Shown here: positions 1 to 64,000 of the stretch, piece after piece | Layout: each line of letters begins with the position of its first letter | Position numbering within the stretch: the stretch's first letter is position 1 | Assembly: GCA_024398615.1 (NCBI GenBank) | Contig: JAKSIU010000010.1 | Location: forward strand, 1-64,000 | Reading direction: 5' to 3' | Source of the DNA: Bacteroidaceae bacterium | Lineage (GTDB): Bacteria; Bacteroidota; Bacteroidia; Bacteroidales; Bacteroidaceae | DNA length: 64,000 bases | Notes under the pieces: model-generated | The model's database searches: none | What the model was told of the DNA's origin: nothing | What the model saw: only the letters and a program-made list of their open reading frames with translations | Position numbers and translations under genes: made by a program

Positions 1-179
1 AAGACTATAAAAGATAATAAATGACAAGCATACATTTCTTTTGCCCGAAGCTTGGCCCTTATTTTCCGAAAATTGACTGAAATCAAATTTCCGAAAACTG
101 GTGCATCATGCAGATAGTGTTGCTGCAAGTTCAACATCAGATGGACTTTTTTAGTGTTTCCAATACTGAAACAACTGGA

Positions 180-212
180 AATGAGACCTGCAAAATGGGT
201 CTCATTTTTTTT
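180..212 (+). terminator. Rho-independent terminator-like hairpin
   Basis: A 9-bp stem (AATGAGACC pairing with GGTCTCATT) is followed by a run of T. No gene that it would end can be seen upstream in the window, so the transcript presumably starts before position 1. Positions 1-179 hold no gene that I can support. Confidence 0.6.
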
Positions 213-238
213 GCTCCAAAATGAAGTTGAAAAAAATT

Positions 239-258
239 GTGGTCAAATGTGGTCAAAT
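239..258 (+). repeat. Tandem 10-bp repeat GTGGTCAAAT, possible integrase arm sites
   Basis: Two perfect head-to-tail copies of GTGGTCAAAT lie 55-75 bp beyond the 3' end of the minus-strand tRNA-Leu. The tandem ACTTGCGGTTT sites beside tRNA-Asn at 4952-4973 have the same spacing from their tRNA. By that analogy they may be integrase arm-binding sites at the end of an element that continues to the left of the window. The other end is not visible, so this is inference. Confidence 0.4.
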
Positions 259-264
259 TTGGGA

Positions 265-306
265 GATAGAAAAAGAAAAGCCCCTCTACAAGGTGCTGTA
301 GAGGGG
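265..306 (-). terminator. Terminator of tRNA-Leu
   Basis: Read on the minus strand, a 10-bp stem (CCCCTCTACA with TGTAGAGGGG, loop of 6) is followed by a T-rich tract. It lies directly downstream of tRNA-Leu. Confidence 0.8.
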
Positions 307-313
307 TTTGTTG

Positions 314-395
314 TACCCAGAGCCGGGGTCGAACCGGCACGGGTTGCCCCACTGGTGTTTGAGACCAGCGCGTCTACCGATTCCGCCATCTGGGC
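314..395 (-). tRNA. tRNA-Leu (anticodon CAA)
   Basis: The minus strand folds as a class II tRNA of 82 nt. The acceptor GCCCAGA pairs with TCTGGGT (G-U at the first pair), and the anticodon loop CTCAAAC gives CAA, which reads UUG. A short variable arm and the T-loop TTCGACC are present. No CCA is encoded. It may be an integration site, see the repeats at 239-258. Confidence 0.92.
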
Positions 396-532
396 TTGAT
401 GGCTGCAAAAATAGGACAAATTCCCGAGATTTGCCATGTCATTCGGATTTTTTAGCACCTGTTTTCTTTGATTGTCCATATATTTCCACTAATTTAGAGG
501 GCATTGGAAACAATGTAAAAACATCTTGAGCA

Positions 533-1621
533 ATGTTAGGTTCTGATTTTTACTGCGTTGTGCTGGCTGGAGGCCTTGGCACAAGGCTTTGGCCACTCAG
601 CCGCAAGGGAATGCCAAAGCAGTTCCTGGATTTCAACGGTGACGGTTCGACTCTCTTGAAGACAACCGTAGCCCGAATGTCACGTATAGTACCCAAAGAG
701 AATGTCATAGTATCCACGAATCTTGATTTCTATGACGATGTGCTCCAGCAGTTGCCGGACCTTGACCCGCTTCAGGTGCTCAGGGAGCCGGCAGTGAAGG
801 GTACAGCGCCAAGTATCATGCTGGCGGCATATCACATCCGTGATCTCAATCCCAATGCCAATGTGGTTGTGGTACCATCGGATCTGGTCATTATGGACGA
901 GGAACCATACGAGAAGACCATTCTTGACGGTCTGGAGTTCGTGTCACATCATGACGGCCTGCTGACTGTGGGAATACGTCCCACCAGACCTGAAACCCGT
1001 TTCGGCTACATCCAGGCCGATGACTATCAGGTTGACGGCATGCACAAGGTGCGCGCATTCACTGAAAAGCCCGAAGAGTCATTCGCCAAAATATTCGTTG
1101 AAAGCGGCGAATTCTTCTGGAATTCGGGTATCCTGATGTGGAACGTCAACTCCTTCATAGAGATAGCGGGACATTGCCTGCCTGAGCTTGTTGCCCAGTT
1201 CAACGGCATATTCGACATTGTGCATAACCGTGACTCCAGGCGCAGTCTGCTCTATTCCGTATATGAGGCGTTCCCGCGCATTTCAATTGACTATGCCGTA
1301 TTGGAGAAGTCCGATAATGTGTATATGGCTACCGGCAATTTCCGTTGGAATGACATTGAGAGCTGGGATCTGCTCTACGACTACTGCCGCAAGGATGATA
1401 ACGGAAACGTGATAGGTGCATACATAAGCCAGACATACAACTGCAACGGCAACATGGTGTTGTGCAACAATGAGAAGAAACTGGTGGTGGTTGACGGACT
1501 GACTGATTTCCTGGTGGTCGAGACCGATGACGTGCTGGTCATCTGCCCCCGTGACAAGGAGGTCGATTTCAAGAAATACCTGAATGACACCAAGGTCCGG
1601 TTCGGAGAGAAGTATTCCTGA
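533..1621 (+). CDS. manC: Mannose-1-phosphate guanylyltransferase
   Basis: This 362-residue protein should make GDP-mannose from mannose-1-phosphate and GTP in the cytoplasm, supplying surface glycans. Near the N-terminus it has the nucleotidyltransferase signature AGGLGTRLWPLSR with the following K-Q of the pyrophosphorylase site, and further on AFTEKP, the usual sugar-nucleotide motif. It is the short form and lacks the C-terminal phosphomannose isomerase domain of two-domain AlgA/ManC proteins. It stands alone: no other GDP-sugar genes are near. A hairpin at 1649-1686 ends it. The start is the first in-frame ATG after a stop; no Shine-Dalgarno is visible, as is usual in this phylum. Confidence 0.9.
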   Translation: MLGSDFYCVVLAGGLGTRLWPLSRKGMPKQFLDFNGDGSTLLKTTVARMSRIVPKENVIVSTNLDFYDDVLQQLPDLDPLQVLREPAVKGTAPSIMLAAYHIRDLNPNANVVVVPSDLVIMDEEPYEKTILDGLEFVSHHDGLLTVGIRPTRPETRFGYIQADDYQVDGMHKVRAFTEKPEESFAKIFVESGEFFWNSGILMWNVNSFIEIAGHCLPELVAQFNGIFDIVHNRDSRRSLLYSVYEAFPRISIDYAVLEKSDNVYMATGNFRWNDIESWDLLYDYCRKDDNGNVIGAYISQTYNCNGNMVLCNNEKKLVVVDGLTDFLVVETDDVLVICPRDKEVDFKKYLNDTKVRFGEKYS

Positions 1622-1648
1622 TTGAATCCATTTGTATAAAGACAAAAA

Positions 1649-1690
1649 ACATTCCGGGACTCCGCTGCGGCAGAATCCCGGAATGTCTTT
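1649..1690. terminator. Bidirectional terminator between manC and the esterase
   Basis: A perfect 11-bp stem (ACATTCCGGGA with TCCCGGAATGT) is flanked by an A-run on the left and a T-run on the right, so it can serve both convergent genes. Confidence 0.8.
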
Positions 1691-1704
1691 TCGTGTGGGG
1701 ATGA

Positions 1705-2535
1705 TCAATAACCCAGGTAACCCAGCATGCGTCCGGCATAGCGGCGGCCGAATTCACGCAGGCCCTTGGCATTGAAATGCAGATGGTCAAAGCCGGCTGC
1801 GCAACCGTAGGCGGGAACAACCATTGAAGTCGGGATTACGCTTGGCAGCTTTGCCATGACTTCATTGTGACCTGCACATACGCCGCGCTGGTCAGCTGGA
1901 ACGACTTCGCCTGAAATGAGAGGAACGTTTGCTGCTTCCAGACCAAGGTCGGCAAGAATGTCCTCATAGACTTTCTTGACCTTGTTAGGCCATTCCTCTT
2001 CGCCGCTGTTCGATTCACCCTGATGGAGCAGGATACCCTTGATGACACCGTCCTGCTGGGCCTTCTTGCACAGTTCAATGAGACGTGCGTAAGGATCGCC
2101 ACCGTATGCATTGGCAATGTTCTTGAGCCAGTCGGCCGATGTAGAGATGTATTCCTGAGCCTTTTCCTTGTCGAACAGTTCTATCTTACAGCCTGCAACG
2201 GCAACCATTACGACACCGATCTTGGTGCCTTCGGGCATGTTCTGAGCCATGGTGCGGCCAAACCAGTCGGCAGGGGTCAGACCTGTGTTGGGACGTGCCA
2301 ACGGTGGAACGGCCTTGCGCCATTCACCCATCTTGCTGTCAGGGAAATCGACTGCGTTCATGGTGACAAAGTTTTCAGGGACACCTTCCTTGTCAATCTG
2401 TTCGGGACGCGGGTTGCCTTCCATGTTTGACTGACCGATGCAGATGTAGATGTGGAAATTCGGGTCGACCTCGGCCAGACCCTTGACTGGAGCAATTAAC
2501 AGTGCTGCCAGAGCGATAAGTGCTGTTTTCTTCAT
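1705..2535 (-). CDS. Secreted SASA-family carbohydrate esterase
   Basis: The protein has 276 residues and begins with a signal peptide (MKKTALIALAALLIAP, cleavage near residue 22). The mature part has the SGNH/SASA hydrolase signature: GQSNMEG with the nucleophile Ser near residue 36, HQGESNS in the middle, and DHLHFNAKG near the C-terminus carrying the Asp and His of the catalytic site. The family removes acetyl groups from sialic acid or from plant and host glycans; which substrate applies here cannot be read from sequence. It is a single-gene unit, divergent from the small membrane protein at 2647 and sharing a terminator with manC. Confidence 0.82.
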   Translation of the reverse strand: MKKTALIALAALLIAPVKGLAEVDPNFHIYICIGQSNMEGNPRPEQIDKEGVPENFVTMNAVDFPDSKMGEWRKAVPPLARPNTGLTPADWFGRTMAQNMPEGTKIGVVMVAVAGCKIELFDKEKAQEYISTSADWLKNIANAYGGDPYARLIELCKKAQQDGVIKGILLHQGESNSGEEEWPNKVKKVYEDILADLGLEAANVPLISGEVVPADQRGVCAGHNEVMAKLPSVIPTSMVVPAYGCAAGFDHLHFNAKGLREFGRRYAGRMLGYLGY

Positions 2536-2646
2536 TTTTTATTGAATTTGAGTTGATATAATCACATTCTTGCATGCAATTTTCGGAATTTTGGCTGAAA
2601 CGAACAAGAAAAACGGGTAGCTTTGTGAATCCAAACTGAATATACT

Positions 2647-3066
2647 ATGGCAAAAAGAACGACAAAGGCAAACAATGCCTTCCTGATAGGTTCAATTCTC
2701 ATGATAGTCCTGGTGCTTCTTGTGGTAGTGCTTTTCATTTTCCTGGCGTTCAAGATTTATGACAGGAGGGATGGCCAGTATTCCGAGCGCTATGAAATCA
2801 GAATGGGACTGTCCCTGACAGGATGTCCCACCACCTTATATATGAACGACAGCCTGCTGTTCCAGGGAACACCCGGTGCAGCCATGACTTTTCAGGTTGA
2901 CCGTTTTGCCCAGCAGTCAACCATACTGGTAGTCGACGGTGAGTCCGATGTGGTCACTACCGTGGAAATGCCGGTGAAATCGGCAAGAATCATCATTGAA
3001 GCCGATAGCGTTCACTGTCTTCCCTCAACCGGTGCGCCCTTCAGTATTCCGCGCCACCGGTTCTGA
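2647..3066 (+). CDS. Small single-pass membrane protein, unknown function
   Basis: This 139-residue protein starts with a short basic tail and one strong membrane helix (about residues 12-37), followed by a likely periplasmic, strand-rich domain of about 100 residues. I do not recognise the family. A -7 element TAGCTTTG at 2618-2625 lies just upstream and supports expression and the chosen ATG. The last 55 bp overlap, tail to tail, the 3' end of the S41 protease gene on the other strand, so the two C-termini share DNA. The overlap may come from loss of an earlier stop codon. Confidence 0.65.
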   Translation: MAKRTTKANNAFLIGSILMIVLVLLVVVLFIFLAFKIYDRRDGQYSERYEIRMGLSLTGCPTTLYMNDSLLFQGTPGAAMTFQVDRFAQQSTILVVDGESDVVTTVEMPVKSARIIIEADSVHCLPSTGAPFSIPRHRF

Positions 3067-4676
3067 TCGGACAGCAGTTTCACAGCCTCTTCAAGGAACT
3101 TGTCTCCCTTGAGCCCCTGTACAACCATGCCCTTCTGGTAGTAGTATCGGCCTACGATTTCAATGGCCAGAATGCGTTTCAGGTCATCCGTGAATAAGTC
3201 CAGGTCATTCTCCATGTCGTAGGTGAGTTTGGATTCGAGCGCCTGGAACTCGGCCAGGGCCTTGCCTTCCAGTCCTTCGGCCTTTGCCAGACTGCGCAGT
3301 GACTTCAGCGCCTGGCTGCTTGAGCTGGTGAACTTGAAGTCATGTCCGGCAATGTACTGCTTGAAGCTTTCAAGTTCGCTGTCATCAATGGCGAATTCGT
3401 CTGCCGGGGCTATTTCCGGGTGTGCAGCGTGATAATCGCTGGCGTAGTTGAACAGGACGATATCCTGAGACAGGGCATAGACCAGCTCAGGAATGGTGTC
3501 GGGGATGCATTCGATATCGGGTCGTATGCCACCGCCATCACGTACGGGACGTCCGGCTGCAGTGTGGAATTCGCTTGTCAGACTGTCCGGAATGTGCTGT
3601 GCCTGCCCCTTGTCATTGCGATGGGTGTAGTCAATCTCCTGAATGCAGCGTCCGCTTGGAATGTAGTACTTTGCCGTAGTCAGCTTGATGGTGCCGTTGT
3701 AGGGCAGGGGTCTTGTGCTCTGGACCAGTCCCTTGCCGTATGACCTTGCCCCGAGTATGACCGCACGGTCCAGATCCTGCAGGCTGCCGGCCACAATCTC
3801 GGAAGCCGATGCCGATTCACCGTCAATCAGGACAACCAGCGGAATCTGGGTGTCAACAGGTTTGTGCTGTGTGGAATAGCTGTTGTCTGTGCGGCTGTTC
3901 CTTCCCTTGATATCCACAACGCGGGTGCCCTGCGGAACGAACAGTCCCACAATGTCAACCGCTTCCTGAAGCAGTCCGCCACCATTGCTGCGCAGATCCA
4001 GTATGATGCCTTTCGCACCCTGTGCCTTAAGGCTGACGAGTGCCTCAAGAACCTGACGGGAGCAGTTCTCGGTAAACGATTCAAGCAGGATGTATCCGTA
4101 TTCGCCAACCATTCCGTAGTAGGGAACTGCCGGCATGGCAATGATACTGCGGTCTATTCTGTATTCTATGGAATCGTTCTGACCGTGATGTCTTACCGCC
4201 ACGGTGAGACTGGTTCCGGGATCGCCTCGCAGATGGTCGCTCACATACTGCGATTCGCGTCCCTTCATGCTCTCTCCGTCAATGGCCAGGATTATGTCGC
4301 CGGCCTTGAGCCCGGCCTTCTGGGCCGGCATGCCCTCGTACGGCTCATCTATATAAATGTAGTCATAGCCCTTGTACTGCCTGATAATTGAACCTATGCC
4401 GGCGTACTTGCCCGTGGTCATGGTCTTGAGATTCTTCATATCGGCCTCCGGATAGTATTCGGTATATGGGTCAATGCCACGGAGCATGGCGCTTATTCCG
4501 CGTTCTATGGCCTCCTTGTAATCAAGCGTATCAACATAGAAAATGTCCAGTTCCCGTACTATATCGTCGAATATCTCCAAGTTTGATGATACCTGAAACT
4601 CATGGTCATTACCCTGTGCCATCAGGTTCCCGACCAGCAGAGAAGACAGCAGTATGGAAGCAAAATGTTTTTTCAT
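3012..4676 (-). CDS. S41-family carboxy-terminal processing protease
   Basis: The protein has 554 residues. A signal peptide (first 20 residues) sends it to the periplasm. A PDZ domain with the sequence MPAQKAGLKAGD lies near residues 90-170. The peptidase domain carries IDGESASASEI (catalytic Ser, about residues 280-295) and SYGKGLVQ with the catalytic Lys, the Ser-Lys dyad of tail-specific proteases. A helical C-terminal extension of about 130 residues follows the catalytic domain. Such proteases trim or degrade periplasmic and lipoprotein substrates. Its 3' end overlaps the gene at 2647 by 55 bp. A weak -7 element (TACCTTCG on the minus strand, 4706-4713) lies upstream. Confidence 0.9.
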   Translation of the reverse strand: MKKHFASILLSSLLVGNLMAQGNDHEFQVSSNLEIFDDIVRELDIFYVDTLDYKEAIERGISAMLRGIDPYTEYYPEADMKNLKTMTTGKYAGIGSIIRQYKGYDYIYIDEPYEGMPAQKAGLKAGDIILAIDGESMKGRESQYVSDHLRGDPGTSLTVAVRHHGQNDSIEYRIDRSIIAMPAVPYYGMVGEYGYILLESFTENCSRQVLEALVSLKAQGAKGIILDLRSNGGGLLQEAVDIVGLFVPQGTRVVDIKGRNSRTDNSYSTQHKPVDTQIPLVVLIDGESASASEIVAGSLQDLDRAVILGARSYGKGLVQSTRPLPYNGTIKLTTAKYYIPSGRCIQEIDYTHRNDKGQAQHIPDSLTSEFHTAAGRPVRDGGGIRPDIECIPDTIPELVYALSQDIVLFNYASDYHAAHPEIAPADEFAIDDSELESFKQYIAGHDFKFTSSSSQALKSLRSLAKAEGLEGKALAEFQALESKLTYDMENDLDLFTDDLKRILAIEIVGRYYYQKGMVVQGLKGDKFLEEAVKLLSDQNRWRGILKGAPVEGRQ

Positions 4677-4753
4677 TTCAGTGAGATGTTAGAACCTTAC
4701 AAGGGCGAAGGTAGATATTTTTATGCTTTTCTCCATTTTTTTCGGGCTAAGAT

Positions 4754-4784
4754 GTTGCAGATTCCAAAAAAGGCAGTACATTTG
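4754..4784 (+). promoter_or_regulatory. Promoter of tRNA-Asn
   Basis: GTTG at 4754-4757, a 19-bp spacer, then TACATTTG at 4777-4784: a near-perfect Bacteroidetes sigma-ABfr promoter about 40 bp ahead of the tRNA. Confidence 0.75.
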
Positions 4785-4826
4785 CACCGCATTTGAGAGG
4801 GACGCAAGCCCCGCCGGATGTGGAAA

Positions 4827-4900
4827 GCTTCCTTAGCTCAGTCGGTTAGAGCATCTGACTGTTAATCAGGGGGTCCTAGGTTCAAGTCCTAGAGGGAGCG
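4827..4900 (+). tRNA. tRNA-Asn (anticodon GTT)
   Basis: 74 nt, acceptor GCTTCCT with AGGGAGC, anticodon loop CTGTTAA, T-loop TTCAAGT, discriminator G. Its 3' half (from 4859) lies inside the 44-bp direct repeat that bounds the integrated element. The 5' half is chromosomal and the 3' half was restored by the element. The displaced original 3' half is at 11283-11326. Confidence 0.95.
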
Positions 4901-4902
4901 CA
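4859..4902 (+). repeat. attL, 44-bp direct repeat (tRNA-Asn side)
   Basis: Identical over 44 bp to 11283-11326; the next bases differ (T against A at the right, A against C at the left). It includes the tRNA anticodon loop, T arm and acceptor 3' strand, the usual target of tyrosine integrases. Confidence 0.93.
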
Positions 4903-4910
4903 TTGAAAAT

Positions 4911-4948
4911 CAAGCACTTACAAGCAAAAATGTAGGTGCTTGTTTTTT
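4911..4948 (+). terminator. Element-borne terminator for tRNA-Asn
   Basis: CAAGCACTTAC pairs with GTAGGTGCTTG (11 bp with one G-U) and is followed by six T. It lies inside the element and replaces the native terminator now found at 11333-11368. Confidence 0.7.
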
Positions 4949-4951
4949 CTT

Positions 4952-4973
4952 ACTTGCGGTTTACTTGCGGTTT
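4952..4973 (+). repeat. Two tandem ACTTGCGGTTT sites, left arm of att
   Basis: Two perfect head-to-tail copies of an 11-bp motif, 50 bp inside attL. Four more copies in the same orientation lie near attR. This resembles the arm-type integrase sites of lambda-like attP. From 4974 to 5200 there is no gene: two TTTTTAGGCCC repeats, the 14-mer at 5051-5064 and a weak hairpin at 5111-5140. Confidence 0.75.
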
Positions 4974-5050
4974 TGGTGTTTTTAGGCCCTTTTTAGGCCC
5001 TTTTTTAACGGCAAACACCCTTCAAGGTGTTGAACCTATCGGGGTGTTAT

Positions 5051-5064
5051 AAAGGTTTGAATCA
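5051..5064 (+). repeat. 14-bp motif AAAGGTTTGAATCA, copy 1
   Basis: The same 14 bp occur inverted at 9004-9017 and 11081-11094, where each runs into the start codon of an element gene. This copy precedes no visible gene. Confidence 0.5.
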
Positions 5065-5200
5065 CTGCAAATATACTCCTTTTTTCGTTTCTGGCATCCA
5101 TGAGCATAAAAAAACGGCGCGTTTCACAACGAACCGTTTTCCACAAATAACTCATTGACATTGGAAAATCATCCCACAACAAATCAATAATGGCAAATAA

Positions 5201-5413
5201 TCAATGGAGTATGCCCCGGCGTTTCATGCCTTCAATCACTCCGGCAAACATACCAGGGTAATATTTACGTTGCTTCATCAGTTCCGCCTGTTCCTGCTCG
5301 GCTGCTGCCTCCTTTTCGGCTGCTGACAAATCGCCCTGCTGAATACGGATTTGCAAGGCATCTATTATGTCCGTCAGTTCGTAAATTCTCGCTCTAATTT
5401 CTTCTTGTGTCAT
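5201..5413 (-). CDS. Small coiled-coil protein of the element, unknown
   Basis: The protein has 70 residues from the ATG at 5413. It is charged and helical, with heptad-like spacing through the Ala/Glu/Gln-rich middle, and ends in a short Gly/Lys/Arg segment. An upstream in-frame start at 5443 would overlap the preceding gene by 23 bp, whereas 5413 leaves a 7-bp gap, so I prefer 5413. It is the last gene of the left-pointing series, apparently co-transcribed with the 250-residue protein. No family is recognised. Confidence 0.6.
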   Translation of the reverse strand: MTQEEIRARIYELTDIIDALQIRIQQGDLSAAEKEAAAEQEQAELMKQRKYYPGMFAGVIEGMKRRGILH

Positions 5414-5420
5414 TTTCGTA

Positions 5421-6173
5421 TCATTTAATATAAATAGTCCCACGTTCTATATCCATGCTAATTGCGGCATTGCTCAATCTGGTTGCATCGTCCTGGAGGC
5501 TTTCCAGGGTTGCAATACGCTTGCCTGCAACCATGAGATAACGTATAACGTTGCCGGGTTCAATGTCTTTGAGGCTTTCCGGCCTGTAAGGGTTGCCTAT
5601 ATAGTGGCGGATCATGGCAACGGCATCAATCCCGCATTGCTCTATTTCTCTCAATTGCTGAACGATTGAGGCGAACGATTCGGCGATATGCTTGAATGAT
5701 TCCGGCACCTCGCGGCTGAACGATTGAGCAACCAGATTAATGAAGGCATCGGACAGTTCCAGGCGTTTGTGCCTGAATGTCATGTCGGCATCGGTGGGCA
5801 TAACTCCGTATCGGGTGCAATCCTCGCTCCAGGCCTGGCCCACTCCATCCGCGCGCCTCGCAACATCATAGGGTATTGATTCCCTTGCTTTTCTTTCTCC
5901 GTCTGCCTGCAAGTACTTGGGAGCTGCAACATGATAGGCCCACGCCTCATAGTCGGCAACGGCTTGTTCCCTCAATGCCTCGCTACCTCGCTTGAGTATT
6001 GCAACGCAAAGTTCCTTGGTAGGTGTCATCTCTGCATCCTTGACGATTGCCGATATACCTTGTAGTGTTGCGTTCAGCAACGGAACGGCAACGGTTAGCC
6101 ACCTTTCGCGGCCGCGCTTGTCGCATAGAATGGTGCGACCTCCAATTTCTTCAATAGTATAACTTTCTTCCAT
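5421..6173 (-). CDS. Unknown 250-residue protein of the element
   Basis: Mostly helical and soluble, with no signal peptide or membrane segment. I see no known motif. Near residue 130 it has TFRHKRLELSD, and the 231-residue element protein has a TFRRDNVDFD segment, but the similarity is too short to claim relationship. It is preceded by a 135-bp intergenic region with two 17-bp direct repeats that may control it, and is followed after 7 bp by the 70-residue protein. Candidate cargo or helper-interference gene; function unknown. Confidence 0.65.
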   Translation of the reverse strand: MEESYTIEEIGGRTILCDKRGRERWLTVAVPLLNATLQGISAIVKDAEMTPTKELCVAILKRGSEALREQAVADYEAWAYHVAAPKYLQADGERKARESIPYDVARRADGVGQAWSEDCTRYGVMPTDADMTFRHKRLELSDAFINLVAQSFSREVPESFKHIAESFASIVQQLREIEQCGIDAVAMIRHYIGNPYRPESLKDIEPGNVIRYLMVAGKRIATLESLQDDATRLSNAAISMDIERGTIYIK

Positions 6174-6191
6174 TTTTCTTCAATTTTTGGG

Positions 6192-6278
6192 ATAAATAGT
6201 GCAATATTTAGGGTAATACCTCTTGTTAGGATTATTTTGTATAAAGATACGAAAATTATGTATAAATAGTGTAATATT
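6192..6278. repeat. Pair of 17-bp direct repeats upstream of the 250-residue gene
   Basis: ATAAATAGTGCAATATT at 6192-6208 and the same with one change (C to T) at 6262-6278, exactly 70 bp apart. They flank a minus-strand TATCTTTA -7-like box (6242-6249). The phasing suggests operators for one regulator. Confidence 0.5.
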
Positions 6279-6307
6279 ATGCAATTTGTTTTCTCTCCTC
6301 GGGATGG

Positions 6308-7270
6308 CTATTTCAGCGTAATTCCTGCATCTTTCGCCATAGTGAAGAAATACCCTTCATTGCGTATCGGGTTATTCTCGTTCGCCTGGCTGAACACCTT
6401 GTCGGGGTTCTGCTTTTGGTGCTTGCCTGTGGTGCTACTCCACACATCGCATAGACGGAGGAACAGGCCCCGGCCTCTTTCGCCAAATGCGCGCGCCAAT
6501 GACATGGCCAGATACCTCCACGCCTGCCAGGTGGTCGCAATGGGGTTGCCTTGTTGCTCGGCCTGTCTTACTATCTCCTCGGCCCTTGTGAATGTCTTGT
6601 CGGAATCGGTGGCATATACGTTGCTGCACCTTGGTGCTTGGGTGCATGAGCCTTGCGGCATCCAGGAGGCGAACGGTTCGGCATCCTCGTTGATGAACGG
6701 TTGATCGTCCCAACTTATATAACGCGGTTTGGCAATGGTATTCGCGCTGTCATCGGTTGCAACTCCCTGGGCCTTCAGTTGCTCCACAAATGCCCTGTAA
6801 TAGCCTTTGTATCGGTCTGGGTTGGCGGCATCATCCGGCACCCTTATTAGCGCAAATACACCCTCTCCACGCGCCGACAATCCACAATATGCAACACCCT
6901 TGCAAGCGCATACTATTGCCTTCATGTCGTCGGTTGTTAATCCTGGGTTATCCTGGTGGTCAATGTCAATTTGCATTAGTCTGCTAAACTCTGCAAGGTG
7001 GTCGGCATCCCTGTGCGCTCCATATATCCCAGTTGGCATATATATGGGAAGGTACTTGGTTTTCATCGTTTTGGCCTTGTCGGGATCGGTCTTGTTAATT
7101 TCCCTTATCAGTTCTATGGTACTCTTATATTTTGTGGCAATAGGACCATATAACACATAGTTTAGTGTTACTTTCTTCGCTTGGTCTTGGCTCACTCCGT
7201 TGCGGACCGCATACGTTACCCAGGTGCTTGAGAATAAACCCGGGTATGAATGATAATTCCCTTTACTCAT
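6308..7270 (-). CDS. Primase-like protein with BT4734/VirE-N type domain
   Basis: The 320-residue protein resembles the BT4734-like (VirE N-terminal) domain found at the front of replication proteins of Bacteroidetes mobile elements. It has the acidic MQIDIDHQDN motif near residue 115 and the CGLSARGEGVFALIRV segment that follows it, the spacing expected of an archaeo-eukaryotic primase-type active site. In most relatives a VirE-type helicase domain follows; here the protein ends after about 100 further residues, so it is a stand-alone form. The likely role is to prime or start replication of the excised element. Family identification is from memory of the motifs. Confidence 0.72.
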   Translation of the reverse strand: MSKGNYHSYPGLFSSTWVTYAVRNGVSQDQAKKVTLNYVLYGPIATKYKSTIELIREINKTDPDKAKTMKTKYLPIYMPTGIYGAHRDADHLAEFSRLMQIDIDHQDNPGLTTDDMKAIVCACKGVAYCGLSARGEGVFALIRVPDDAANPDRYKGYYRAFVEQLKAQGVATDDSANTIAKPRYISWDDQPFINEDAEPFASWMPQGSCTQAPRCSNVYATDSDKTFTRAEEIVRQAEQQGNPIATTWQAWRYLAMSLARAFGERGRGLFLRLCDVWSSTTGKHQKQNPDKVFSQANENNPIRNEGYFFTMAKDAGITLK

Positions 7271-7352
7271 TTCTTTACTTTCTAAAAGATTCTAATATAT
7301 TCTATCTAATTCTTATATATTAATAGGTCGCTCCCTGTTTCGGTCTAGGTTT

Positions 7353-7364
7353 CGGTATATACCG
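7353..7364. promoter_or_regulatory. 12-bp palindrome upstream of the primase-like gene
   Basis: CGGTATATACCG is a perfect palindrome about 85 bp upstream of the primase-like gene, within a run of CGGT repeats. It could be a repressor site; weak evidence. Confidence 0.3.
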
Positions 7365-7390
7365 ACTTTTGAAAACGGCCCCACAATAGC

Positions 7391-7846
7391 CTAGAACGGC
7401 AAATCCTCGGCATCATCCCAACGAGGTTTAGGTGGTTCCGGCTCGGTTGGTGGCATCGGCCTGCTCTCTGGCTTTGGTGTTGGCTCTGGGTTTCGCTCTG
7501 CCTTTCGGTCCGCCTCTCGGTGGGTACCGACTTTCGGTTCCTCCTGCCGTTGTAGTCTTTCGCCGTTCTTCCTGCCGTTGTAGTAGTTTACTATATTCCG
7601 CTTGAGCTTCTCCCAGATCAAGGAGGCCCAGAACGCCGCGCTATCATCCTCCGGCTTGATCGCCTCGCCTGTGGTAATGACTGTGTAAAAGAATTCTATG
7701 GCCTGCCGGGTGCCTTCTGCATTTGTGAGCCTCAACATAAGTTCTACCCAATCTCTGCCCATTTTCAACCAGGTTGCCGGATGCTCCTTTATCCGTTCCC
7801 TTGTGTTCTCATCCAGGGGAAAATCTTCAAAATTCAAGTTTGCCAT
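7391..7846 (-). CDS. Replication-associated protein with SSB-like acidic tail
   Basis: A 151-residue protein in two parts. Residues 1-95 are helical and resemble small replication-organiser-like proteins of Bacteroidetes phages (the DUF6291 type, a tentative match). Residues 96-140 are a Pro/Glu/Lys/Arg-rich linker. The last residues are WDDAEDLPF, which matches the acidic C-terminal peptide by which single-strand binding protein recruits primase, helicases and exonucleases. No OB fold is visible, so it is not an ordinary SSB. It lies between the Xis-like gene (22 bp) and the primase-like gene. Inference: an adaptor that recruits host SSB-partner proteins to the element origin. Confidence 0.68.
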   Translation of the reverse strand: MANLNFEDFPLDENTRERIKEHPATWLKMGRDWVELMLRLTNAEGTRQAIEFFYTVITTGEAIKPEDDSAAFWASLIWEKLKRNIVNYYNGRKNGERLQRQEEPKVGTHREADRKAERNPEPTPKPESRPMPPTEPEPPKPRWDDAEDLPF

Positions 7847-7868
7847 TATCTATCGTACTATTTTGTTG

Positions 7869-8144
7869 TTACTTGTTGGATGCCCATGCCATGAGGTCGG
7901 CGGTGCGGAACATCAATTTGCCGCCAATCCTATACGCGCCTGGCACCTGGTTTCTGGAGTGCATTTGGTATAAGGAATTGACCTTGTACCCGGTTATTTC
8001 TGCCGCCTGTTCTACGTTGACATTAACAGGGTAACGGTTGGCATCGTTCTGCACTCCCAGAACATCGGCAACCGCCTGTTTCACGCTCTTGTCAATGATA
8101 GGGGCCAATAGGTCCGCAATCATACTTTTCAATTCGTTTTCCAT
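7869..8144 (-). CDS. AlpA/excisionase-like helix-turn-helix protein
   Basis: A 91-residue protein with a helical N-terminus and, from about residue 44, a winged-helix signature of the HTH_17/AlpA class (VEQAAEITGYKVNSLYQM, then RIGGKLMFRTADLMAW). Such proteins bind att DNA to direct excision or activate the integrase gene. A minus-strand TACATTTG -7 box lies about 35 bp upstream, so this gene may start the transcript that includes the SSB-tail and primase-like genes. Confidence 0.75.
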   Translation of the reverse strand: MENELKSMIADLLAPIIDKSVKQAVADVLGVQNDANRYPVNVNVEQAAEITGYKVNSLYQMHSRNQVPGAYRIGGKLMFRTADLMAWASNK

Positions 8145-8271
8145 TTTCTTATATCTTTTTGGTTTGTTTCTGGTGCAAATGTATAACCGCGTTTAGACCA
8201 CTAAAAGGTATTTAATTGGTACCTCCAGAACCATGTAAAACGGCCCACTATATCAACGATTTAGGCAAAAA

Positions 8272-8302
8272 AAAAGACTGAAAATTTTTTCAGCCTTTTA
8301 TA
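8272..8302. terminator. Bidirectional terminator-like hairpin
   Basis: GACTGAAAA and TTTTCAGCC-type arms flanked by A9 on the left and T-rich sequence on the right. It can end the 231-residue gene on the minus strand. Confidence 0.65.
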
Positions 8303-8308
8303 TGAGTT

Positions 8309-9004
8309 TTAGAGTAGTTCCCGGAATCGTTCTTGCCTATCGTCCGGCACCTCAAGCATTTCCATGATAAATGACTTTGCCGCCTGTTTCTCCGTTTCGC
8401 CTCTGCGCTCTATGTTCAAGCATTGCCCAGGACCTTCCACAATCCACCTGTACAAATGCTTCGCTTCCTCTGCTGCTGCGCTCCATTGCCTGCGTATGTC
8501 GGTGCGGTCCTTCGCTTGCCGCAATCCTGCGTTGTATCGTATATTGTCAGCAATCATATCAAAGTCCACGTTGTCGCGCCTGAATGTCATCGTACAATCA
8601 TACGGCGGCATCGGTACGGTCACATACTCCCAGGCGAAAAATGAAAATACATCTATCTTGGTGTGTGAATTGCCGTTCATCCATTTAACCATAATTTGAG
8701 TTGCTACGCCCTGCGGTTCGGTACCTGGTGCCTCTACCTTGGAAATGACAATTGAGATTTCGGCGGCTCGCTCCAGGGTTCGGATTAGTCTTGTTGCCTC
8801 CTGTTGTCCTTCCTCATACGTTCCGGCATTGTACGCCGCCATGTCTGCGGCATCAACCCAATCAATGATTGTTTTTGTTATATCCTTTGCCTGCCCCAAT
8901 GGAAGGTGACGCACCGAACGATATATTGTTTTGCTTATATCTGGATTGAGCCGATGTCCCATGCGGCAAACCATATCTTCTATTTCACTAATTGATAGTT
9001 CCAT
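8309..9004 (-). CDS. Unknown 231-residue protein of the element
   Basis: A soluble protein of mixed helix and strand with no signal peptide. A central strand-rich part (residues 85-150) is flanked by helical ends. I recognise no family. It has its own transcription signals: a minus-strand TATCTTTG -7 box about 20 bp upstream and a hairpin terminator downstream. The shared 14-mer AAAGGTTTGAATCA runs into its ATG, as it does at the integrase gene. Independent control suggests a cargo or accessory function rather than a core replication role. Confidence 0.62.
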   Translation of the reverse strand: MELSISEIEDMVCRMGHRLNPDISKTIYRSVRHLPLGQAKDITKTIIDWVDAADMAAYNAGTYEEGQQEATRLIRTLERAAEISIVISKVEAPGTEPQGVATQIMVKWMNGNSHTKIDVFSFFAWEYVTVPMPPYDCTMTFRRDNVDFDMIADNIRYNAGLRQAKDRTDIRRQWSAAAEEAKHLYRWIVEGPGQCLNIERRGETEKQAAKSFIMEMLEVPDDRQERFRELL

Positions 9005-9017
9005 GATTCAAACCTTT
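9004..9017 (-). repeat. 14-bp motif AAAGGTTTGAATCA, copy 2
   Basis: Minus-strand copy whose last base is the A of the start codon of the 231-residue gene. AAAGG is placed as a possible ribosome-binding element. Confidence 0.5.
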
Positions 9018-9189
9018 TCCGCAAAGATACAACAACGATATAACACCTATTTATATATGGTTCAAGAAAATTGCAATTTTGTTGGATAGCCTTTTAATGC
9101 CATAAAAAATTTTTTGAAAAAAATTCGCGGAATGTGGTGGGCGGTTGTCATATCCTGGGTTTGGGGGTGGGGGTACCCTTTCCAGGCAT

Positions 9190-9232
9190 CCAAAAAAAGG
9201 TATCTGCAAAACATTCTGCAAATACCTTTCCA
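9190..9232 (-). terminator. Terminator of the 60-residue gene
   Basis: Read on the minus strand, AAAGGTATTTGC pairs with GCAGATACCTTT (12 bp, one G-U) and is followed by a T-run. It sits 10 bp past the stop codon at 9242. Confidence 0.75.
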
Positions 9233-9241
9233 AAATTCATT

Positions 9242-9424
9242 TTACTTTTTCGCTTCTCGCTCTCGTTCCAGACTTTTGCGGCGAAATTCGTACATCATTA
9301 CATCAACGATTAATGATTGCTTTCTGGCTCTAACTCCTGCCGCCTTGTTGCCGTCCATTGCCTTCATTGCCTCAACAAGGAAAGCGGAAAACTCCTTTGT
9401 AATTTGTTCAATTTCCTGGCTCAT
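9242..9424 (-). CDS. Small charged protein of the element, unknown
   Basis: A 60-residue helical protein ending in a Lys/Arg/Glu-rich tail. A longer reading from 9535 is open, but a perfect promoter at 9449-9479 lies inside it, so translation must start at the ATG at 9424. It has its own promoter and terminator, and the 22-bp iterons lie just upstream. Size and position fit a small regulator or DNA-binding accessory protein; no fold is recognised. Confidence 0.6.
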   Translation of the reverse strand: MSQEIEQITKEFSAFLVEAMKAMDGNKAAGVRARKQSLIVDVMMYEFRRKSLEREREAKK

Positions 9425-9448
9425 GTTGTTATTATTTGGTTTGCGCCA

Positions 9449-9479
9449 CAAAGATAGAACAGGAAACGATACCCACAAA
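9449..9479 (-). promoter_or_regulatory. Consensus promoter of the 60-residue gene
   Basis: On the minus strand TTTG (9476-9479), a spacer of exactly 19 bp and TATCTTTG (9449-9456): the full Bacteroidetes consensus. Transcription would begin about 20 bp ahead of the ATG. Confidence 0.82.
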
Positions 9480-9526
9480 ACGCCTCCAACTCCCATGAGC
9501 CGCAACATTATTGCAATGCTTTTGAA

Positions 9527-9626
9527 TGGCAACAACGCGACAAATGCCAGGTTGCAACGGCATCAATGACAAGCAACAACGGACCGTTTGACAGGTTGCA
9601 ACGGAACGTTTGACAGGTTGCAACGG
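9527..9626. repeat. 22-bp iterons (4-5 units)
   Basis: The motif AGGTTGCAACGG occurs at 9549, 9593 and 9615, and a degenerate copy at 9571. The CAACGG part is therefore repeated at 9555, 9577, 9599 and 9621, exactly 22 bp apart, and CAACGC at 9533 extends the series. Twenty-two bp is two helical turns. Such arrays are typical of replication origins or operator clusters. The rest of 9427-9762 is non-coding. Confidence 0.75.
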
Positions 9627-9762
9627 ATTGTTGCAATAACGTTGTACTAGTTAAATATTGTTAATTTGGCCCAGAATGGGCCTAAACTCAATTCTAACGG
9701 CATAAAAAGGCCGCAAAGGTACAAACTACCAATGCGGCACAAATAATCGTTCCTAGAGCAAA

Positions 9763-11079
9763 TTAGAAATCAAGTTCGGTTGCCTTGCTCATCTCATCGT
9801 CATCAAATTGCTTCAAATAGTTCTCGGTGGTCTTACTGTCGGAATGTCCTAGAGCCTGTTGTATCTTGGTTATATCCTCTCCCTTTTCGCGCATACCCAT
9901 TGCAAATGAATGTCTAGCGGAATAAAATGTCAATTCGGAATTGAATCCCAATTCGGTGCGAATTAACTTTATCATGTCATTGCAACGTTTCCGGCTCTCG
10001 TCCAGGTATTCCGCTACCTTCTCCGGCTCAACCTCTTTTGTGATGATCGGGAACAGGTAATCGGCAAATAACTTGGTGTTTTCCTTGAACCAATCCAACT
10101 CCTTTTGTATAGCATCGGTTATTGTGATTGTAAAATAGGCATCGTCCTGCTTCTTTCTCGCGGTCTTGCTCCTCTGGTACACCAGAACTTTATACGGCTT
10201 GTGTGTGGTGCTGCTTACTTTCGTTTGTATGTCGCTATGCTTGAGGTTTGCCATATCCTTCCAGTTAATCCCACGAAGGCGGACCGATGCAAGAAACAAA
10301 TGTTTTGCTATCTCGGTGCGCTTATGCTCGAAGGTGTGGGCCGATAGTTTTTTCAGCTCTGCATTTGTCAGGTAAATATTTGCCTTGGTGCGATGCAAAC
10401 CGTTGCCGATAGTAACACCACGTTTGCCGAAAGGATATGCAACGCCGCTATATATACCGCTTGAAATAGCATAGTTTAGTATGGTGCGGACCTCCTTCAA
10501 TCTCATGTTGATTGTGTTTGGCTTGTGTTTCTTGGTCTGCTCTGCCCAGGTCCTGTAAGCCTCTATATAGGTCTTGTTTATGTCAGCAAATTCCAGGTTT
10601 GGGAAATTGACATCATATTCGGTTAATGAGGCTATAGCATCCTTTGTTATTGCGGCTTGCTTGTATCGGCGTTCATTTATATATCGTTCTATTGTGGCCG
10701 TCATGTAGCCGCAAAAGGTCTTTATTTCCTTCTTTGGTGCGAATTTGTCGGCAAACATCTGGATGCTCCATTCGTTGCCGTTTGCCTTGCGAGCCTCCTC
10801 GAAAGCTGCAAGAATCTTTGTTGCCTGCTCAACCTTTGCCGATAACTTGAGGTTTGCGGCCTTGGGATTCAGTTCCTGGGCCTGTCCGTTCTCCGTATAG
10901 GTTACCGAATACTTGAACCCGGAACCCTGCATAAATCGTCCGTTCTCCTTATCAAACTTGCTCTCATCAACCAGAAAACCCAGAAAATAGTGGGCCCTGC
11001 TCTCGCCAACATTCAAGCGAAGATATACGCCTGTTGTTGCATCGTCCTTCTTGATTGTTACTACCTTAATTTTAGCCAT
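9763..11079 (-). CDS. Tyrosine recombinase (integrase) of the element
   Basis: The protein has 438 residues from the ATG at 11079 (a TTG three codons upstream is also in frame). An arm/core-binding N-terminal region and a SAM-like domain precede the catalytic domain. The catalytic domain has the first Arg in VRLRGINW, a Lys in the SKTARKK hairpin, SARHSFA carrying the second Arg, LGHSDSKTT with the second His, and the nucleophile in ENYLKQF. The YSAR box in place of HxxR is usual in Bacteroidetes integrases. It recombines the 44-bp tRNA-Asn core, and its stop lies 1.5 kb from attR. The gene lies beside the iterons and the right arm sites, as in lambda-type modules. Confidence 0.93.
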   Translation of the reverse strand: MAKIKVVTIKKDDATTGVYLRLNVGESRAHYFLGFLVDESKFDKENGRFMQGSGFKYSVTYTENGQAQELNPKAANLKLSAKVEQATKILAAFEEARKANGNEWSIQMFADKFAPKKEIKTFCGYMTATIERYINERRYKQAAITKDAIASLTEYDVNFPNLEFADINKTYIEAYRTWAEQTKKHKPNTINMRLKEVRTILNYAISSGIYSGVAYPFGKRGVTIGNGLHRTKANIYLTNAELKKLSAHTFEHKRTEIAKHLFLASVRLRGINWKDMANLKHSDIQTKVSSTTHKPYKVLVYQRSKTARKKQDDAYFTITITDAIQKELDWFKENTKLFADYLFPIITKEVEPEKVAEYLDESRKRCNDMIKLIRTELGFNSELTFYSARHSFAMGMREKGEDITKIQQALGHSDSKTTENYLKQFDDDEMSKATELDF

Positions 11080-11080
11080 G

Positions 11081-11094
11081 TGATTCAAACCTTT
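11081..11094 (-). repeat. 14-bp motif AAAGGTTTGAATCA, copy 3
   Basis: Minus-strand copy ending one base before the integrase ATG. Identical to 5051-5064 and 9004-9017. Confidence 0.5.
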
Positions 11095-11109
11095 ATTTAG
11101 ACAAATTCT

Positions 11110-11172
11110 ACTTGCGGTTTACTTGCGGTTTCGGCATTTTTTAGGATGCTACTTGCGGTTTACTTGCGGTTT
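11110..11172 (+). repeat. Four ACTTGCGGTTT sites, right arm of att
   Basis: Two tandem pairs (11110-11131 and 11151-11172) of the 11-bp motif found at 4952-4973, same orientation, 111-173 bp inside attR. After excision they would flank the core as P and P' arms. Confidence 0.78.
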
Positions 11173-11282
11173 TCCGTTCAATGCCTTAAAACTGATTTCT
11201 AATTCCTATTTAATTGATTGACAATACAAAGATATAAAAACTTATTTATATTGTTATCATGTTTTATATAGAAAATTTCTAC

Positions 11283-11326
11283 CTGTTAATCAGGGGGTCC
11301 TAGGTTCAAGTCCTAGAGGGAGCGCA
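11283..11326 (+). repeat. attR, 44-bp direct repeat
   Basis: The displaced 3' half of tRNA-Asn, identical to 4859-4902. It marks the right end of the element. Confidence 0.93.
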
Positions 11327-11332
11327 AAAATC

Positions 11333-11368
11333 AAGGAGTTACGAGAAACCGCAACTCCTTTTTCTTTT
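11333..11368 (+). terminator. Original terminator of tRNA-Asn, now orphaned
   Basis: AAGGAGTT pairs with AACTCCTT and is followed by TTTCTTTT, 7 bp after attR. Before integration it would have ended tRNA-Asn. Confidence 0.7.
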
Positions 11369-11385
11369 GGTCGGGAAAACAATGG

Positions 11386-11878
11386 GGCTCACCTGAAATA
11401 GTGGCTCACCTGAAATAGTGGCTCACCCGAAAATCAGTGGGGACGAATCCGAGGCTACCCTAGGTCGGGACAATCCAGCATCCAGAAATGCATGTGGTAG
11501 GGCTTTTCATGTTGGATTGGCAAAGAATCAGCCCGTTTTGGCCATTTTCGTTGCCAATCGTGCATATTAATAGGCATTGGGAACCATTATGACTGCTGGA
11601 TTGGCAATATTACCAAACTTTGTTCCCGCGACATTTTTGTATGCTGGATGGGTGGCTGTGCGGACTTTCCGTGGAATGGCCGGTAAGCGACAAGGCCTTT
11701 CAGGCGTGAAGAAACGCGGCTGTCTGAGCGGCAAAGCCGCGAGTTCCGCGTTTCAGCCTGAAAGGCCGCAGGAGCAGGACATGGAGCGGCTGTCCGCACA
11801 GCCACCCATCCAGCATGCAAAAACTGTATTCAAAATGAGATCTGATATCAGCAATCCCCACTAAATTTCGGGTGAGCC
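11386..11878. mobile_element. Inverted-repeat-bounded non-coding element (MITE-like)
   Basis: A 23-bp sequence at 11420-11442 (begins GGCTCACCCGAAAA) recurs inverted at 11856-11878 with 21 of 23 matches. At the left end two further copies of the first 17 bp (GGCTCACCTGAAATAGT) stand in tandem at 11386 and 11403. The roughly 460-bp interior holds the large hairpin (11625-11823) and no credible gene. This looks like a non-autonomous transposable element or transposon scar; the family is not recognised. Confidence 0.5.
11625..11823. repeat. Large nested hairpin element, copy A
   Basis: It begins with CCCGCGACATTTTTG. Outer arms 11634-11664 and 11793-11823 pair over 31 bp with a single G-U. Inside are a 12-bp stem (GGCCTTTCAGGC 11694-11705 with 11756-11767), a 9-bp stem (GAAACGCGG 11711-11719 with 11746-11754) and a 5-bp hairpin GCGGC-AAA-GCCGC (11728-11740). 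Copy B at 61312-61510 has the same core and leader, but its arms have a different sequence that is also self-complementary. Open frames through it are by-products of the palindrome. Confidence 0.85.
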
Positions 11879-11975
11879 GAAATAGTATGGGGGGCAATAG
11901 ATTCCTATTCAACCGAAAATCAGTGTATGGCTGTGAATACGTAAGGGCCAAGCGCTCTGATTACAACACTTTCCT

Positions 11976-12279
11976 ATGGACGATAGGGAAGAAAGCCCTG
12001 CTGTAGGCCCGATTCCATCCCTATCATATGTGTAGTATGGCGGAATAGCGCATATCTTCATGGACGATAGGGAAGAAAGCCCTGCTTTGGGCCCGATTCC
12101 ATCCCTATCATATGTGTAGTATGGCGGAATAGCGCATATCTTCATGGACGATAGGGAAGAAAGCCCTGCTTTGGGCCCGATTCCATCCCTATCATATGTG
12201 TAGTATGGTGGAATAGCGCATTTCTGCATGGACGATAGGGAGGAAAACCATGCTACAGGACCGATTCCATCCCTATCAT
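11976..12279. repeat. 84-bp tandem hairpin array, 3.6 units
   Basis: Units start at 11976, 12060, 12144 and 12228, exactly 84 bp apart; the last is partial and diverged. In each, GATAGGGA pairs with TCCCTATC about 30 bp away, with an inner GCCC/GGGC stem in the better-kept copies. Since 84 is a multiple of three, the minus strand reads as a 28-residue repeat, but the hairpins and lack of signals argue against a gene. The remaining DNA from 12280 to 12360 shows nothing further. Confidence 0.85.
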
Positions 12280-12360
12280 TGAGAAAGCAGGGAAAATACT
12301 TATCTATGCGACGGAGTGTGTCGGTGGCTTATGTCACTTATGTCACCACTTTATCGACTG

Positions 12361-12393
12361 AGCCCGTCATAAGCCCGTCATAAGCCCGTCATA
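12361..12393. repeat. Three tandem AGCCCGTCATA units
   Basis: Perfect 11-bp period directly after the stop codon of the LytTR gene. Confidence 0.7.
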
Positions 12394-12395
12394 CA

Positions 12396-13232
12396 CTACA
12401 GCAGCTCTGAGAGTAGGGCGAAGTACTGCTTGCTGACTGGGACGGCAGGGACGTTGGGGATGTTCATTTCGGCGTACATGAAGCCGTCCCGGTCTTTTCT
12501 CAGTACCGTTACGTGGTCCGGGTTGACAAAGTATGAGCGCTGGCAGCGGACCAGACAGTGGGCGAATGCCGGGACTTCCAGACTCTTCATTGAGGCTCTC
12601 AGAACGAATTCCCTGACCTTTTCAGCTTCCAGATAACAGATTCGCAGATAGTTGGACTCTGATTTCACATAGAGCAGGGACGATGGCGCTATGGTCAGCT
12701 TGAGGCGCTGGTGTTCGTCGTAGAAACGGACCAGACTGTTGTCGTCCTGCTGCTTCTTGAATTCCAACAGGCCGTTCTTGATCTTCACGGCTCTTACCAG
12801 CATCATTGGCACGTATATGAAAATGAGCTCCAGATAACTGAACTTGAGGCATTGGGCCATGTGCTGGAAGTAGTTCTGGCCATCGGCTTTGACAAGAACG
12901 GTATAAAGAGCCATGAAGAATGACATGCCCAGAATCTCAGCCAGACACCAGCCTATATAGTTTATCCAACCTATGTCAGTCGCTTTCAGGACAAAGTGCA
13001 GCATGGTCCGTGAAATTGCCAGCACGCCCGCAAGGATGCTGGTCAGCATTATGATATGGAACGCGCTGTCCTTGCCCGAAGCGCCGGAGTAGTATTCCAG
13101 AATGTCAAACGGGTTGTAGAATACTGAGAATGCCAGGAAGAACATGGGTATGATGATGATATATACCAGCTGGAGCCGGTATTTGCCATTCATGCTGAAT
13201 TCCTGGTTGGAAAGTCTTGAATTACGTACCAT
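12396..13232 (-). CDS. Membrane-bound LytTR-family transcription regulator
   Basis: About 278 residues from the ATG at 13232 (the reading is open up to 13325, and an ATG at 13193 is also possible). Four membrane helices fill roughly the first 150 residues. The C-terminal 100 residues are a LytTR DNA-binding domain, with the pattern LLYVKSESNYLRICY, then FVLRASMKSLE, then LVRCQRSYFVNPDHV. Such proteins sense a membrane signal and control nearby or distant promoters. A minus-strand TATTTTTG -7 box at 13276-13283 supports a start downstream of it. It is divergent from the acyl-CoA ligase gene, so the two may share a control region. No histidine kinase is adjacent. Confidence 0.83.
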   Translation of the reverse strand: MVRNSRLSNQEFSMNGKYRLQLVYIIIIPMFFLAFSVFYNPFDILEYYSGASGKDSAFHIIMLTSILAGVLAISRTMLHFVLKATDIGWINYIGWCLAEILGMSFFMALYTVLVKADGQNYFQHMAQCLKFSYLELIFIYVPMMLVRAVKIKNGLLEFKKQQDDNSLVRFYDEHQRLKLTIAPSSLLYVKSESNYLRICYLEAEKVREFVLRASMKSLEVPAFAHCLVRCQRSYFVNPDHVTVLRKDRDGFMYAEMNIPNVPAVPVSKQYFALLSELL

Positions 13233-13343
13233 AAGGCTATGGGATGAAAATTGGATTACGCTGATTTTCGTCCCACAAAAATAGGTATTTTCCCGTAATA
13301 TGGCATATTGGTACCTTTTTTTCATATCGTTAGTGTCATTTTC

Positions 13344-13374
13344 TTTCCCAGCGGTCCGTGGGGTACTAATTTTG
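13344..13374 (+). promoter_or_regulatory. Promoter of the acyl-CoA ligase gene
   Basis: TTTC (13344-13347), a 19-bp spacer and TAATTTTG (13367-13374). It lies inside the longest open reading, so it decides the start at 13401. Confidence 0.65.
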
Positions 13375-13400
13375 CGGCGAAATCAAAAAATCGAGAACAG

Positions 13401-15041
13401 ATGGAACATTATCTTTCCAGACTTCAGGACCGTGTCAGGAATAACTGGAACGGTCTGGCCCTCTGCAATTACGGAGGCGAAGGCATGACTTATGGGACTA
13501 TGGCTGCCAGAATGGAAAAGCTGCATATACTGTTTTCACTTCTGGGCATTGCAAAAGGTGATAAGATTGCCATATGCGCGCGCAACCAGATGGGCTGGGG
13601 GCTTGCTTTCCTTGCAATTAATACATATGAATGTGTGGCGGTCCCGATCCTGGCCGATTTCCATCCGGACAGCATTGCCGGAATCATGGAGAATTCGGGA
13701 AGTGTCATGCTTTTTGCTGACAGGGACATTTATGAACGTCTGCCACAAGGGTGCATGCCGGAACTGAAGCGCGTGTTCAGCGTGAATGACCTTTCACCGC
13801 TTTATCTTCAGGATGGCGATGCGGAACTGATTGCTCTTGCCGATGGGCGTTTTGCAGAAAAATACCCGCAGGGTTTTTCGGCAAGTGATGTCGAATATCC
13901 GCAGGACAATGCCGGGGAACTGGCGGTAATCAACTATACATCGGGTTCGACGGGACAGCCCAAGGGCGTGATGCTCAGGTATGAATGTTTTTCGGCGAAC
14001 ATTGACTTTGCCCATCGCAGGATTCCTTCCACTCCCCATGACACCATTCTTTCCATTCTTCCTATGGCGCACATGTTCGGACTGGTGTTTGAGCTGCTGT
14101 ATCCGTTGTGTGGAGGCTCTACGGTATATTATCTGGGCAAGACCCCTTCGCCCACGCTGCTCATGAAGGCAATGGGGCAGGTAAGACCGTTCATGGTCAT
14201 TGCCGTGCCCATGATTTTTGAGAAGATTTACCGTAACAGACTGTTGCCTGAGATGAAGAAGCCTATGGTAAGAATATTGTCGTCCATACCTTTCCTGCGC
14301 AGGGCAGTGTATGGAAAAATGCGCAGTGCCATAGACGAATCGTTCGGTGGAAAGGTAAGATTCTACATTATGGGAGGTGCAGCCCTGAATCCTGAAGTGG
14401 AGTCGTTCATGCGTCGCATAGGACTGCATTTCACTGTCGGTTACGGTATGACCGAGGCTGGTCCGCTCCTGGCATACGAGGACTGGAACCGCTTCAGACT
14501 CCGCACATGCGGAAAGGCAATGGATTTTGTTGAGCTCAGGGTGGACTCGCCTGATCCCGCCCGCATTCCGGGAGAGATCCAGGCCCGTGGCGTGAATCTG
14601 TTCTCGGGCTATTACAGGAACGAGAGTGCCACAAAGGCCGCTTTCACCCCCGATGGCTGGTTCAATACCGGTGATCTGGGAGTGATTGACCGTCATGGAA
14701 ATGTGAGCCTGCGCGGTCGTAGCAAGAGCATGCTGCTGGCATCGAACGGTCAGAACATCTATCCTGAAGAGATTGAATGCATTGTGAACAGTCAGGAATA
14801 CGTGTCGGAATCGGTTGTGGTGATGCGTAATGACCGTTTGGTGGCTCTGGTGCTGCTCAATGACGATGAAATCCGCAAGAACCGCGGTGAGGGTGGAAAC
14901 GTGTCTGAAATTCTGGAATCCATACGTACTCTGGCCAACCGGAAGTTGTCCCGTTTCTGCCAGCTTTCACTGGTCGAGGCTGTTGACAAGCCGTTTGAAA
15001 AGACTCCGAAAATGTCAATAAGGCGTTATCTTTACAGCTGA
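13401..15041 (+). CDS. Long-chain fatty acyl-CoA synthetase
   Basis: The 546-residue enzyme adenylates a fatty acid with ATP and transfers it to CoA. The adenylation signature NYTSGSTGQPKGVML lies near residue 180, followed by LPMAHMFGL, GYGMTEAGPLL and GWFNTGDLGVID. The C-terminal GRSKSMLLASNGQNIYPEE segment carries the hinge and catalytic region. The pattern fits the long-chain AMP-ligase group rather than acetyl-CoA synthetase. I chose the ATG at 13401 because the promoter at 13344-13374 lies upstream of it. It probably recycles free fatty acids to membrane lipid or degradation; no fatty acid genes adjoin. Confidence 0.85.
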   Translation: MEHYLSRLQDRVRNNWNGLALCNYGGEGMTYGTMAARMEKLHILFSLLGIAKGDKIAICARNQMGWGLAFLAINTYECVAVPILADFHPDSIAGIMENSGSVMLFADRDIYERLPQGCMPELKRVFSVNDLSPLYLQDGDAELIALADGRFAEKYPQGFSASDVEYPQDNAGELAVINYTSGSTGQPKGVMLRYECFSANIDFAHRRIPSTPHDTILSILPMAHMFGLVFELLYPLCGGSTVYYLGKTPSPTLLMKAMGQVRPFMVIAVPMIFEKIYRNRLLPEMKKPMVRILSSIPFLRRAVYGKMRSAIDESFGGKVRFYIMGGAALNPEVESFMRRIGLHFTVGYGMTEAGPLLAYEDWNRFRLRTCGKAMDFVELRVDSPDPARIPGEIQARGVNLFSGYYRNESATKAAFTPDGWFNTGDLGVIDRHGNVSLRGRSKSMLLASNGQNIYPEEIECIVNSQEYVSESVVVMRNDRLVALVLLNDDEIRKNRGEGGNVSEILESIRTLANRKLSRFCQLSLVEAVDKPFEKTPKMSIRRYLYS

Positions 15042-15062
15042 ACGGGAAAAAAGCGCGAATAA

Positions 15063-15094
15063 TTTGCACATTGTTTAATAAAGGAATATCTTTG
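15063..15094 (+). promoter_or_regulatory. Promoter of the rimP-nusA-infB operon
   Basis: TTTG (15063-15066), 20-bp spacer, TATCTTTG (15087-15094). Confidence 0.75.
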
Positions 15095-15116
15095 CACCCG
15101 ATGTAAAGATGTGTGG

Positions 15117-15140
15117 AGAGGCTCATGAGGCCTCTTTTTT
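15117..15140 (+). terminator. Leader hairpin, possible attenuator before rimP
   Basis: AGAGGC pairs with GCCTCT across a 7-nt loop, followed by six T. It lies between the promoter and rimP, where a terminator would cut off the operon unless read-through is regulated. Autogenous control by a product of the operon is possible but not shown. Confidence 0.6.
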
Positions 15141-15180
15141 CGTACCAAACAGGAGTCCGATTTTATTCAATATATTGTAA

Positions 15181-15651
15181 ATGATTGACAAACAAAAAGT
15201 TAGTGCTATCGTAGATGAATGGATAAAGACCAAGGAATCATATTTCCCGGTCGATGTCACCGTTTCATCGGACAATGTCATTGTAATTGAAATAGACAAC
15301 AGGGATGGGGTCTGGATTGATGACTGTGTGGAATTGAGCCGTTTTGTTGAGGAACGTCTGGACCGTGACGTTGAGGACTACGAGCTGGAGGTGGGCTCGG
15401 CAGGTATAGGCCAGCCTTTCAAGGTCCTGCAGCAGTATGTCAATCACATTGGACAGGAGGTGGAGGTCCTGCCCAAGACCGGCAGCAAGATAAAGGGCAT
15501 ACTCCTTAAGGCCGATGAACAGGGCTTTACCGTTCAGACCCGCCAGAAGCAGCTTCTGCCGGGAGCCAAGCGGGCTCACATGGCCGATGTCGAGCTGGAG
15601 TTCGCCCATTCACAGGTAAAATATGTAAAAAACGTAATAAGCTTAAAGTAA
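15181..15651 (+). CDS. rimP: Ribosome maturation factor RimP
   Basis: A 156-residue cytoplasmic protein needed for maturation of the 30S subunit. The N-terminal alpha/beta domain contains the conserved stretch CVELSRFVEERLDRD and the ELEVGSAGIGQPFK segment (SSPG-like region in other species). A C-terminal SH3-like barrel follows (EVEVLPKTGSKIKGILL). It is the first gene of the rimP-nusA-infB operon, one base before nusA, behind a leader with a terminator-like hairpin. Confidence 0.92.
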   Translation: MIDKQKVSAIVDEWIKTKESYFPVDVTVSSDNVIVIEIDNRDGVWIDDCVELSRFVEERLDRDVEDYELEVGSAGIGQPFKVLQQYVNHIGQEVEVLPKTGSKIKGILLKADEQGFTVQTRQKQLLPGAKRAHMADVELEFAHSQVKYVKNVISLK

Positions 15652-15652
15652 A

Positions 15653-16939
15653 ATGGCTACAAAGAAAGAAGAGACTATTTCTCTTATTGGAACCTTTCAG
15701 GAATTCAAGGAACTGAAGAACATTGACCGCATGACTCTGGTCAGTGTATTGGAAGAGAGCTTCCGCAGCGTTATCTCAAAGATGTTCGGCACCGATGAGA
15801 ACTATTCGGTGATTGTGAATCCTGACAAGGGCGACTGTGAAATCCAGCGTTCAAGAATTGTCGTTGAAGACAGTGAACTTGAAGATTCCAACACCCAGAT
15901 TTCACTCTCTGAGGCCCGTCTCATTGACGAGGATTTCGAGGTTGGCGAGGAAGTGTCCGAGCAGGTAGAGTTTGCAAAGTTCGGCCGTCGCGCCATTCTG
16001 AACCTGCGTCAGACCCTGGCATCGAAGATCCTTGAACTCGAGAAGGACAGTCTTTACAACAAGTATCTTGATAAGGTCGGAACTGTGATACAGGCCGAGG
16101 TCTATCAGATATGGAAGAAGGAGATTCTTCTGCTTGACGAAGAAGGCAACGAACTGCTTCTCCCCAAGACCGAGCAGATTCCAAGCGATTTCTTCCGCAA
16201 GGGCGAAAGTGTCCGTGCCGTGGTTGATCATGTTGACAATGTGAACAACCCGAAGATAATTCTGAGCCGTACGTCGCCGGTGTTCCTGCAGCGTCTGTTC
16301 GAGCAGGAGGTTCCTGAGATTGCCGACGGTCTCATTACCATCAAGAAGATTGCACGCATTCCTGGTGAACGCGCAAAGATTGCCGTTGAATCCTATGACG
16401 ACCGCATTGATCCGGTAGGTGCATGCGTAGGTGTCAAGGGATCACGTATCCATGGAATTGTACGCGAACTCAGGAACGAGAACATTGATGTCATCAACTA
16501 TACATCGAACATTGACCTGTTCATCCGCAGGGCTCTGAGCCCCGCAAAGGTTTCAGAACTGAAGCTTGACACTGAGAACCGTCGTGCTGAGGTTTATCTG
16601 AAGCAGGATCAGGTGTCGTTGGCTATCGGTAAGAGCGGTCTCAACATCAAGCTGGCAAGCATGTTGTCGGAATATACAATTGATGTTTACCGTGAACTGT
16701 CACAGGATGCCACTGAAGAGGATGTATATCTGGATGATTTCCGTGGTGACCTTGAAGACTGGGTGGTTGACGCACTCCACGATGCCGGCTTTGAAACAGC
16801 CAAGGCAGTGCTCCGTGCCGACCGCAGCATACTTACCGGAACTGTTGACCTGGAAGAAGAGCAGGTTGATGAAATCCTTGACATTCTGGCTCAGGAATTC
16901 AGTGATGAGGAAGAGTTCCGGAAATTCATTAAGAAGTGA
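15653..16939 (+). CDS. nusA: Transcription elongation/termination factor NusA
   Basis: A 428-residue protein that binds RNA polymerase and nascent RNA, and affects pausing, termination and antitermination. The N-terminal polymerase-binding domain covers about residues 1-125. An S1 domain (residues 130-200) and two KH domains follow (VGACVGVKGSRIHGIVREL and DQVSLAIGKSGLNIKLA are their GxxG cores). A short acidic C-terminal domain with a helix-hairpin-helix-like segment ends the protein. Length and order are usual for Bacteroidetes. It starts one base after rimP. Confidence 0.95.
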   Translation: MATKKEETISLIGTFQEFKELKNIDRMTLVSVLEESFRSVISKMFGTDENYSVIVNPDKGDCEIQRSRIVVEDSELEDSNTQISLSEARLIDEDFEVGEEVSEQVEFAKFGRRAILNLRQTLASKILELEKDSLYNKYLDKVGTVIQAEVYQIWKKEILLLDEEGNELLLPKTEQIPSDFFRKGESVRAVVDHVDNVNNPKIILSRTSPVFLQRLFEQEVPEIADGLITIKKIARIPGERAKIAVESYDDRIDPVGACVGVKGSRIHGIVRELRNENIDVINYTSNIDLFIRRALSPAKVSELKLDTENRRAEVYLKQDQVSLAIGKSGLNIKLASMLSEYTIDVYRELSQDATEEDVYLDDFRGDLEDWVVDALHDAGFETAKAVLRADRSILTGTVDLEEEQVDEILDILAQEFSDEEEFRKFIKK

Positions 16940-16966
16940 AACAATAACTTACAGATATTTTTATAG

Positions 16967-19966
16967 ATGGCGATAAGAATAAGCAAAGTTACAAGAGAAC
17001 TGAACGTGGGTTCGGCTACTTTGGTCGAATTCATGCACAAGAAGGGTTTCAATGACATTGTCGATGACCTGAACCAGAAGTTGACTGACGAACAGTACAA
17101 CATGTTGGTTGCAGAATTCAGCCGTGACAAGTCATTGCGTGAAGCTGCCACGCGTTTCCTTCAGGACCGTCAGAACAAGCGGAATGCCGATGTCGTCGAG
17201 ACACCTGCTCCAACTCCCGAAAAGGTTGTTGTTCCGGAAGAACCGGTTCTGCCGCAGGAGCCGCCCATCAGATTCAAGACTGTGGGCAAGATTGACCTTG
17301 ATGCTGTCAAGGCCGATGCCAAGCCGGAACCTGAACCTAAGGTTGAAGCAAAGCCTGAACCTAAGGTTGAAGCAAAGCCCGAGCCCAAGGAGGAGCCAAA
17401 GCCCGAGCCAAAGGAAGAACCAAAGCCCGAGCCAAAAGTTGAAGCAAAGCCCGAGCCAAAGGTTGAGGCAAAACCCGAGCCAAAGGTTGAAGCAAAACCC
17501 GAGCCGAAGGTTGAAGCAGAACCTGAGCCGAAGGTTGAAGCAAAGCCTGAGCCGAAGGTTGAAGCAAAGCCCGAGCTGAAGGTTGAGGCAAAGCCCGAAC
17601 TTGAGAAGGAACAGGAACCTGCAGCTCCAGCCGAGCCCGAAGTGTTCAAACTTGAAACTCCTGCCGACGGAGGTCTCAAAATCAAGACCGTTGGAAAGAT
17701 TGATCTGGCCGCCATCAACCAGTCAACCCGTCCGAAGAAGAAGTCAAAGGAGGAGAAGAAGAAGGAACGCGAAGCCAAGGACCAGCAGCGTCAGCAGCAG
17801 CGCCAGCAGTACAAGGATTCGCTTATCAAGGAAATACGCCCGGCCGACAGCTCACGTCAGGGTCAGGGCCAGGATGGTCCGCGCAAGAAGAACCGTGTGA
17901 GAATTGGCGGTGAAAAGGTCGATTTGAGCAAGGCCGACAGTTTTGGCCAGAATCAGTCCCAGCAGGGCGGTCAGCGTCTGCAGGGCGGTCAGAATAACCA
18001 GAAGGGTGGTGAAGGCGGAGGCCGCAACGGCAAGGACCGCCGCTACAACAAAAATGACAGGAACGATTTCTCAAATGACGATGTAAACCGTCAGATCAAG
18101 GATACTTTCTCATCGTTCCAGAAGGGAAAGACCAAGTCGTCGAAGTACCGCAAGGACAAGCGTGAGGCAGTTCAGCAGCGTGCCCAGGAAGCTTTCGAGC
18201 AGGAAATGGCCGAAAGCAAGGTGCTGAAGCTGACAGAATTCGTGACCGCCAACGAGCTGGCCACAATGATGAACATTCCGGTGACCAAGGTCATTGCCAC
18301 CTGTATGAGTGTGGGTATTATGGTGTCAATCAATCAGCGTCTTGATGCCGAGACCATCAATCTGGTGGCCGATGAATACGGTTTCACCACCGATTTCGTC
18401 AGTGCCGAAGTCGCCCAGCAGATCAATGAGGAGGAGGATCGCGAAGAGGATCTGGTTCCCCGTGCTCCTATCGTTACCGTTATGGGTCATGTCGACCATG
18501 GCAAGACTTCTCTGCTTGACTATATACGCAAGTCGAACGTCATTGCCGGTGAGGCAGGAGGTATTACCCAGCACATAGGTGCCTACAATGTGAAGTTGGA
18601 TGACGGACGTCACATCACCTTCCTTGATACTCCGGGTCATGAGGCATTCACAGCCATGCGTGCCCGTGGTGCACAGGTGACTGATATCGCCATCATCATA
18701 GTAGCTGCCGATGACAACGTGATGCCACAGACCAAGGAGGCCATAGCACACGCCACAGCAGCCAACGTTCCAATTGTATTTGCCATCAATAAGGTGGATA
18801 AGCCGGCTGCCGATCCTGAACGTATCAAGCAGGAACTGGCACAGATGAACTTTCTGGTTGAAGACTGGGGCGGCAAGTACCAGTCACAGGATATATCGGC
18901 CAAGAAGGGTATAGGTGTTCCGGAACTTATGGAGAAGGTGCTTCTCGAGGCCGAAATGCTTGACCTCAAGGCCAACCCGAACCGCAATGCTACGGGTACC
19001 ATCATCGAGTCTTCACTTGACAAGGGCCGCGGATACATTGCCACTGTGCTGGTATCGAACGGTACCCTCAAAATGGGCGACATTGTGATTGCAGGAACTT
19101 CATGGGGCAAGGTCAAGGCCATGTTCAATGAACGTAACCAGAAACTGAAATCGGCCGCTCCGGCAGAACCGGTACTTATTCTGGGTCTGAACGGCGCACC
19201 GCAGGCCGGTGTCACCTTCCATGTGGTGGAGAGTGAACGCGAAGCCCGTGAGATAACAGGCAAACGTGAGCAGCTCCAGCGTGAACAGGGTGTACGTACC
19301 GCGCAGACTCTTACTCTTGACGAACTTGGCCGCCGTATCAAGATGGGCGACTTCCACGAACTCAACCTTATTGTAAAGGCCGATGTGGACGGTTCAGTCG
19401 AAGCTCTGGGTGATTCGCTCATCAAGCTGTCAACTCCGAATGTCAAGGTGAATGTCATCCATAAGGCAGTAGGTGCCATTTCAGAGAGTGATGTCAGCCT
19501 GGCTGCCGCATCGAACGCCATTATCATCGGCTTCGATGTGCGTCCTTCAGGTGCTGCCAAGCGTCTGGCTGAACAGAACGATGTCGATATCCGCATCTAT
19601 TCGATTATCTATGACGCCATTGACGAAGTGAAGGCCGCCATGGAGGGCCTGCTGGCTCCTAAGATCAAGGAATCTGTCACCGCTACCGTTGAGGTCATGG
19701 AGGTATTCCACATTTCTAAGGTAGGTATGGTTGCCGGTTGCCGTGTCCGTGACGGTAAGGTTACCCGTGGCGACAAGATCCGTGTAATCCGTGACGGCAT
19801 TGTCATCCATACAGGCGACATGAACGCCCTGAAGCGTTTCAAGGACGATGTCAAGGAAGTTCCGGCAGGAATGGAGTGTGGTATGAGTCTGGTCAGCTTC
19901 AATGACCTGAAGGAAGGCGATATTCTGGAAACCTTCACGACCGTTGAAGTCAAACAGACACTTTAA
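16967..19966 (+). CDS. infB: Translation initiation factor IF-2
   Basis: A 999-residue GTPase that places initiator tRNA on the 30S subunit and promotes subunit joining. An N-terminal IF2_N-like helix bundle (1-50) is followed by a repetitive acidic/basic linker (about 118-215), a Gln/Gly/Arg-rich linker (250-390) and a second IF2_N domain (about 415-465). The G domain has GHVDHGKTS (near 506), DTPGHEAF (555) and NKVD (607). Domains II, III and the tRNA-binding domain IV complete it. It is longer than enteric IF-2, mainly because of the expanded linker repeats. Third gene of the operon. Confidence 0.96.
17320..17613 (+). repeat. 24-bp repeat array inside infB (PEPKVEAK units)
   Basis: About twelve in-frame copies of an 8-residue unit, PEPKVEAK and variants PEPKEEPK and PELKVEAK. 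The near-identical DNA units could change in number by slippage. The opposite strand is open as a by-product. Confidence 0.9.
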
Positions 19967-19986
19967 TTTTCAGTTAACTCAAGATT

Positions 19987-20529
19987 ATGGCAATTACAGA
20001 CTGGATTATTATCGGCACAATGGTCATCGGCCTGATTTCAGGTCTTGTGCGCGGTTTTCTCCGCCAGCTCTTCAGCCTTGGCGGACTGCTGCTTGGAGTA
20101 GTATTGGGCTCCATGCTGTTCAAGCCCTTTGCGGAATTCCTTTCGGGAGTGGTGACCATGCAGCCGCATGTGGCTCAGGTCGTTGCATTTGCCATTATTC
20201 TCATAATCGTTCCAATAGTATGCGGAATACTTGGCCGGCTTCTTTCAAAGGTGGTCAAGGATTCCGGACTTGGAATACTTAACCGTCTTTTGGGCGCAGT
20301 GAGCGGTCTTCTCATATGGCTGCTGCTTGCGGGCATGACAATCAAGTTCCTGGATATGACAGGCATTTCGGCTGCAATTCCCATCAAGGAGGAGTCCGAT
20401 AAGGACAAGCAGGGCTCAGTCCTGTATGCACCTCTGCGTGACGTGTCGGCAACCTGTCTTCAGTGGACCTGGAAGAAAGTGCTGGACATGGATCTCCCGA
20501 AATTCGACAGAAATGAAGGACAAGACTAA
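19987..20529 (+). CDS. cvpA: CvpA-family membrane protein
   Basis: A 180-residue inner-membrane protein with four predicted helices in the first 135 residues ([20 protein letters not shown] starts the first and carries the typical GLxRGF-like turn). The family is named for colicin V production but is widespread, and its role in cell-envelope maintenance is unclear. It lies 20 bp after infB, and its last 17 bp overlap the start of sufB, so it is probably translated together with the suf genes. Confidence 0.85.
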
Positions 20530-21979
20530 GGAAACAGACAATATTCTGGTCAGGGAGCTGTCCCAGGAAAAGTACCGCTACGGTTTCACTACCGATGTCC
20601 ATACCGATATTATAGACCGTGGCCTTGATGAGGATACCGTCCGTCTTATTTCGGCGCGCAAGGGAGAACCCGAGTGGCTTCTGGAATTCCGTCTCAAGGC
20701 ATTCAGGTACTGGATGGGCATGCCGATGCCTCATTGGGCCCATCTGGACATTCCTCCCATCGATTATCAGAACATATCATATTACGCTGACCCCACGGTA
20801 AAGAAGCAGGGACCTAAGTCAGTCGAGGAGATTGACCCGCAGGTCATGAAGACGTTTGACAAGCTGGGCATTCCGCTTGAAGAGCGTCTTGCGCTGAGCG
20901 GCGGTGTCGCTGTCGATGCCGTCATGGACTCGGTATCGGTCAAGACCACATTCAAGCAGACTCTTGCTGAAAAGGGCATCATTTTCTGCTCGATTGGAGA
21001 GGCAGTGAAGAACCATCCGGATCTGGTGCGCGAGTATCTGGGCTCGGTGGTGAACTACCGCGACAATTTCTTTGCCGCTCTGAACAGTGCCGTATTCAGT
21101 GACGGTTCGTTCGTGTATATACCGAAAGGTGTCAGGTGCCCCATGGAACTGTCCACATATTTCCGCATAAACGCGCAGGGTACCGGACAGTTCGAACGCA
21201 CGCTTATCGTGGCCGATGATGACAGTTATGTATCGTATCTTGAGGGTTGTACGGCTCCCATGCGGGACGAGAACCAGCTGCATGCGGCAATTGTCGAGAT
21301 TGTGGTGCTGGACCGTGCACAGGTCAAGTATTCCACGGTACAGAACTGGTATCCGGGCGATGAGAACGGACGTGGCGGCGTATATAATTTCGTGACCAAG
21401 CGCGGGTTGCTGCGCGGTGTGGACAGCCGCCTGTCATGGACCCAGGTCGAGACAGGATCGGCCATCACCTGGAAATATCCCAGCTGCGTGCTTCAGGGCG
21501 ACGGCTCTCAGGGAGAGTTCTATTCGGTGGCTCTGACAAACAACTGGCAGCAGGCCGATACCGGCACCAAGATGATACATTTGGGAAAGAACACCAAGAG
21601 TACGGTAATCAGCAAGGGCATCAGTGCCGGACACAGCCAGAACTCATACCGTGGCCTTATCAAGGTCGGCAAGGAGGCAACCGGCGCACGCAATTACAGC
21701 CAGTGCGATTCGCTTCTGCTTGGAAGCCAGTGTGGAGCCCACACTTTCCCGTACATGGATGTGAAGAATGAGACTGCTGTGGTGGAACATGAGGCCACCA
21801 CATCAAAGATATCCGAGGACCAGCTGTTCTACTGCAATCAGAGGGGAATACCCATGGAACAGGCCATCGGACTTATAGTAAACGGATACGCAAAGGATGT
21901 GCTGAACCGGCTGCCGATGGAGTTTGCGGTCGAGGCCCAGCGCCTGCTTTCCGTATCGCTTGAAAACACGGTAGGTTGA
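20513..21979 (+). CDS. sufB: Fe-S cluster assembly scaffold SufB
   Basis: A 488-residue subunit of the SufBCD scaffold that builds [4Fe-4S] clusters for transfer to apoproteins. Recognisable segments are [14 protein letters not shown] near the C-terminus and [18 protein letters not shown] in the beta-helix core, with the conserved [20 protein letters not shown] stretch before it. I chose the ATG at 20513 ([10 protein letters not shown]), the usual SufB length; the open reading further upstream lies inside cvpA. It overlaps cvpA by 17 bp and is followed after 2 bp by sufC. Confidence 0.95.
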
Positions 21980-21981
21980 TT

Positions 21982-22749
21982 ATGGAAATGCTGAAAATCG
22001 AAAACCTGCATGCCGAAATTGCGGGTAAGGAAATACTCAAGGGGATAAATCTGTCAATTGAGGCCGGTACCGTCCATGCCATCATGGGTCCGAACGGTTC
22101 GGGCAAGAGTACGCTCAGCAATGTGCTGTCAGGACATCCCGCATACACTGTCACTCAGGGCAAGGCCACGTTCAAGGGCAAGGACCTGCTGGCAATGCCG
22201 ACTGAAAACCGCAGTCACGAGGGCCTGTTCATGTCATTCCAGTATCCGGTTGAGATTCCTGGAGTGAGCATGACCAATTTCATGCGTACCGCTCTTAATG
22301 AAAAGCGCCGTTATCTGGGACTGGACCCCATGTCACCCACCGATTTCCTGAAGCTGATGAAGCAGAAGCGTGATCTGGTCAAGCTTGATGCCAAGTTCAT
22401 GAACCGCAGTGTGAACGAGGGTTTCAGCGGAGGCGAGAAGAAACGCAACGAGATTTTCCAGATGGCTGTTCTTGAACCGTCACTGAGCATACTTGACGAG
22501 ACCGATTCCGGTCTGGACATTGATGCACTGCGCATCGTGGCCGAAGGTGTGAACAGTCTCAAGACCCCGGAAACCAGTGCATTGGTCATAACCCATTATC
22601 AGCGCCTGCTGGATTACATCAAGCCCGATGTGGTGCATGTCCTCTATGCCGGCCGCATTATCAGGACTGCCGGTCCGGAACTGGCTCTGGAACTTGAGGA
22701 GCGCGGTTATGACTGGCTCATTAAGGAATTTGAAGATTCGAACAGGTAA
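21982..22749 (+). CDS. sufC: Fe-S assembly ATPase SufC
   Basis: A 255-residue ABC-type ATPase that energises the SufBCD scaffold. Walker A is GPNGSGKST (near residue 37), the signature is FSGGEKKRNE, and Walker B ends LDETDSGLD. SufC proteins are soluble and bind SufB and SufD instead of a membrane domain. The ATG at 21982 is preferred over the TTG two codons upstream, which would overlap the sufB stop. The gap to sufB is 2 bp and to sufD 10 bp. Confidence 0.96.
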   Translation: MEMLKIENLHAEIAGKEILKGINLSIEAGTVHAIMGPNGSGKSTLSNVLSGHPAYTVTQGKATFKGKDLLAMPTENRSHEGLFMSFQYPVEIPGVSMTNFMRTALNEKRRYLGLDPMSPTDFLKLMKQKRDLVKLDAKFMNRSVNEGFSGGEKKRNEIFQMAVLEPSLSILDETDSGLDIDALRIVAEGVNSLKTPETSALVITHYQRLLDYIKPDVVHVLYAGRIIRTAGPELALELEERGYDWLIKEFEDSNR

Positions 22750-22759
22750 AGACGGGGGC

Positions 22760-24097
22760 ATGTCACAAAGCAGTTATTCTGAAATTTTCCGGGAAAACAG
22801 GGCCCTGATCGATTCCGGAGCCAGCCCGGTCATGAACGCCTTGCGCGACAGGGCCTTGGCATGCTTTGAAAAGTACGGATTTCCTGATGCCCGCTGTGAG
22901 GAGTATCTGCATACGGATATTTCCCAGTGGTTCGCTCCGGATTGGGGAATGAACCTGGGACGTGTAAAGCTGCCGGTAAATCCCAGTGAGGCTTTCCGCT
23001 GCAATGTGCCGAATCTTTCAACGCAGATGCACTTCCTGGCATGCGATTCCTATATGAAGAAAGATGGACAGCCGACTCTGGTCGAGGGTGTGACTGTAGG
23101 GAGTCTCCTGGAGATTTCGCGCAGCAATCCCCAACTGGTCGGGAAATACCTTGGATCAGTTGTGGAAATGGAGAAACCGGGAATATCGGCCCTGAACACA
23201 ATGTTCATGCAGGACGGATTCATGGTTCATGTGCCGCGCAATGTCAGGATTGACAAGCCTGTCCAGCTTGTAAGTCTTATGAGCGGTGCAGTTTCAATGT
23301 TGTCCTGCCGCAGAATACTGGTCGTGCTTGAGCAGGGGGCAGAGCTTAGACTGCTGCTGTGCGACCATTCATCGGCCGCCAGGGAGTGTCTTTCGGCTAT
23401 GGTGGTGGAATGCGTGGTCGGTGACAATGCCCGTCTTGAACTGTATGATCTGGAAGAGACCTCACAGACCAACTCGAGAGTTTGCGATTTCTTTGTTTCG
23501 CAGGGACGTGATTCGAGTGTGCATGCATCGGTCCTTACCTTGCACAACGGCAGGACACGTAACAGTTTCCATTCAGTATTCAAGGGTCCGGGAGCCAGTC
23601 TGGAACTGGACGGCATTGCCATTTCCGATGGAAACCAGCACGTTGACAACTACAGTTTCGTTGATCATGCCAGCACGGACTGCATCAGCAGCGAGCTTTT
23701 CAAATACATTCTGGACGACCGCTCGACAGGTAGTTTTGCCGGTAAGGTGCTTGTCAGGGAAGGTTCGCAGCGAACGGTATCTGCCCAGACGAACAGGAAC
23801 ATCTGTCTCACGCGTGAGTCCCGGATGTTTACCCAGCCCCAGCTTGAGATCTATGCCGATGATGTAAAGTGCAGTCATGGTGCAACGGTCGGACAGCTTG
23901 ATGAAAAGGCCCTTTTCTATATGCAACAGCGCGGAATTCCAATGAAGGAGGCCCGGATGCTTCTTATGCTGGCTTTCGCAGGTGAAGTGCTTGACCGCAT
24001 TCCGCTTGATTCCTTGCGCTCACGCCTTACCGGACTTGTGGAATTGAGACTCAGACATGGACAGTCCCGTTGCGAGGGATGCAATGTCTGCAAGTGA
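22760..24097 (+). CDS. sufD: Fe-S cluster assembly protein SufD
   Basis: A 445-residue partner of SufB in the scaffold complex. The beta-helix core has repeated strands, and the C-terminal region shows CSHGATVGQLDEKALFYMQQ, the SufB/SufD family motif, followed by RGIPMKEARMLL. A Cys-rich tail (RCEGCNVC) ends the protein. The start at 22760 lies 10 bp after sufC; the long open stretch before it is within sufC. Confidence 0.94.
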   Translation: MSQSSYSEIFRENRALIDSGASPVMNALRDRALACFEKYGFPDARCEEYLHTDISQWFAPDWGMNLGRVKLPVNPSEAFRCNVPNLSTQMHFLACDSYMKKDGQPTLVEGVTVGSLLEISRSNPQLVGKYLGSVVEMEKPGISALNTMFMQDGFMVHVPRNVRIDKPVQLVSLMSGAVSMLSCRRILVVLEQGAELRLLLCDHSSAARECLSAMVVECVVGDNARLELYDLEETSQTNSRVCDFFVSQGRDSSVHASVLTLHNGRTRNSFHSVFKGPGASLELDGIAISDGNQHVDNYSFVDHASTDCISSELFKYILDDRSTGSFAGKVLVREGSQRTVSAQTNRNICLTRESRMFTQPQLEIYADDVKCSHGATVGQLDEKALFYMQQRGIPMKEARMLLMLAFAGEVLDRIPLDSLRSRLTGLVELRLRHGQSRCEGCNVCK

Positions 24098-24116
24098 CCT
24101 ATTATTATAAGGAACG

Positions 24117-25331
24117 ATGTTTGACGCTAATCTGATAAGGAAAGATTTTCCAATTCTTGAAAGACAGGTCTGGAACCGTCCTCTTGTCTATCTTGACAAT
24201 GCGGCCACTACACAGAAACCTGTTCAGGTGCTTGACTGTATTGAAAAATGTTACAGGGAGTACAATTCAAACGTTCACCGCGGCATACATTTCCTTTCTC
24301 AGGAATCCACCCGGCTTCTGGAGGAGGCGCGTGAAAAGGTGCGTTCCTTCATCAATGCTCCCAGTACTGATGAGATTATCTTTACCCGTGGCACTACCGA
24401 AAGTCTGAATCTGCTTGCCACATGTTTTTCGCAGCGTTTCCTGAAAGCCGGTGATGAAATAATACTTTCAGGTATGGAACATCACAGCAACATTGTTCCA
24501 TGGCAGATTCAAGCTGAAAGGGTGGGCTACAGCATCAGGGTCATACCGGTTCTTGATAACGGGGAACTGGATATGGAGGCATTCCGCAGCATGATTTCTG
24601 ACAGGACCAGACTTGTGTCGGTCACATGGGTCTCAAACGTTCTCGGTACAGTCAATCCTGTTGTGGAGATAATAAAGGCTGCTCATGAAAAGGGTATCCC
24701 GGTCGTGCTGGACGGTGCTCAAGCCGTACCTCATACCTCCATTGACGTTCAGGCACTTGATGTGGATTTTCTGGCATTCAGCGGACACAAGATATACGGG
24801 CCTACCGGAACAGGCGTGCTGTATGGCAAACGGGAACTGCTCGAAGCCATGCCTCCATATCAGGGCGGCGGCGAAATGATAGGCCACGTTTCGTTTGAAA
24901 GTACCACCTTCAATTCACTGCCGTACAAGTTCGAGGCCGGAACTCCCGATTATGTGGGTTCGATAGCATTGGGTGCGGCTATTGATTATGTGCAGGCCTT
25001 GGGCATGGACGACATCCGGCAGTACGAGAATTCGCTGTTGGAGTATGCTTGCCAGGGACTTCGGACAATACCGGGAATGCGTTTCATAGGCAATGCGGCG
25101 CACAGGAGCGGTGTCGTGTCATTTCTTGTCGGTGACATTTTCCCGTCCGATATGGGTACTCTGCTGGATCATCTCGGCATAGCTGTAAGAACCGGTCATC
25201 ACTGTGCACAGCCGCTTATGGAACGGTTCGGCATTCAGGGCACGGTACGCGCATCGGTTTCATTCTACAACACGAAGGCCGATATTGACGCCCTTGTCGC
25301 GGGCGTTGACCGTGTGCGCGGAATGTTCTGA
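24117..25331 (+). CDS. sufS: Cysteine desulfurase SufS
   Basis: A 404-residue PLP enzyme that removes sulfur from cysteine and hands it to the Suf scaffold. The PLP lysine lies in SGHKIYGPTGTGVLYG (near residue 225) and the persulfide cysteine in RTGHHCAQP (near 363). MEHHSNIVPW is the conserved His segment near residue 120. Last gene of sufBCDS; no sufE or sufU partner is present in the window, so it must lie elsewhere if needed. Confidence 0.95.
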   Translation: MFDANLIRKDFPILERQVWNRPLVYLDNAATTQKPVQVLDCIEKCYREYNSNVHRGIHFLSQESTRLLEEAREKVRSFINAPSTDEIIFTRGTTESLNLLATCFSQRFLKAGDEIILSGMEHHSNIVPWQIQAERVGYSIRVIPVLDNGELDMEAFRSMISDRTRLVSVTWVSNVLGTVNPVVEIIKAAHEKGIPVVLDGAQAVPHTSIDVQALDVDFLAFSGHKIYGPTGTGVLYGKRELLEAMPPYQGGGEMIGHVSFESTTFNSLPYKFEAGTPDYVGSIALGAAIDYVQALGMDDIRQYENSLLEYACQGLRTIPGMRFIGNAAHRSGVVSFLVGDIFPSDMGTLLDHLGIAVRTGHHCAQPLMERFGIQGTVRASVSFYNTKADIDALVAGVDRVRGMF

Positions 25332-25424
25332 TTCTAAATCTTTGTTAAATATAGTACCTTGCAATACAAGGTATGATGTATTGCATATATATTTGCAATG
25401 CAAATCATATTTAACGAAGAAGAA

Positions 25425-26018
25425 ATGGACAAAGTCTGTTATGTCGGAATTGCCGGCAAGAGCTTTACAATCGATGCCGATGCCTATGACAGGTTGGATG
25501 CGTATCTGAATGAATTCCGTGGCAAGCTGTCACCCGAAGAGAGGGCTGAGAGCATGGAAGATGTGGAAAACCGCGTGAGCGAGCTGCTGCATCAATATCA
25601 GAGCGAATCGGGAAAGGAGGTCGTGGCACTCTGGATGGTCAACGACGTGATTTCAAAGATCGGTCTGCCCGACGGCAGCGAGATGGGCGACACCTTTACT
25701 TATGCTGATGGCGAATCGGGCCGTGAGAAGACAGGCTCCAGGGAGCAGAGTCAGAAAACCTGTGAAAAGCGTATCATGCGCGATCCTGACAATCAGATGC
25801 TGGGCGGAGTGTGCAGTGGTCTTGCCCTTTATGTGGGCGTTGACGTGGTGATCATGCGCCTTGTCGTGGTGCTGATAATGTTTGCGGGCGGTTTCGGCAT
25901 ACTTGCCTACATTGTGCTGTGGATTGTAATTCCGTTGGCATCGACCCCCGAAGAGAAGTGCCGTATGCGCGGCATTCCGCTTACAAGTGAGAATCTGAAC
26001 CGTTTCCGTACCTGGTAA
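25425..26018 (+). CDS. PspC-domain membrane protein
   Basis: About 197 residues from the ATG at 25425 (an ATG at 25398 is in frame, but only 3 bp beyond the -7 box TATATTTG at 25388-25395, so less likely). The N-terminal part (1-90) is the helical domain common to Bacteroidetes PspC proteins, with FTIDADAYDRLDAYL. A PspC domain follows (IMRDPDNQMLGGVCSGLALY) with one or two membrane helices. Such proteins belong to envelope-stress systems. It is linked with the PadR gene 13 bp downstream and the membrane protein after that, whose N-terminus resembles its own. Confidence 0.85.
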   Translation: MDKVCYVGIAGKSFTIDADAYDRLDAYLNEFRGKLSPEERAESMEDVENRVSELLHQYQSESGKEVVALWMVNDVISKIGLPDGSEMGDTFTYADGESGREKTGSREQSQKTCEKRIMRDPDNQMLGGVCSGLALYVGVDVVIMRLVVVLIMFAGGFGILAYIVLWIVIPLASTPEEKCRMRGIPLTSENLNRFRTW

Positions 26019-26031
26019 AATAGAGTGATCG

Positions 26032-26364
26032 ATGGAGACTAATACTGACAACATAAGGCAGCAGATGCGCAAGGGCTTCCTTGAATACTGTATTCTGAGT
26101 CTGCTGGAAAAGGAGGACAGTTATCCTACACAGCTTATTCAGGGATTGAAGGAGGCCGGTATGACGGTTGTGGAAGGGACTCTTTATCCGCTGCTCATCA
26201 GACAGAAGAACAATGGTCTGCTTTCTTACCGCTGGGTGGAATCACCGCAGGGTCCTCCCCGCAAGTTCTATTCCATTACCCCAAAGGGCAAGGCTGCGCT
26301 TGAGGAATATGACCAGGCATGGAAGGAACTGAGTGACACAATAGGAACATTAAGAAACTTTTAA
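26032..26364 (+). CDS. PadR-family transcription regulator
   Basis: A 110-residue winged-helix regulator with the PadR pattern: EYCILSLLEKEDSYPTQLI, then VVEGTLYPLLIRQKNNGLL and GPPRKFYSITPKGKAAL. It lies between two membrane protein genes (gaps of 13 and 12 bp) and probably represses this small operon. Bacteroidetes genomes often hold PadR-PspC pairs. Confidence 0.92.
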   Translation: METNTDNIRQQMRKGFLEYCILSLLEKEDSYPTQLIQGLKEAGMTVVEGTLYPLLIRQKNNGLLSYRWVESPQGPPRKFYSITPKGKAALEEYDQAWKELSDTIGTLRNF

Positions 26365-26376
26365 CGATACAACACT

Positions 26377-27603
26377 ATGGAAAGAATAACAAAGGCCAGC
26401 ATCAACGGCATATCATTTTCCATGACAGACGACGCGTTCCATATTCTGGACGCACGTCTCACTGAACTCTCAAAAATGGGCGGCGGTATGGGACAATATG
26501 AAAAGTCCATAGCAGACTTCCTGATCAGTAACGGCGGACGTGACAATGTCATTAACGAATCTCTGGCACGCCGTGCGGTTGAGCAGGCAGGAGGACCCAG
26601 AAAAGCATCGCAGTCATCGGCTTCAAATAAGGAAAAGAATGGCGGCGGATGTTCGAACGGATGTCTCAGGGCCATGCTCATCACATTGCTGGTAATACTC
26701 TGTTTCCCATTGGTAATTGTGGTTCTGGCTCTGCTGATAGCCGCAGTTTGCGCACTGTTCGGCGTGACCATCGCGGGCCTTGGGACCACAGGCGTAATGG
26801 CTGGAGTGTTTGGCTCTTTAGCAGGTCTCGGTATGGGAAGCGCTTTCGGAATAAAAATGCTTGTGCTGCTGCTCGTGCTGCTTCCCATTGCATGCATAAT
26901 ATGGGCCCTGGTGATTCTGTTTTCAAAAGACAGGACCGGAAAATGGAAACCGCTTGTCATGGTGTTCCTTATATGGCTGATTGCCGCTATTTTGTGCGCC
27001 GGTCTGATTGGTAATAGTTTCAGGACAGTCGGAACAACAACTTCATATACCACTTCTGGCGGTACCGGATTCAACTTGAATTCCGATACGCTGTTCATCC
27101 GTCTGGAACCTGTGGAGAGGGGCGAAAATGACGGTATGCTGGTATATGGCAATGATGACAATTTTGTTCTGGCTTACGCGCCCAAACTGGCCGACGGCAA
27201 GAAAACGAAATTATCTGACCTGAAGAGTGCCATAGTCTATCCGGCTCTGGAACTGGAAAGCGAGTGGCCGGGCGATACTCTTAAGCATGTCAGGATATCG
27301 CACAGGGAAGTGTATAAGACGTCCAAAGGTTCCGGGAGAGACGAACAGGAGTTCATGAACAGCTTCTCAGATACAAGGAATTACCGTATTGAGGGCGATA
27401 CTTTGGTCCTTCTGCCTTCGAAGGCCACTTTCAATGACGGATTCCGGTTGGAAGGTTATGAAATCAGACATCCGTGGAATGTCAAGGTGGTAGTCACCGA
27501 ACCGGTGCCGCATGACTTTGAATCGACCACGAATTTCCAGAACATTTTCTCAAGGAATTTCAATCTGAACATTCTTGTCAAGGCAATTGACGAACTGGAT
27601 TGA
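26377..27603 (+). CDS. Membrane protein of the PadR-PspC operon
   Basis: A 408-residue protein. Its first 40 residues (SINGISFSMTDDAFHILDA) resemble the N-terminal domain of the PspC protein encoded two genes upstream. A Gly/Cys-rich segment and three to four membrane helices (residues 95-220) follow, then a 190-residue, probably extracytoplasmic, C-terminal domain. Function unknown; the shared N-terminal domain and co-expression suggest it works with the PspC protein in sensing or buffering membrane stress (inference). Confidence 0.78.
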   Translation: MERITKASINGISFSMTDDAFHILDARLTELSKMGGGMGQYEKSIADFLISNGGRDNVINESLARRAVEQAGGPRKASQSSASNKEKNGGGCSNGCLRAMLITLLVILCFPLVIVVLALLIAAVCALFGVTIAGLGTTGVMAGVFGSLAGLGMGSAFGIKMLVLLLVLLPIACIIWALVILFSKDRTGKWKPLVMVFLIWLIAAILCAGLIGNSFRTVGTTTSYTTSGGTGFNLNSDTLFIRLEPVERGENDGMLVYGNDDNFVLAYAPKLADGKKTKLSDLKSAIVYPALELESEWPGDTLKHVRISHREVYKTSKGSGRDEQEFMNSFSDTRNYRIEGDTLVLLPSKATFNDGFRLEGYEIRHPWNVKVVVTEPVPHDFESTTNFQNIFSRNFNLNILVKAIDELD

Positions 27604-27661
27604 CACTATGACGGAATAATTGCTAACTTTGCAGTCCGAAAATGAACAAATACAAAATATT

Positions 27662-29164
27662 ATGGCAAAGAAAGCACTACTTATGATTCTTGACGGCTGG
27701 GGCATTGGAAACCGCTCAAAGGCCGATGTTATATTCAACACTCCTACGCCATACATGGACTATCTGATGGCCAATTACCCTCACGCCCAGCTGCTTGCCA
27801 GCGGCGAGAACGTAGGTCTGCCTGACGGTCAGATGGGTAACAGCGAGGTAGGTCATCTGAATATCGGTGCCGGTCGCGTTGTCTATCAGGATCTGGTAAA
27901 GATCAACCGCGCCATTGCCGACGGCTCAATCCGTCAGAACAAGGAGATAGTTGCAGCATACAGCTATGCCAAGGAAACCGGAAAGAAGCTCCATCTCATG
28001 GGCCTGGTTTCAAACGGCGGTGTCCATTCATCACTTGAGCATCTGTTCTGCCTTTGCGACATTGCCCGCGAATACGGTCTTGACAACGCTTACGTCCACT
28101 GTTTCATGGACGGCCGTGATACGGACCCGAAGAGCGGCAAGGGCTTCATCGAACAGCTTGTAAAACGCGGTGACAAGGTCGCTTCAATTATCGGACGCTA
28201 TTATTCCATGGACCGTGACAAGCGTTGGGAGCGCGTGAAGTTGGGCTATGACCAGCTGGTGAACGGCGAGGGCCGCAAGGTTACTGACATGGTTCAGGCC
28301 GTTGAGGACTCATACGCCGAGGGCGTGACTGACGAATTCATGAAGCCTATTGTCAATGAGGCATACGACAGCCGCATTGAAGAGGGTGACGTGGTGATTT
28401 TCTTCAATTTCCGTAACGACCGTGCCAAGGAGATGACCATTGCCCTGACGCAGAAGGATATGCCTGAGAACGGCATGCATACCATCCCGGGACTGCAGTA
28501 CTACTGCCTGACTCCGTACGATGCATCGTTCACCGGCGTACACATTCTCTTTGATAAGGAAAATGTGAACAACACTCTTGGCGAGTACGTTTCATCAAAG
28601 GGCCTGTCACAGCTGCACATTGCCGAAACGGAGAAGTATGCACATGTGACATTCTTCCTGAACGGTGGCCGTGAGACTCCGTATGAAGGTGAGGACCGCA
28701 TCCTGGTTCCGTCACCGAAGGTTGCCACATATGACCTGCAGCCCGAAATGAGCGCATACCTGGTTCGTGACAAGCTGGTCGAGGCTATCGGAACAGACAA
28801 GTATGACTTCATTGTAGTGAACTTTGCAAACGGCGATATGGTTGGACATACCGGTGTGTATGAGGCAATCGAGAAGGCTGTCGTTGCAGTTGACGCTTGT
28901 GTGCACGATGTCATTGAAGCAGCCAAGGCTCACGGATACGAGGCCATTATCATAGCTGACCACGGAAATGCCGACAATGCTGTAAATGCCGATGGAACTC
29001 CCAATACGGCTCATTCGCTGAACCCGGTTCCATGCATCTATATCACTCAGAACAAGGATGCAAAGGTAGCCGACGGAATTCTGGCCGATGTAGCTCCAAG
29101 CATTCTTACAATCATGGGTCAGCCTATTCCTGCTGAGATGACAGGAAAGAACCTTCTTGGCTAA
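27662..29164 (+). CDS. gpmI: 2,3-bisphosphoglycerate-independent phosphoglycerate mutase
   Basis: A 500-residue glycolytic enzyme interconverting 3- and 2-phosphoglycerate. The metal-binding and phospho-Ser motifs are clear: [10 protein letters not shown] at the start, [15 protein letters not shown] with the nucleophile Ser near residue 60, MDGRDTDP near 152, and [11 protein letters not shown] and [10 protein letters not shown] near the C-terminus. I start at 27662 ([10 protein letters not shown]) instead of the upstream ATG because a -7 box TAACTTTG at 27624-27631 lies between them. Confidence 0.96.
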
Positions 29165-29195
29165 TCTTGTTTAGGTAATTTAGAGCTTTTTAATC

Positions 29196-29228
29196 CAGCC
29201 CGAGCCTTCCGGTTCGGGCTGTTTTTTG
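29196..29228 (+). terminator. Terminator of gpmI
   Basis: CAGCCCGA pairs with TCGGGCTG (8 bp, extended by three inner pairs around a TTCC loop), followed by six T. Confidence 0.88.
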
Positions 29229-29260
29229 TAATTTCGCGGAAATTTTTTCTTACAAGTCAA

Positions 29261-30661
29261 ATGAAACTGATTCCCGTATATACCTGGAACAGGAATGTTC
29301 TGTCATTCAACCGTAAAAGCGACCATCTTTCGCATCAGCCCTGGACTCAGGGAGTCCTGTTGTTGATTTGTGTCATTGTTGCCATGCTGCTGGCAAACCT
29401 GCCTGCAACAAGCTACTATTACCGTGCTTTTCTGGAAACGGATATACAGATTCACATGCTGAGTCCCAACGGTGTGGTGGACTGGCGTTTCCCGCGTGAC
29501 CTGACAATCGAGAAGCTTATCAACGATGTCCTCATGGTAGTGTTCTTCTTTACTGTGGGACTGGAGATCAGGCGTGAAGTGGCTCATGGCGAACTGTCTT
29601 CCATGAAGAAGGCCATGCTTCCTATCATAGCCGCTTTCGGTGGTGTTGCCATGCCGGCAATCATCTATACGCTGGTGAACCGTGGAACCGATGCCGCAGG
29701 CGGATGGGGTATACCGACAGCTACAGACATAGCCTTTGCCGTGTGCATACTTTCAGTCCTCGGTGACAGGGTGCCGGTCTCGCTCAAGGTGTTCCTTACC
29801 GCGCTTGCCATTGCCGATGATCTGATCGCGATACTTGTCGTGGCAATTTTCTACGGTGGTACCATCAATCTGAAACTGCTTGCCATTTCACTCCTGGTCA
29901 TAGCATTTGCTTTGCTGTTGAACCGGCTCGGCCAGAAGCACATGTGGCCGTATCTGATGCTGGCTTTTGTGGTGTGGATACTTTTCTATTATTCGGGCAT
30001 TCATGCTACCATGTCGGGCGTCGTCATGGCTTTCCTGATACCGTCAAACGCCCGTTATGAACGTCCGTATGTGATGCATAAAATCAAGACGTACTCCGGG
30101 AAACTTCTTGAATATGACCGTATTGACGATGAGACAATGTTCCCCAACGGTCCACAGCGTCATTTCCTGCGCCGCCTGCACAAGACAGCATACGGTTCCA
30201 TGGCTATGAGCTACCGCGTTGAACATGCCCTTTCGCCCTGGGTCAATTTCCTTATCATGCCGATATTCGCACTGGCAAATGCAGGAGTAGAAATACCTGA
30301 TCTGTCATTCTTCAATATTTTCAATACCTCAACGGCTGCACAGGGAGTGGGTCTTGGTGTATTCCTGGGACTGGTATTGGGAAAACCCATAGGCATTACC
30401 CTGCTCAGCTTCATTTCCATCAAGACAGGAATATGCGCTATGCCGGAAAAGTCGAACTGGCCCATGTTCTTTGCTGTAGCCTGTCTGGGCGGAATAGGAT
30501 TCACCATGTCGATATTCGTTGACACTCTGTCGTTCCAGGATGCCGCAGCCATGGAAGCCATGAGAAATTCCGGAAAGATAGCCATACTGCTTGGCTCAAT
30601 TACCGCAGGTATTCTTGGCACCATTCTGATCAAGGCCGTATCGTCGGTACAGAAGAACTGA
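29261..30661 (+). CDS. nhaA: Na+/H+ antiporter NhaA
   Basis: A 466-residue inner-membrane antiporter with about 12 helices. Family landmarks are FFTVGLEIRREVAHGELSS, the ion-site pair in ALAIADDLIAILVVAIFY, GIHATMSGVVMAFLIP, and GIGFTMSIFVDTL near the C-terminus. A loop insertion of about 50 residues in the middle (near residues 265-320) is usual for Bacteroidetes members. Exports Na+ and balances cytoplasmic pH. Single-gene unit between two hairpin terminators. Confidence 0.95.
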   Translation: MKLIPVYTWNRNVLSFNRKSDHLSHQPWTQGVLLLICVIVAMLLANLPATSYYYRAFLETDIQIHMLSPNGVVDWRFPRDLTIEKLINDVLMVVFFFTVGLEIRREVAHGELSSMKKAMLPIIAAFGGVAMPAIIYTLVNRGTDAAGGWGIPTATDIAFAVCILSVLGDRVPVSLKVFLTALAIADDLIAILVVAIFYGGTINLKLLAISLLVIAFALLLNRLGQKHMWPYLMLAFVVWILFYYSGIHATMSGVVMAFLIPSNARYERPYVMHKIKTYSGKLLEYDRIDDETMFPNGPQRHFLRRLHKTAYGSMAMSYRVEHALSPWVNFLIMPIFALANAGVEIPDLSFFNIFNTSTAAQGVGLGVFLGLVLGKPIGITLLSFISIKTGICAMPEKSNWPMFFAVACLGGIGFTMSIFVDTLSFQDAAAMEAMRNSGKIAILLGSITAGILGTILIKAVSSVQKN

Positions 30662-30678
30662 AAAGTCCATATAAACAG

Positions 30679-30713
30679 AAAGAACTCCGTATCCTGTTGA
30701 TATGGAGTTCTTT
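30679..30713. terminator. Terminator between nhaA and tRNA-Val
   Basis: AAAGAACTCC pairs with GGAGTTCTTT (10 bp). Symmetric A/T flanks allow it to serve nhaA and the convergent tRNA-Val. Confidence 0.85.
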
Positions 30714-30720
30714 GTTTGAG

Positions 30721-30795
30721 TGTTTCGTCGCGGATTCGAACCGCGGACCTCTTGCGTGTGAAGCAAGCGCTCTGAACCGGCTGAGCTAACGAAAC
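30721..30795 (-). tRNA. tRNA-Val (anticodon CAC)
   Basis: 75 nt on the minus strand, acceptor GTTTCGT with ACGAAAC, discriminator A. The anticodon stem CTTGC/GCAAG encloses loop TTCACAC. A TATCTTTG -7 box lies upstream at 30831-30838. Confidence 0.9.
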
Positions 30796-30861
30796 ATCAT
30801 GTTTTGCGTCCCTTGTGGGGAATTGCGCGGCAAAGATACTGCTTTCTTTGACAATTGGCGC

Positions 30862-31611
30862 TTACGGCCAGTATTTTATTTCGCGGCGCAGTATTTCACG
30901 GGCCATTCGGATCTTGTTGTAGGTGCGTGCCTCAATCCAGTTGCCGTGGTCATCAAATGCTGTGTACTCTGTCCTTGTGATATCGTCAAGGGTGGTTCCG
31001 GCAGTCTTGACGTGTTTTTCAATGATGTCACCATTGGATGAGAACACATTCTCTTCGATGATTTCCTTACCGGATGCATCGGTCGAACTGATGCTGACCG
31101 GACGGCCTTGGGCATCGGTCTTGATTATGCTGGTCATTGTAACCTTTCCGTCATTGGTGACAGTTGAGCGGTATTTTCTGAACAGTTTCCTTTCGCGTAC
31201 CTCCATACGGCTGACCTTGCTCCCTGAATAGCTGTCATAGACCAGGAGCCCCTTTTCGTGTGAGACAAGCTCCAGTCTGCCCAGAACCTTGTGGGCACCG
31301 TTTTCGTTTGTGCTGCGTATGCAGACTCCGTTCTCGAACATGCTTTCGGCCTGCGACTGGATGCGTCCGGTGCTGTCCATGCGTACGGAGCAGATTTCGT
31401 TGCCTTCGGTGTCGTAGGCCGATGCAATGATGAACATCAGTGAATCATTCCCGTTCCCTGTTCTCCAGTCGGGCGGGGTGATATGATATACGGTGACTTC
31501 CTGAACCTGTCCCTTCATCCCTCCGAACGGCGGTTGCTGGAACCCCTGTCTTGTGCAGGCACCCAACACCAGTGTTAGTATGGCCAGCAATGATAATCGT
31601 CTCATATACAT
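30862..31611 (-). CDS. Lipoprotein, unknown function
   Basis: A 249-residue protein with a signal peptide and lipobox LGAC (Cys near residue 19), so likely an outer-membrane lipoprotein. The body has repeated short beta units of the kind DTEGNEI, DAQGRPV, DHGNWIEA, reminiscent of YD/RHS-like strand repeats, with no catalytic motif visible. It lies 9 bp after the DUF3109 gene in the same direction, so the two may be co-transcribed. Confidence 0.75.
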   Translation of the reverse strand: MYMRRLSLLAILTLVLGACTRQGFQQPPFGGMKGQVQEVTVYHITPPDWRTGNGNDSLMFIIASAYDTEGNEICSVRMDSTGRIQSQAESMFENGVCIRSTNENGAHKVLGRLELVSHEKGLLVYDSYSGSKVSRMEVRERKLFRKYRSTVTNDGKVTMTSIIKTDAQGRPVSISSTDASGKEIIEENVFSSNGDIIEKHVKTAGTTLDDITRTEYTAFDDHGNWIEARTYNKIRMAREILRREIKYWP

Positions 31612-31620
31612 TCTATGTTG

Positions 31621-32199
31621 TCAGATTATGTTCTGTTTCTTCAATTCGCTTACTGTCAGTTCCAGTTCGTCATACCATTCCTGGCCGAAACGGCGGATCA
31701 GCGGCTCCTTGAGGCACTTGTAGACGGGAAGTCCCAGTCTCTGACCTTTTATGACAGCCGGACGGCATACGTCCCATCGGTCGTAATTGAGCCCCCAGTA
31801 TGGTCCAAGTTTCTTGACACGAATGGGGTAGAGATGGCATGACACCGGTTTCATGAACTTGCATCGGCCTTCACGGAAAGCCTTTTCGATGGCGCAGTAG
31901 CAGTTGCCGTCCCGGTGGATGGTGAATACACAGTCCTTACCGCCTACAATAGACGTTACAAGTTCGCCTTCGGGGTCAGGATATGCGACTCCCTGGCTTT
32001 CAATGACCTGTCTGGCTTCAGGAGAAAGATCGTCCCAGATTATGGGTAGCAGCTGTTCTATCTGCCCGATTTCCTGAGGGGTGACAGGAGCTCCGGCATC
32101 ACCCTCGACACAGCAGGCTCCGTGACATTTGGACAGGTCGCAGCAGAACTGTTTTGTCAGAACGTCAAAAGATACTATTGTGTCACCAATCTGGATCAT
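31621..32199 (-). CDS. DUF3109 family cysteine-rich protein
   Basis: A 192-residue soluble protein rich in ordered cysteines: CCDLSKCHGACC near the N-terminus, then GKDCVF, NCYCAIEKAF, CKFMKPVSCHLYP and VCRPAV. The layout resembles the YkgJ/DUF3109 group, whose cysteines may bind a metal or Fe-S cluster. Function unknown. The open frame runs to 32244, but a minus-strand -7 box TAATTTTG at 32226-32233 lies inside it, so the ATG at 32199 (MIQIGDTIVSFDV) is the better start. Confidence 0.83.
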   Translation of the reverse strand: MIQIGDTIVSFDVLTKQFCCDLSKCHGACCVEGDAGAPVTPQEIGQIEQLLPIIWDDLSPEARQVIESQGVAYPDPEGELVTSIVGGKDCVFTIHRDGNCYCAIEKAFREGRCKFMKPVSCHLYPIRVKKLGPYWGLNYDRWDVCRPAVIKGQRLGLPVYKCLKEPLIRRFGQEWYDELELTVSELKKQNII

Positions 32200-32324
32200 G
32201 TCTCTGCAAAGGGAAATGAGTCCGGCAAAATTAGTGTTTTTCACCGATTAAGTTTAACTTTGCCTCATTAAGCGAATAAACTTTATCAGTTAAAGGCATT
32301 AACTATAACCAAAACATATCAGAA

Positions 32325-33353
32325 ATGAAAAAGAATCTTCTTGTTGCAGTGGCCCTTATGGCTTCAATGACTTGTTTCGCACAGTTCCCCGGCGGCGGCT
32401 TTGGCGGTTTCGGCGGCGGTATGCCTCCTATGGGCGGCGGTTTCGGTGGCGGTTTCCCAGGACTTGGCGGTGATCAGTCATCACAGACCCAGGCTGAATA
32501 TTCGGAAAAGTTCGCCGATATCGATTATGTGGGTGATGATCAGATATATCATAAGCTTGACATTTATCTGCCAAAGGAAGTCAAGGACAAATATCCAGTA
32601 GTGGTTCATGTCTACGGTAGCGCATGGGGCTCGAACAGTTCCAAGGGTGCTGCCGATATCAATACAATCTGCGCTGCCCTGCTCAAAGCCGGTTATGCAG
32701 TCGTGACTCCGAATCACCGTTCCATTTCCGATGCCAAGTGGCCGGCTCAGATCAACGATATCAAGGCTGTTATCCGCTTTATCCGCGGCAATGCCGACAA
32801 GTACAAGTTCGATACATCATTCATTGCAACATCCGGTTTCTCATCAGGCGGTCATCTTGCATCAGTCTGCGCACTGTCCAACGGTGTCAAGGTTGCCAAG
32901 CTGAACAAGGCCGAGTATGATATCGAAGGCAGTCTGGGTGCATACACCGATCAGTCAAGCAAGGTCAATGCTTTCTGCAACTGGTCAGGTTCTACCGAGG
33001 TCCTGCACATGGACTGCGGCAATGCCATGCAGTTCGGAGGCCCGGGCAACTCACCTGAGGAACAGATTCTGGGTATGGCAAAGCAGGGTAATGAAGACAA
33101 CTTCCTGCTTCTCTCTCCGTCAGGCTATCTGGATAAGGACGATGTCGCCGGTTATATCTTCCACGGTGATCAGGATTTTGTCGTTGCATCATGTGTGAAC
33201 CAGTATCTGTATGAACAGATGCAGAAGTACGGCGTTGAGAGCTACATCCACCACGAGCCGCAGGGCGGTCACGGAATGGGCATGTATTCAGAGGAAAACC
33301 TGAAGAAGATGACCGACTTCCTGGATGCACAGCGCGCCAAGCTGGCCAAATAA
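32325..33353 (+). CDS. Secreted alpha/beta-hydrolase (esterase)
   Basis: A 342-residue protein with a signal peptide (about 20 residues) and then a Gly/Phe/Pro-rich low-complexity stretch to residue 48. The hydrolase domain has the nucleophile elbow GFSSGGH (Ser near residue 173), the Asp in FHGDQDFVV and the His in QGGHGMGM. It resembles the BD-FAE/acetyl esterase type that removes acetyl or feruloyl groups from plant polysaccharides. The substrate is inference. It is a single gene ending at a strong terminator, divergent from the DUF3109 gene. Confidence 0.85.
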   Translation: MKKNLLVAVALMASMTCFAQFPGGGFGGFGGGMPPMGGGFGGGFPGLGGDQSSQTQAEYSEKFADIDYVGDDQIYHKLDIYLPKEVKDKYPVVVHVYGSAWGSNSSKGAADINTICAALLKAGYAVVTPNHRSISDAKWPAQINDIKAVIRFIRGNADKYKFDTSFIATSGFSSGGHLASVCALSNGVKVAKLNKAEYDIEGSLGAYTDQSSKVNAFCNWSGSTEVLHMDCGNAMQFGGPGNSPEEQILGMAKQGNEDNFLLLSPSGYLDKDDVAGYIFHGDQDFVVASCVNQYLYEQMQKYGVESYIHHEPQGGHGMGMYSEENLKKMTDFLDAQRAKLAK

Positions 33354-33379
33354 CACCTGTCGCATACATTTGCATAATT

Positions 33380-33416
33380 ACGGAGGTACCTTTCGGGGTA
33401 CTTCCGTTTTTATTTT
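33380..33416 (+). terminator. Terminator of the esterase gene
   Basis: ACGGAGGTACC pairs with GGTACTTCCGT (11 bp, one G-U) with a TTTCG loop and a T-rich tail. Confidence 0.85.
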
Positions 33417-33433
33417 TTAAAACTGGTGGAAAA

Positions 33434-33458
33434 AACAAAAGCGGCCGGATAGGCCGCC
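33434..33458 (-). terminator. Terminator of tRNA-Val (GAC)
   Basis: GCGGCC/GGCCGC stem with a T-rich tail on the minus strand. Confidence 0.75.
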
Positions 33459-33463
33459 TTGGG

Positions 33464-33538
33464 TGATCCTTAGCAGATTTGAACTGCTGACCTCTTGCCT
33501 GTCAAGCAAGCGCTCTAAACCAACTGAGCTAAAGGATC
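33464..33538 (-). tRNA. tRNA-Val (anticodon GAC)
   Basis: 75 nt on the minus strand: acceptor GATCCTT with AAGGATC, discriminator A, anticodon loop TTGACAG in stem CTTGC/GCAAG. The loop gives GAC, reading GUC. A minus-strand TACCTTTG box lies upstream at 33579-33586. Confidence 0.88.
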
Positions 33539-33716
33539 AATCTGTCTGAAATGCATGCAAACTTTCTGGTTTGCGCGGCAAAGGTAGTGCTTTTGTCGGA
33601 ATCTGCAATAGCCATGGATACTATTGGGCAATATTTTTTTGTAATTTCGCGGCCGAAAATTTGAAAAGGATAACAAACAGGTCGGAAATGCCGACCGGAA
33701 TGACATTTTTTGTTCT

Positions 33717-35405
33717 ATGAAATCTATGAAAATCGGGGGCTTCAACCCCAGACTGTTTTCTTCGTTGAAGAATTACAGCAAAGAGTTGTTCGTGCAGGAT
33801 CTTCTTGCGGGTATCATTGTCGGAATTGTAGCGCTTCCTCTGGCCATCGCATTCGGTATTGCCAGTGGAGCATCGCCCGAAAAAGGCATTCTCACCGCAA
33901 TTGTGGCCGGTTTCCTGATATCGTTCTTCGGCGGCAGCAAGGTTCAGATAGGCGGTCCTACCGGTGCTTTCATAGTAATTGTCTATGGTATAATACAGGA
34001 TTACGGTATGAACGGCCTGTATGTGGCCACTTTCATGGCCGGGATTTTCCTTGTCCTGATGGGAATCCTGCATCTGGGTACTATCATCAAGTATATTCCT
34101 TATCCTATAATCGTGGGTTTCACAAGCGGAATAGCGCTCACCATTTTCACTACACAGATCAAGGACCTGTTCGGACTGCAGATTGAGAATGTGCCATCGG
34201 GTTTCATTGAAAAATGGGGATGTTATTTCCAGAATATCCACACTATGGACTGGTGGTCCCTTGGGGTGGGGGTTGCATCGGTCCTGATAATTATATTCAC
34301 ACCGAAGATCAACCGCAAACTTCCCGGTTCGCTTATGGCAATAATCATTATGACTGTGGCTTGTGTGCTGCTCAGGAATGCCGGGATTGACAGCATTGAG
34401 ACCATAGGCAGCAGGTTCACAATCAATTCTAGCATTCCAAAGGCATCGGTTCCCGAAATCAACATGGAGACGATAAGGCATCTGGCATCACCGGCTCTGG
34501 TCATTGCAATGCTGGGAGCAATCGAGTCACTGCTGTCGGCAGCAGTTGCCGATGGTGTGATAGGCGACCGTCATGACAGCAATCAGGAACTGGTGGCTCA
34601 GGGAATAGCCAATATGGTGACTCCGATGATTGGCGGTATACCTGCAACCGGAGCCATTGCACGCACCATGACGAACATCAACAACGGTGGACGCACTCCG
34701 GTGGCAGGACTTGTCCACGCTGTGGTTCTGGCTGTTATCTATCTGTTCCTGATGCCTCTCATCCAGTATATTCCCATGCCGTGTCTGGCGGGTATTCTGG
34801 TCGTGGTTTCGTACAATATGAGTGAATGGCGCAGTTTCAGGGCTATTTTCAATAATCCCAAGTCCGATATCATTGTGCTCCTGGTGACATTCTTCCTGAC
34901 GGTTATCTTCGACCTGACTGTTGCCATTGAGGTGGGCGTGCTCATTGCCTGCCTGCTCTGTATGAAGCGAATGGCCGAAACCACCAATATCAAGGTGATA
35001 AGTGATGAGATTGATCCTGCTGCCGATACTGATGTCCAGGGCAATCTGGAACATCTTACAATACCTGAAGGAGTAAAGGTGTATGAGATCAACGGTCCTT
35101 ATTTCTTTGGAATCGCCAACCGTTTTGAAGAGATGATGAGCGATATGGGAGGACATCCCAAGGTCCGGATAATCAGAATGAGAAAAGTGCCTTTCATTGA
35201 TTCCACGGGTGTGCACAATCTTACCAACATGTGTGCGATGTGTAGCCAGATGGGTGTACAGGTGGTGCTGTCAGGAGTCAACGACAATGTTCTCAGGGTC
35301 CTTGAAAACAGCGGTGTGGTCAGTCAGCTTGGACGTGAAAACATCTGCAGTCACATCAATCTGGCTCTAAAACGTTCAGAAGAACTGGTCAAGGCGCAAG
35401 CGTAA
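33717..35405 (+). CDS. SulP-family anion transporter with STAS domain
   Basis: A 562-residue inner-membrane protein. About 11-12 helices cover residues 25-415, including VALPLAIAFGIASG and GGIPATGAIARTMTNI, the family landmarks. A cytoplasmic STAS domain (about 440-550) contains RKVPFIDSTGVHNL, where a Ser or Thr may be regulated. Members carry sulfate, bicarbonate or other anions; the substrate cannot be decided here. It has a TAATTTCG -7-like box at 33642-33649. Confidence 0.9.
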   Translation: MKSMKIGGFNPRLFSSLKNYSKELFVQDLLAGIIVGIVALPLAIAFGIASGASPEKGILTAIVAGFLISFFGGSKVQIGGPTGAFIVIVYGIIQDYGMNGLYVATFMAGIFLVLMGILHLGTIIKYIPYPIIVGFTSGIALTIFTTQIKDLFGLQIENVPSGFIEKWGCYFQNIHTMDWWSLGVGVASVLIIIFTPKINRKLPGSLMAIIIMTVACVLLRNAGIDSIETIGSRFTINSSIPKASVPEINMETIRHLASPALVIAMLGAIESLLSAAVADGVIGDRHDSNQELVAQGIANMVTPMIGGIPATGAIARTMTNINNGGRTPVAGLVHAVVLAVIYLFLMPLIQYIPMPCLAGILVVVSYNMSEWRSFRAIFNNPKSDIIVLLVTFFLTVIFDLTVAIEVGVLIACLLCMKRMAETTNIKVISDEIDPAADTDVQGNLEHLTIPEGVKVYEINGPYFFGIANRFEEMMSDMGGHPKVRIIRMRKVPFIDSTGVHNLTNMCAMCSQMGVQVVLSGVNDNVLRVLENSGVVSQLGRENICSHINLALKRSEELVKAQA

Positions 35406-35430
35406 CTTTAAACGCTGATATTCAAATTGT

Positions 35431-35470
35431 TTATCAACAGGCTGTTATGTTATCAACAGCTTGTTGATAA
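35431..35470. promoter_or_regulatory. Three DnaA-box-like TTATCAACA sites
   Basis: TTATCAACA at 35431-35439 and 35450-35458, and the inverse TGTTGATAA at 35462-35470. Each differs from the DnaA consensus TTATCCACA by one base. They lie upstream of the dcw promoter and could link its expression to DnaA. Confidence 0.4.
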
Positions 35471-35486
35471 CTTTTTATGTCATAAA

Positions 35487-35529
35487 GTGGGGTGTTGTGG
35501 GGCAAAGTGGAGCAAATATCCTAATTTTG
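35487..35529 (+). promoter_or_regulatory. MraZ operator repeats and dcw promoter
   Basis: GTGGGG (35487), GTGGGG (35497) and GTGGAG (35507) stand exactly 10 bp apart, the direct-repeat pattern bound by MraZ in other bacteria. A -7 box TAATTTTG is at 35522-35529, so the last repeats cover the -33 region. This supports autorepression by MraZ. Confidence 0.72.
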
Positions 35530-35558
35530 AGGCTTGTTAATAGATTAGGGGGAACAGT

Positions 35559-36023
35559 ATGAATTTCATTGGTCAGATTCCAGTAAGATTTGACTCAAAG
35601 AACAGGGTCTTTCTGCCGGCTCAGTTCCGCCGGGAACTGCAGCCGGCAGAGGGGCAGACTCTGGTGGTCCGCAAGGATTACTTTGAGGATTGTCTGGTCA
35701 TTTACCCTGAACAGGTGTGGCAGGCCGAAATTGCCGGCGTACGCAGCCGTCTGAACCGCTTTGACGGTAACCAGCAGATGTTGTACCGCAAGATGGTCAG
35801 CGAGGCACAGCCGGTTCAGATTGATTCAAGCGGCCGTATTCTTTTGCCCAGACCTATGCTTGACAAGGTCGGTATAGGTCAGGATGCTGTGTTCGTTGGA
35901 ATGCAGCAGACCATTGAGCTGTGGGCACAGGACAAGGTCTCGATGGAAGGTGGTGACAGTTTCATGAGTGATGAGGAATTCGTAAAGGGCATTCAGGCCT
36001 GTATGTCAGGAAATGGAGAATAA
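35559..36023 (+). CDS. mraZ: Transcriptional regulator MraZ
   Basis: A 154-residue AbrB-like DNA-binding protein with two tandem SpoVT/AbrB modules (KNRVFLPAQFRREL near residue 15 and SSGRILLPRPMLDKV near residue 95). It is the first gene of the dcw cluster and normally represses it by binding GTGGG repeats, which are present at 35487-35512. Its stop overlaps the start of rsmH by 11 bp. Confidence 0.94.
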   Translation: MNFIGQIPVRFDSKNRVFLPAQFRRELQPAEGQTLVVRKDYFEDCLVIYPEQVWQAEIAGVRSRLNRFDGNQQMLYRKMVSEAQPVQIDSSGRILLPRPMLDKVGIGQDAVFVGMQQTIELWAQDKVSMEGGDSFMSDEEFVKGIQACMSGNGE

Positions 36024-36930
36024 CGCGGCAACATATCATGTTCCGGTTCTGCTGAAGCAGAGCGTAGACTATCTGGTAACCCGTCCGGATGGAATCTATG
36101 TCGATGCCACATTTGGCGGCGGGGGACATTCGCGTGAAATCATTTCCCGTCTTGATGGCGATGGACGCCTGTACTCCTTTGATCAGGATCAGGATGCCAT
36201 GGCCAATGCTATTCCCGACCCGAGATTCACTTTCGTTTACGGCAATTTCCGCTATATGAAGAATTTCATGCGCTGGTACGGCCATGAGAAAGTGAATGGG
36301 ATACTTGCCGATCTTGGTGTTTCATGGCACCATTTCGATGACAGCAGCCGCGGTTTTTCATTCCGTTTTGACGGCCCTATTGACATGCGCATGAACCAGA
36401 GGGAGGGAATGACTGCTGCCGATGTGCTGAATGATTACCCCGAAGAAAAACTGGCTTCTCTGTTTTACCTGTATGGTGAACTGCAGAGCGGCCGTCAGCT
36501 GGCCAAGGTAATAGCCGGCAAACGTCAGAATACAAGAATAGAGACCGTATCGCAACTTATGGAAACGGTACGGCCGGTAATAGGTCGTGAGCGTGAGAAG
36601 AAGGAAATGGCCAAACTGTTCCAGGCATTGAGAATGGAGGTCAACCACGAGGTGGATGCCTTGAGGGAGATGCTGGAGTCTACCATCGGACTTCTTGAAC
36701 CAGGTGGCCGTCTTGTGGTGATAACCTACCATTCCATTGAAGACAGAATGGTCAAGAATCTCATGAAGAGCGGTAATATTGAGGGCGATGTGAAGTCCGA
36801 TTTCTACGGCCGCCGTCTTGTGCCTTTCCGCCAGGTGTGCAAGCCTGTGATACCGGACAATGATGAACAGACCACGAACCCGCGTTCCCGTAGTGCCAAA
36901 CTGAGGGTCGCAGAAATTCCCGAAGACTGA
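36013..36930 (+). CDS. rsmH: 16S rRNA (cytosine1402-N4)-methyltransferase
   Basis: A 305-residue SAM-dependent enzyme methylating C1402 of 16S rRNA. The SAM-binding motif is YVDATFGGGGHS (near residue 30), followed by ILADLGVSWHHFD, the MraW family marker, and GGRLVVITYHSIEDRMVK near residue 235. Overlaps mraZ and precedes ftsL by 1 bp. Confidence 0.95.
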   Translation: MENNAATYHVPVLLKQSVDYLVTRPDGIYVDATFGGGGHSREIISRLDGDGRLYSFDQDQDAMANAIPDPRFTFVYGNFRYMKNFMRWYGHEKVNGILADLGVSWHHFDDSSRGFSFRFDGPIDMRMNQREGMTAADVLNDYPEEKLASLFYLYGELQSGRQLAKVIAGKRQNTRIETVSQLMETVRPVIGREREKKEMAKLFQALRMEVNHEVDALREMLESTIGLLEPGGRLVVITYHSIEDRMVKNLMKSGNIEGDVKSDFYGRRLVPFRQVCKPVIPDNDEQTTNPRSRSAKLRVAEIPED

Positions 36931-36931
36931 T

Positions 36932-37252
36932 ATGGAAGATACAGAGGAGGAGAAGAAGGACGGAATAGGTTCATGGATAACCAATGCGGACGGGGCAACT
37001 GTAAAGAGGGTGCTGCTCTGGGTGGAGATAGTGTTCTTCATCTTTGTCTATATATGCAGCCGTTACGATTACCAGCGCAAGGAGATAAGGCTGGAGAATC
37101 TGAAGAAGGAACTGGTGGATCTGGAATATCAGAGTCTGAACGTCACCAGCAGCGTTTCGGCAAAGAGCAAGCCATCATATATAGAAACGGTGGTGTCGCA
37201 AAAGGAAAGCTCGCTTTCATCGGACAGTGAATCACCCTTTATTCTTCCATAA
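36932..37252 (+). CDS. ftsL: FtsL-like cell division protein
   Basis: A 106-residue bitopic protein with a cytoplasmic tail of about 25 residues, one membrane helix (about residues 27-44), then a short coiled coil (RKEIRLENLKKELVDLEYQS). Position between rsmH and the PBP gene and the topology identify it as FtsL, which links FtsQ and the FtsW-PBP synthase in the divisome. Sequence conservation is low, as usual. Confidence 0.82.
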   Translation: MEDTEEEKKDGIGSWITNADGATVKRVLLWVEIVFFIFVYICSRYDYQRKEIRLENLKKELVDLEYQSLNVTSSVSAKSKPSYIETVVSQKESSLSSDSESPFILP

Positions 37253-37257
37253 CGGGT

Positions 37258-39474
37258 ATGGCTGAAGACGGAAAACAGAAAAAGGCTGGTGGGCGTAAGG
37301 CATGGAAAATGTCTACGAAGGTCATTCTCGCCCTGGTATTCTTCGCAATTTGGGGAATTGGCATAATATTCTGCATGTCTAATACCATGTTCATAAAGAG
37401 GCAGTACTGGCTTGATGTCGATGAGTGCCTTTCCGGTGACAGGGTGACCATTGTGCCTAACCGTGGTGACATTCTGAGTGATGAGGGGCTGCTGCTGGCC
37501 AGCAGCGTGAAGCGCTACAGGGTCACCATGGATTTCAAGTCTTCAGAAAAGGATGAAAAGAGACGTCTCAAGGACCAGACCAAGAAGGATACGCTTGTCA
37601 CGTCCCATATTGACGCTTTCGCCGAGCAGATGCACAGGCTGTTTCCCGAGTATTCGGAATCGGAATTCAGAAACCATATCCTGAAGGGACAGCAGCAGAA
37701 GTCGCAGTCCTGGCTGCTGTTGCCGGGAGTTTCCAGGAATTCATATCCCATTTCGTACTCGAAGTACAAGATGCTGGCCACGACTGATCTTCTCAGGCCC
37801 AGATACGAATACTGGCTGTTCAGCAGCGAATCCAAGATATCCAGGGAAAAACCGTTCGGAACTCTTGCAACGAGGACAATCGGTGCAATGTATGAATCGA
37901 AGGATTCGGCCAAGAACGGTCTGGAACTGTCATACGACTCGCTGCTTCGTGGCATACCCGGGATAGGGCACAGGGAAAAGGTCCAGAATGTGGCACGTAC
38001 CGTTGTTGAGGTTCCTGATGTTCCGGGCTGTGATGTATGGACCACGCTGAATGTGGAGATCCAGGACATTGCCCAGAATGCTCTGCTTAAGGAAATGGAG
38101 TTCCTGCATGGTCAGTCAGGACGTGTGGTGGTCATGGAGGTCCAGACCGGCGACATAAAGGCTATGGCCAGTTATAATCTTACAGAAAGCGGCACTTACG
38201 AGGAAACGCAGAACAATGTCGCCATGGAAATCTATGAGCCGGGTTCTACGTTCAAGACCGTATCAATGATGGTCGCGTTCGATGACGGGAAGATAGCGCT
38301 CAAGGACAGCGTGTTCTGTGAGAACGGCTCTTATTACGGTTTCGGAGGAGCTCATATGACTGACGGCAGTCACGGAGGCAAGCGTGGCTACGAGTGGCTT
38401 GATGTCCAGCACATTCTTATGAATTCCTGTAATATAGGAACAGCGAAGCTGATTAACGGCGCATACGGCAAGAATCCTACGGAATTTGTTGATGGAGTGT
38501 ATGATACGGGAATCAACACTTATTTTGACCTTCAGTTGAAAGGAACAGAAAAGCCGGTAATCAGGCGTGATGGCTATTGGGATGCAACGCGTCTGCCCTG
38601 GATGGCAATAGGTTACAACACCCAGCTGCCGGTAATAAACACATTGGCTTTCTATAACGCAATAGCCAATGACGGATGTATGGTAGCGCCCCGCCTGGTG
38701 TCAAAGGTTACCCGTGATGGAGAGGTGGTGGAAAAGAATCCGGTACGTGTGGTGAAGGAACATATCTGCAAGGAATCGACTTTGGATACAATCCGTTTCA
38801 TGCTTGAGCAGGTGGTGGAAGGCGGAACCGGAAAGAATGCCGGTTCAAAGCATTTCAAGGTTGCCGGAAAGACCGGTACTGCCCAGATTTCCAAGGGCGC
38901 ATCGGGCTATAAGAGCGGAAGGACTACGCACATGGTCTCGTTTGTGGGATATTTTCCTGCCGACAGGCCCAAGTACAGCTGTATAGTGTCAATTTCCACA
39001 TCCTCGCAGACCAATATGTCGGCAGGCGGCGGTTCAATGGCTGCTCCTGTCTTTCATGAGATTTCTGAAAGAATCATGGCTATGAGTACCAGCAGGGATA
39101 TCGAACAGGCCGTTGATACTGTCAATGACAGAATGCCGCGTGTGCTGGCTGGCGATCTGACCAGTACGGCTGTCGTGCTGGACGGACTGAATCTGTCACA
39201 TTCCGGCAGGAACCAATGGACGTCGGGAGGTGACAGCCTTTGGGGAAAAGTCCTGTTGGATGACGGCAAATACCGTTCGCAGGCAGTCGATGTTTCAGAT
39301 GGCGAAGTGCCCGATGTCCGCGGCATGGGACTTCAGGATGCACTTTTCATTCTGGAAAAGGAGGGGCTTAGGGTAAATGCCGATGGAGTGGGCCGTGTAC
39401 GTTCACAGAGCCTTTTGCCCGGATACCGTTTCAAGAAGGGAGAAACAATACAATTAAGACTGGACATGAAATGA
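37258..39474 (+). CDS. ftsI: Division penicillin-binding protein (FtsI/PBP3) with PASTA domain
   Basis: A 738-residue transpeptidase that cross-links septal peptidoglycan. One membrane helix lies near residues 22-42, followed by the dimerisation domain. The transpeptidase motifs are GSTFKT (SxxK, near 327), the SxN-type MNSCN (near 386) and AGKTGTAQ (KTG, near 537). A C-terminal PASTA domain (about 680-738) starts [14 protein letters not shown]. Its start is 5 bp after ftsL, and its stop overlaps the murE start by 4 bp. Confidence 0.94.
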
Positions 39475-40931
39475 CTATGATAAAAGTTAAGGAACTTATT
39501 GACGGAATACCGGTCCTGGCTGTTGTCGGAAATCCGGAACAGACGGTTTCGGACATTCAGCTTGATTCCCAGAAGGTGACTCAGGGCTGTATGTTCGTGG
39601 CCATGTGCGGAACGCGTGTTGACGGACATGATTTCATTGGAAAGGCAATAGGAAACGGGGCGGGATCAGTACTCTGCCAGCGCATTCCGGCAGGACCTGA
39701 TCCGGATGTCACCTATGTCCAGGTTGCTGATACCGAGGATGCTGTGGGGCGTATTGCCACACGTTTCTTCGGTGATCCGACTTCCAAGGTGGAGCTGGTA
39801 GGCGTTACCGGAACCAACGGCAAGACCACAATTGCCACCCTTCTTTACAACATGATGCGCAAGCTGGGATACAAGAGCGGTCTCCTGTCAACAGTATGCA
39901 ATTACATTGACGGAGAACCCGTACCGGCTGACCATACTACACCCGATGCGGTTACTTTGAACCGCCTGCTGGGGCGCATGGCCGATGAGGGCTGCAAGTA
40001 TGTGTTCATGGAGTGCAGCTCACATGCCATTTATCAGAAGAGAATAGGCGGATTGAGATATGCCGGTGGCATATTCACCAATATCACACGCGATCATCTG
40101 GATTATCACGGCACTTTCGAGAATTATCTCAAGGCCAAGAAGATGTTCTTTGATTCACTTGGAAAAAATGCCTTCATGCTGACAAATCTGGATGACAGGA
40201 ACGGTCTTGTCATGGCTCAGAACACAAAGGCGAAGGTTTATACCTACTCCCTGCGCAGCATGTCAGACTTCAAGGGACGTCTTCTTGAATCGGGCTTTGA
40301 CGGCATGCTGCTTGACATTAACGGCCATGAGGCATTCATGCGTTTCATAGGACAGTTCAATGCCAGCAATCTTCTGGCCGTTTACGGTGCTGCCGTGCTT
40401 CTTGGCAAGGAGCCGATGGATGTGCTCACTGTCATGAGCACACTGGTTCCGGTCAATGGACGTTTTGATGCAATCCGTTCTCCGAAAGGTTTTACAGCCA
40501 TTGTAGATTATGCCCATACGCCCGATGCCCTGACCAATGTCCTGACCACAATAGTTCAGGTCCTTGACGGAAAGGGACAGATCATTACAGTTGTCGGTGC
40601 CGGCGGGAACCGTGATAAGGGCAAGCGTCCCATCATGGCTCAGGAGTGTGTCAAATACAGTGACAAGGTGATAATCACTTCGGACAATCCGCGTTTTGAG
40701 GAGCCCGATGACATAATTGCAGATATGCTGGCCGGTCTGACTAAGGCCGATATGCAGAAGGTACTGACCATAACGGACCGACGTCAGGCCATTCATACCG
40801 CCTGTATGCTTGCCGGTGCGGGCGATGTCATCCTGGTTGCCGGCAAGGGACATGAGGATTATCAGGAGATCAAGGGCGTCAAGCATCATTTTGATGACCA
40901 CGAAGTTGTTAGGGAAACATTTCAGGCATAG
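39471..40931 (+). CDS. murE: UDP-MurNAc-L-Ala-D-Glu:meso-DAP ligase
   Basis: A 486-residue Mur ligase adding the third stem residue. The ATP-binding loop is [10 protein letters not shown] (near residue 110). [13 protein letters not shown], the carbamylated-Lys region and the substrate pocket [12 protein letters not shown] fit the diaminopimelate type (DNPR motif). Translation coupled to ftsI through an ATGA overlap; a second ATG two codons on is an equal start candidate. Confidence 0.95.
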
Positions 40932-40936
40932 AGTTT

Positions 40937-42223
40937 ATGATATATTCGCTGTTTAACTGGCTTAAGGATGCGGGAGTGGATCTGCCCGGAGCAGGCATGT
41001 TCCAGTATGTGACATTCCGTGCGATTTTCGCTCTCGTCGTGTCAATTGTCATATCGTGCTGGTTCGGAAGTCATTTCATTGACATTCTGAAACGCAGGAA
41101 CATCTCGGAAACCCAAAGGGATGAAAAGACCGATCCGTTCGGAACCGCCAAGAAAGGCGTACCTACAATGGGTGGTGTGATAATCATCGTTGCCATCATT
41201 GTTCCATGTCTTCTCATCGGAAATCTGGGAAATGTGTATATGCTGCTCATGCTGGCCACGACACTGATTCTTGGAGCCATAGGATTTGCCGATGACTATA
41301 TCAAGACTTTCCGCCATAACAAGGAGGGACTGAACGGTTGGGTCAAGGTGGCCGGACAGCTGGGTCTGGGACTGCTGGTGGGTCTTGTTCTCAGGTACAG
41401 TCCGCAGGTCATTATCAACGAAAACGTCGAGACACGTATAGAAAACAACGTTGAGGTGGTTGTCAAGAGTCCCGATGTCAAATCGACCCGTACAACCATT
41501 CCGTTCCTGAAGAATCACAATCTGAATTATGCTGACTGGTTTGATTTTCTGGGAGAGACAAACAAATATAAGGCCGGTTGGGTGTTCTTTGTGCTGCTTA
41601 CCCTGTTCATTGTGACTGCCGTCTCCAACGGCTCCAATCTGAATGACGGTATGGACGGAATGGCTGCCGGCAATTCGGCCATAATAGGTGTGACGGTGGG
41701 CATATTGGCATATGTGTCCAGTAATGTGGTCACTGCCGGTCACTTTGATCTTATGTATATTCCGGGAAGCCAGGAAATCGTGGTTTACATGTGTGCCTTT
41801 GTCGGAGCGCTTGTAGGATTCCTGTGGTACAATTCATACCCGGCCCAGATATTCATGGGCGATACGGGCAGTCTGGCAATTGGCGGAATCATTGCAGTCA
41901 GTGCCATCTGCATCCACAAGGAACTGCTTCTTCCAATGCTTTGTGGAGTATTCCTTGTAGAAAGCCTGTCTGTAATCTGCCAGCGTTTCTACTATAAGAC
42001 AGGAAAGAAAAAGGGATTGCATCGCCGTATCTGGAAGCGTACCCCTATTCATGACCATTTCCGTACCAGTATGCAGCAGGTCCAGATATCCGATCCCGGC
42101 AGTACGGTCCGTTTTACCGGCAATGACCGCAAGCTCCAGTTTGAAACAAAGATCACGCTCAGGACCTGGATCATAAGCATCGGTCTTGCTGCTCTGACCA
42201 TATTGACACTTAAAATCAGATGA
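40937..42223 (+). CDS. mraY: Phospho-N-acetylmuramoyl-pentapeptide transferase
   Basis: A 428-residue membrane enzyme that makes lipid I from UDP-MurNAc-pentapeptide and undecaprenyl phosphate. About ten helices are present, with motifs PTMGGV, FADDYIKTF (catalytic Asp pair), LNDGMDGMAAGN and the C-terminal HHxF-like HRRIWKRTPIHDHF. A periplasmic-side insert of about 50 residues (near 160-205) is usual for Bacteroidetes. Overlaps murD by 4 bp. Confidence 0.95.
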   Translation: MIYSLFNWLKDAGVDLPGAGMFQYVTFRAIFALVVSIVISCWFGSHFIDILKRRNISETQRDEKTDPFGTAKKGVPTMGGVIIIVAIIVPCLLIGNLGNVYMLLMLATTLILGAIGFADDYIKTFRHNKEGLNGWVKVAGQLGLGLLVGLVLRYSPQVIINENVETRIENNVEVVVKSPDVKSTRTTIPFLKNHNLNYADWFDFLGETNKYKAGWVFFVLLTLFIVTAVSNGSNLNDGMDGMAAGNSAIIGVTVGILAYVSSNVVTAGHFDLMYIPGSQEIVVYMCAFVGALVGFLWYNSYPAQIFMGDTGSLAIGGIIAVSAICIHKELLLPMLCGVFLVESLSVICQRFYYKTGKKKGLHRRIWKRTPIHDHFRTSMQQVQISDPGSTVRFTGNDRKLQFETKITLRTWIISIGLAALTILTLKIR

Positions 42224-43563
42224 TTATGGAAAAAAGGAAGATTACAGTTCTTGGAGCCGGCGAAAGTGGAACCGGTGCCGCCATTCTTGCACAGAAGAAG
42301 GGCTTCCAGGTGTTTGTATCGGATTTGTCACAGATCAAGCCCTATTACAAGGAACAGCTTGATGCGCGTGGCATTGAATGGGAGGAGCAGCATCACAGCG
42401 AGGAACGCATTCTGGAGTCCGATGAGATAATCAAGAGCCCCGGTATTCCCAAGGAGGCTCCAATTATCCAAAAACTCATGGCCCAGGGAACACCTATAAT
42501 TTCGGAGATTGAATTCGCCGGCCGTTACACCAATGCGCGCATGGTCTGCATAACCGGTTCAAACGGCAAGACTACAACGACTTCGCTCATCTATCACATT
42601 TTCAAAATGGCTGGAATGAACGTGGGACTGGCCGGAAATATAGGCAGCAGTCTGGCATGGCAGGTGGCTGAAAAGGACTTTGACTGGTATGTCATAGAAC
42701 TGAGCAGTTTCCAGCTTGACAACATGTATGACTTCAAGGCCGACATTGCCGTTCTCATGAACATCACCCCCGACCATCTTGACCGTTATGATTACGAGAT
42801 GCAGAACTATGTGGATGCAAAGATGAGGGTTATCAGAAACCAGACAGGCAGCGATGCCTTTGTCTATTGGGCCGATGATCCCATCATTACACGCGAACTC
42901 AAGAAATACGGTCTGAAGGCGACTCTGTATCCGTTCTCGGAGGCAATGAAGGAGGACCTGGCTGCATGGACTGATAACGGAACCGTGTATTTTGACCGTC
43001 CCTATGCCTTCAATATGGAGCAGGAATCGCTTGCCCTGCGTGGCAAACACAACCTGTATAATTCGATGGCTGCCGGTATATCGGCCAGCATTGCAGGAAT
43101 CAGAAGCGATACCATACGCAAGGCACTGCAGTCATTCCAGGGCGTGGAGCACCGTCTTGAAAGGGTTGCCCGTGTCGGTGGGGTCGACTTCATCAACGAT
43201 TCCAAGGCAACCAATGTGAACAGCTGCTGGTATGCCCTGCAGAGCATGCCTGTAAAATGTGTATTGATTCTTGGTGGCAAGGACAAGGGCAATGATTATA
43301 CTGAGATAGAACCTCTTGTAAGGGAAAAATGTGTGGGACTGGTCTATCTGGGACTTCACAATGAGAAACTGCATTCGTTCTTCGATCCTATGGGGCTTCC
43401 TGTAGCCGATGTCCAGTCTATGTCCGATGCTGTCAAGGCCGCGTACGGCATGGCAAAGAAGGGCCAGATTGTGCTGCTCAGTCCGTGCTGTGCAAGTTTT
43501 GACCTCTTCAAGAGTTATGAAGATCGTGGTGAACAGTTCAAGAACTGCGTAAGGGCACTCTGA
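42220..43563 (+). CDS. murD: UDP-MurNAc-L-alanine:D-glutamate ligase
   Basis: A 447-residue Mur ligase adding D-Glu. The N-terminal Rossmann-like motif is LGAGESGTGAA, the ATP loop CITGSNGKTTTT (near 110), followed by ELSSFQLD and NITPDHLDRY. FINDSKATNV and ILGGKDKGNDY near the C-terminus are typical of MurD. ATGA coupling to mraY; ATG at 42226 is an alternative start. Confidence 0.95.
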   Translation: MIMEKRKITVLGAGESGTGAAILAQKKGFQVFVSDLSQIKPYYKEQLDARGIEWEEQHHSEERILESDEIIKSPGIPKEAPIIQKLMAQGTPIISEIEFAGRYTNARMVCITGSNGKTTTTSLIYHIFKMAGMNVGLAGNIGSSLAWQVAEKDFDWYVIELSSFQLDNMYDFKADIAVLMNITPDHLDRYDYEMQNYVDAKMRVIRNQTGSDAFVYWADDPIITRELKKYGLKATLYPFSEAMKEDLAAWTDNGTVYFDRPYAFNMEQESLALRGKHNLYNSMAAGISASIAGIRSDTIRKALQSFQGVEHRLERVARVGGVDFINDSKATNVNSCWYALQSMPVKCVLILGGKDKGNDYTEIEPLVREKCVGLVYLGLHNEKLHSFFDPMGLPVADVQSMSDAVKAAYGMAKKGQIVLLSPCCASFDLFKSYEDRGEQFKNCVRAL

Positions 43564-43572
43564 TAAGGAAAT

Positions 43573-44838
43573 ATGAACAATACAGTCAGACAACTGCTGG
43601 ACAAGCTTCCACGTCCGAAGGGTGATCGCCAGATAATCATCATTGTGGCTGTCATGCTGACCATTTCGATTATCGAGGTGTTCAGCGCGAGCAGCCGACT
43701 GACATTCGGTGGCAAGAATTATCTGAATCCTATCCTTTCACATGGCAGTCATATAGTTATTGCCATATTTCTGATGTATCTGTTCCAGAACATTCATTAT
43801 AAGAAGTACAAATATCTTAATGTGGTCCTGTTGCCGCTTTCAATAGGGCTGCTGATTTTCCTCAGCATACGTGGCGCACATACGAATGACGCGCAGAGAT
43901 GGATAGATCTGAAACTGTTCCAGCTTCAGCCGTCAGAACTGGCAAAGATATCGATAGTCCTGTTCAATGCATTCCAACTGGCGAAGATGGACAGGAGCGA
44001 TGAAATGAGCCAGTTGAAGACTTTCCAGCGCATCTTGTTGGTGACAGCGATTGTGGTTCTGCTTATTGTCGGCGAGAATCTTTCGACTGCTCTGATTATC
44101 GCTGCCGTGACATATTCCATGATGCTGATTGGTGGGATATCCGGAAAGAGAATGCTGCGTCTGACTGCGGTCGTCGCTCTGGCCGGAGGGCTGGCATTGG
44201 CCGGACTGTTGCTTGTCCCGTCCAGCGTAATCAGGGATTCCAAGATCATTCCCCATCGTGCCGTTACATGGCAGAGCCGTGTGAAGGACGCATTCGGAGG
44301 CGATTCAAAGAAGCTCTCTCCGGAGGAATTCAGCCGTGAAGTCGCACCGGACAATCCTCAGGTCACACATGCCAGGATTGCCGTTGCAAGCAGTGGCGTA
44401 ATAGGTAAACTGCCCGGAAATTCCAAGGAAAGGGATTTCCTGCAGGAGGCATATTGTGACATGATATATGCTGTAATCATTGAGGAACTGGGACTGGCCG
44501 GTGCAGTGGTCGTACTTCTGCTTTATCTGTGGCTGATGCTCAGGATCGGGTATATAGCATCGCACTGCAGGAAAAGGTATCCGGCATATCTCGCTATGGG
44601 AATCGGCATGCTTCTCTGTGTCCAGGCGTTCATCAACATGTCAGTTGCAGTAGGGCTGGGACCTGTGACCGGACAGGCACTGCCGCTTATCAGCAAAGGC
44701 GGCACATCAATGATCGTTTCCGGTATGTGCATAGGCATGCTGCTTGGAATAAGCTGCAGCCTTGAAGAGAATGAGGCCCAGACAAATATGCAGGAAGAGC
44801 AGCTTCCTACACCAATACAGGAAAATTCATCATTATGA
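43573..44838 (+). CDS. ftsW: Septal peptidoglycan polymerase FtsW
   Basis: A 421-residue SEDS glycosyltransferase with ten membrane helices that polymerises lipid II at the septum with the PBP encoded upstream. Family landmarks are DAQRWIDLKLFQLQPSELAK and, near the C-terminus, TGQALPLISKGGTSM. A large periplasmic loop lies at about residues 225-285. Overlaps the next gene by 4 bp. Confidence 0.94.
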   Translation: MNNTVRQLLDKLPRPKGDRQIIIIVAVMLTISIIEVFSASSRLTFGGKNYLNPILSHGSHIVIAIFLMYLFQNIHYKKYKYLNVVLLPLSIGLLIFLSIRGAHTNDAQRWIDLKLFQLQPSELAKISIVLFNAFQLAKMDRSDEMSQLKTFQRILLVTAIVVLLIVGENLSTALIIAAVTYSMMLIGGISGKRMLRLTAVVALAGGLALAGLLLVPSSVIRDSKIIPHRAVTWQSRVKDAFGGDSKKLSPEEFSREVAPDNPQVTHARIAVASSGVIGKLPGNSKERDFLQEAYCDMIYAVIIEELGLAGAVVVLLLYLWLMLRIGYIASHCRKRYPAYLAMGIGMLLCVQAFINMSVAVGLGPVTGQALPLISKGGTSMIVSGMCIGMLLGISCSLEENEAQTNMQEEQLPTPIQENSSL

Positions 44839-47354
44839 GAACCAATATGAAAGAGAATCCGAGAATAATTATCAGCGGTGGCGGAACAGGCGGACATATT
44901 TTTCCGGCTGTATCCATAGCCAAGGCAATCAGAAGCATTTATCCTGATGCCGATATCCTGTTCGTTGGAGCCGAAGGACGCATGGAGATGCAGAGAGTTC
45001 CCGAGGCCGGTTTTCCAATCAAGGGCCTGCCAATCTGCGGATTTGACCGTTCCAATCCTTTGAAGAACATATCGGTTCTGTTCAAGGTGGTGAAGAGCCA
45101 GCTCATGGCCCGCAGGATAATCCGTGAGTTCCGTCCCATGGTGGCGGTGGGTGTAGGCGGATATGCCAGCGGCCCGACACTGAAGATGGCTGGGATGATG
45201 GGCATTCCGACACTCCTGCAGGAACAGAATTCGTTTGCCGGAGTCACCAACAAGCTGCTTGCCAAAAAAGCCGCAAAGATTTGTGTTGCATATGACGGGA
45301 TGGAACGCTTCTTCCCTGCCGACCGTATCATGAAGACCGGAAATCCCGTGCGTCCCAATCTGACTGAAAACCGTATGGACAGGAACGAGGCCGCCCGGAT
45401 TATGGGAATTGACCCTGCCAGACGTACAATACTCATAGTCGGTGGCAGCCTGGGAGCCCGAACTCTGAATGAAAGTGTCCTTGCCAGTCTGGATACGATA
45501 CGGTCCAATGCCGATGTCCAGTTCATCTGGCAGACAGGAAAATATTACTTTGAGGAAATGAAACGCCGTCTGGCAGAAAAGGACAGCGTACCCAATCTGT
45601 TCCCGATGGAATTCATCAGCAATATGGATGCGGCTTACCGTGTTGCTGATCTTGTGATATCCAGAGCCGGTGCAGGTACCATATCAGAGCTGTGTCTGCT
45701 TGGTAAGGCCGTAATACTGGTGCCTTCACCGAATGTGGCTGAAGACCATCAGACCAAGAATGCAATGGCTCTTGCTGACCGTGATGCCGCCATCCACATT
45801 GCCGACCGCGATGCTGTGGAGAAACTTGTTCCTGCAGCACTTGAACTGGCAGCCGATGAACAGCGCCTGGGCTCACTCCGGGAGAACATTCTCAAACTTG
45901 CCTTGAAGAATTCGGCTGAGACCATTGCACGTGAAGTACTGAAACTGGCGGGGTATGATGATTTTCCGCTAGACCCCAAGAACATAAGGAATGTGTTTTT
46001 CCTGGGTGCCGGAGGAATAGGCATGAGTGCTTTGGAACGGTATTTCCTTAAACAGGGAATCCGGGTTGCCGGTTATGACCGCTGTGCAAGCCAGCTCACA
46101 CATGATCTGGAGTCCGAAGGAGCCGCCCTGTTCTATGATGACAATGAAGGACTTATCCCGGAATATTGCCGTGACAGGGAGTCGACACTGGTTGTCTTCA
46201 CCCCGGCTATTCCTGCCGATAACCGTTGTCTTTCATGGTTCCGCGCTAATGGATTCGACATACAGAAAAGAGCCCAGGTACTGGGAACTCTGACACGCAC
46301 CATGGATGGTCTGTGTGTTGCGGGAACTCATGGCAAGACCACCACTTCATCAATGCTTGCCCATATACTGAACGGTACGGAGTCAGGATGCAATGCCTTC
46401 CTTGGCGGCATTCTGAAAAACACGCGCAGCAATTATATGGCAAGCACGGCCAGTCGTAATGTAGTGATTGAGGCCGATGAGTTTGACCGTTCGTTCCATC
46501 ATCTGAGACCGCTGCGCAGTGTCATTACAGCAGTCGATGCCGACCATCTTGACATTTACGGAACCTATGAGGCCTATGTCGAAAGCTTCCGCAAGTACTG
46601 CAGCCTGATCCGTCAGGGTGGCGATCTTGTCCTGCACATCGGTCTTGAGGAGAAACTCAGACCGCAGCTGCAGCCTGATGTAAAACTGCATACCTATGGT
46701 CTGGACAGTGGCGATTTCCACGCAGCCAATGTCCGTACAGGTGACGGGCATCTTGTGTTTGACTTCATTTCTCCGCTTGGCAACATTGCCGATGTCGAAC
46801 TTGGCGTTCCCGTTCCAATCAATGTCGAGAATGCGGTTGCCGCCATGGGAATGGCCCAGTTGAGTGGTGTCGCTGAAGCCGATATAAGGAAAGGCGTAAT
46901 GATTTTTGGAGGATGCGACCGCCGTTTTGATTTCCATGTACGCGGTGAGAAGGTTTTCCTGAGCGATTATGCACATCATCCCGAGGAACTGCGCCAGTGT
47001 GCGCTGTCACTTCGCCAGCTGTATGCAGACCGGACAATTGCCGCAATTTTCCAGCCGCATCTTTATACGCGTACCAGAGACTTCCACAAGGAATTCGCTC
47101 AGGCTCTGTCACTGTTTGACAAGGTCTGGCTTACCGAGATATATCCGGCCCGTGAACAGCCCATTCCCGGTGTGTCAAGCCAGATGGTCGCAGATCTCAT
47201 TGAACCGGGCGTCTTCCAGGGAATCGTACCGAAAGACCAGGTTCCGGAACTGGTCCGTTCCAAGAGAGATGAGCTTCAGGTGCTGTTGACCGTGGGCGCC
47301 GGAGACCTGGAGGACAAGGTGGATGAAATAACCCGAATACTGGAAGAGAAGTGA
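44835..47354 (+). CDS. murG-murC: MurG-MurC fusion protein
   Basis: One 839-residue frame covers two enzymes. Residues 1-375 are MurG, which adds GlcNAc to lipid I: GGGTGGHIFPA (near 15), VGVGGYASGPTLK, GGSLGARTLNES and ISRAGAGTISEL. Residues 380-839 are MurC, which adds L-Ala to UDP-MurNAc: FFLGAGGIGMSALERYFL, the ATP loop AGTHGKTTTS (near 496), EADEFDRSFH, and FQPHLYTRTRDF. In most relatives these are two adjacent genes. No stop or in-frame ATG occurs at the junction near residue 376 (position 45960), where a TAG lies one frame off. Both halves look complete. A single-base sequencing error could mimic a fusion, but no good murC start exists in the other frames. Confidence 0.88.
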   Translation: MRTNMKENPRIIISGGGTGGHIFPAVSIAKAIRSIYPDADILFVGAEGRMEMQRVPEAGFPIKGLPICGFDRSNPLKNISVLFKVVKSQLMARRIIREFRPMVAVGVGGYASGPTLKMAGMMGIPTLLQEQNSFAGVTNKLLAKKAAKICVAYDGMERFFPADRIMKTGNPVRPNLTENRMDRNEAARIMGIDPARRTILIVGGSLGARTLNESVLASLDTIRSNADVQFIWQTGKYYFEEMKRRLAEKDSVPNLFPMEFISNMDAAYRVADLVISRAGAGTISELCLLGKAVILVPSPNVAEDHQTKNAMALADRDAAIHIADRDAVEKLVPAALELAADEQRLGSLRENILKLALKNSAETIAREVLKLAGYDDFPLDPKNIRNVFFLGAGGIGMSALERYFLKQGIRVAGYDRCASQLTHDLESEGAALFYDDNEGLIPEYCRDRESTLVVFTPAIPADNRCLSWFRANGFDIQKRAQVLGTLTRTMDGLCVAGTHGKTTTSSMLAHILNGTESGCNAFLGGILKNTRSNYMASTASRNVVIEADEFDRSFHHLRPLRSVITAVDADHLDIYGTYEAYVESFRKYCSLIRQGGDLVLHIGLEEKLRPQLQPDVKLHTYGLDSGDFHAANVRTGDGHLVFDFISPLGNIADVELGVPVPINVENAVAAMGMAQLSGVAEADIRKGVMIFGGCDRRFDFHVRGEKVFLSDYAHHPEELRQCALSLRQLYADRTIAAIFQPHLYTRTRDFHKEFAQALSLFDKVWLTEIYPAREQPIPGVSSQMVADLIEPGVFQGIVPKDQVPELVRSKRDELQVLLTVGAGDLEDKVDEITRILEEK

Positions 47355-48085
47355 AGAAGATACTGCCCATACTGTTTGCCGCACTGCTCGGAGCGTACAT
47401 GATTTTCGGCATCATTTTCCTGACAGGGAAAAATGATGACAAACGTGTGTGCCAGGGTGTGGAGTTGAGTGTACGTGACAGCGTGTCAAATGAAATGGTA
47501 ACACTTGCTACGGTCATGGATATGCTTAAGGACAATGGGATGGATCCTGTCGGAAAACCGATGGACAAGCTCCTTCTGGACAGTATGGAGAATGTACTTG
47601 TCAAGCATCCTTTCATAGACCGGGCCCAGTGCTTCGGTACGTCAGGTGACTATCTGAAAGTGAACGTGACGACAAAAGTCCCTCTTGTCAGAGTACGCAA
47701 TGACAGGGGACAGGACTTTTACGTTGACAGTCATGGAGGAATACTTCCCTGCAGGTCAACCGCCATTCATGTCCCTGTGGCTACCGGACATATTGATTAT
47801 GCTTTTGCAGGCGGACCTCTGCTTGAGGTAGTCAATGCGATTAATGCCAGCCGTTTCTGGAAAGCTCAGATAGAACAGATTAATGTGACTGACAAGGGAT
47901 TCTTCGAACTCGTTCCCAGAGTGGGATACCATATACTTGAAATAGGAACCGCTCAGGATGTGCCTGTCAAGCTGGACCGTCTCATGAACTTTTATGAAAA
48001 GGGTCTTGATAATGTAGGCTGGAACAAATACAGCAGGATAAGCGTAGCCTATCAGAATCAGGTGGTGTGCAGAAAAAGAAAATGA
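47351..48085 (+). CDS. ftsQ: FtsQ-like cell division protein
   Basis: A 244-residue bitopic protein with one membrane helix (about residues 5-25) and a periplasmic part containing a POTRA-like domain and the FtsQ beta domain (HPFIDRAQCF, VNVTTKVPLVRVR, FYVDSHGGILP). It connects early and late divisome proteins. A GTG start overlaps the MurG-MurC stop by 4 bp. The end overlaps ftsA by 4 bp. Confidence 0.88.
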   Translation: MKKILPILFAALLGAYMIFGIIFLTGKNDDKRVCQGVELSVRDSVSNEMVTLATVMDMLKDNGMDPVGKPMDKLLLDSMENVLVKHPFIDRAQCFGTSGDYLKVNVTTKVPLVRVRNDRGQDFYVDSHGGILPCRSTAIHVPVATGHIDYAFAGGPLLEVVNAINASRFWKAQIEQINVTDKGFFELVPRVGYHILEIGTAQDVPVKLDRLMNFYEKGLDNVGWNKYSRISVAYQNQVVCRKRK

Positions 48086-49551
48086 TACAAACAGATATGG
48101 AAATGGATACAGAAAAGACAATTGTCGCCATAGAACTGGCATCGTCCAAGGTATCGGGCGTGGCAGGACAGAGGCAGCCCGATGGCAGCATGAAAGTGCT
48201 TGCTTACGCCAGCGTGCCGTCACAGTCATGCATCAGGTATGGAGCGGTCTATAATCTTGACCGCACGGCAAACGCAATTGCCAATGTGATAACGCGGCTT
48301 GATGCAATGCTGTCAACGAAAATCGAGCGTGTGTATATAGGCTATAATGCAAGGACACTCCGTTCAATGTCCTGCCAGGTGGAGCGTGCCTTTGATGAGG
48401 ACACCGTAATATCGCAGCAGATAATAGATGACATGTTTTCCGAATGTGATATGGAGGAAAGGGAAGGCTATCTGAGTCTGCTCCTTGAATCGCAGGAATA
48501 TGTCGTGGACGGAAGGCACATGCCGGAAACAGATCCTATGGGAGTGGCCTGCCGCAGGATATCGGGAAACTATATGAAGGTGCTTCTGGGACAGCAGGTC
48601 GCCGAATACATGGCGCAGTGTTTCGGTATGGCATCGGTCCAGATTCTTGACGGTTTCGTTTCGGCGGTAGCTCAAGCCGATGTGATTCTTTCCGATGAAG
48701 ACCGTCAGCAGGGATGTGCTCTTGTCGATTACGGAGCTGATACCACAACCGTATCGGTCTATCGTGGCGGCATGCTGCGTTTCCTGCGTGTGATACCTCT
48801 TGGCAGTTCGCTCATAACCCGTGATCTGGTTCAGATTCTCAAGATTGACGAGGATCAGGCCGAGTCGCTGAAGTGCAGGTACGGCCTGTACAACCTGAAA
48901 CAGGAAAATGATCCGGAGGCTCAGATTCTTGTAGGCGACCGCAGTTTCAAACTGTCGGAGATAGGCGATATCATTGGGGCACGCAACGAGGAGATTGTCC
49001 GTAACATAATGGCAAGAATCAAGGATTCGGGATATGAGGATGTGCTGTTTGCCGGACTGGTGTTGACAGGAGGCGGGAGCCGTCTGCAAGGACTGCAGCA
49101 GGTATTGACCAAACTCATGCCGAAGATGAGGGTACCGCGCTTTGTGACCCAGCCCGATGGATTCACTTGGGTGGAGCCTTCATGGAACAGCAATGACGGA
49201 TCTCAGATGGGACTGCTTTCAGTGCTGACAAAGGGCTGTGAAAACTGCTGTGACATGCCGCTGCCAAAGATGGATGACATTGAACGCCTTACATCGGAGA
49301 ATCAGGACAAGGTCTCAATGGGCAGTCTGTTCACTTTTGATGGCGAAAGCGCTCAGGAGGAACGTGACCGTCAGGAACAGGAACGCATTCAGGCAGCCAG
49401 AGCTGAAGCCGAAGCACAGACTGCGGCATCGGCTGACAGCCAGGAAAAACAGGAGAATGAAAAGCCGCAGGGAGGTAAGAAACGGAAGAACAGCTTCATG
49501 TCCTTCCTGAAGGGAATTGTTGAAAAAGGAGAGGAATTCCTTGATGAGTAA
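48082..49551 (+). CDS. ftsA: Cell division protein FtsA
   Basis: A 489-residue actin-like ATPase that anchors FtsZ to the membrane. The phosphate-binding segments are IAIELASSKVSG-like at the N-terminus, CALVDYGADTTTVSVYRGG near residue 215, and GLVLTGGGSRLQGL near 325. A charged Gln/Glu/Ala-rich linker of about 60 residues leads to an amphipathic C-terminal helix (SFMSFLKGIVEKGEEFL) that fits membrane binding. The ATG at 48082 overlaps the ftsQ stop; the upstream GTG is less likely. Confidence 0.92.
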   Translation: MIQTDMEMDTEKTIVAIELASSKVSGVAGQRQPDGSMKVLAYASVPSQSCIRYGAVYNLDRTANAIANVITRLDAMLSTKIERVYIGYNARTLRSMSCQVERAFDEDTVISQQIIDDMFSECDMEEREGYLSLLLESQEYVVDGRHMPETDPMGVACRRISGNYMKVLLGQQVAEYMAQCFGMASVQILDGFVSAVAQADVILSDEDRQQGCALVDYGADTTTVSVYRGGMLRFLRVIPLGSSLITRDLVQILKIDEDQAESLKCRYGLYNLKQENDPEAQILVGDRSFKLSEIGDIIGARNEEIVRNIMARIKDSGYEDVLFAGLVLTGGGSRLQGLQQVLTKLMPKMRVPRFVTQPDGFTWVEPSWNSNDGSQMGLLSVLTKGCENCCDMPLPKMDDIERLTSENQDKVSMGSLFTFDGESAQEERDRQEQERIQAARAEAEAQTAASADSQEKQENEKPQGGKKRKNSFMSFLKGIVEKGEEFLDE

Positions 49552-49574
49552 AACCGGATAAAAGGCATCTTGAT

Positions 49575-50807
49575 ATGAACGAAAAGATAATGGCTTTTGA
49601 AAGCGAGGGTACCCTTCCGTTTGATTTTCCTACGGAATCGCGCAAGATAATAAAGGTAATAGGCGTTGGCGGTGGCGGTGGCAATGCCGTTCGCAACATG
49701 TACCACGAGGGAATCCGTGATGTGGTGTTTGTGGTCGCAAATACTGACCAGCAGGCGCTGGCCGATTCGGAAATTCCCATCAAACTCCAGTTGGGACGTG
49801 AGACCACTAAGGGACTCGGTGCAGGAAATGATCCGGAAGTGGCCCGTCAGGCAGCCGAGGAAAGCATAGAGGATATCAGGGCCCAGTTCAAGGATGACAC
49901 CCAGATGGTATTCATAACGGCCGGCATGGGTGGTGGAACGGGAACCGGTGCGGCTCCGGTCATTGCCCGTGTGGCACGTGAGATGGGAATGTTGACAGTA
50001 GGAATAGTCACCATCCCGTTCAAGTTCGAGATGAGACGTAAGATCAAACAGGCCCTGCGCGGAGTCCGCGAACTTTCCCAGTATGTTGATGCCCTTCTGG
50101 TCATCAGCAATGAGAAACTGCTTGAACTCTGTCCGGGAACCAGTGTTTCTGACGGTTTCAAACGTGCCGACCAGACACTTACGACAGCTACCAAGAGCAT
50201 AGCCGAACTGATTACCTGCCGCGGAATCATCAATCTTGACTTCCGTGACGTGCGCAAGATTCTGACCGATGGCGGTGTGGCAATAATGAGTGAAGGTGCT
50301 GCAAGCGGTGAAAACCGTGTGGCTCTTGCCTTTGAAGCCGCCCTGCATTCTCCGCTTCTGTACAATAATGACATTCACAAATCAGGTAAGATACTGTTCA
50401 ATATCTATCAGACCAACGATGCATCCCAGCATCTGCAGCTTGATGAAATCAACGAGATACGTCATTTCATGGACAAGTTCGTTGACAAGAACATTGAGGT
50501 CATCTGGGGACTTGCAATTGATGACAATCTGAAAGAGGGAATCAGAATTGCCGTACTGGCTACAGGATTCGGCGTTGACAGCATTCCGATGATTGACGAT
50601 GATGACGAAGCCGGAGCGCAGAGCATTATTGACAGGATCTACGATGAGAACTCCACAAGCAGCAAACTGCTGTGCCTGTATGAACTGGACGATTCCGATC
50701 TGGACAATGCGGTTCTGATCGATGCAATTGCATCGCGTCCTGCGTTCTCACGCACGACTCAGGATATCAATGATTTCAAGACGATGAGAAAATCGGCCGC
50801 AAACTGA
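49575..50807 (+). CDS. ftsZ: Cell division GTPase FtsZ
   Basis: A 410-residue tubulin homologue forming the Z-ring. It has [13 protein letters not shown] at the N-terminus, the tubulin signature [15 protein letters not shown] (near 117), and the T7-like segment [11 protein letters not shown]. The C-terminal linker is short; [11 protein letters not shown] near the end may stand for the FtsA-binding peptide. Last gene of the dcw cluster; its stop is one base from that of the convergent recO, with no terminator visible between them. Confidence 0.96.
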
Positions 50808-50808
50808 A

Positions 50809-51537
50809 TCATCCGGCGAATACCGTTTCAAGAATGTCAATGGATTCCAGTACCGGGAAATCAGGCAGGTGAAGACGGAAATACCGGTTCAGGACACGTA
50901 ACAATATGGCGCGCAGGCTTCCGTTGAGCCGCGCGTCATCCTTATTCATGAGACTGCTGTCAAGAATGCCGGCTATTGCCGCGCTTTCAGAGACCGATGC
51001 AAAATCGCTGTGCGGACAAATGTCCGTAAAGCATCCTTCTCTCAGATCCAGTACATATCCCTTCCGGTAACCGTCAATGTCCGGGCTGATGCCGAGCCCG
51101 TTAGCCACGCCCAGCATGATTTCCAGATGGAAGTCGGCACAGTCGGCTTCATCGGCCTTATCAAACCAGTCCAGGCTTTTGGAAAGGAAGGTGTATAGTC
51201 TCGGATTGCACGATTCGCCTTTGAGCGCGTGCGTGAGGAATTCGGAAAGAAAGAGTGAAATGGCGCATTTTACCGGACTGGATGAGATGTTGCAGTTGGG
51301 CCTGAGGTTGCGCACGTCCTTCATGTGGAACAGTGAAGCGCTCGGAATGTAATCGGTCTGGAATTCTATGTTGGTCAGCGCCTGCTGTAGGGAATTCCTT
51401 GCTGCACTTCGCTGGGTATGTCCAAGCCGGAACACGAACGATGCCATGCCTCTGGTCTCAGTGAACACCCTGATGATGCTTACGTTGTCACTGTGACGTG
51501 TCGATGACACTACAATCCCCCGTTCTTTCTGCCACAT
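50809..51537 (-). CDS. recO: DNA repair protein RecO
   Basis: A 242-residue protein that loads RecA with RecR. The N-terminal OB fold begins KERGIVVSSTRHSDNVSIIRVFT, and the helical C-terminal domain contains LSEFLTHALKG and HLEIMLGVANGLGI. The zinc cysteines of some RecO proteins are reduced here to scattered Cys. Convergent with ftsZ. Confidence 0.88.
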   Translation of the reverse strand: MWQKERGIVVSSTRHSDNVSIIRVFTETRGMASFVFRLGHTQRSAARNSLQQALTNIEFQTDYIPSASLFHMKDVRNLRPNCNISSSPVKCAISLFLSEFLTHALKGESCNPRLYTFLSKSLDWFDKADEADCADFHLEIMLGVANGLGISPDIDGYRKGYVLDLREGCFTDICPHSDFASVSESAAIAGILDSSLMNKDDARLNGSLRAILLRVLNRYFRLHLPDFPVLESIDILETVFAG

Positions 51538-51592
51538 TTTCTCTTTATCAGGCCTTGTTTTGTGCGAATTTACAAAAAAATGTTCGAGAATG

Positions 51593-51623
51593 TTTGGCAG
51601 GTAAAAAAAAGTGGCTACTTTTG
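51593..51623 (+). promoter_or_regulatory. Promoter of tRNA-Glu (and rpsT)
   Basis: TTTG (51593-51596), 19-bp spacer, TACTTTTG (51616-51623): full consensus. Confidence 0.82.
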
Positions 51624-51667
51624 CAACCGCTTAAAAGGCAAGCCGCCTGAGCTTGATCAGGACTGAT

Positions 51668-51739
51668 GGCGTGTTCGTATATCGGTTAGTACTCAAGATT
51701 TTCATTCTTGCAAGATGAGTTCGACTCTCATACACGCTA
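51668..51739 (+). tRNA. tRNA-Glu (anticodon TTC)
   Basis: 72 nt, acceptor GGCGTGT with ACACGCT (G-U first pair), anticodon loop TTTTCAT in stem CAAGA/TCTTG, T-loop TTCGACT, discriminator A. rpsT follows after 30 bp without a separate promoter that I can see. Confidence 0.9.
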
Positions 51740-51769
51740 CAAATAGAAACAAAAATAATTGAAAAGATA

Positions 51770-52024
51770 ATGGCAAATCACAAGTCAGCCTTGAAGGCTA
51801 TGAGAAAGAGCGAGAAGAACAGACTTCACAACCGCTACTACGCTAAGACCATGCGTAATGCAGTTCGTTCACTTCGCGCCATGACCAGCAAGGAAGAGGC
51901 ATCAGCTACCTATCCGAAGGTACAGAAGCTGCTTGACAAGATGGCAAAGACCAAGCTCATCCACAAGAACAAGGCCGCCAATCTCAAGTCAAAGCTCTGC
52001 GCTCACATCGCTAAGCTGGCCTAA
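51770..52024 (+). CDS. rpsT: 30S ribosomal protein S20
   Basis: An 84-residue very basic helical protein that binds 16S r[23 protein letters not shown] at the start and [19 protein letters not shown] at the end are typical. Probably read from the tRNA-Glu promoter. Confidence 0.96.
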
Positions 52025-52051
52025 GAGTTTCCTTTCAGTTCAAAAGTCTTC

Positions 52052-52079
52052 AGGTTGGAGTTTTCTCCAACCTTTTTTG
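52052..52079 (+). terminator. Terminator of rpsT
   Basis: AGGTTGGAG pairs with CTCCAACCT around TTTT and is followed by six T. Confidence 0.9.
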
Positions 52080-52084
52080 TTTTT

Positions 52085-52150
52085 GCCGAACAGGGGACAG
52101 GAACCGTTCCGTTCAGATTTGAACGGAACGGTTCCTGTCCCCTGTTCGGC
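52085..52150. repeat. 66-nt perfect palindrome, 31-bp stem
   Basis: Arms 52085-52115 and 52120-52150 are exact reverse complements, with a GATT loop. It begins GCCGAACAGGGGACAGG and lies between the rpsT terminator and the gyrB stop. No T-run follows, and the length and perfection exceed a normal terminator. The GGGGACAGGAACCG type resembles REP/RAYT-associated palindromes (inference). Confidence 0.9.
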
Positions 52151-52155
52151 TTGAC

Positions 52156-54159
<2,004 letters not shown>

Positions 54160-54274
54160 TTATTTAAAAAGTGCATTTTTGGTTAATTTGGCATGCAACC
54201 TTACATTTTTTTCCTTTGTATGTTGTATTTTTGCATTTTGATTATTGAAACATGCATAAACTTACAATATCGGT

Positions 54275-54850
54275 ATGGATGAGAAAGCATCGGTTGGAAA
54301 GAAAATACGTTCTATAAGGGAATCCAAGTCAATTGACATTGAAGTGCTGGCCGAGCGTGCCCAGCTGCCGCTGGAACAGGTGGAGGCTATTGAAAACGGA
54401 TGTCCGCTTCCGGGACTTGCACCGCTTATCAGGATTGCCCGTGTGCTGGGAGTCCGTCTTGGCACCTTCCTTGATGACCAGCAGAGCGTTGGAGCTGTTG
54501 TAAGCAGGCATGAGGAGGAACGCGAGAGCGTACGTTTCTCGAACCACGGAACGGCAGGCCATGAAAGCATGGTCTATCATTCTCTCTCAGAAGGTAAGGA
54601 GAACCGTCATCTTGAGCCTTTCGTGATAGACATTCTTCCTACTGACAATACCGGTTTCGATCTCTCAAGTCACGAGGGTGAGGAATTCATCTTTGTCCTT
54701 GACGGCATGGTCGAAGTCGTTTACGGCAGGCATCAGTATGTTCTCGAGAAAGGTGACAGCATCTATTACGATTCCATAGTGAAACATCACGTGCACGGTT
54801 TTGACGGAAGTAAGGCCAAGATCCTTGCAGTTATATATACACCAATCTGA
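54275..54850 (+). CDS. XRE-family regulator with cupin domain (first)
   Basis: A 191-residue protein: an XRE helix-turn-helix (residues 5-65, [20 protein letters not shown]) and a C-terminal cupin (about 110-188, [14 protein letters not shown] and [11 protein letters not shown]). Such proteins sense a small molecule in the cupin and control neighbouring metabolic genes. It precedes an acyl-CoA ligase by 17 bp. A similar regulator lies at 56522. Confidence 0.9.
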
Positions 54851-54867
54851 TTCACATCCACAGGCAA

Positions 54868-56520
54868 ATGGTTCAGCTTTCCGAGAAGACACTGGGAGAT
54901 TACCTTGAGTATTGGGCCAAGGAGACTCCTGACAAGGAATACATTGTTTATTCAGACCGTGACCTCAGGTTCACATGGAGCCAGTTCAACAGCAGGGTTG
55001 ACGACATGGCGCGCGGTCTGGTTGCCATCGGCGTTACAAAAGGCACTCATGTCGGTCTCTGGGCCCAGAATGTGCCTGACTGGCTTACTTTCCTGTATGC
55101 CTGTGCCAAGATAGGCGCCGTGTGCATCACTGTAAATACAAATTACAAACAGGATGAACTGGAGTACCTGTGCAAGGATTCCGATATGCATACGCTCTGT
55201 CTCACTGACGGCACCTGGGAGAGCAATTATGTCGATATGGCATACACCATGCTTCCGGAACTGCGTCAGTGTGAGCGCGGTCATCTGGAGAGCAGTAATT
55301 TCCCCAAACTGAAGAATGTTGTCTATATCGGTCAGGAGAAGTATCGCGGCATGTACAATACTGCCGAAATCCTGCTTCTGGGCGAGAATACCGATGATGA
55401 GGAATTCCTGAGGCTGCGCAATTCGGTGACATGTCATGATGTTGTCAACATGCAGTATACATCGGGTACCACGGGATTCCCCAAGGGTGTCATGCTGACC
55501 CACTACGGCATTGCCAATGACGGTTTCCTGACAGGCGAGCACATGAAGTTCACGCAGGATGACAAGCTTTGCGTATGTGTCCCGCTGTTCCACTGTTTCG
55601 GTGTGGTACTTGCTACAATGAACTGTCTTACGCACGGCTGTACTGAGGTCGTGGTTGAGCGCTTTGACCCGCTGGTCACTCTGGCATCGGTCCACAAGGA
55701 AAGATGTACTGCCCTTTATGGAGTGCCCACCATGTTCATTGCCGAACTGAACCATCCCATGTTCGATATGTTCGATCTTTCATGCCTGAGAACCGGAATC
55801 ATGGCCGGCTCGCTCTGCCCGATAGAGCTGATGCGCAAGGTTGAGGACAAGATGCATCTGCGTGTCACAAGCGTATATGGCCTGACCGAATCGTCACCTG
55901 GAATGAGCCAGACCCGTATTGATGACCCTGATGAAGTCCGATACACTACAGTGGGACGTAATTACGAGTTTGTGGATGTCAAGGTCCTTGATCCCGAGAC
56001 GAACCTGGAGGTGCCGGCAGGAACACAGGGCGAGATGTGCTGCAAGGGTTTTAATGTAATGAAAGGTTACTACAAGAATCCTACGGCTACAGCCGAGGTG
56101 ATTGACGGGAACGGATATCTGCATTCCGGTGACTTGGGCGTCATGGATGAGAACGGCAATTACCGTATAACCGGGCGCATCAAGGATATGATAATCCGCG
56201 GTGGAGAGAACATCTATCCGCGTGAGATAGAGGAGTTCCTGTACCATCTCGAGGGCGTCCGTGACGTTCAGGTGGCCGGAGTCCCGTCAAAGAAATACGG
56301 TGAGGAAGTGGGCGCATTCATCATTCTTGAGGAAGGTGCCGGTCTGACTGTTGATGAGGTGCGTGACTACTGCCGTGGCAGGATTGCACGTTACAAGATT
56401 CCGAAGTACGTCTTCTTTGTAAAGGAATATCCACTTACCGGCAGCGGCAAGATACAGAAGTTCAAACTTCGCGAACTCAGCCTGAAACTATGTGAGGAAC
56501 AGGGAATAGAAGTAATCTGA
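54868..56520 (+). CDS. AMP-dependent acyl-CoA synthetase (first)
   Basis: A 550-residue ligase with the adenylation loop [18 protein letters not shown] (near 200), [22 protein letters not shown] and the catalytic Lys near the C-terminus in [12 protein letters not shown]. It resembles medium- or long-chain fatty acid ligases. It is coupled to a preceding and a following XRE-cupin regulator; the next gene starts 1 bp after its stop. Confidence 0.9.
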
Positions 56521-56521
56521 T

Positions 56522-57079
56522 ATGGAAATGAACGAACAGATAAAGCTGATGGCCATGCGTCTTCGCGGATTGCGTGAGGATGTTGACATGACCGTTGAAG
56601 AGGTGGCCGCAAAGTGCGGTATCACCCCTGAGGACCTGACACGTTACGAATCGGGAGAATCGGACATACCGATGAATTTCCTGTGCAATGCGGCATCCGT
56701 ACTTGGTGTCGAGCCGCTGGAACTTTTTGCAGGCGATGCTCCTACCATGACCAACTACTGGCTGGTCCGCAAGGGAAAGGGTCCTGTCATTGAAAGACAG
56801 AAGGCATACAAGTATCAGGCTTTGGCCATGGGATTCAAGCATGCCAAGGCATCACCGTTCATCGTTACGGTTGAACCTAAGATGGAGGAGGTCATGCATT
56901 TGAATTCTCATGAGGGACAGGAATTCAATCTGGTCCTGAAGGGAAAGCTCCTGCTCAGCATAGGTGGAAAGGAACTGATTCTGGAGCCTGGTGACAGCAT
57001 TTATTTTGATGCTACCCAACCGCATGGAATGAAAGCGCTTGACGGTGAACCCGCCAGATTCTTTGCAATAATAATCTGA
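56522..57079 (+). CDS. XRE-family regulator with cupin domain (second)
   Basis: A 185-residue paralogue-like protein of the same design: XRE domain (7-65, RGLREDVDMTVEEVAAKCGI) and cupin (110-185, NSHEGQEFNLVLKG and LEPGDSIYFDATQPHG). It lies between the two ligase genes, 1 bp after the first and 12 bp before the second, so the four genes form one operon. Confidence 0.9.
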   Translation: MEMNEQIKLMAMRLRGLREDVDMTVEEVAAKCGITPEDLTRYESGESDIPMNFLCNAASVLGVEPLELFAGDAPTMTNYWLVRKGKGPVIERQKAYKYQALAMGFKHAKASPFIVTVEPKMEEVMHLNSHEGQEFNLVLKGKLLLSIGGKELILEPGDSIYFDATQPHGMKALDGEPARFFAIII

Positions 57080-57091
57080 TGTGTACAGGCA

Positions 57092-58756
57092 ATGCTTGAA
57101 AAATTTCTGAAGAAGATAGAATTCGATTCTCTGGAGGATTTCCGGAAGAATTTTGAAATCATTGTCCCCGACAACTTCAATTTCGCATATGATGTGGTAG
57201 ATGCCTGGGCAAAGGAACAGCCGGACAAGCTGGCTCTTCTGTGGACAAATGACGAAGGGGCTGAGGAACGCTACTCGTTTGCCGACATCAAGCGCAAGTC
57301 AGACCAGGTGGCATCGTTCTACCAGTCACTCGGAATAGGCAAAGGGGACTGTGTGATGATGATGCTCAAGCGCAGGGCTGAATTCTGGTTCTCGATAATT
57401 GCATTGCACAAGCTTGGAGCTGTGGCGATTCCCGCAACCCATCTGCTTACGGCAAAGGATCTCATCTACAGGGCCAATTCGGCACAGATCAAGATGATAG
57501 TCTGCGCAAGTGAGCCGATAATGATCCAGCATGTCAACGAATGTCTCCATGATTCACCGTCAGTGAAATATCTGGTGGCAACCGGAAAGTACAGCGACGA
57601 ACGCTGGCTGAGCATGGATGAAGGTATGGAAAAGGCCGCACCTTTTGTACGTCCCGAGCATGTGAATGACAATCATGACATAATGCTGCTGTACTTTACA
57701 TCGGGTTCAAGCGGCAATCCCAAGATGGTGGCACACAATTTCCTTTATCCGTTGGGACATATCGTTACCGGCAAGTACTGGCATAATGTGCATGAGAACA
57801 GCCTGCATCTGACTGTTGCCGATACCGGTTGGGGAAAGGCCGTCTGGGGCAAGCTGTATGGACAGTGGATTTCTGGTGCTGCAGTTTTCGTGTATGACCA
57901 TGAGAAGTTCACTCCTGCAGATATTCTTTCAAAGATGGCCCAGTATCATGTCACATCGTTCTGTGCACCTCCTACGATCTACCGCTATCTGATACGTGAG
58001 GATCTGTCACAGTATGATCTGAGTGCGCTTGAATACTGCACTACTGCCGGTGAACCGCTCAATCCCAGTGTCTTTGATTTCTGGAAGCAGCATACGGGAC
58101 TTGAGATTCATGAAGGATTCGGTCAGACTGAAACCACAATGACAATCGGCACCTTCCCTTGGATGAAGTGCAAGCCCGGTTCGCTTGGCGTTCCGAATCC
58201 TGCATTTGACATGGACCTGCTCACGAATGACGGCCGTTCGGCCGAGGACGGTGAGAGCGGAGAGATTATCCTGCATACTGACCGTAAGGTTCCTCTGGGA
58301 CTGTTCGAGGAGTATTATCATAATCAGGAACTTACCAGGACCGTCCATTATGACGGAATTTACCATACGGGCGATGTTGCCTGGCGTGACTCTGACGGCT
58401 ATTACTGGTTCGTGGGCCGTACTGATGACGTAATCAAGAGCTCCGGTTACCGCATAGGACCGTTCGAGGTCGAGAGCGCGCTCATGACGCATCCGGCCGT
58501 TGTGGAATGCGCCGTTACAGGCGTTCCCGATGAGGTGCGCGGTCAGGTTGTCAAGGCAACCATCATACTTTCAAGGGAGTACAAGGATTATCCGGACAAG
58601 GATGCGCTGATCAAGGAGATTCAGAACCATGTCAAGAAGGTGTCGGCTCCTTACAAGTATCCGCGTGTGGTGGAGTTCGTTGACGAACTGCCCAAGACAA
58701 TCAGCGGCAAGATAAAGCGCGTTGAGATACGCAAGCGTGACGCTGGAAAGGACTGA
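57092..58756 (+). CDS. AMP-dependent acyl-CoA synthetase (second, MACS-like)
   Basis: A 554-residue ligase. The adenylation loop YFTSGSSGNPKMVAHN (near 203) and the segments EGFGQTETTMT, YHTGDVAWRDSDGYYWFVGR and LPKTISGKIKRVEIRKRD fit the acetyl/medium-chain acyl-CoA synthetase branch. The substrate may be a branched-chain or aryl acid, given the 2-oxoacid oxidoreductase nearby (inference). Last gene of the four-gene operon. Confidence 0.9.
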   Translation: MLEKFLKKIEFDSLEDFRKNFEIIVPDNFNFAYDVVDAWAKEQPDKLALLWTNDEGAEERYSFADIKRKSDQVASFYQSLGIGKGDCVMMMLKRRAEFWFSIIALHKLGAVAIPATHLLTAKDLIYRANSAQIKMIVCASEPIMIQHVNECLHDSPSVKYLVATGKYSDERWLSMDEGMEKAAPFVRPEHVNDNHDIMLLYFTSGSSGNPKMVAHNFLYPLGHIVTGKYWHNVHENSLHLTVADTGWGKAVWGKLYGQWISGAAVFVYDHEKFTPADILSKMAQYHVTSFCAPPTIYRYLIREDLSQYDLSALEYCTTAGEPLNPSVFDFWKQHTGLEIHEGFGQTETTMTIGTFPWMKCKPGSLGVPNPAFDMDLLTNDGRSAEDGESGEIILHTDRKVPLGLFEEYYHNQELTRTVHYDGIYHTGDVAWRDSDGYYWFVGRTDDVIKSSGYRIGPFEVESALMTHPAVVECAVTGVPDEVRGQVVKATIILSREYKDYPDKDALIKEIQNHVKKVSAPYKYPRVVEFVDELPKTISGKIKRVEIRKRDAGKD

Positions 58757-58811
58757 TTTTGTCTGGCAAAGTCAAGTTTGAGGAATCATGTCGCGGACCT
58801 TACCTGCGGAT

Positions 58812-58839
58812 ATCACATGTGATGTGAATATGTATTCAC
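58812..58839. terminator. Two adjacent palindromes, possible terminator
   Basis: ATCACATGTGAT (58812-58823), a perfect palindrome, is followed at once by GTGAAT-ATGT-ATTCAC (58824-58839). It marks the junction between the ligase operon and the AT-rich remnant. Confidence 0.35.
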
Positions 58840-58840
58840 T

Positions 58841-59965
58841 TTACATTTTCGCGTACAAATCGAGAATTTTTTCTCTTAGCAGAAATTCATACTCAGCCTG
58901 AGACTCTTTCGCCTTTGACTGATACAAATTGTTTATTGCGGTCTGATAATCATAGTAGGTAGCCGCTCCTAATGAGTATTTTCCTTCGACTATATCCAGG
59001 GCTTCTTCAAATTGACAGACATTGTCAGACATAAGTTTATGCTTTGAATACGCAGCTTGAGCAAGTAAAACGGCTTGTGTTATTTCTTTTGTCCACATGT
59101 TCCAGTTTTCCTCTTGTTCGTATTTTGCACGTGAATAACCAAGTTTTTTTTCTCTGACTGATCTGGAAGTTGAAACGTTACTCAAAATCGGTATGCTGAC
59201 TGTCATTGAAAGATATGAACTGACGTTGTCACGAAACTGTTCTCCAAATGAATAGTCCTCTCCGGTGAACTTGCTTCTGGCATTAGAAAATGTGGTGCCA
59301 AAGCCAGCATCTAACCTAATTGAAGGCCAATATGAAGCCGATGCAATTTTAATATCCGTCATTGCAATGTCACTCTTTACATGTGACTGCTTCACTGACG
59401 GCAATTTGGATACTATGACATCGAAGTTTTCAGATAGAATTAAGTCAGTAAATGTAGAATTATCAGCGTTCATTTCAATGGTCGTGACATCAAATGTTCT
59501 CCAATCATCTATTCCCAGAAGTGAACAAAGACTGACAATATCGGATTGCAATTTACCGGTAGCGTCGACCAATTCAACATTGGCATTAGTAATGTCGGCT
59601 TTAACATTCAACAAATCAGCGGGTACAGCTGCCTTGTATTCAACACGCTTTGAAATTTGCTCTTTCTGCTTGCAAAGCAAATTTATTTTATTTTCGCAAA
59701 TGGAAATAGTAGCTTTATCCAACAGAATCTGGAAGTATAGTGTCATGACGTCTATTCCCAGTTCCAGTTTTGTTTCTTCAAATGACAATTGCGAGGAAAC
59801 ATTATTTAAACGGGATTTTTTCAACATTATGATAACGCTCAAGTCCTGAAAAGTTGCAGGACCTACAATGGAGGCATTCATATCATATACCGTTCTATTT
59901 TCCACGAAATCATATGTTGTAGGATCAAGGACACGTCCTATAGAGATGTTATGCCATATCCCAAA
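58841..59965 (-). pseudogene. 5'-truncated TolC-type outer-membrane efflux gene
   Basis: The frame reads about 374 residues of a TolC-family protein (coiled-coil helices, two repeats), but the N-terminal signal peptide and first helices are missing. The stretch ISIGRVLDPTTYDF, typical for the start of the first strand, is in frame just before the apparent start, and a TAG at 59966-59968 closes the frame with no start codon. TolC proteins form the outer-membrane channel of type I export. With the ABC exporter fragment at 60577-61192 it points to a dead peptide- or bacteriocin-export locus. Confidence 0.75.
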
Positions 59966-60092
59966 CTATCAGTGTTATTAATGAACGAAAGGTTTTTGAT
60001 TATAACATATTAGTGGTGCCATTTAATAGATTGCAACAATATCATTGCAATGAAATTTGAAAGGGCCATAATATCAATTCAAAACCTCATCT

Positions 60093-60446
60093 TCACTTTA
60101 ACGGTTTAATGAATAAATATAAGACAATTAATCCTAGTGATATTGCAACACAATCATACAGGTCACAATCATTATATGGTATTCCCAAAAGCTCATATGC
60201 ATAACTCGCAATAGCAATACCCCAGAATACGGCAGTTTTATTGATATTGGCATTAAAATATTTATTTACAATGAAATCAAAAAAAGAATATTGAATAACA
60301 ACAGCAAAAAAACTGGGAAACGAATCTGCAACATGAAAATCGAAATAATCATTTGAATAAATCCAAGGACGATATAGAAGTCTTAACAATAAAAAAATTA
60401 TAAACAGACATAGGAATCTCCAAAATTTATTTCCTTCTATTTTCAT
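60093..60446 (-). CDS. Small membrane protein, possibly VanZ-like
   Basis: A 117-residue protein with three or four membrane helices. The last part (YELLGIPYNDCDLYDCVAISLG) has the D-xx-D-x-x-A-xx-LG layout of VanZ-like proteins. It is AT-rich, in the same direction as the GG-peptide-like fragment just upstream, and could be an immunity protein of the decayed locus (speculative). Unlike its neighbours its frame is intact. Confidence 0.55.
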   Translation of the reverse strand: MKIEGNKFWRFLCLFIIFLLLRLLYRPWIYSNDYFDFHVADSFPSFFAVVIQYSFFDFIVNKYFNANINKTAVFWGIAIASYAYELLGIPYNDCDLYDCVAISLGLIVLYLFIKPLK

Positions 60447-60520
60447 CGTTGCTTTATAGTGTATATTTTTTGTTTTTGCAAAAGATAAAAATCCAATTAT
60501 TGCTCAAAGATAATGCAAAT

Positions 60521-60556
60521 AAGAGAGTAGTTAAAATAATGTTTAGCTACCCTCTT
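60521..60556 (-). terminator. Terminator after the peptide-like fragment
   Basis: About 14 of 15 arm positions pair (AAGAGGGTAG on the minus strand with CTACTCTCTT), 20 bp past the TAA at 60577-60579. Confidence 0.6.
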
Positions 60557-60576
60557 ATGAACAGAAAAATTGTTGA

Positions 60577-61192
60577 TTATTTGAATGCTATAACATTTGC
60601 CACACCGCCTACGGCTTCTGCATCCATTAGTCCTTTCGCTTCTGAATAGAACATATAACTCAGCAACTCTATTATCTTCTTAGTAATTTCATACCCGCCA
60701 TTTACAGAAGACATTTCAACATCACTCAAAGCTCGGCAAATATTCAATACCTTATTAATATCGGGGCTGTAGTCGTCAAGAACTATGTTCTCCAGTATGG
60801 TTCCATTGAACAGATCAATCTTTTGAGGCACGACACAAACCAATGAACGTAAATCGGAGTTGTCAATGTGTCTAATCCACTCCACCTATTCTTATGTGTC
60901 CTTCTAAAAGGGGATACAGATTCTGCATGAGAGCTGCCAATGTGGTCTTACCAGAGCCGCTTTCACCAACTATAGCACTAACATTCCCTTTTTTGAACGT
61001 AGCGTTGAAATGTTCAAATACATTTGTTCGTGTACCATAACGGAAAGAAATGTTCTCAAATACTATATCTCCAATCTGCCCGGCAGAGAATCTAACCTTA
61101 TCAGTGATATCCTCAACTTCAAGGTCCATGATTTCGAATAGTCGTGAAGCCGCGATTTTTGCATCTTGATACACACGATTAATGCCAGATTT
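60577..61192 (-). pseudogene. Frameshifted ABC peptide exporter fragment fused to a GG-leader peptide tail
   Basis: Frame one (61192-60872) holds the end of the membrane domain and the start of an ABC ATPase: ISFRYGTRTNVFEHFN and Walker A GESGSGKTT, ending in a stop after HIRIGGVD. The next frame continues IRHIDNSDLRSLVCVVPQ, so a 2-nt loss (or 1-nt gain) near 60875 broke the gene. The family is the peptidase-containing (C39) bacteriocin exporters. At residues SDVEMSSVNGG the ABC similarity stops, and what follows looks like the double-glycine cleavage site of an exported peptide and its 39-residue mature part. The fragment is thus a chimera with the lost 5' and middle parts deleted. Confidence 0.65.
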
Positions 61193-61311
61193 TCAGCCGA
61201 GAAAGGCGAAAACAAATTCGCTAATATGTAGTGAATCCACTGGATTCAAAAGCAAATGTAATCAAGGGTAACTAATACATCTAAATTATTTGATAATGGT
61301 AGGGATTTAAA

Positions 61312-61510
61312 CCCGCGACATTTTTGCATGAGTGGTGAGGGGCGGTTTGGGCGTATCGTGGAATGGCCGCAAAGCGACCAGGTTTTTCAGGCGTGAAGAA
61401 ACGCGGCTGTTTGAGCGGCGAAGCCGCGAGTTCCGCGTTTCATCCTGAAAAACCGCAGGAGCAGGCCATGGAACGTTTAGCCCAAACCGCCCCTCACCAC
61501 TCATGCAAAA
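61312..61510. repeat. Large nested hairpin element, copy B
   Basis: Starts CCCGCGACATTTTTG as copy A does. Arms 61322-61352 and 61480-61510 are a perfect 31-bp stem. The core 61353-61479 is nearly identical to that of copy A (11665-11792), but the arms differ except for the ends TTTTG.ATG. In the inner 12-bp stem two C-G pairs of copy A are T-A here, so pairing is kept. The loop is GCGGC-GAA-GCCGC. Confidence 0.87.
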
Positions 61511-61514
61511 TACA

Positions 61515-61550
61515 ATGCAGCCCCTGCTCACAAAGGAACAGGGGCTGCAT
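61515..61550 (-). terminator. Terminator of the vor operon
   Basis: ATGCAGCCCCTG and CAGGGGCTGCAT form a perfect 12-bp stem 23 bp past the vorC stop. The following tract is only moderately T-rich. Confidence 0.7.
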
Positions 61551-61572
61551 TATGTCAGTCCTTGATGCGGAT

Positions 61573-62109
61573 TCAGTCAACCAGCTCCATGCCGCGGCGG
61601 ATGGCCTGCTCGTTTAGCGGCAGGTACTTCCAGTTACGTTCCGATACGGAGTGCTTGATGGCACGCATGACCCAGTTGATGTCCAGAATGGGACGGATTT
61701 TCATGAATGCTCCAAGCAGGAACATGTTGGCCACCTTCTGCGCATTCATTTTCTGTGCTTCGCCCATTGCATCGATGGGATAGATTGTGATGTCGGTGCG
61801 GGTAGGCTTGCGGGTAATGGTGCTGGGGGTGTATATGAGTACGCCTCCGGGTTTCAGATACTGCTCGAACTTGTCCATGGACTGCTGATTAAGGATGATG
61901 GCAGTGGTGAAGTTCTGCAGAATAGGTGAACTGATGGGCTTGTTACTCAGAATCACCATGACGTTTGCTGTACCTCCGCGTATTTCTGGTCCGTATGAAG
62001 GTATCCATGTTGTTTCCAGTCCCTGTACGAAACCGGAATAGGCAATGATTTTGCCCATTGAGAGGACTCCCTGTCCTCCAAATCCGGCAATCAGTATTTC
62101 TTCTGTCAT
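61573..62109 (-). CDS. vorC: 2-oxoacid:ferredoxin oxidoreductase, gamma subunit
   Basis: A 178-residue subunit with the family start ILIAGFGGQGVLSMGKIIAY and PSYGPEIRGGTANVMVILS, the CoA-domain motifs. It is the third subunit of a CoA-acylating complex that oxidises 2-oxoacids and reduces ferredoxin. It lies 13 bp after the beta subunit and before a hairpin terminator. The gene letter follows operon order and is not certain; a korC/porC name would fit as well. Confidence 0.88.
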   Translation of the reverse strand: MTEEILIAGFGGQGVLSMGKIIAYSGFVQGLETTWIPSYGPEIRGGTANVMVILSNKPISSPILQNFTTAIILNQQSMDKFEQYLKPGGVLIYTPSTITRKPTRTDITIYPIDAMGEAQKMNAQKVANMFLLGAFMKIRPILDINWVMRAIKHSVSERNWKYLPLNEQAIRRGMELVD

Positions 62110-62122
62110 GATTCTGCGTTTT

Positions 62123-62917
62123 TTATCTTGGGGCGTTCATGTCCATGACCAGCTTGCCATCGACCTTGATATCACCCAATGGATACTTTTTGAACATGTT
62201 CTCTACCATCCAGTCGTTGGCGGCCTTAGGAGTCATGCCCCAACCGGAGTTGCAGTTTGACACAACTTCGACTATTGAGGTGCCCTTCTTGTCACGCTGG
62301 TTTTCAAACGCCTGACGCAGAGCTTTCTTGAGCTTGCGAACATTGCCTGGGGTGTGGACGGAATGGCGGGTCACATAGCATACACCATCCAGCTGTGCGA
62401 GCAGTGGAGTGATGTTAAGTGGGTAGCCCATTGTCTTCACGTCACGTCCGCGCGGGCAGGTGGTGGTCTTCATGCCTTCCAGCGTGGTCGGGGCCATCTG
62501 GCCTCCGGTCATACCATAGATGCCGTTGTTGATGAAGACAATCACAATGTTCTCACCGCGGTTGCATGCGTGCATGGTTTCGCCGGTTCCTATGGCAGCA
62601 AGGTCTCCGTCACCCTGATATGTGAACACATATTTTGAAGGTTGCACTCTCTTGATGCCGGTAGCGACTGCACAGGCACGTCCGTGCGCTGCTTCAACTA
62701 CATCGAAATTGTAGAAGTCATAAAGGAATACCGAGCAGCCTACCGGTGAAATGCCGATGACATCGTGCTCTATTCCCATTTCCTCGATTACCTCGGCAAT
62801 GGTGCGGACAACAACACCGTGGCCGCAGCCGGGGCAGAAGTTGAATGTATTTTCACTCATGAGCCTGCTCTTCTTGTAGACCAGGTTCTCAGGCTTGATT
62901 ATATCTTTTGCATCCAT
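62123..62917 (-). CDS. vorA: 2-oxoacid:ferredoxin oxidoreductase, beta (TPP) subunit
   Basis: A 264-residue subunit binding thiamine diphosphate and, in the family, iron-sulfur clusters. It has CPGCGHGVVVRTIAEVI near the N-terminus and the TPP/Mg motif GDGDLAAIGTGE with NNGIYGMTGGQMAPTT (residues 95-145). With the alpha and gamma genes it forms one operon (gaps of 8 and 13 bp). The substrate (2-oxoisovalerate, 2-oxoglutarate or aryl pyruvate) is not decided by sequence alone. Confidence 0.9.
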   Translation of the reverse strand: MDAKDIIKPENLVYKKSRLMSENTFNFCPGCGHGVVVRTIAEVIEEMGIEHDVIGISPVGCSVFLYDFYNFDVVEAAHGRACAVATGIKRVQPSKYVFTYQGDGDLAAIGTGETMHACNRGENIVIVFINNGIYGMTGGQMAPTTLEGMKTTTCPRGRDVKTMGYPLNITPLLAQLDGVCYVTRHSVHTPGNVRKLKKALRQAFENQRDKKGTSIVEVVSNCNSGWGMTPKAANDWMVENMFKKYPLGDIKVDGKLVMDMNAPR

Positions 62918-62925
62918 TGTTCCGA

Positions 62926-64000
62926 TTATTTGATATTGAACTGTTTGTAGAGGGCTTCCTCAATGTCGCCGGGTTTGGGAACCATTCCTCCCTGACGGCC
63001 GAAGAATCCTACCGGCTTGCGTCCTTCAACGGCAAGGCGGATGTCTTCAATCATCTGTCCTGCGCTGAGCTCAACTGACAGGAATCCCTTGATGTTGCTG
63101 TTCTCGGCAAGCTGACGTATCTGTTCGGTCGGGAAAGGATACAGCGAGATGGGACGGAAAAGTCCAATCTTGTGACCCTTTTCGCGTGCCTCTTCAATTG
63201 CCCTCTGAGCAATGCGGGCTATGATACCGAATGCCACGATTATGTATTCTGCATCGTCACACATGAATTCCTGATAGCGTACTTCATTCTTCTCCATTTC
63301 GCGGTACTTGGCCTGCAGACGTATGTTCACCAGCTCGTGCTCGTTGGGAAGCAGATTCAGAGAGGTGATGAAACGGCGCTGCTTGCCGCGTGGTGTGCCG
63401 TTGGTGGCCCAATCAGGGTATTCTGCCAGACGTGGACGCTGGGGGGCGAGTGCCACCTTTTCCATCATCTGACCAAGTGCGCCATCGGCCAGAATCATTG
63501 TCGGGTTGCGGTATTTGAATGCGAGGTCGATTCCAAGCGGAATGAAGTCTGTCAGTTCCTGAACCGATGAGGGGGCCAGTGTGAGCAGTTTGTAGTCGCC
63601 GTGGCCGCCGCCCTTTACGGTCTGGAAGTAGTCTGCCTGGCTGGGCTGGATGGTTCCGAGTCCGGGACCGCCGCGTGACACGTTGATGAGCAGGCAAGGG
63701 AGTTCGGCACCTGCCAGATAGGAAATGCCCTCGGCCATCAGGCTGATGCCGGGACTTGATGATGATGTCATTACTCTATGGCCTGTACTGGCTCCGCCAT
63801 AGACCATGTTGATGGCCGATACTTCGCTCTCGGCCTGGAGAACTGCCATGCCGGTACGGGCTGTGGCATCGGTCTCCATAAGGTATTCCATTACCTCGGT
63901 CTGCGGGGTGATGGGGTATCCGTAAAAGGCATCGAATCCGGCGCGTATTGCTGCTTCGGCAATTGCGTCGTTGCCTTTCATCAGTCTCAATTCTCTTTCT
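62926..64000 (-). CDS. vorB: 2-oxoacid:ferredoxin oxidoreductase, alpha subunit (5' end beyond window)
   Basis: More than 355 residues: the pyruvate-ferredoxin-oxidoreductase-type alpha subunit, with YPITPQTEVMEYL, LQAESEVSAINMVYGGA, MTSSSSPGISLMAEG and RGGPGLGTIQPSQADYFQ, which fits VorB best. The first codons read ERELRLMKGND in an open frame to the window edge. Relatives carry a few residues before LxLMKGN, so the start is probably just outside; a TTG at 63990 or ATG at 63981 inside the window is less likely. A small ferredoxin subunit gene may lie upstream. Confidence 0.88.
   Translation of the reverse strand, partial: ERELRLMKGNDAIAEAAIRAGFDAFYGYPITPQTEVMEYLMETDATARTGMAVLQAESEVSAINMVYGGASTGHRVMTSSSSPGISLMAEGISYLAGAELPCLLINVSRGGPGLGTIQPSQADYFQTVKGGGHGDYKLLTLAPSSVQELTDFIPLGIDLAFKYRNPTMILADGALGQMMEKVALAPQRPRLAEYPDWATNGTPRGKQRRFITSLNLLPNEHELVNIRLQAKYREMEKNEVRYQEFMCDDAEYIIVAFGIIARIAQRAIEEAREKGHKIGLFRPISLYPFPTEQIRQLAENSNIKGFLSVELSAGQMIEDIRLAVEGRKPVGFFGRQGGMVPKPGDIEEALYKQFNIK

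Follow-up and report, generated by a model that had tools for sequence, protein, structure and literature searches.

A dispersed family of nested hairpins with covarying arms in a Bacteroidaceae genome shares its tip with hairpins in distant bacteria

Two large hairpins, copies A and B, in the window (the whole 64,000-nucleotide stretch of Bacteroidaceae DNA analysed here) appear to belong to a superfamily of dispersed non-coding hairpins, in which a conserved tip is carried on stems whose two arms have been rewritten together. Among the explanations weighed the most likely is that they are REP/REPIN-like mobile DNA hairpins moved in trans by a protein, a reading that we hold with slightly less than even confidence. 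It is supported by the many copies per genome in several lineages, by a discrete copied unit in one genome, and by conservation of the tip on covarying stems. Further support comes from the enrichment of the hairpins between convergent genes and from the inverted pairs of a single polarity in Marinobacter.

Two nested hairpins in the window

Both elements lie on the forward strand and fold as nested hairpins. Copy A (11634..11823), a member of the main family described below and supported by RNA and DNA folding and by BLAST against its own genome, begins with the leader CCCGCGACATTTTTG (11625..11639), the final bases of which overlap the stem, and is followed by a right-hand repeat, CTGTATTCAAAATGAG...GTGAGCC (11824..11880), that stands beside at least 10 copies. 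Its conserved core (11670..11788) matches covariance model R1 at 137.4 bits, A being one of the 12 sequences from which the model was built, and encloses the tip motif CTGTCTGA-[GCGGC AAA GCCGC]-GAGTT (11720..11745, position counted on the sequence), the form common to relatives in other taxa. Copy B (61322..61510), supported by folding and 80% identical to A by BLAST, has the same arrangement, with the leader CCCGCGACATTTTTG at 61312..61326, the core at 61357..61475 (133.2 bits, B likewise being among the 12 model-building sequences) and the tip motif CTGTTTGA-[GCGGC GAA GCCGC]-GAGTT at 61407..61432, again counted on the sequence. The predicted RNA folds have energies of -126 kcal/mol (A) and -121 kcal/mol (B), each with a z-score of -11.9 and with none of 200 shuffles as good, and DNA folding parameters give a z-score of -11.8 for copy A. 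The positions, leaders and folding of the two hairpins in the original prediction are thus confirmed.

Alignment of the outer arms shows perfect pairing in B and pairing with a single G-T in A, and two inner stem pairs read C-G in A and T-A in B, both as predicted from the sequence. The extent of change is smaller than was claimed. Of the 34 ungapped outer-arm positions compared, the copies agree at 20, and at 10 both partners have changed with pairing kept in each copy; the remaining 4 comprise the G-T and the final 3 positions, outside the 31-position arm. The arms thus do not differ almost throughout, and the compensating pairs, put at about 20, come to about 12 (10 of 31 in the outer arm and 2 inside). 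The cores differ at 12 positions over 119 nt. Folding and alignment of the family also reveal a GGA/GGA internal loop, which we take to be the motif familiar from DNA structure work.

The surroundings of copy A contain repeats of their own. The sequence ATGGACGATAGGGAAGAAAGCCCTGCT occurs twice, about 80 nt apart, beside it (window 11978-12090), and part of the right-flank repeat, around CCCCACTAAATTTCGACTGAGCC, stands alone in the sister species G031 and G014, several of these occurrences lying no more than about 80-100 nt from where a contig begins.

A multicopy family in the same genome

BLAST against the genome of origin (72 contigs, 82% complete) recovered 21 full or near-full copies together with some fragments, among which L022, L023 and L027 keep part of the element only. 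The original prediction had seen two copies and proposed a covariance-model search; a model built from 12 cores returned 29 matches in this genome at E<=1e-3, 21 belonging to the main family and 8, sorted by eye into three families, carrying the same kind of tip on other arms.

In a set of 17 main-family copies, arms belonging to the same copy show on average 0.71 events of disagreement over about 27 bases, compared with 3.9 (5') and 4.4 (3') events between arms taken from different copies. Further copies with non-complementary arms, named in the original prediction as the finding that would speak against it, are therefore not seen among the full-length members. Taken over 45 copy pairs with a common right flank and with gaps included, the per-site difference is lowest in the core (0.08), intermediate in the arms (0.145) and highest in the right flank (0.28). 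Three copies (L010, L011 and L013) have one-base insertions or deletions matched in both arms. No inverted ends are seen by eye in the family, and the 29 matches include no inverted pair closer than 700 nt; the closest two lie on contig C6, 1.3 kb apart on the same strand.

At one further copy (L012, G000 C7:54262) the hairpin adjoins the end of a coding region, where it apparently takes the place of the stop codon found in some sister genes and adds a few residues. The idea that its leader is an inverted copy of the right flank was rejected, sister genes showing GGAT within the coding end.

Relatives share a tip on covarying stems

Within the genus 8 of 37 genomes, the genome of origin included, match the first model at E<=1e-3, three of them (G035, G003 and G018) by weak matches only. 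A second model, built from 24 members, has matches at E<=1e-4 in 16 of the 393 genomes searched in the order, taken here to be Bacteroidales, and so reaches 14 of 207 genera, again counting the genome of origin; nine candidates per genome were scored, so that copy counts are lower bounds.

The stems of the family covary. In a MAFFT alignment of 12 sequences both partners have changed at 17 of 39 pairs, and 93.3% of cells are paired, compared with 30-40% for slid partners, a comparison that favours the true over the slid pairing in that the structure was derived by folding members of the set. In the 24-member alignment, which was fitted to the model, 29 of 39 pairs are changed on both sides and 90.7% of cells are paired, against 30-39% when slid. 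The covariation score of either alignment was reached in none of 500 shuffles. When 21 order-level members were folded with 60-nt flanks most formed a long stem around the tip; L080 and L098 are among those with a different best fold.

The common feature is the tip, an internal loop (5' TGTYTGA / 3' GAGTT) that lies between variable stems and closes a short terminal hairpin, often GCGNAGC; members of the window's family have a longer tip stem, GCGGC-NNN-GCCGC. The oligonucleotide d(GCGNAGC) forms an unusually stable DNA hairpin. At 117 sites in named genomes its N is A in 52, C in 51, G in 7 and T in 7. Families whose arms are unrelated still have the tip and the internal loops in common.

In named genomes the tip pattern occurs in at least 120 stretches. 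Among the 80 matches listed of these, 42 are from Marinobacter and most others from Bacteroidota, and those listed also include single records from Oceanospirillaceae, Halanaerobium and Pacebacteria, the last a metagenome-assembled genome (MAG) that could be misbinned. In a sample of the phylum Bacteroidota the exact pattern is present in 13 of 395 genomes and a reversed control pattern in none. An earlier, narrower pattern, TGAAGAAACGCGG...CCGCGTTTCA, had no match in a scan of genome contigs, in which the wider tip pattern matched. Folding of 170-nt windows against 25 shuffles gave z < -3 at 67 of 68 Marinobacter tip sites and at 12 of 49 other named sites; with 250-nt windows 43 of 48 other named sites have at least 25 tip-spanning pairs, compared with 84 of 240 random points.

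Plasmid and phage searches gave no match. Seven viral contigs (L242, L244-L248 and L253) are alike as far as the tip TGTTTGAGCGAAGCGAGTTC and differ beyond it, as might be expected if the hairpin marked a phage junction, and six of the seven share genes that we take to resemble those of filamentous phages.

We found no description of the tip or of the family in the literature, although one may stand in subscription journals. In the accessible portions of three papers, PMC3733652 contains no mention of Marinobacter and one of Bacteroidetes, for CGTC repeats, PMC4666352 contains no Marinobacter, Bacteroid- or Flavobact- term, and PMC2267715 contains no Bacteroid-, Porphyromonas or Flavobact- term.

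Gene context, pairs and copied units

The hairpins are concentrated between convergent genes. With hairpins masked, since open reading frames otherwise run through them, with locus-edge sites omitted (8, 10 and 2) and with some sites orthologous to one another, convergent gaps make up 28 of the 60 that bear hairpins in Marinobacter and 3 of the 65 without them (p 4.5e-8); in the other named genomes the figures are 19 of 41 and 7 of 67 (p 4.5e-5). In the window's family 11 of 18 gaps are convergent (p 0.09), the background being too small for a good test. Divergent gaps are avoided in Marinobacter (p 0.0003) and not clearly elsewhere (p 0.24 and 0.47).

Neighbouring sites closer than 700 nt in Marinobacter are inverted in 17 of 17 cases, all with polarity (-,+), and similar (-,+) pairs occur in G141, G829, G325 and G201. 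Same-strand neighbours are found as well: G214 has two such sites 701 nt apart, and Flavobacterium sp. 14A (L157) has 11 same-strand hairpins arrayed in tandem, most of them 213 nt apart, with one-sided arm mismatches in several of the units. In genome G179 (L334-L336) three copies of a 367-nt unit, 97-98% identical and with the same ends, carry the hairpin between inverted ends AGGGNNTGCTGAAAAA, as if it had been captured by a MITE; the three copies show no clear target duplication.

A separate cluster in G201 (C2:303-382 kb, L107-L109) holds 12 of the 14 tip sites of that genome amid Fic, AAA/DUF234 and HTH genes and 51-nt tandem repeats. An integron-like array was considered here and set aside; a block of 2 kb, repeated at 96% identity, begins ahead of one hairpin and runs to just beyond the following one, which looks like ordinary duplication.

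DNA or RNA

The pairing could instead be selected in RNA, the elements being a structured non-coding RNA family, or a 3'-end RNA element, that spreads as a repeat. We consider this unlikely, although it is the strongest of the rival explanations and shares some of the evidence given above, since covariation with conserved internal loops between variable stems and enrichment in convergent gaps would both suit an RNA. It also draws on the mismatches that the arms tolerate. With 28 of the 117 named tip sites excluded because their arms scored poorly, isolated G-T exceeds A-C by 36 to 17 in 67 Marinobacter elements (2219 Watson-Crick pairs) and by 14 to 3 in 22 elements from other named genomes (855 Watson-Crick pairs), an excess that somewhat favours RNA, although DNA hairpins may also tolerate G-T better. 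In the window's own family the two are level, with 9 G-T and 10 A-C against 1178 Watson-Crick pairs in 21 elements. G-T pairs are moreover rare throughout, at 0.8-1.6% of arm pairs, compared with 8 of 133 (and no A-C) in a small control of six tRNAs. In tandem gaps the hairpin lies on the same strand as the genes in 26 cases and on the opposite strand in 24, a ratio that is uneven by set (12:14, 13:6 and 1:4). Both observations, that G-T is uncommon and that the hairpins in tandem gaps prefer neither strand, speak against RNA. No Rfam family accounts for the elements either: Rfam 15 found only tRNAs in the window, seven further loci gave no match at E<=0.5, and another six gave only four microRNA-hairpin matches, far below gathering scores.

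Change in place at the Marinobacter ung locus

Orthologous hairpins in Marinobacter lie between ung and the next gene, both of which we name from their translations. The query region was matched in 61 of 61 genomes, at full length in 12, and 30 loci together with 3 named ones were examined. Fifteen loci carry the tip (13 distinct sequences, two named loci duplicating others), 10 have a short gap with no hairpin, L287 and L288 hold remnants, and for L289 and L302 no right flank was obtained. In L286, L295, L298 and L300 the gap is filled instead by a hairpin of a second family, whose centre resembles CGGAGCCATGGATGGCGGAGCCGAGCGTACAGGGA and whose arms are paired but variable.

The arms of the tip-bearing hairpins change between species, and both one-sided intermediates (C-A in L276 and T-G in L279, which is the same locus as L137) and fully compensated states are present. 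The pattern fits stepwise compensation and is also compatible with template switching, which is reported in the accessible part of PMC8794818 to yield compensating changes. The statement in the original prediction that such pairs cannot arise by neutral drift is for that reason too strong; its broader alternative, that either the structure is selected or a copying mechanism restores complementarity, stands after testing.

Taken to its limit, template switching could explain the arms by mutation in the main, long palindromes correcting themselves during replication and keeping their arms paired without benefit, with the tip conserved for some unrelated reason. We regard this as quite improbable. 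The mechanism is a published one, and the one-base insertions and deletions matched in both arms are what it would produce. Mutation alone, however, leaves unexplained why the tip and internal loops are conserved across families with unrelated arms; the one-sided intermediates at the ung locus are as stepwise compensation predicts, and the arms of the window's family diverge less per site than does the right flank.

Neither the ung locus nor the comparisons around L012 yielded a clean empty site with target duplication. Some of the Marinobacter copies are orthologous between species and have therefore not freshly moved.

Search for a mobilising enzyme

The accessible text of PMC6006769 reports "atypical secondary structures" for TnpA subclass 2.6 in Bacteroidetes, which resemble the present elements as unusual hairpins copied elsewhere in the genome. 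The genome of origin has one Y1 transposase gene, with GNHLH and YIHQNP motifs of the 2.6 type. The 21 Y1 loci examined (its own and 20 others, one per genome, 9 of them from hairpin-bearing genomes) contain no model match at E<=1.

PF01797, the family of the Y1 transposase, is lacking in 12 of the 22 further order-level genomes that bear hairpins, compared with 3 of 19 picked without them; the 12 include the single-contig genome G363, and four are MAGs less than 90% complete. It is likewise absent from 7 of 15 hairpin-bearing Marinobacter genomes, including G432 with its 20 tip sites. Among the 13 Y1 genes of Marinobacter, 5 lie within about 0.7 kb of a tip, and the stretch examined around each of the other 8 has none. 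These five carry DHIH and YIH[YF]NP motifs and probably represent one orthologous locus with separate GTAG REPs. The presence of a Y1 gene between Marinobacter hairpins, taken at one stage as proof of a RAYT system, was dropped in view of the shared neighbours and the separate GTAG REPs. That the hairpin is simply the REP of a Y1 transposase (RAYT), like the structures beside subclass 2.6, is thus very doubtful, the published remark, the Y1 gene of the genome of origin and the five tip-adjacent genes being offset by the empty Y1 loci, the PF01797 gaps and the apparent orthology of the five.

All-against-all BLASTP of 1426 open reading frames within 3 kb of tips found no partner gene common to genera. 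The largest clusters cover 6 labels; one is sensor-kinase-like and two come from viral contigs only.

Discussion

Several known classes of repeat resemble these elements in part. MITEs and other long palindromic repeats such as ERIC and bcr1 are short, non-coding, multi-copy and hairpin-forming, and the G179 unit with its inverted ends is similar to them; in the window's own family, however, inverted ends are not seen by eye, and the tip is common across phyla whereas the arms are not. The attC sites of integrons are recognised by their folded structure and have sequence-variable arms; our hairpins have arms of that kind and may likewise be recognised when folded, but in them the invariant part is the tip. 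REPs that move with a RAYT (TnpA_REP), and REPINs, are the closest parallel in being dispersed intergenic hairpins with no coding capacity, and the inverted pairs of fixed polarity in Marinobacter add to the resemblance. REPs are described, in the available part of PMC3733652, as 20-40 bp long with GTAG or CGTC tags. The window element is about 190 nt (units elsewhere are longer); its stems are nested, its internal loops conserved and its tip shared. GTAG is absent from the stem foot of copies A and B, and no Y1 partner is consistently found.

On the REP/REPIN-like reading the DNA hairpin would form when the strand is single, during replication or repair, and the folded strand would be recognised and moved in trans by a protein, with the tip as the putative recognition site and single-stranded DNA, rather than RNA, as the acting form. 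Selection, perhaps with template switching as an aid, would keep the arms paired, and these may drift by compensating changes because they need only pair. The occurrence of the same tip on scattered hairpins with co-rewritten arms in distant bacteria suggests that something recognises the folded strand. Against this reading we count the PF01797 gaps in hairpin-bearing genomes, the lack of any pair closer than 700 nt in the genome of origin, and the same-strand neighbours in G214 and in the Flavobacterium array. The lack of a clean empty site, the excess of G-T over A-C outside the window's family and the orthologous Marinobacter copies also weigh against it.

A bolder form of the proposal, possible in our view although we lean against it, is that the hairpins constitute a new class of mobile DNA hairpin present at least in Bacteroidota and Gammaproteobacteria. 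The looped tip of roughly 19 nt would then serve universally as the recognition signal, on long arms that form a self-correcting stem free to be rewritten, and the whole would be moved as folded single-stranded DNA by a protein other than a RAYT.

The same tip on unrelated paired stems across phyla points to a machine that reads folded nucleic acid. The family also provides many natural replicates for separating selection on structure from correction by template switching, and its orthologous copies can be followed in place across Marinobacter species.
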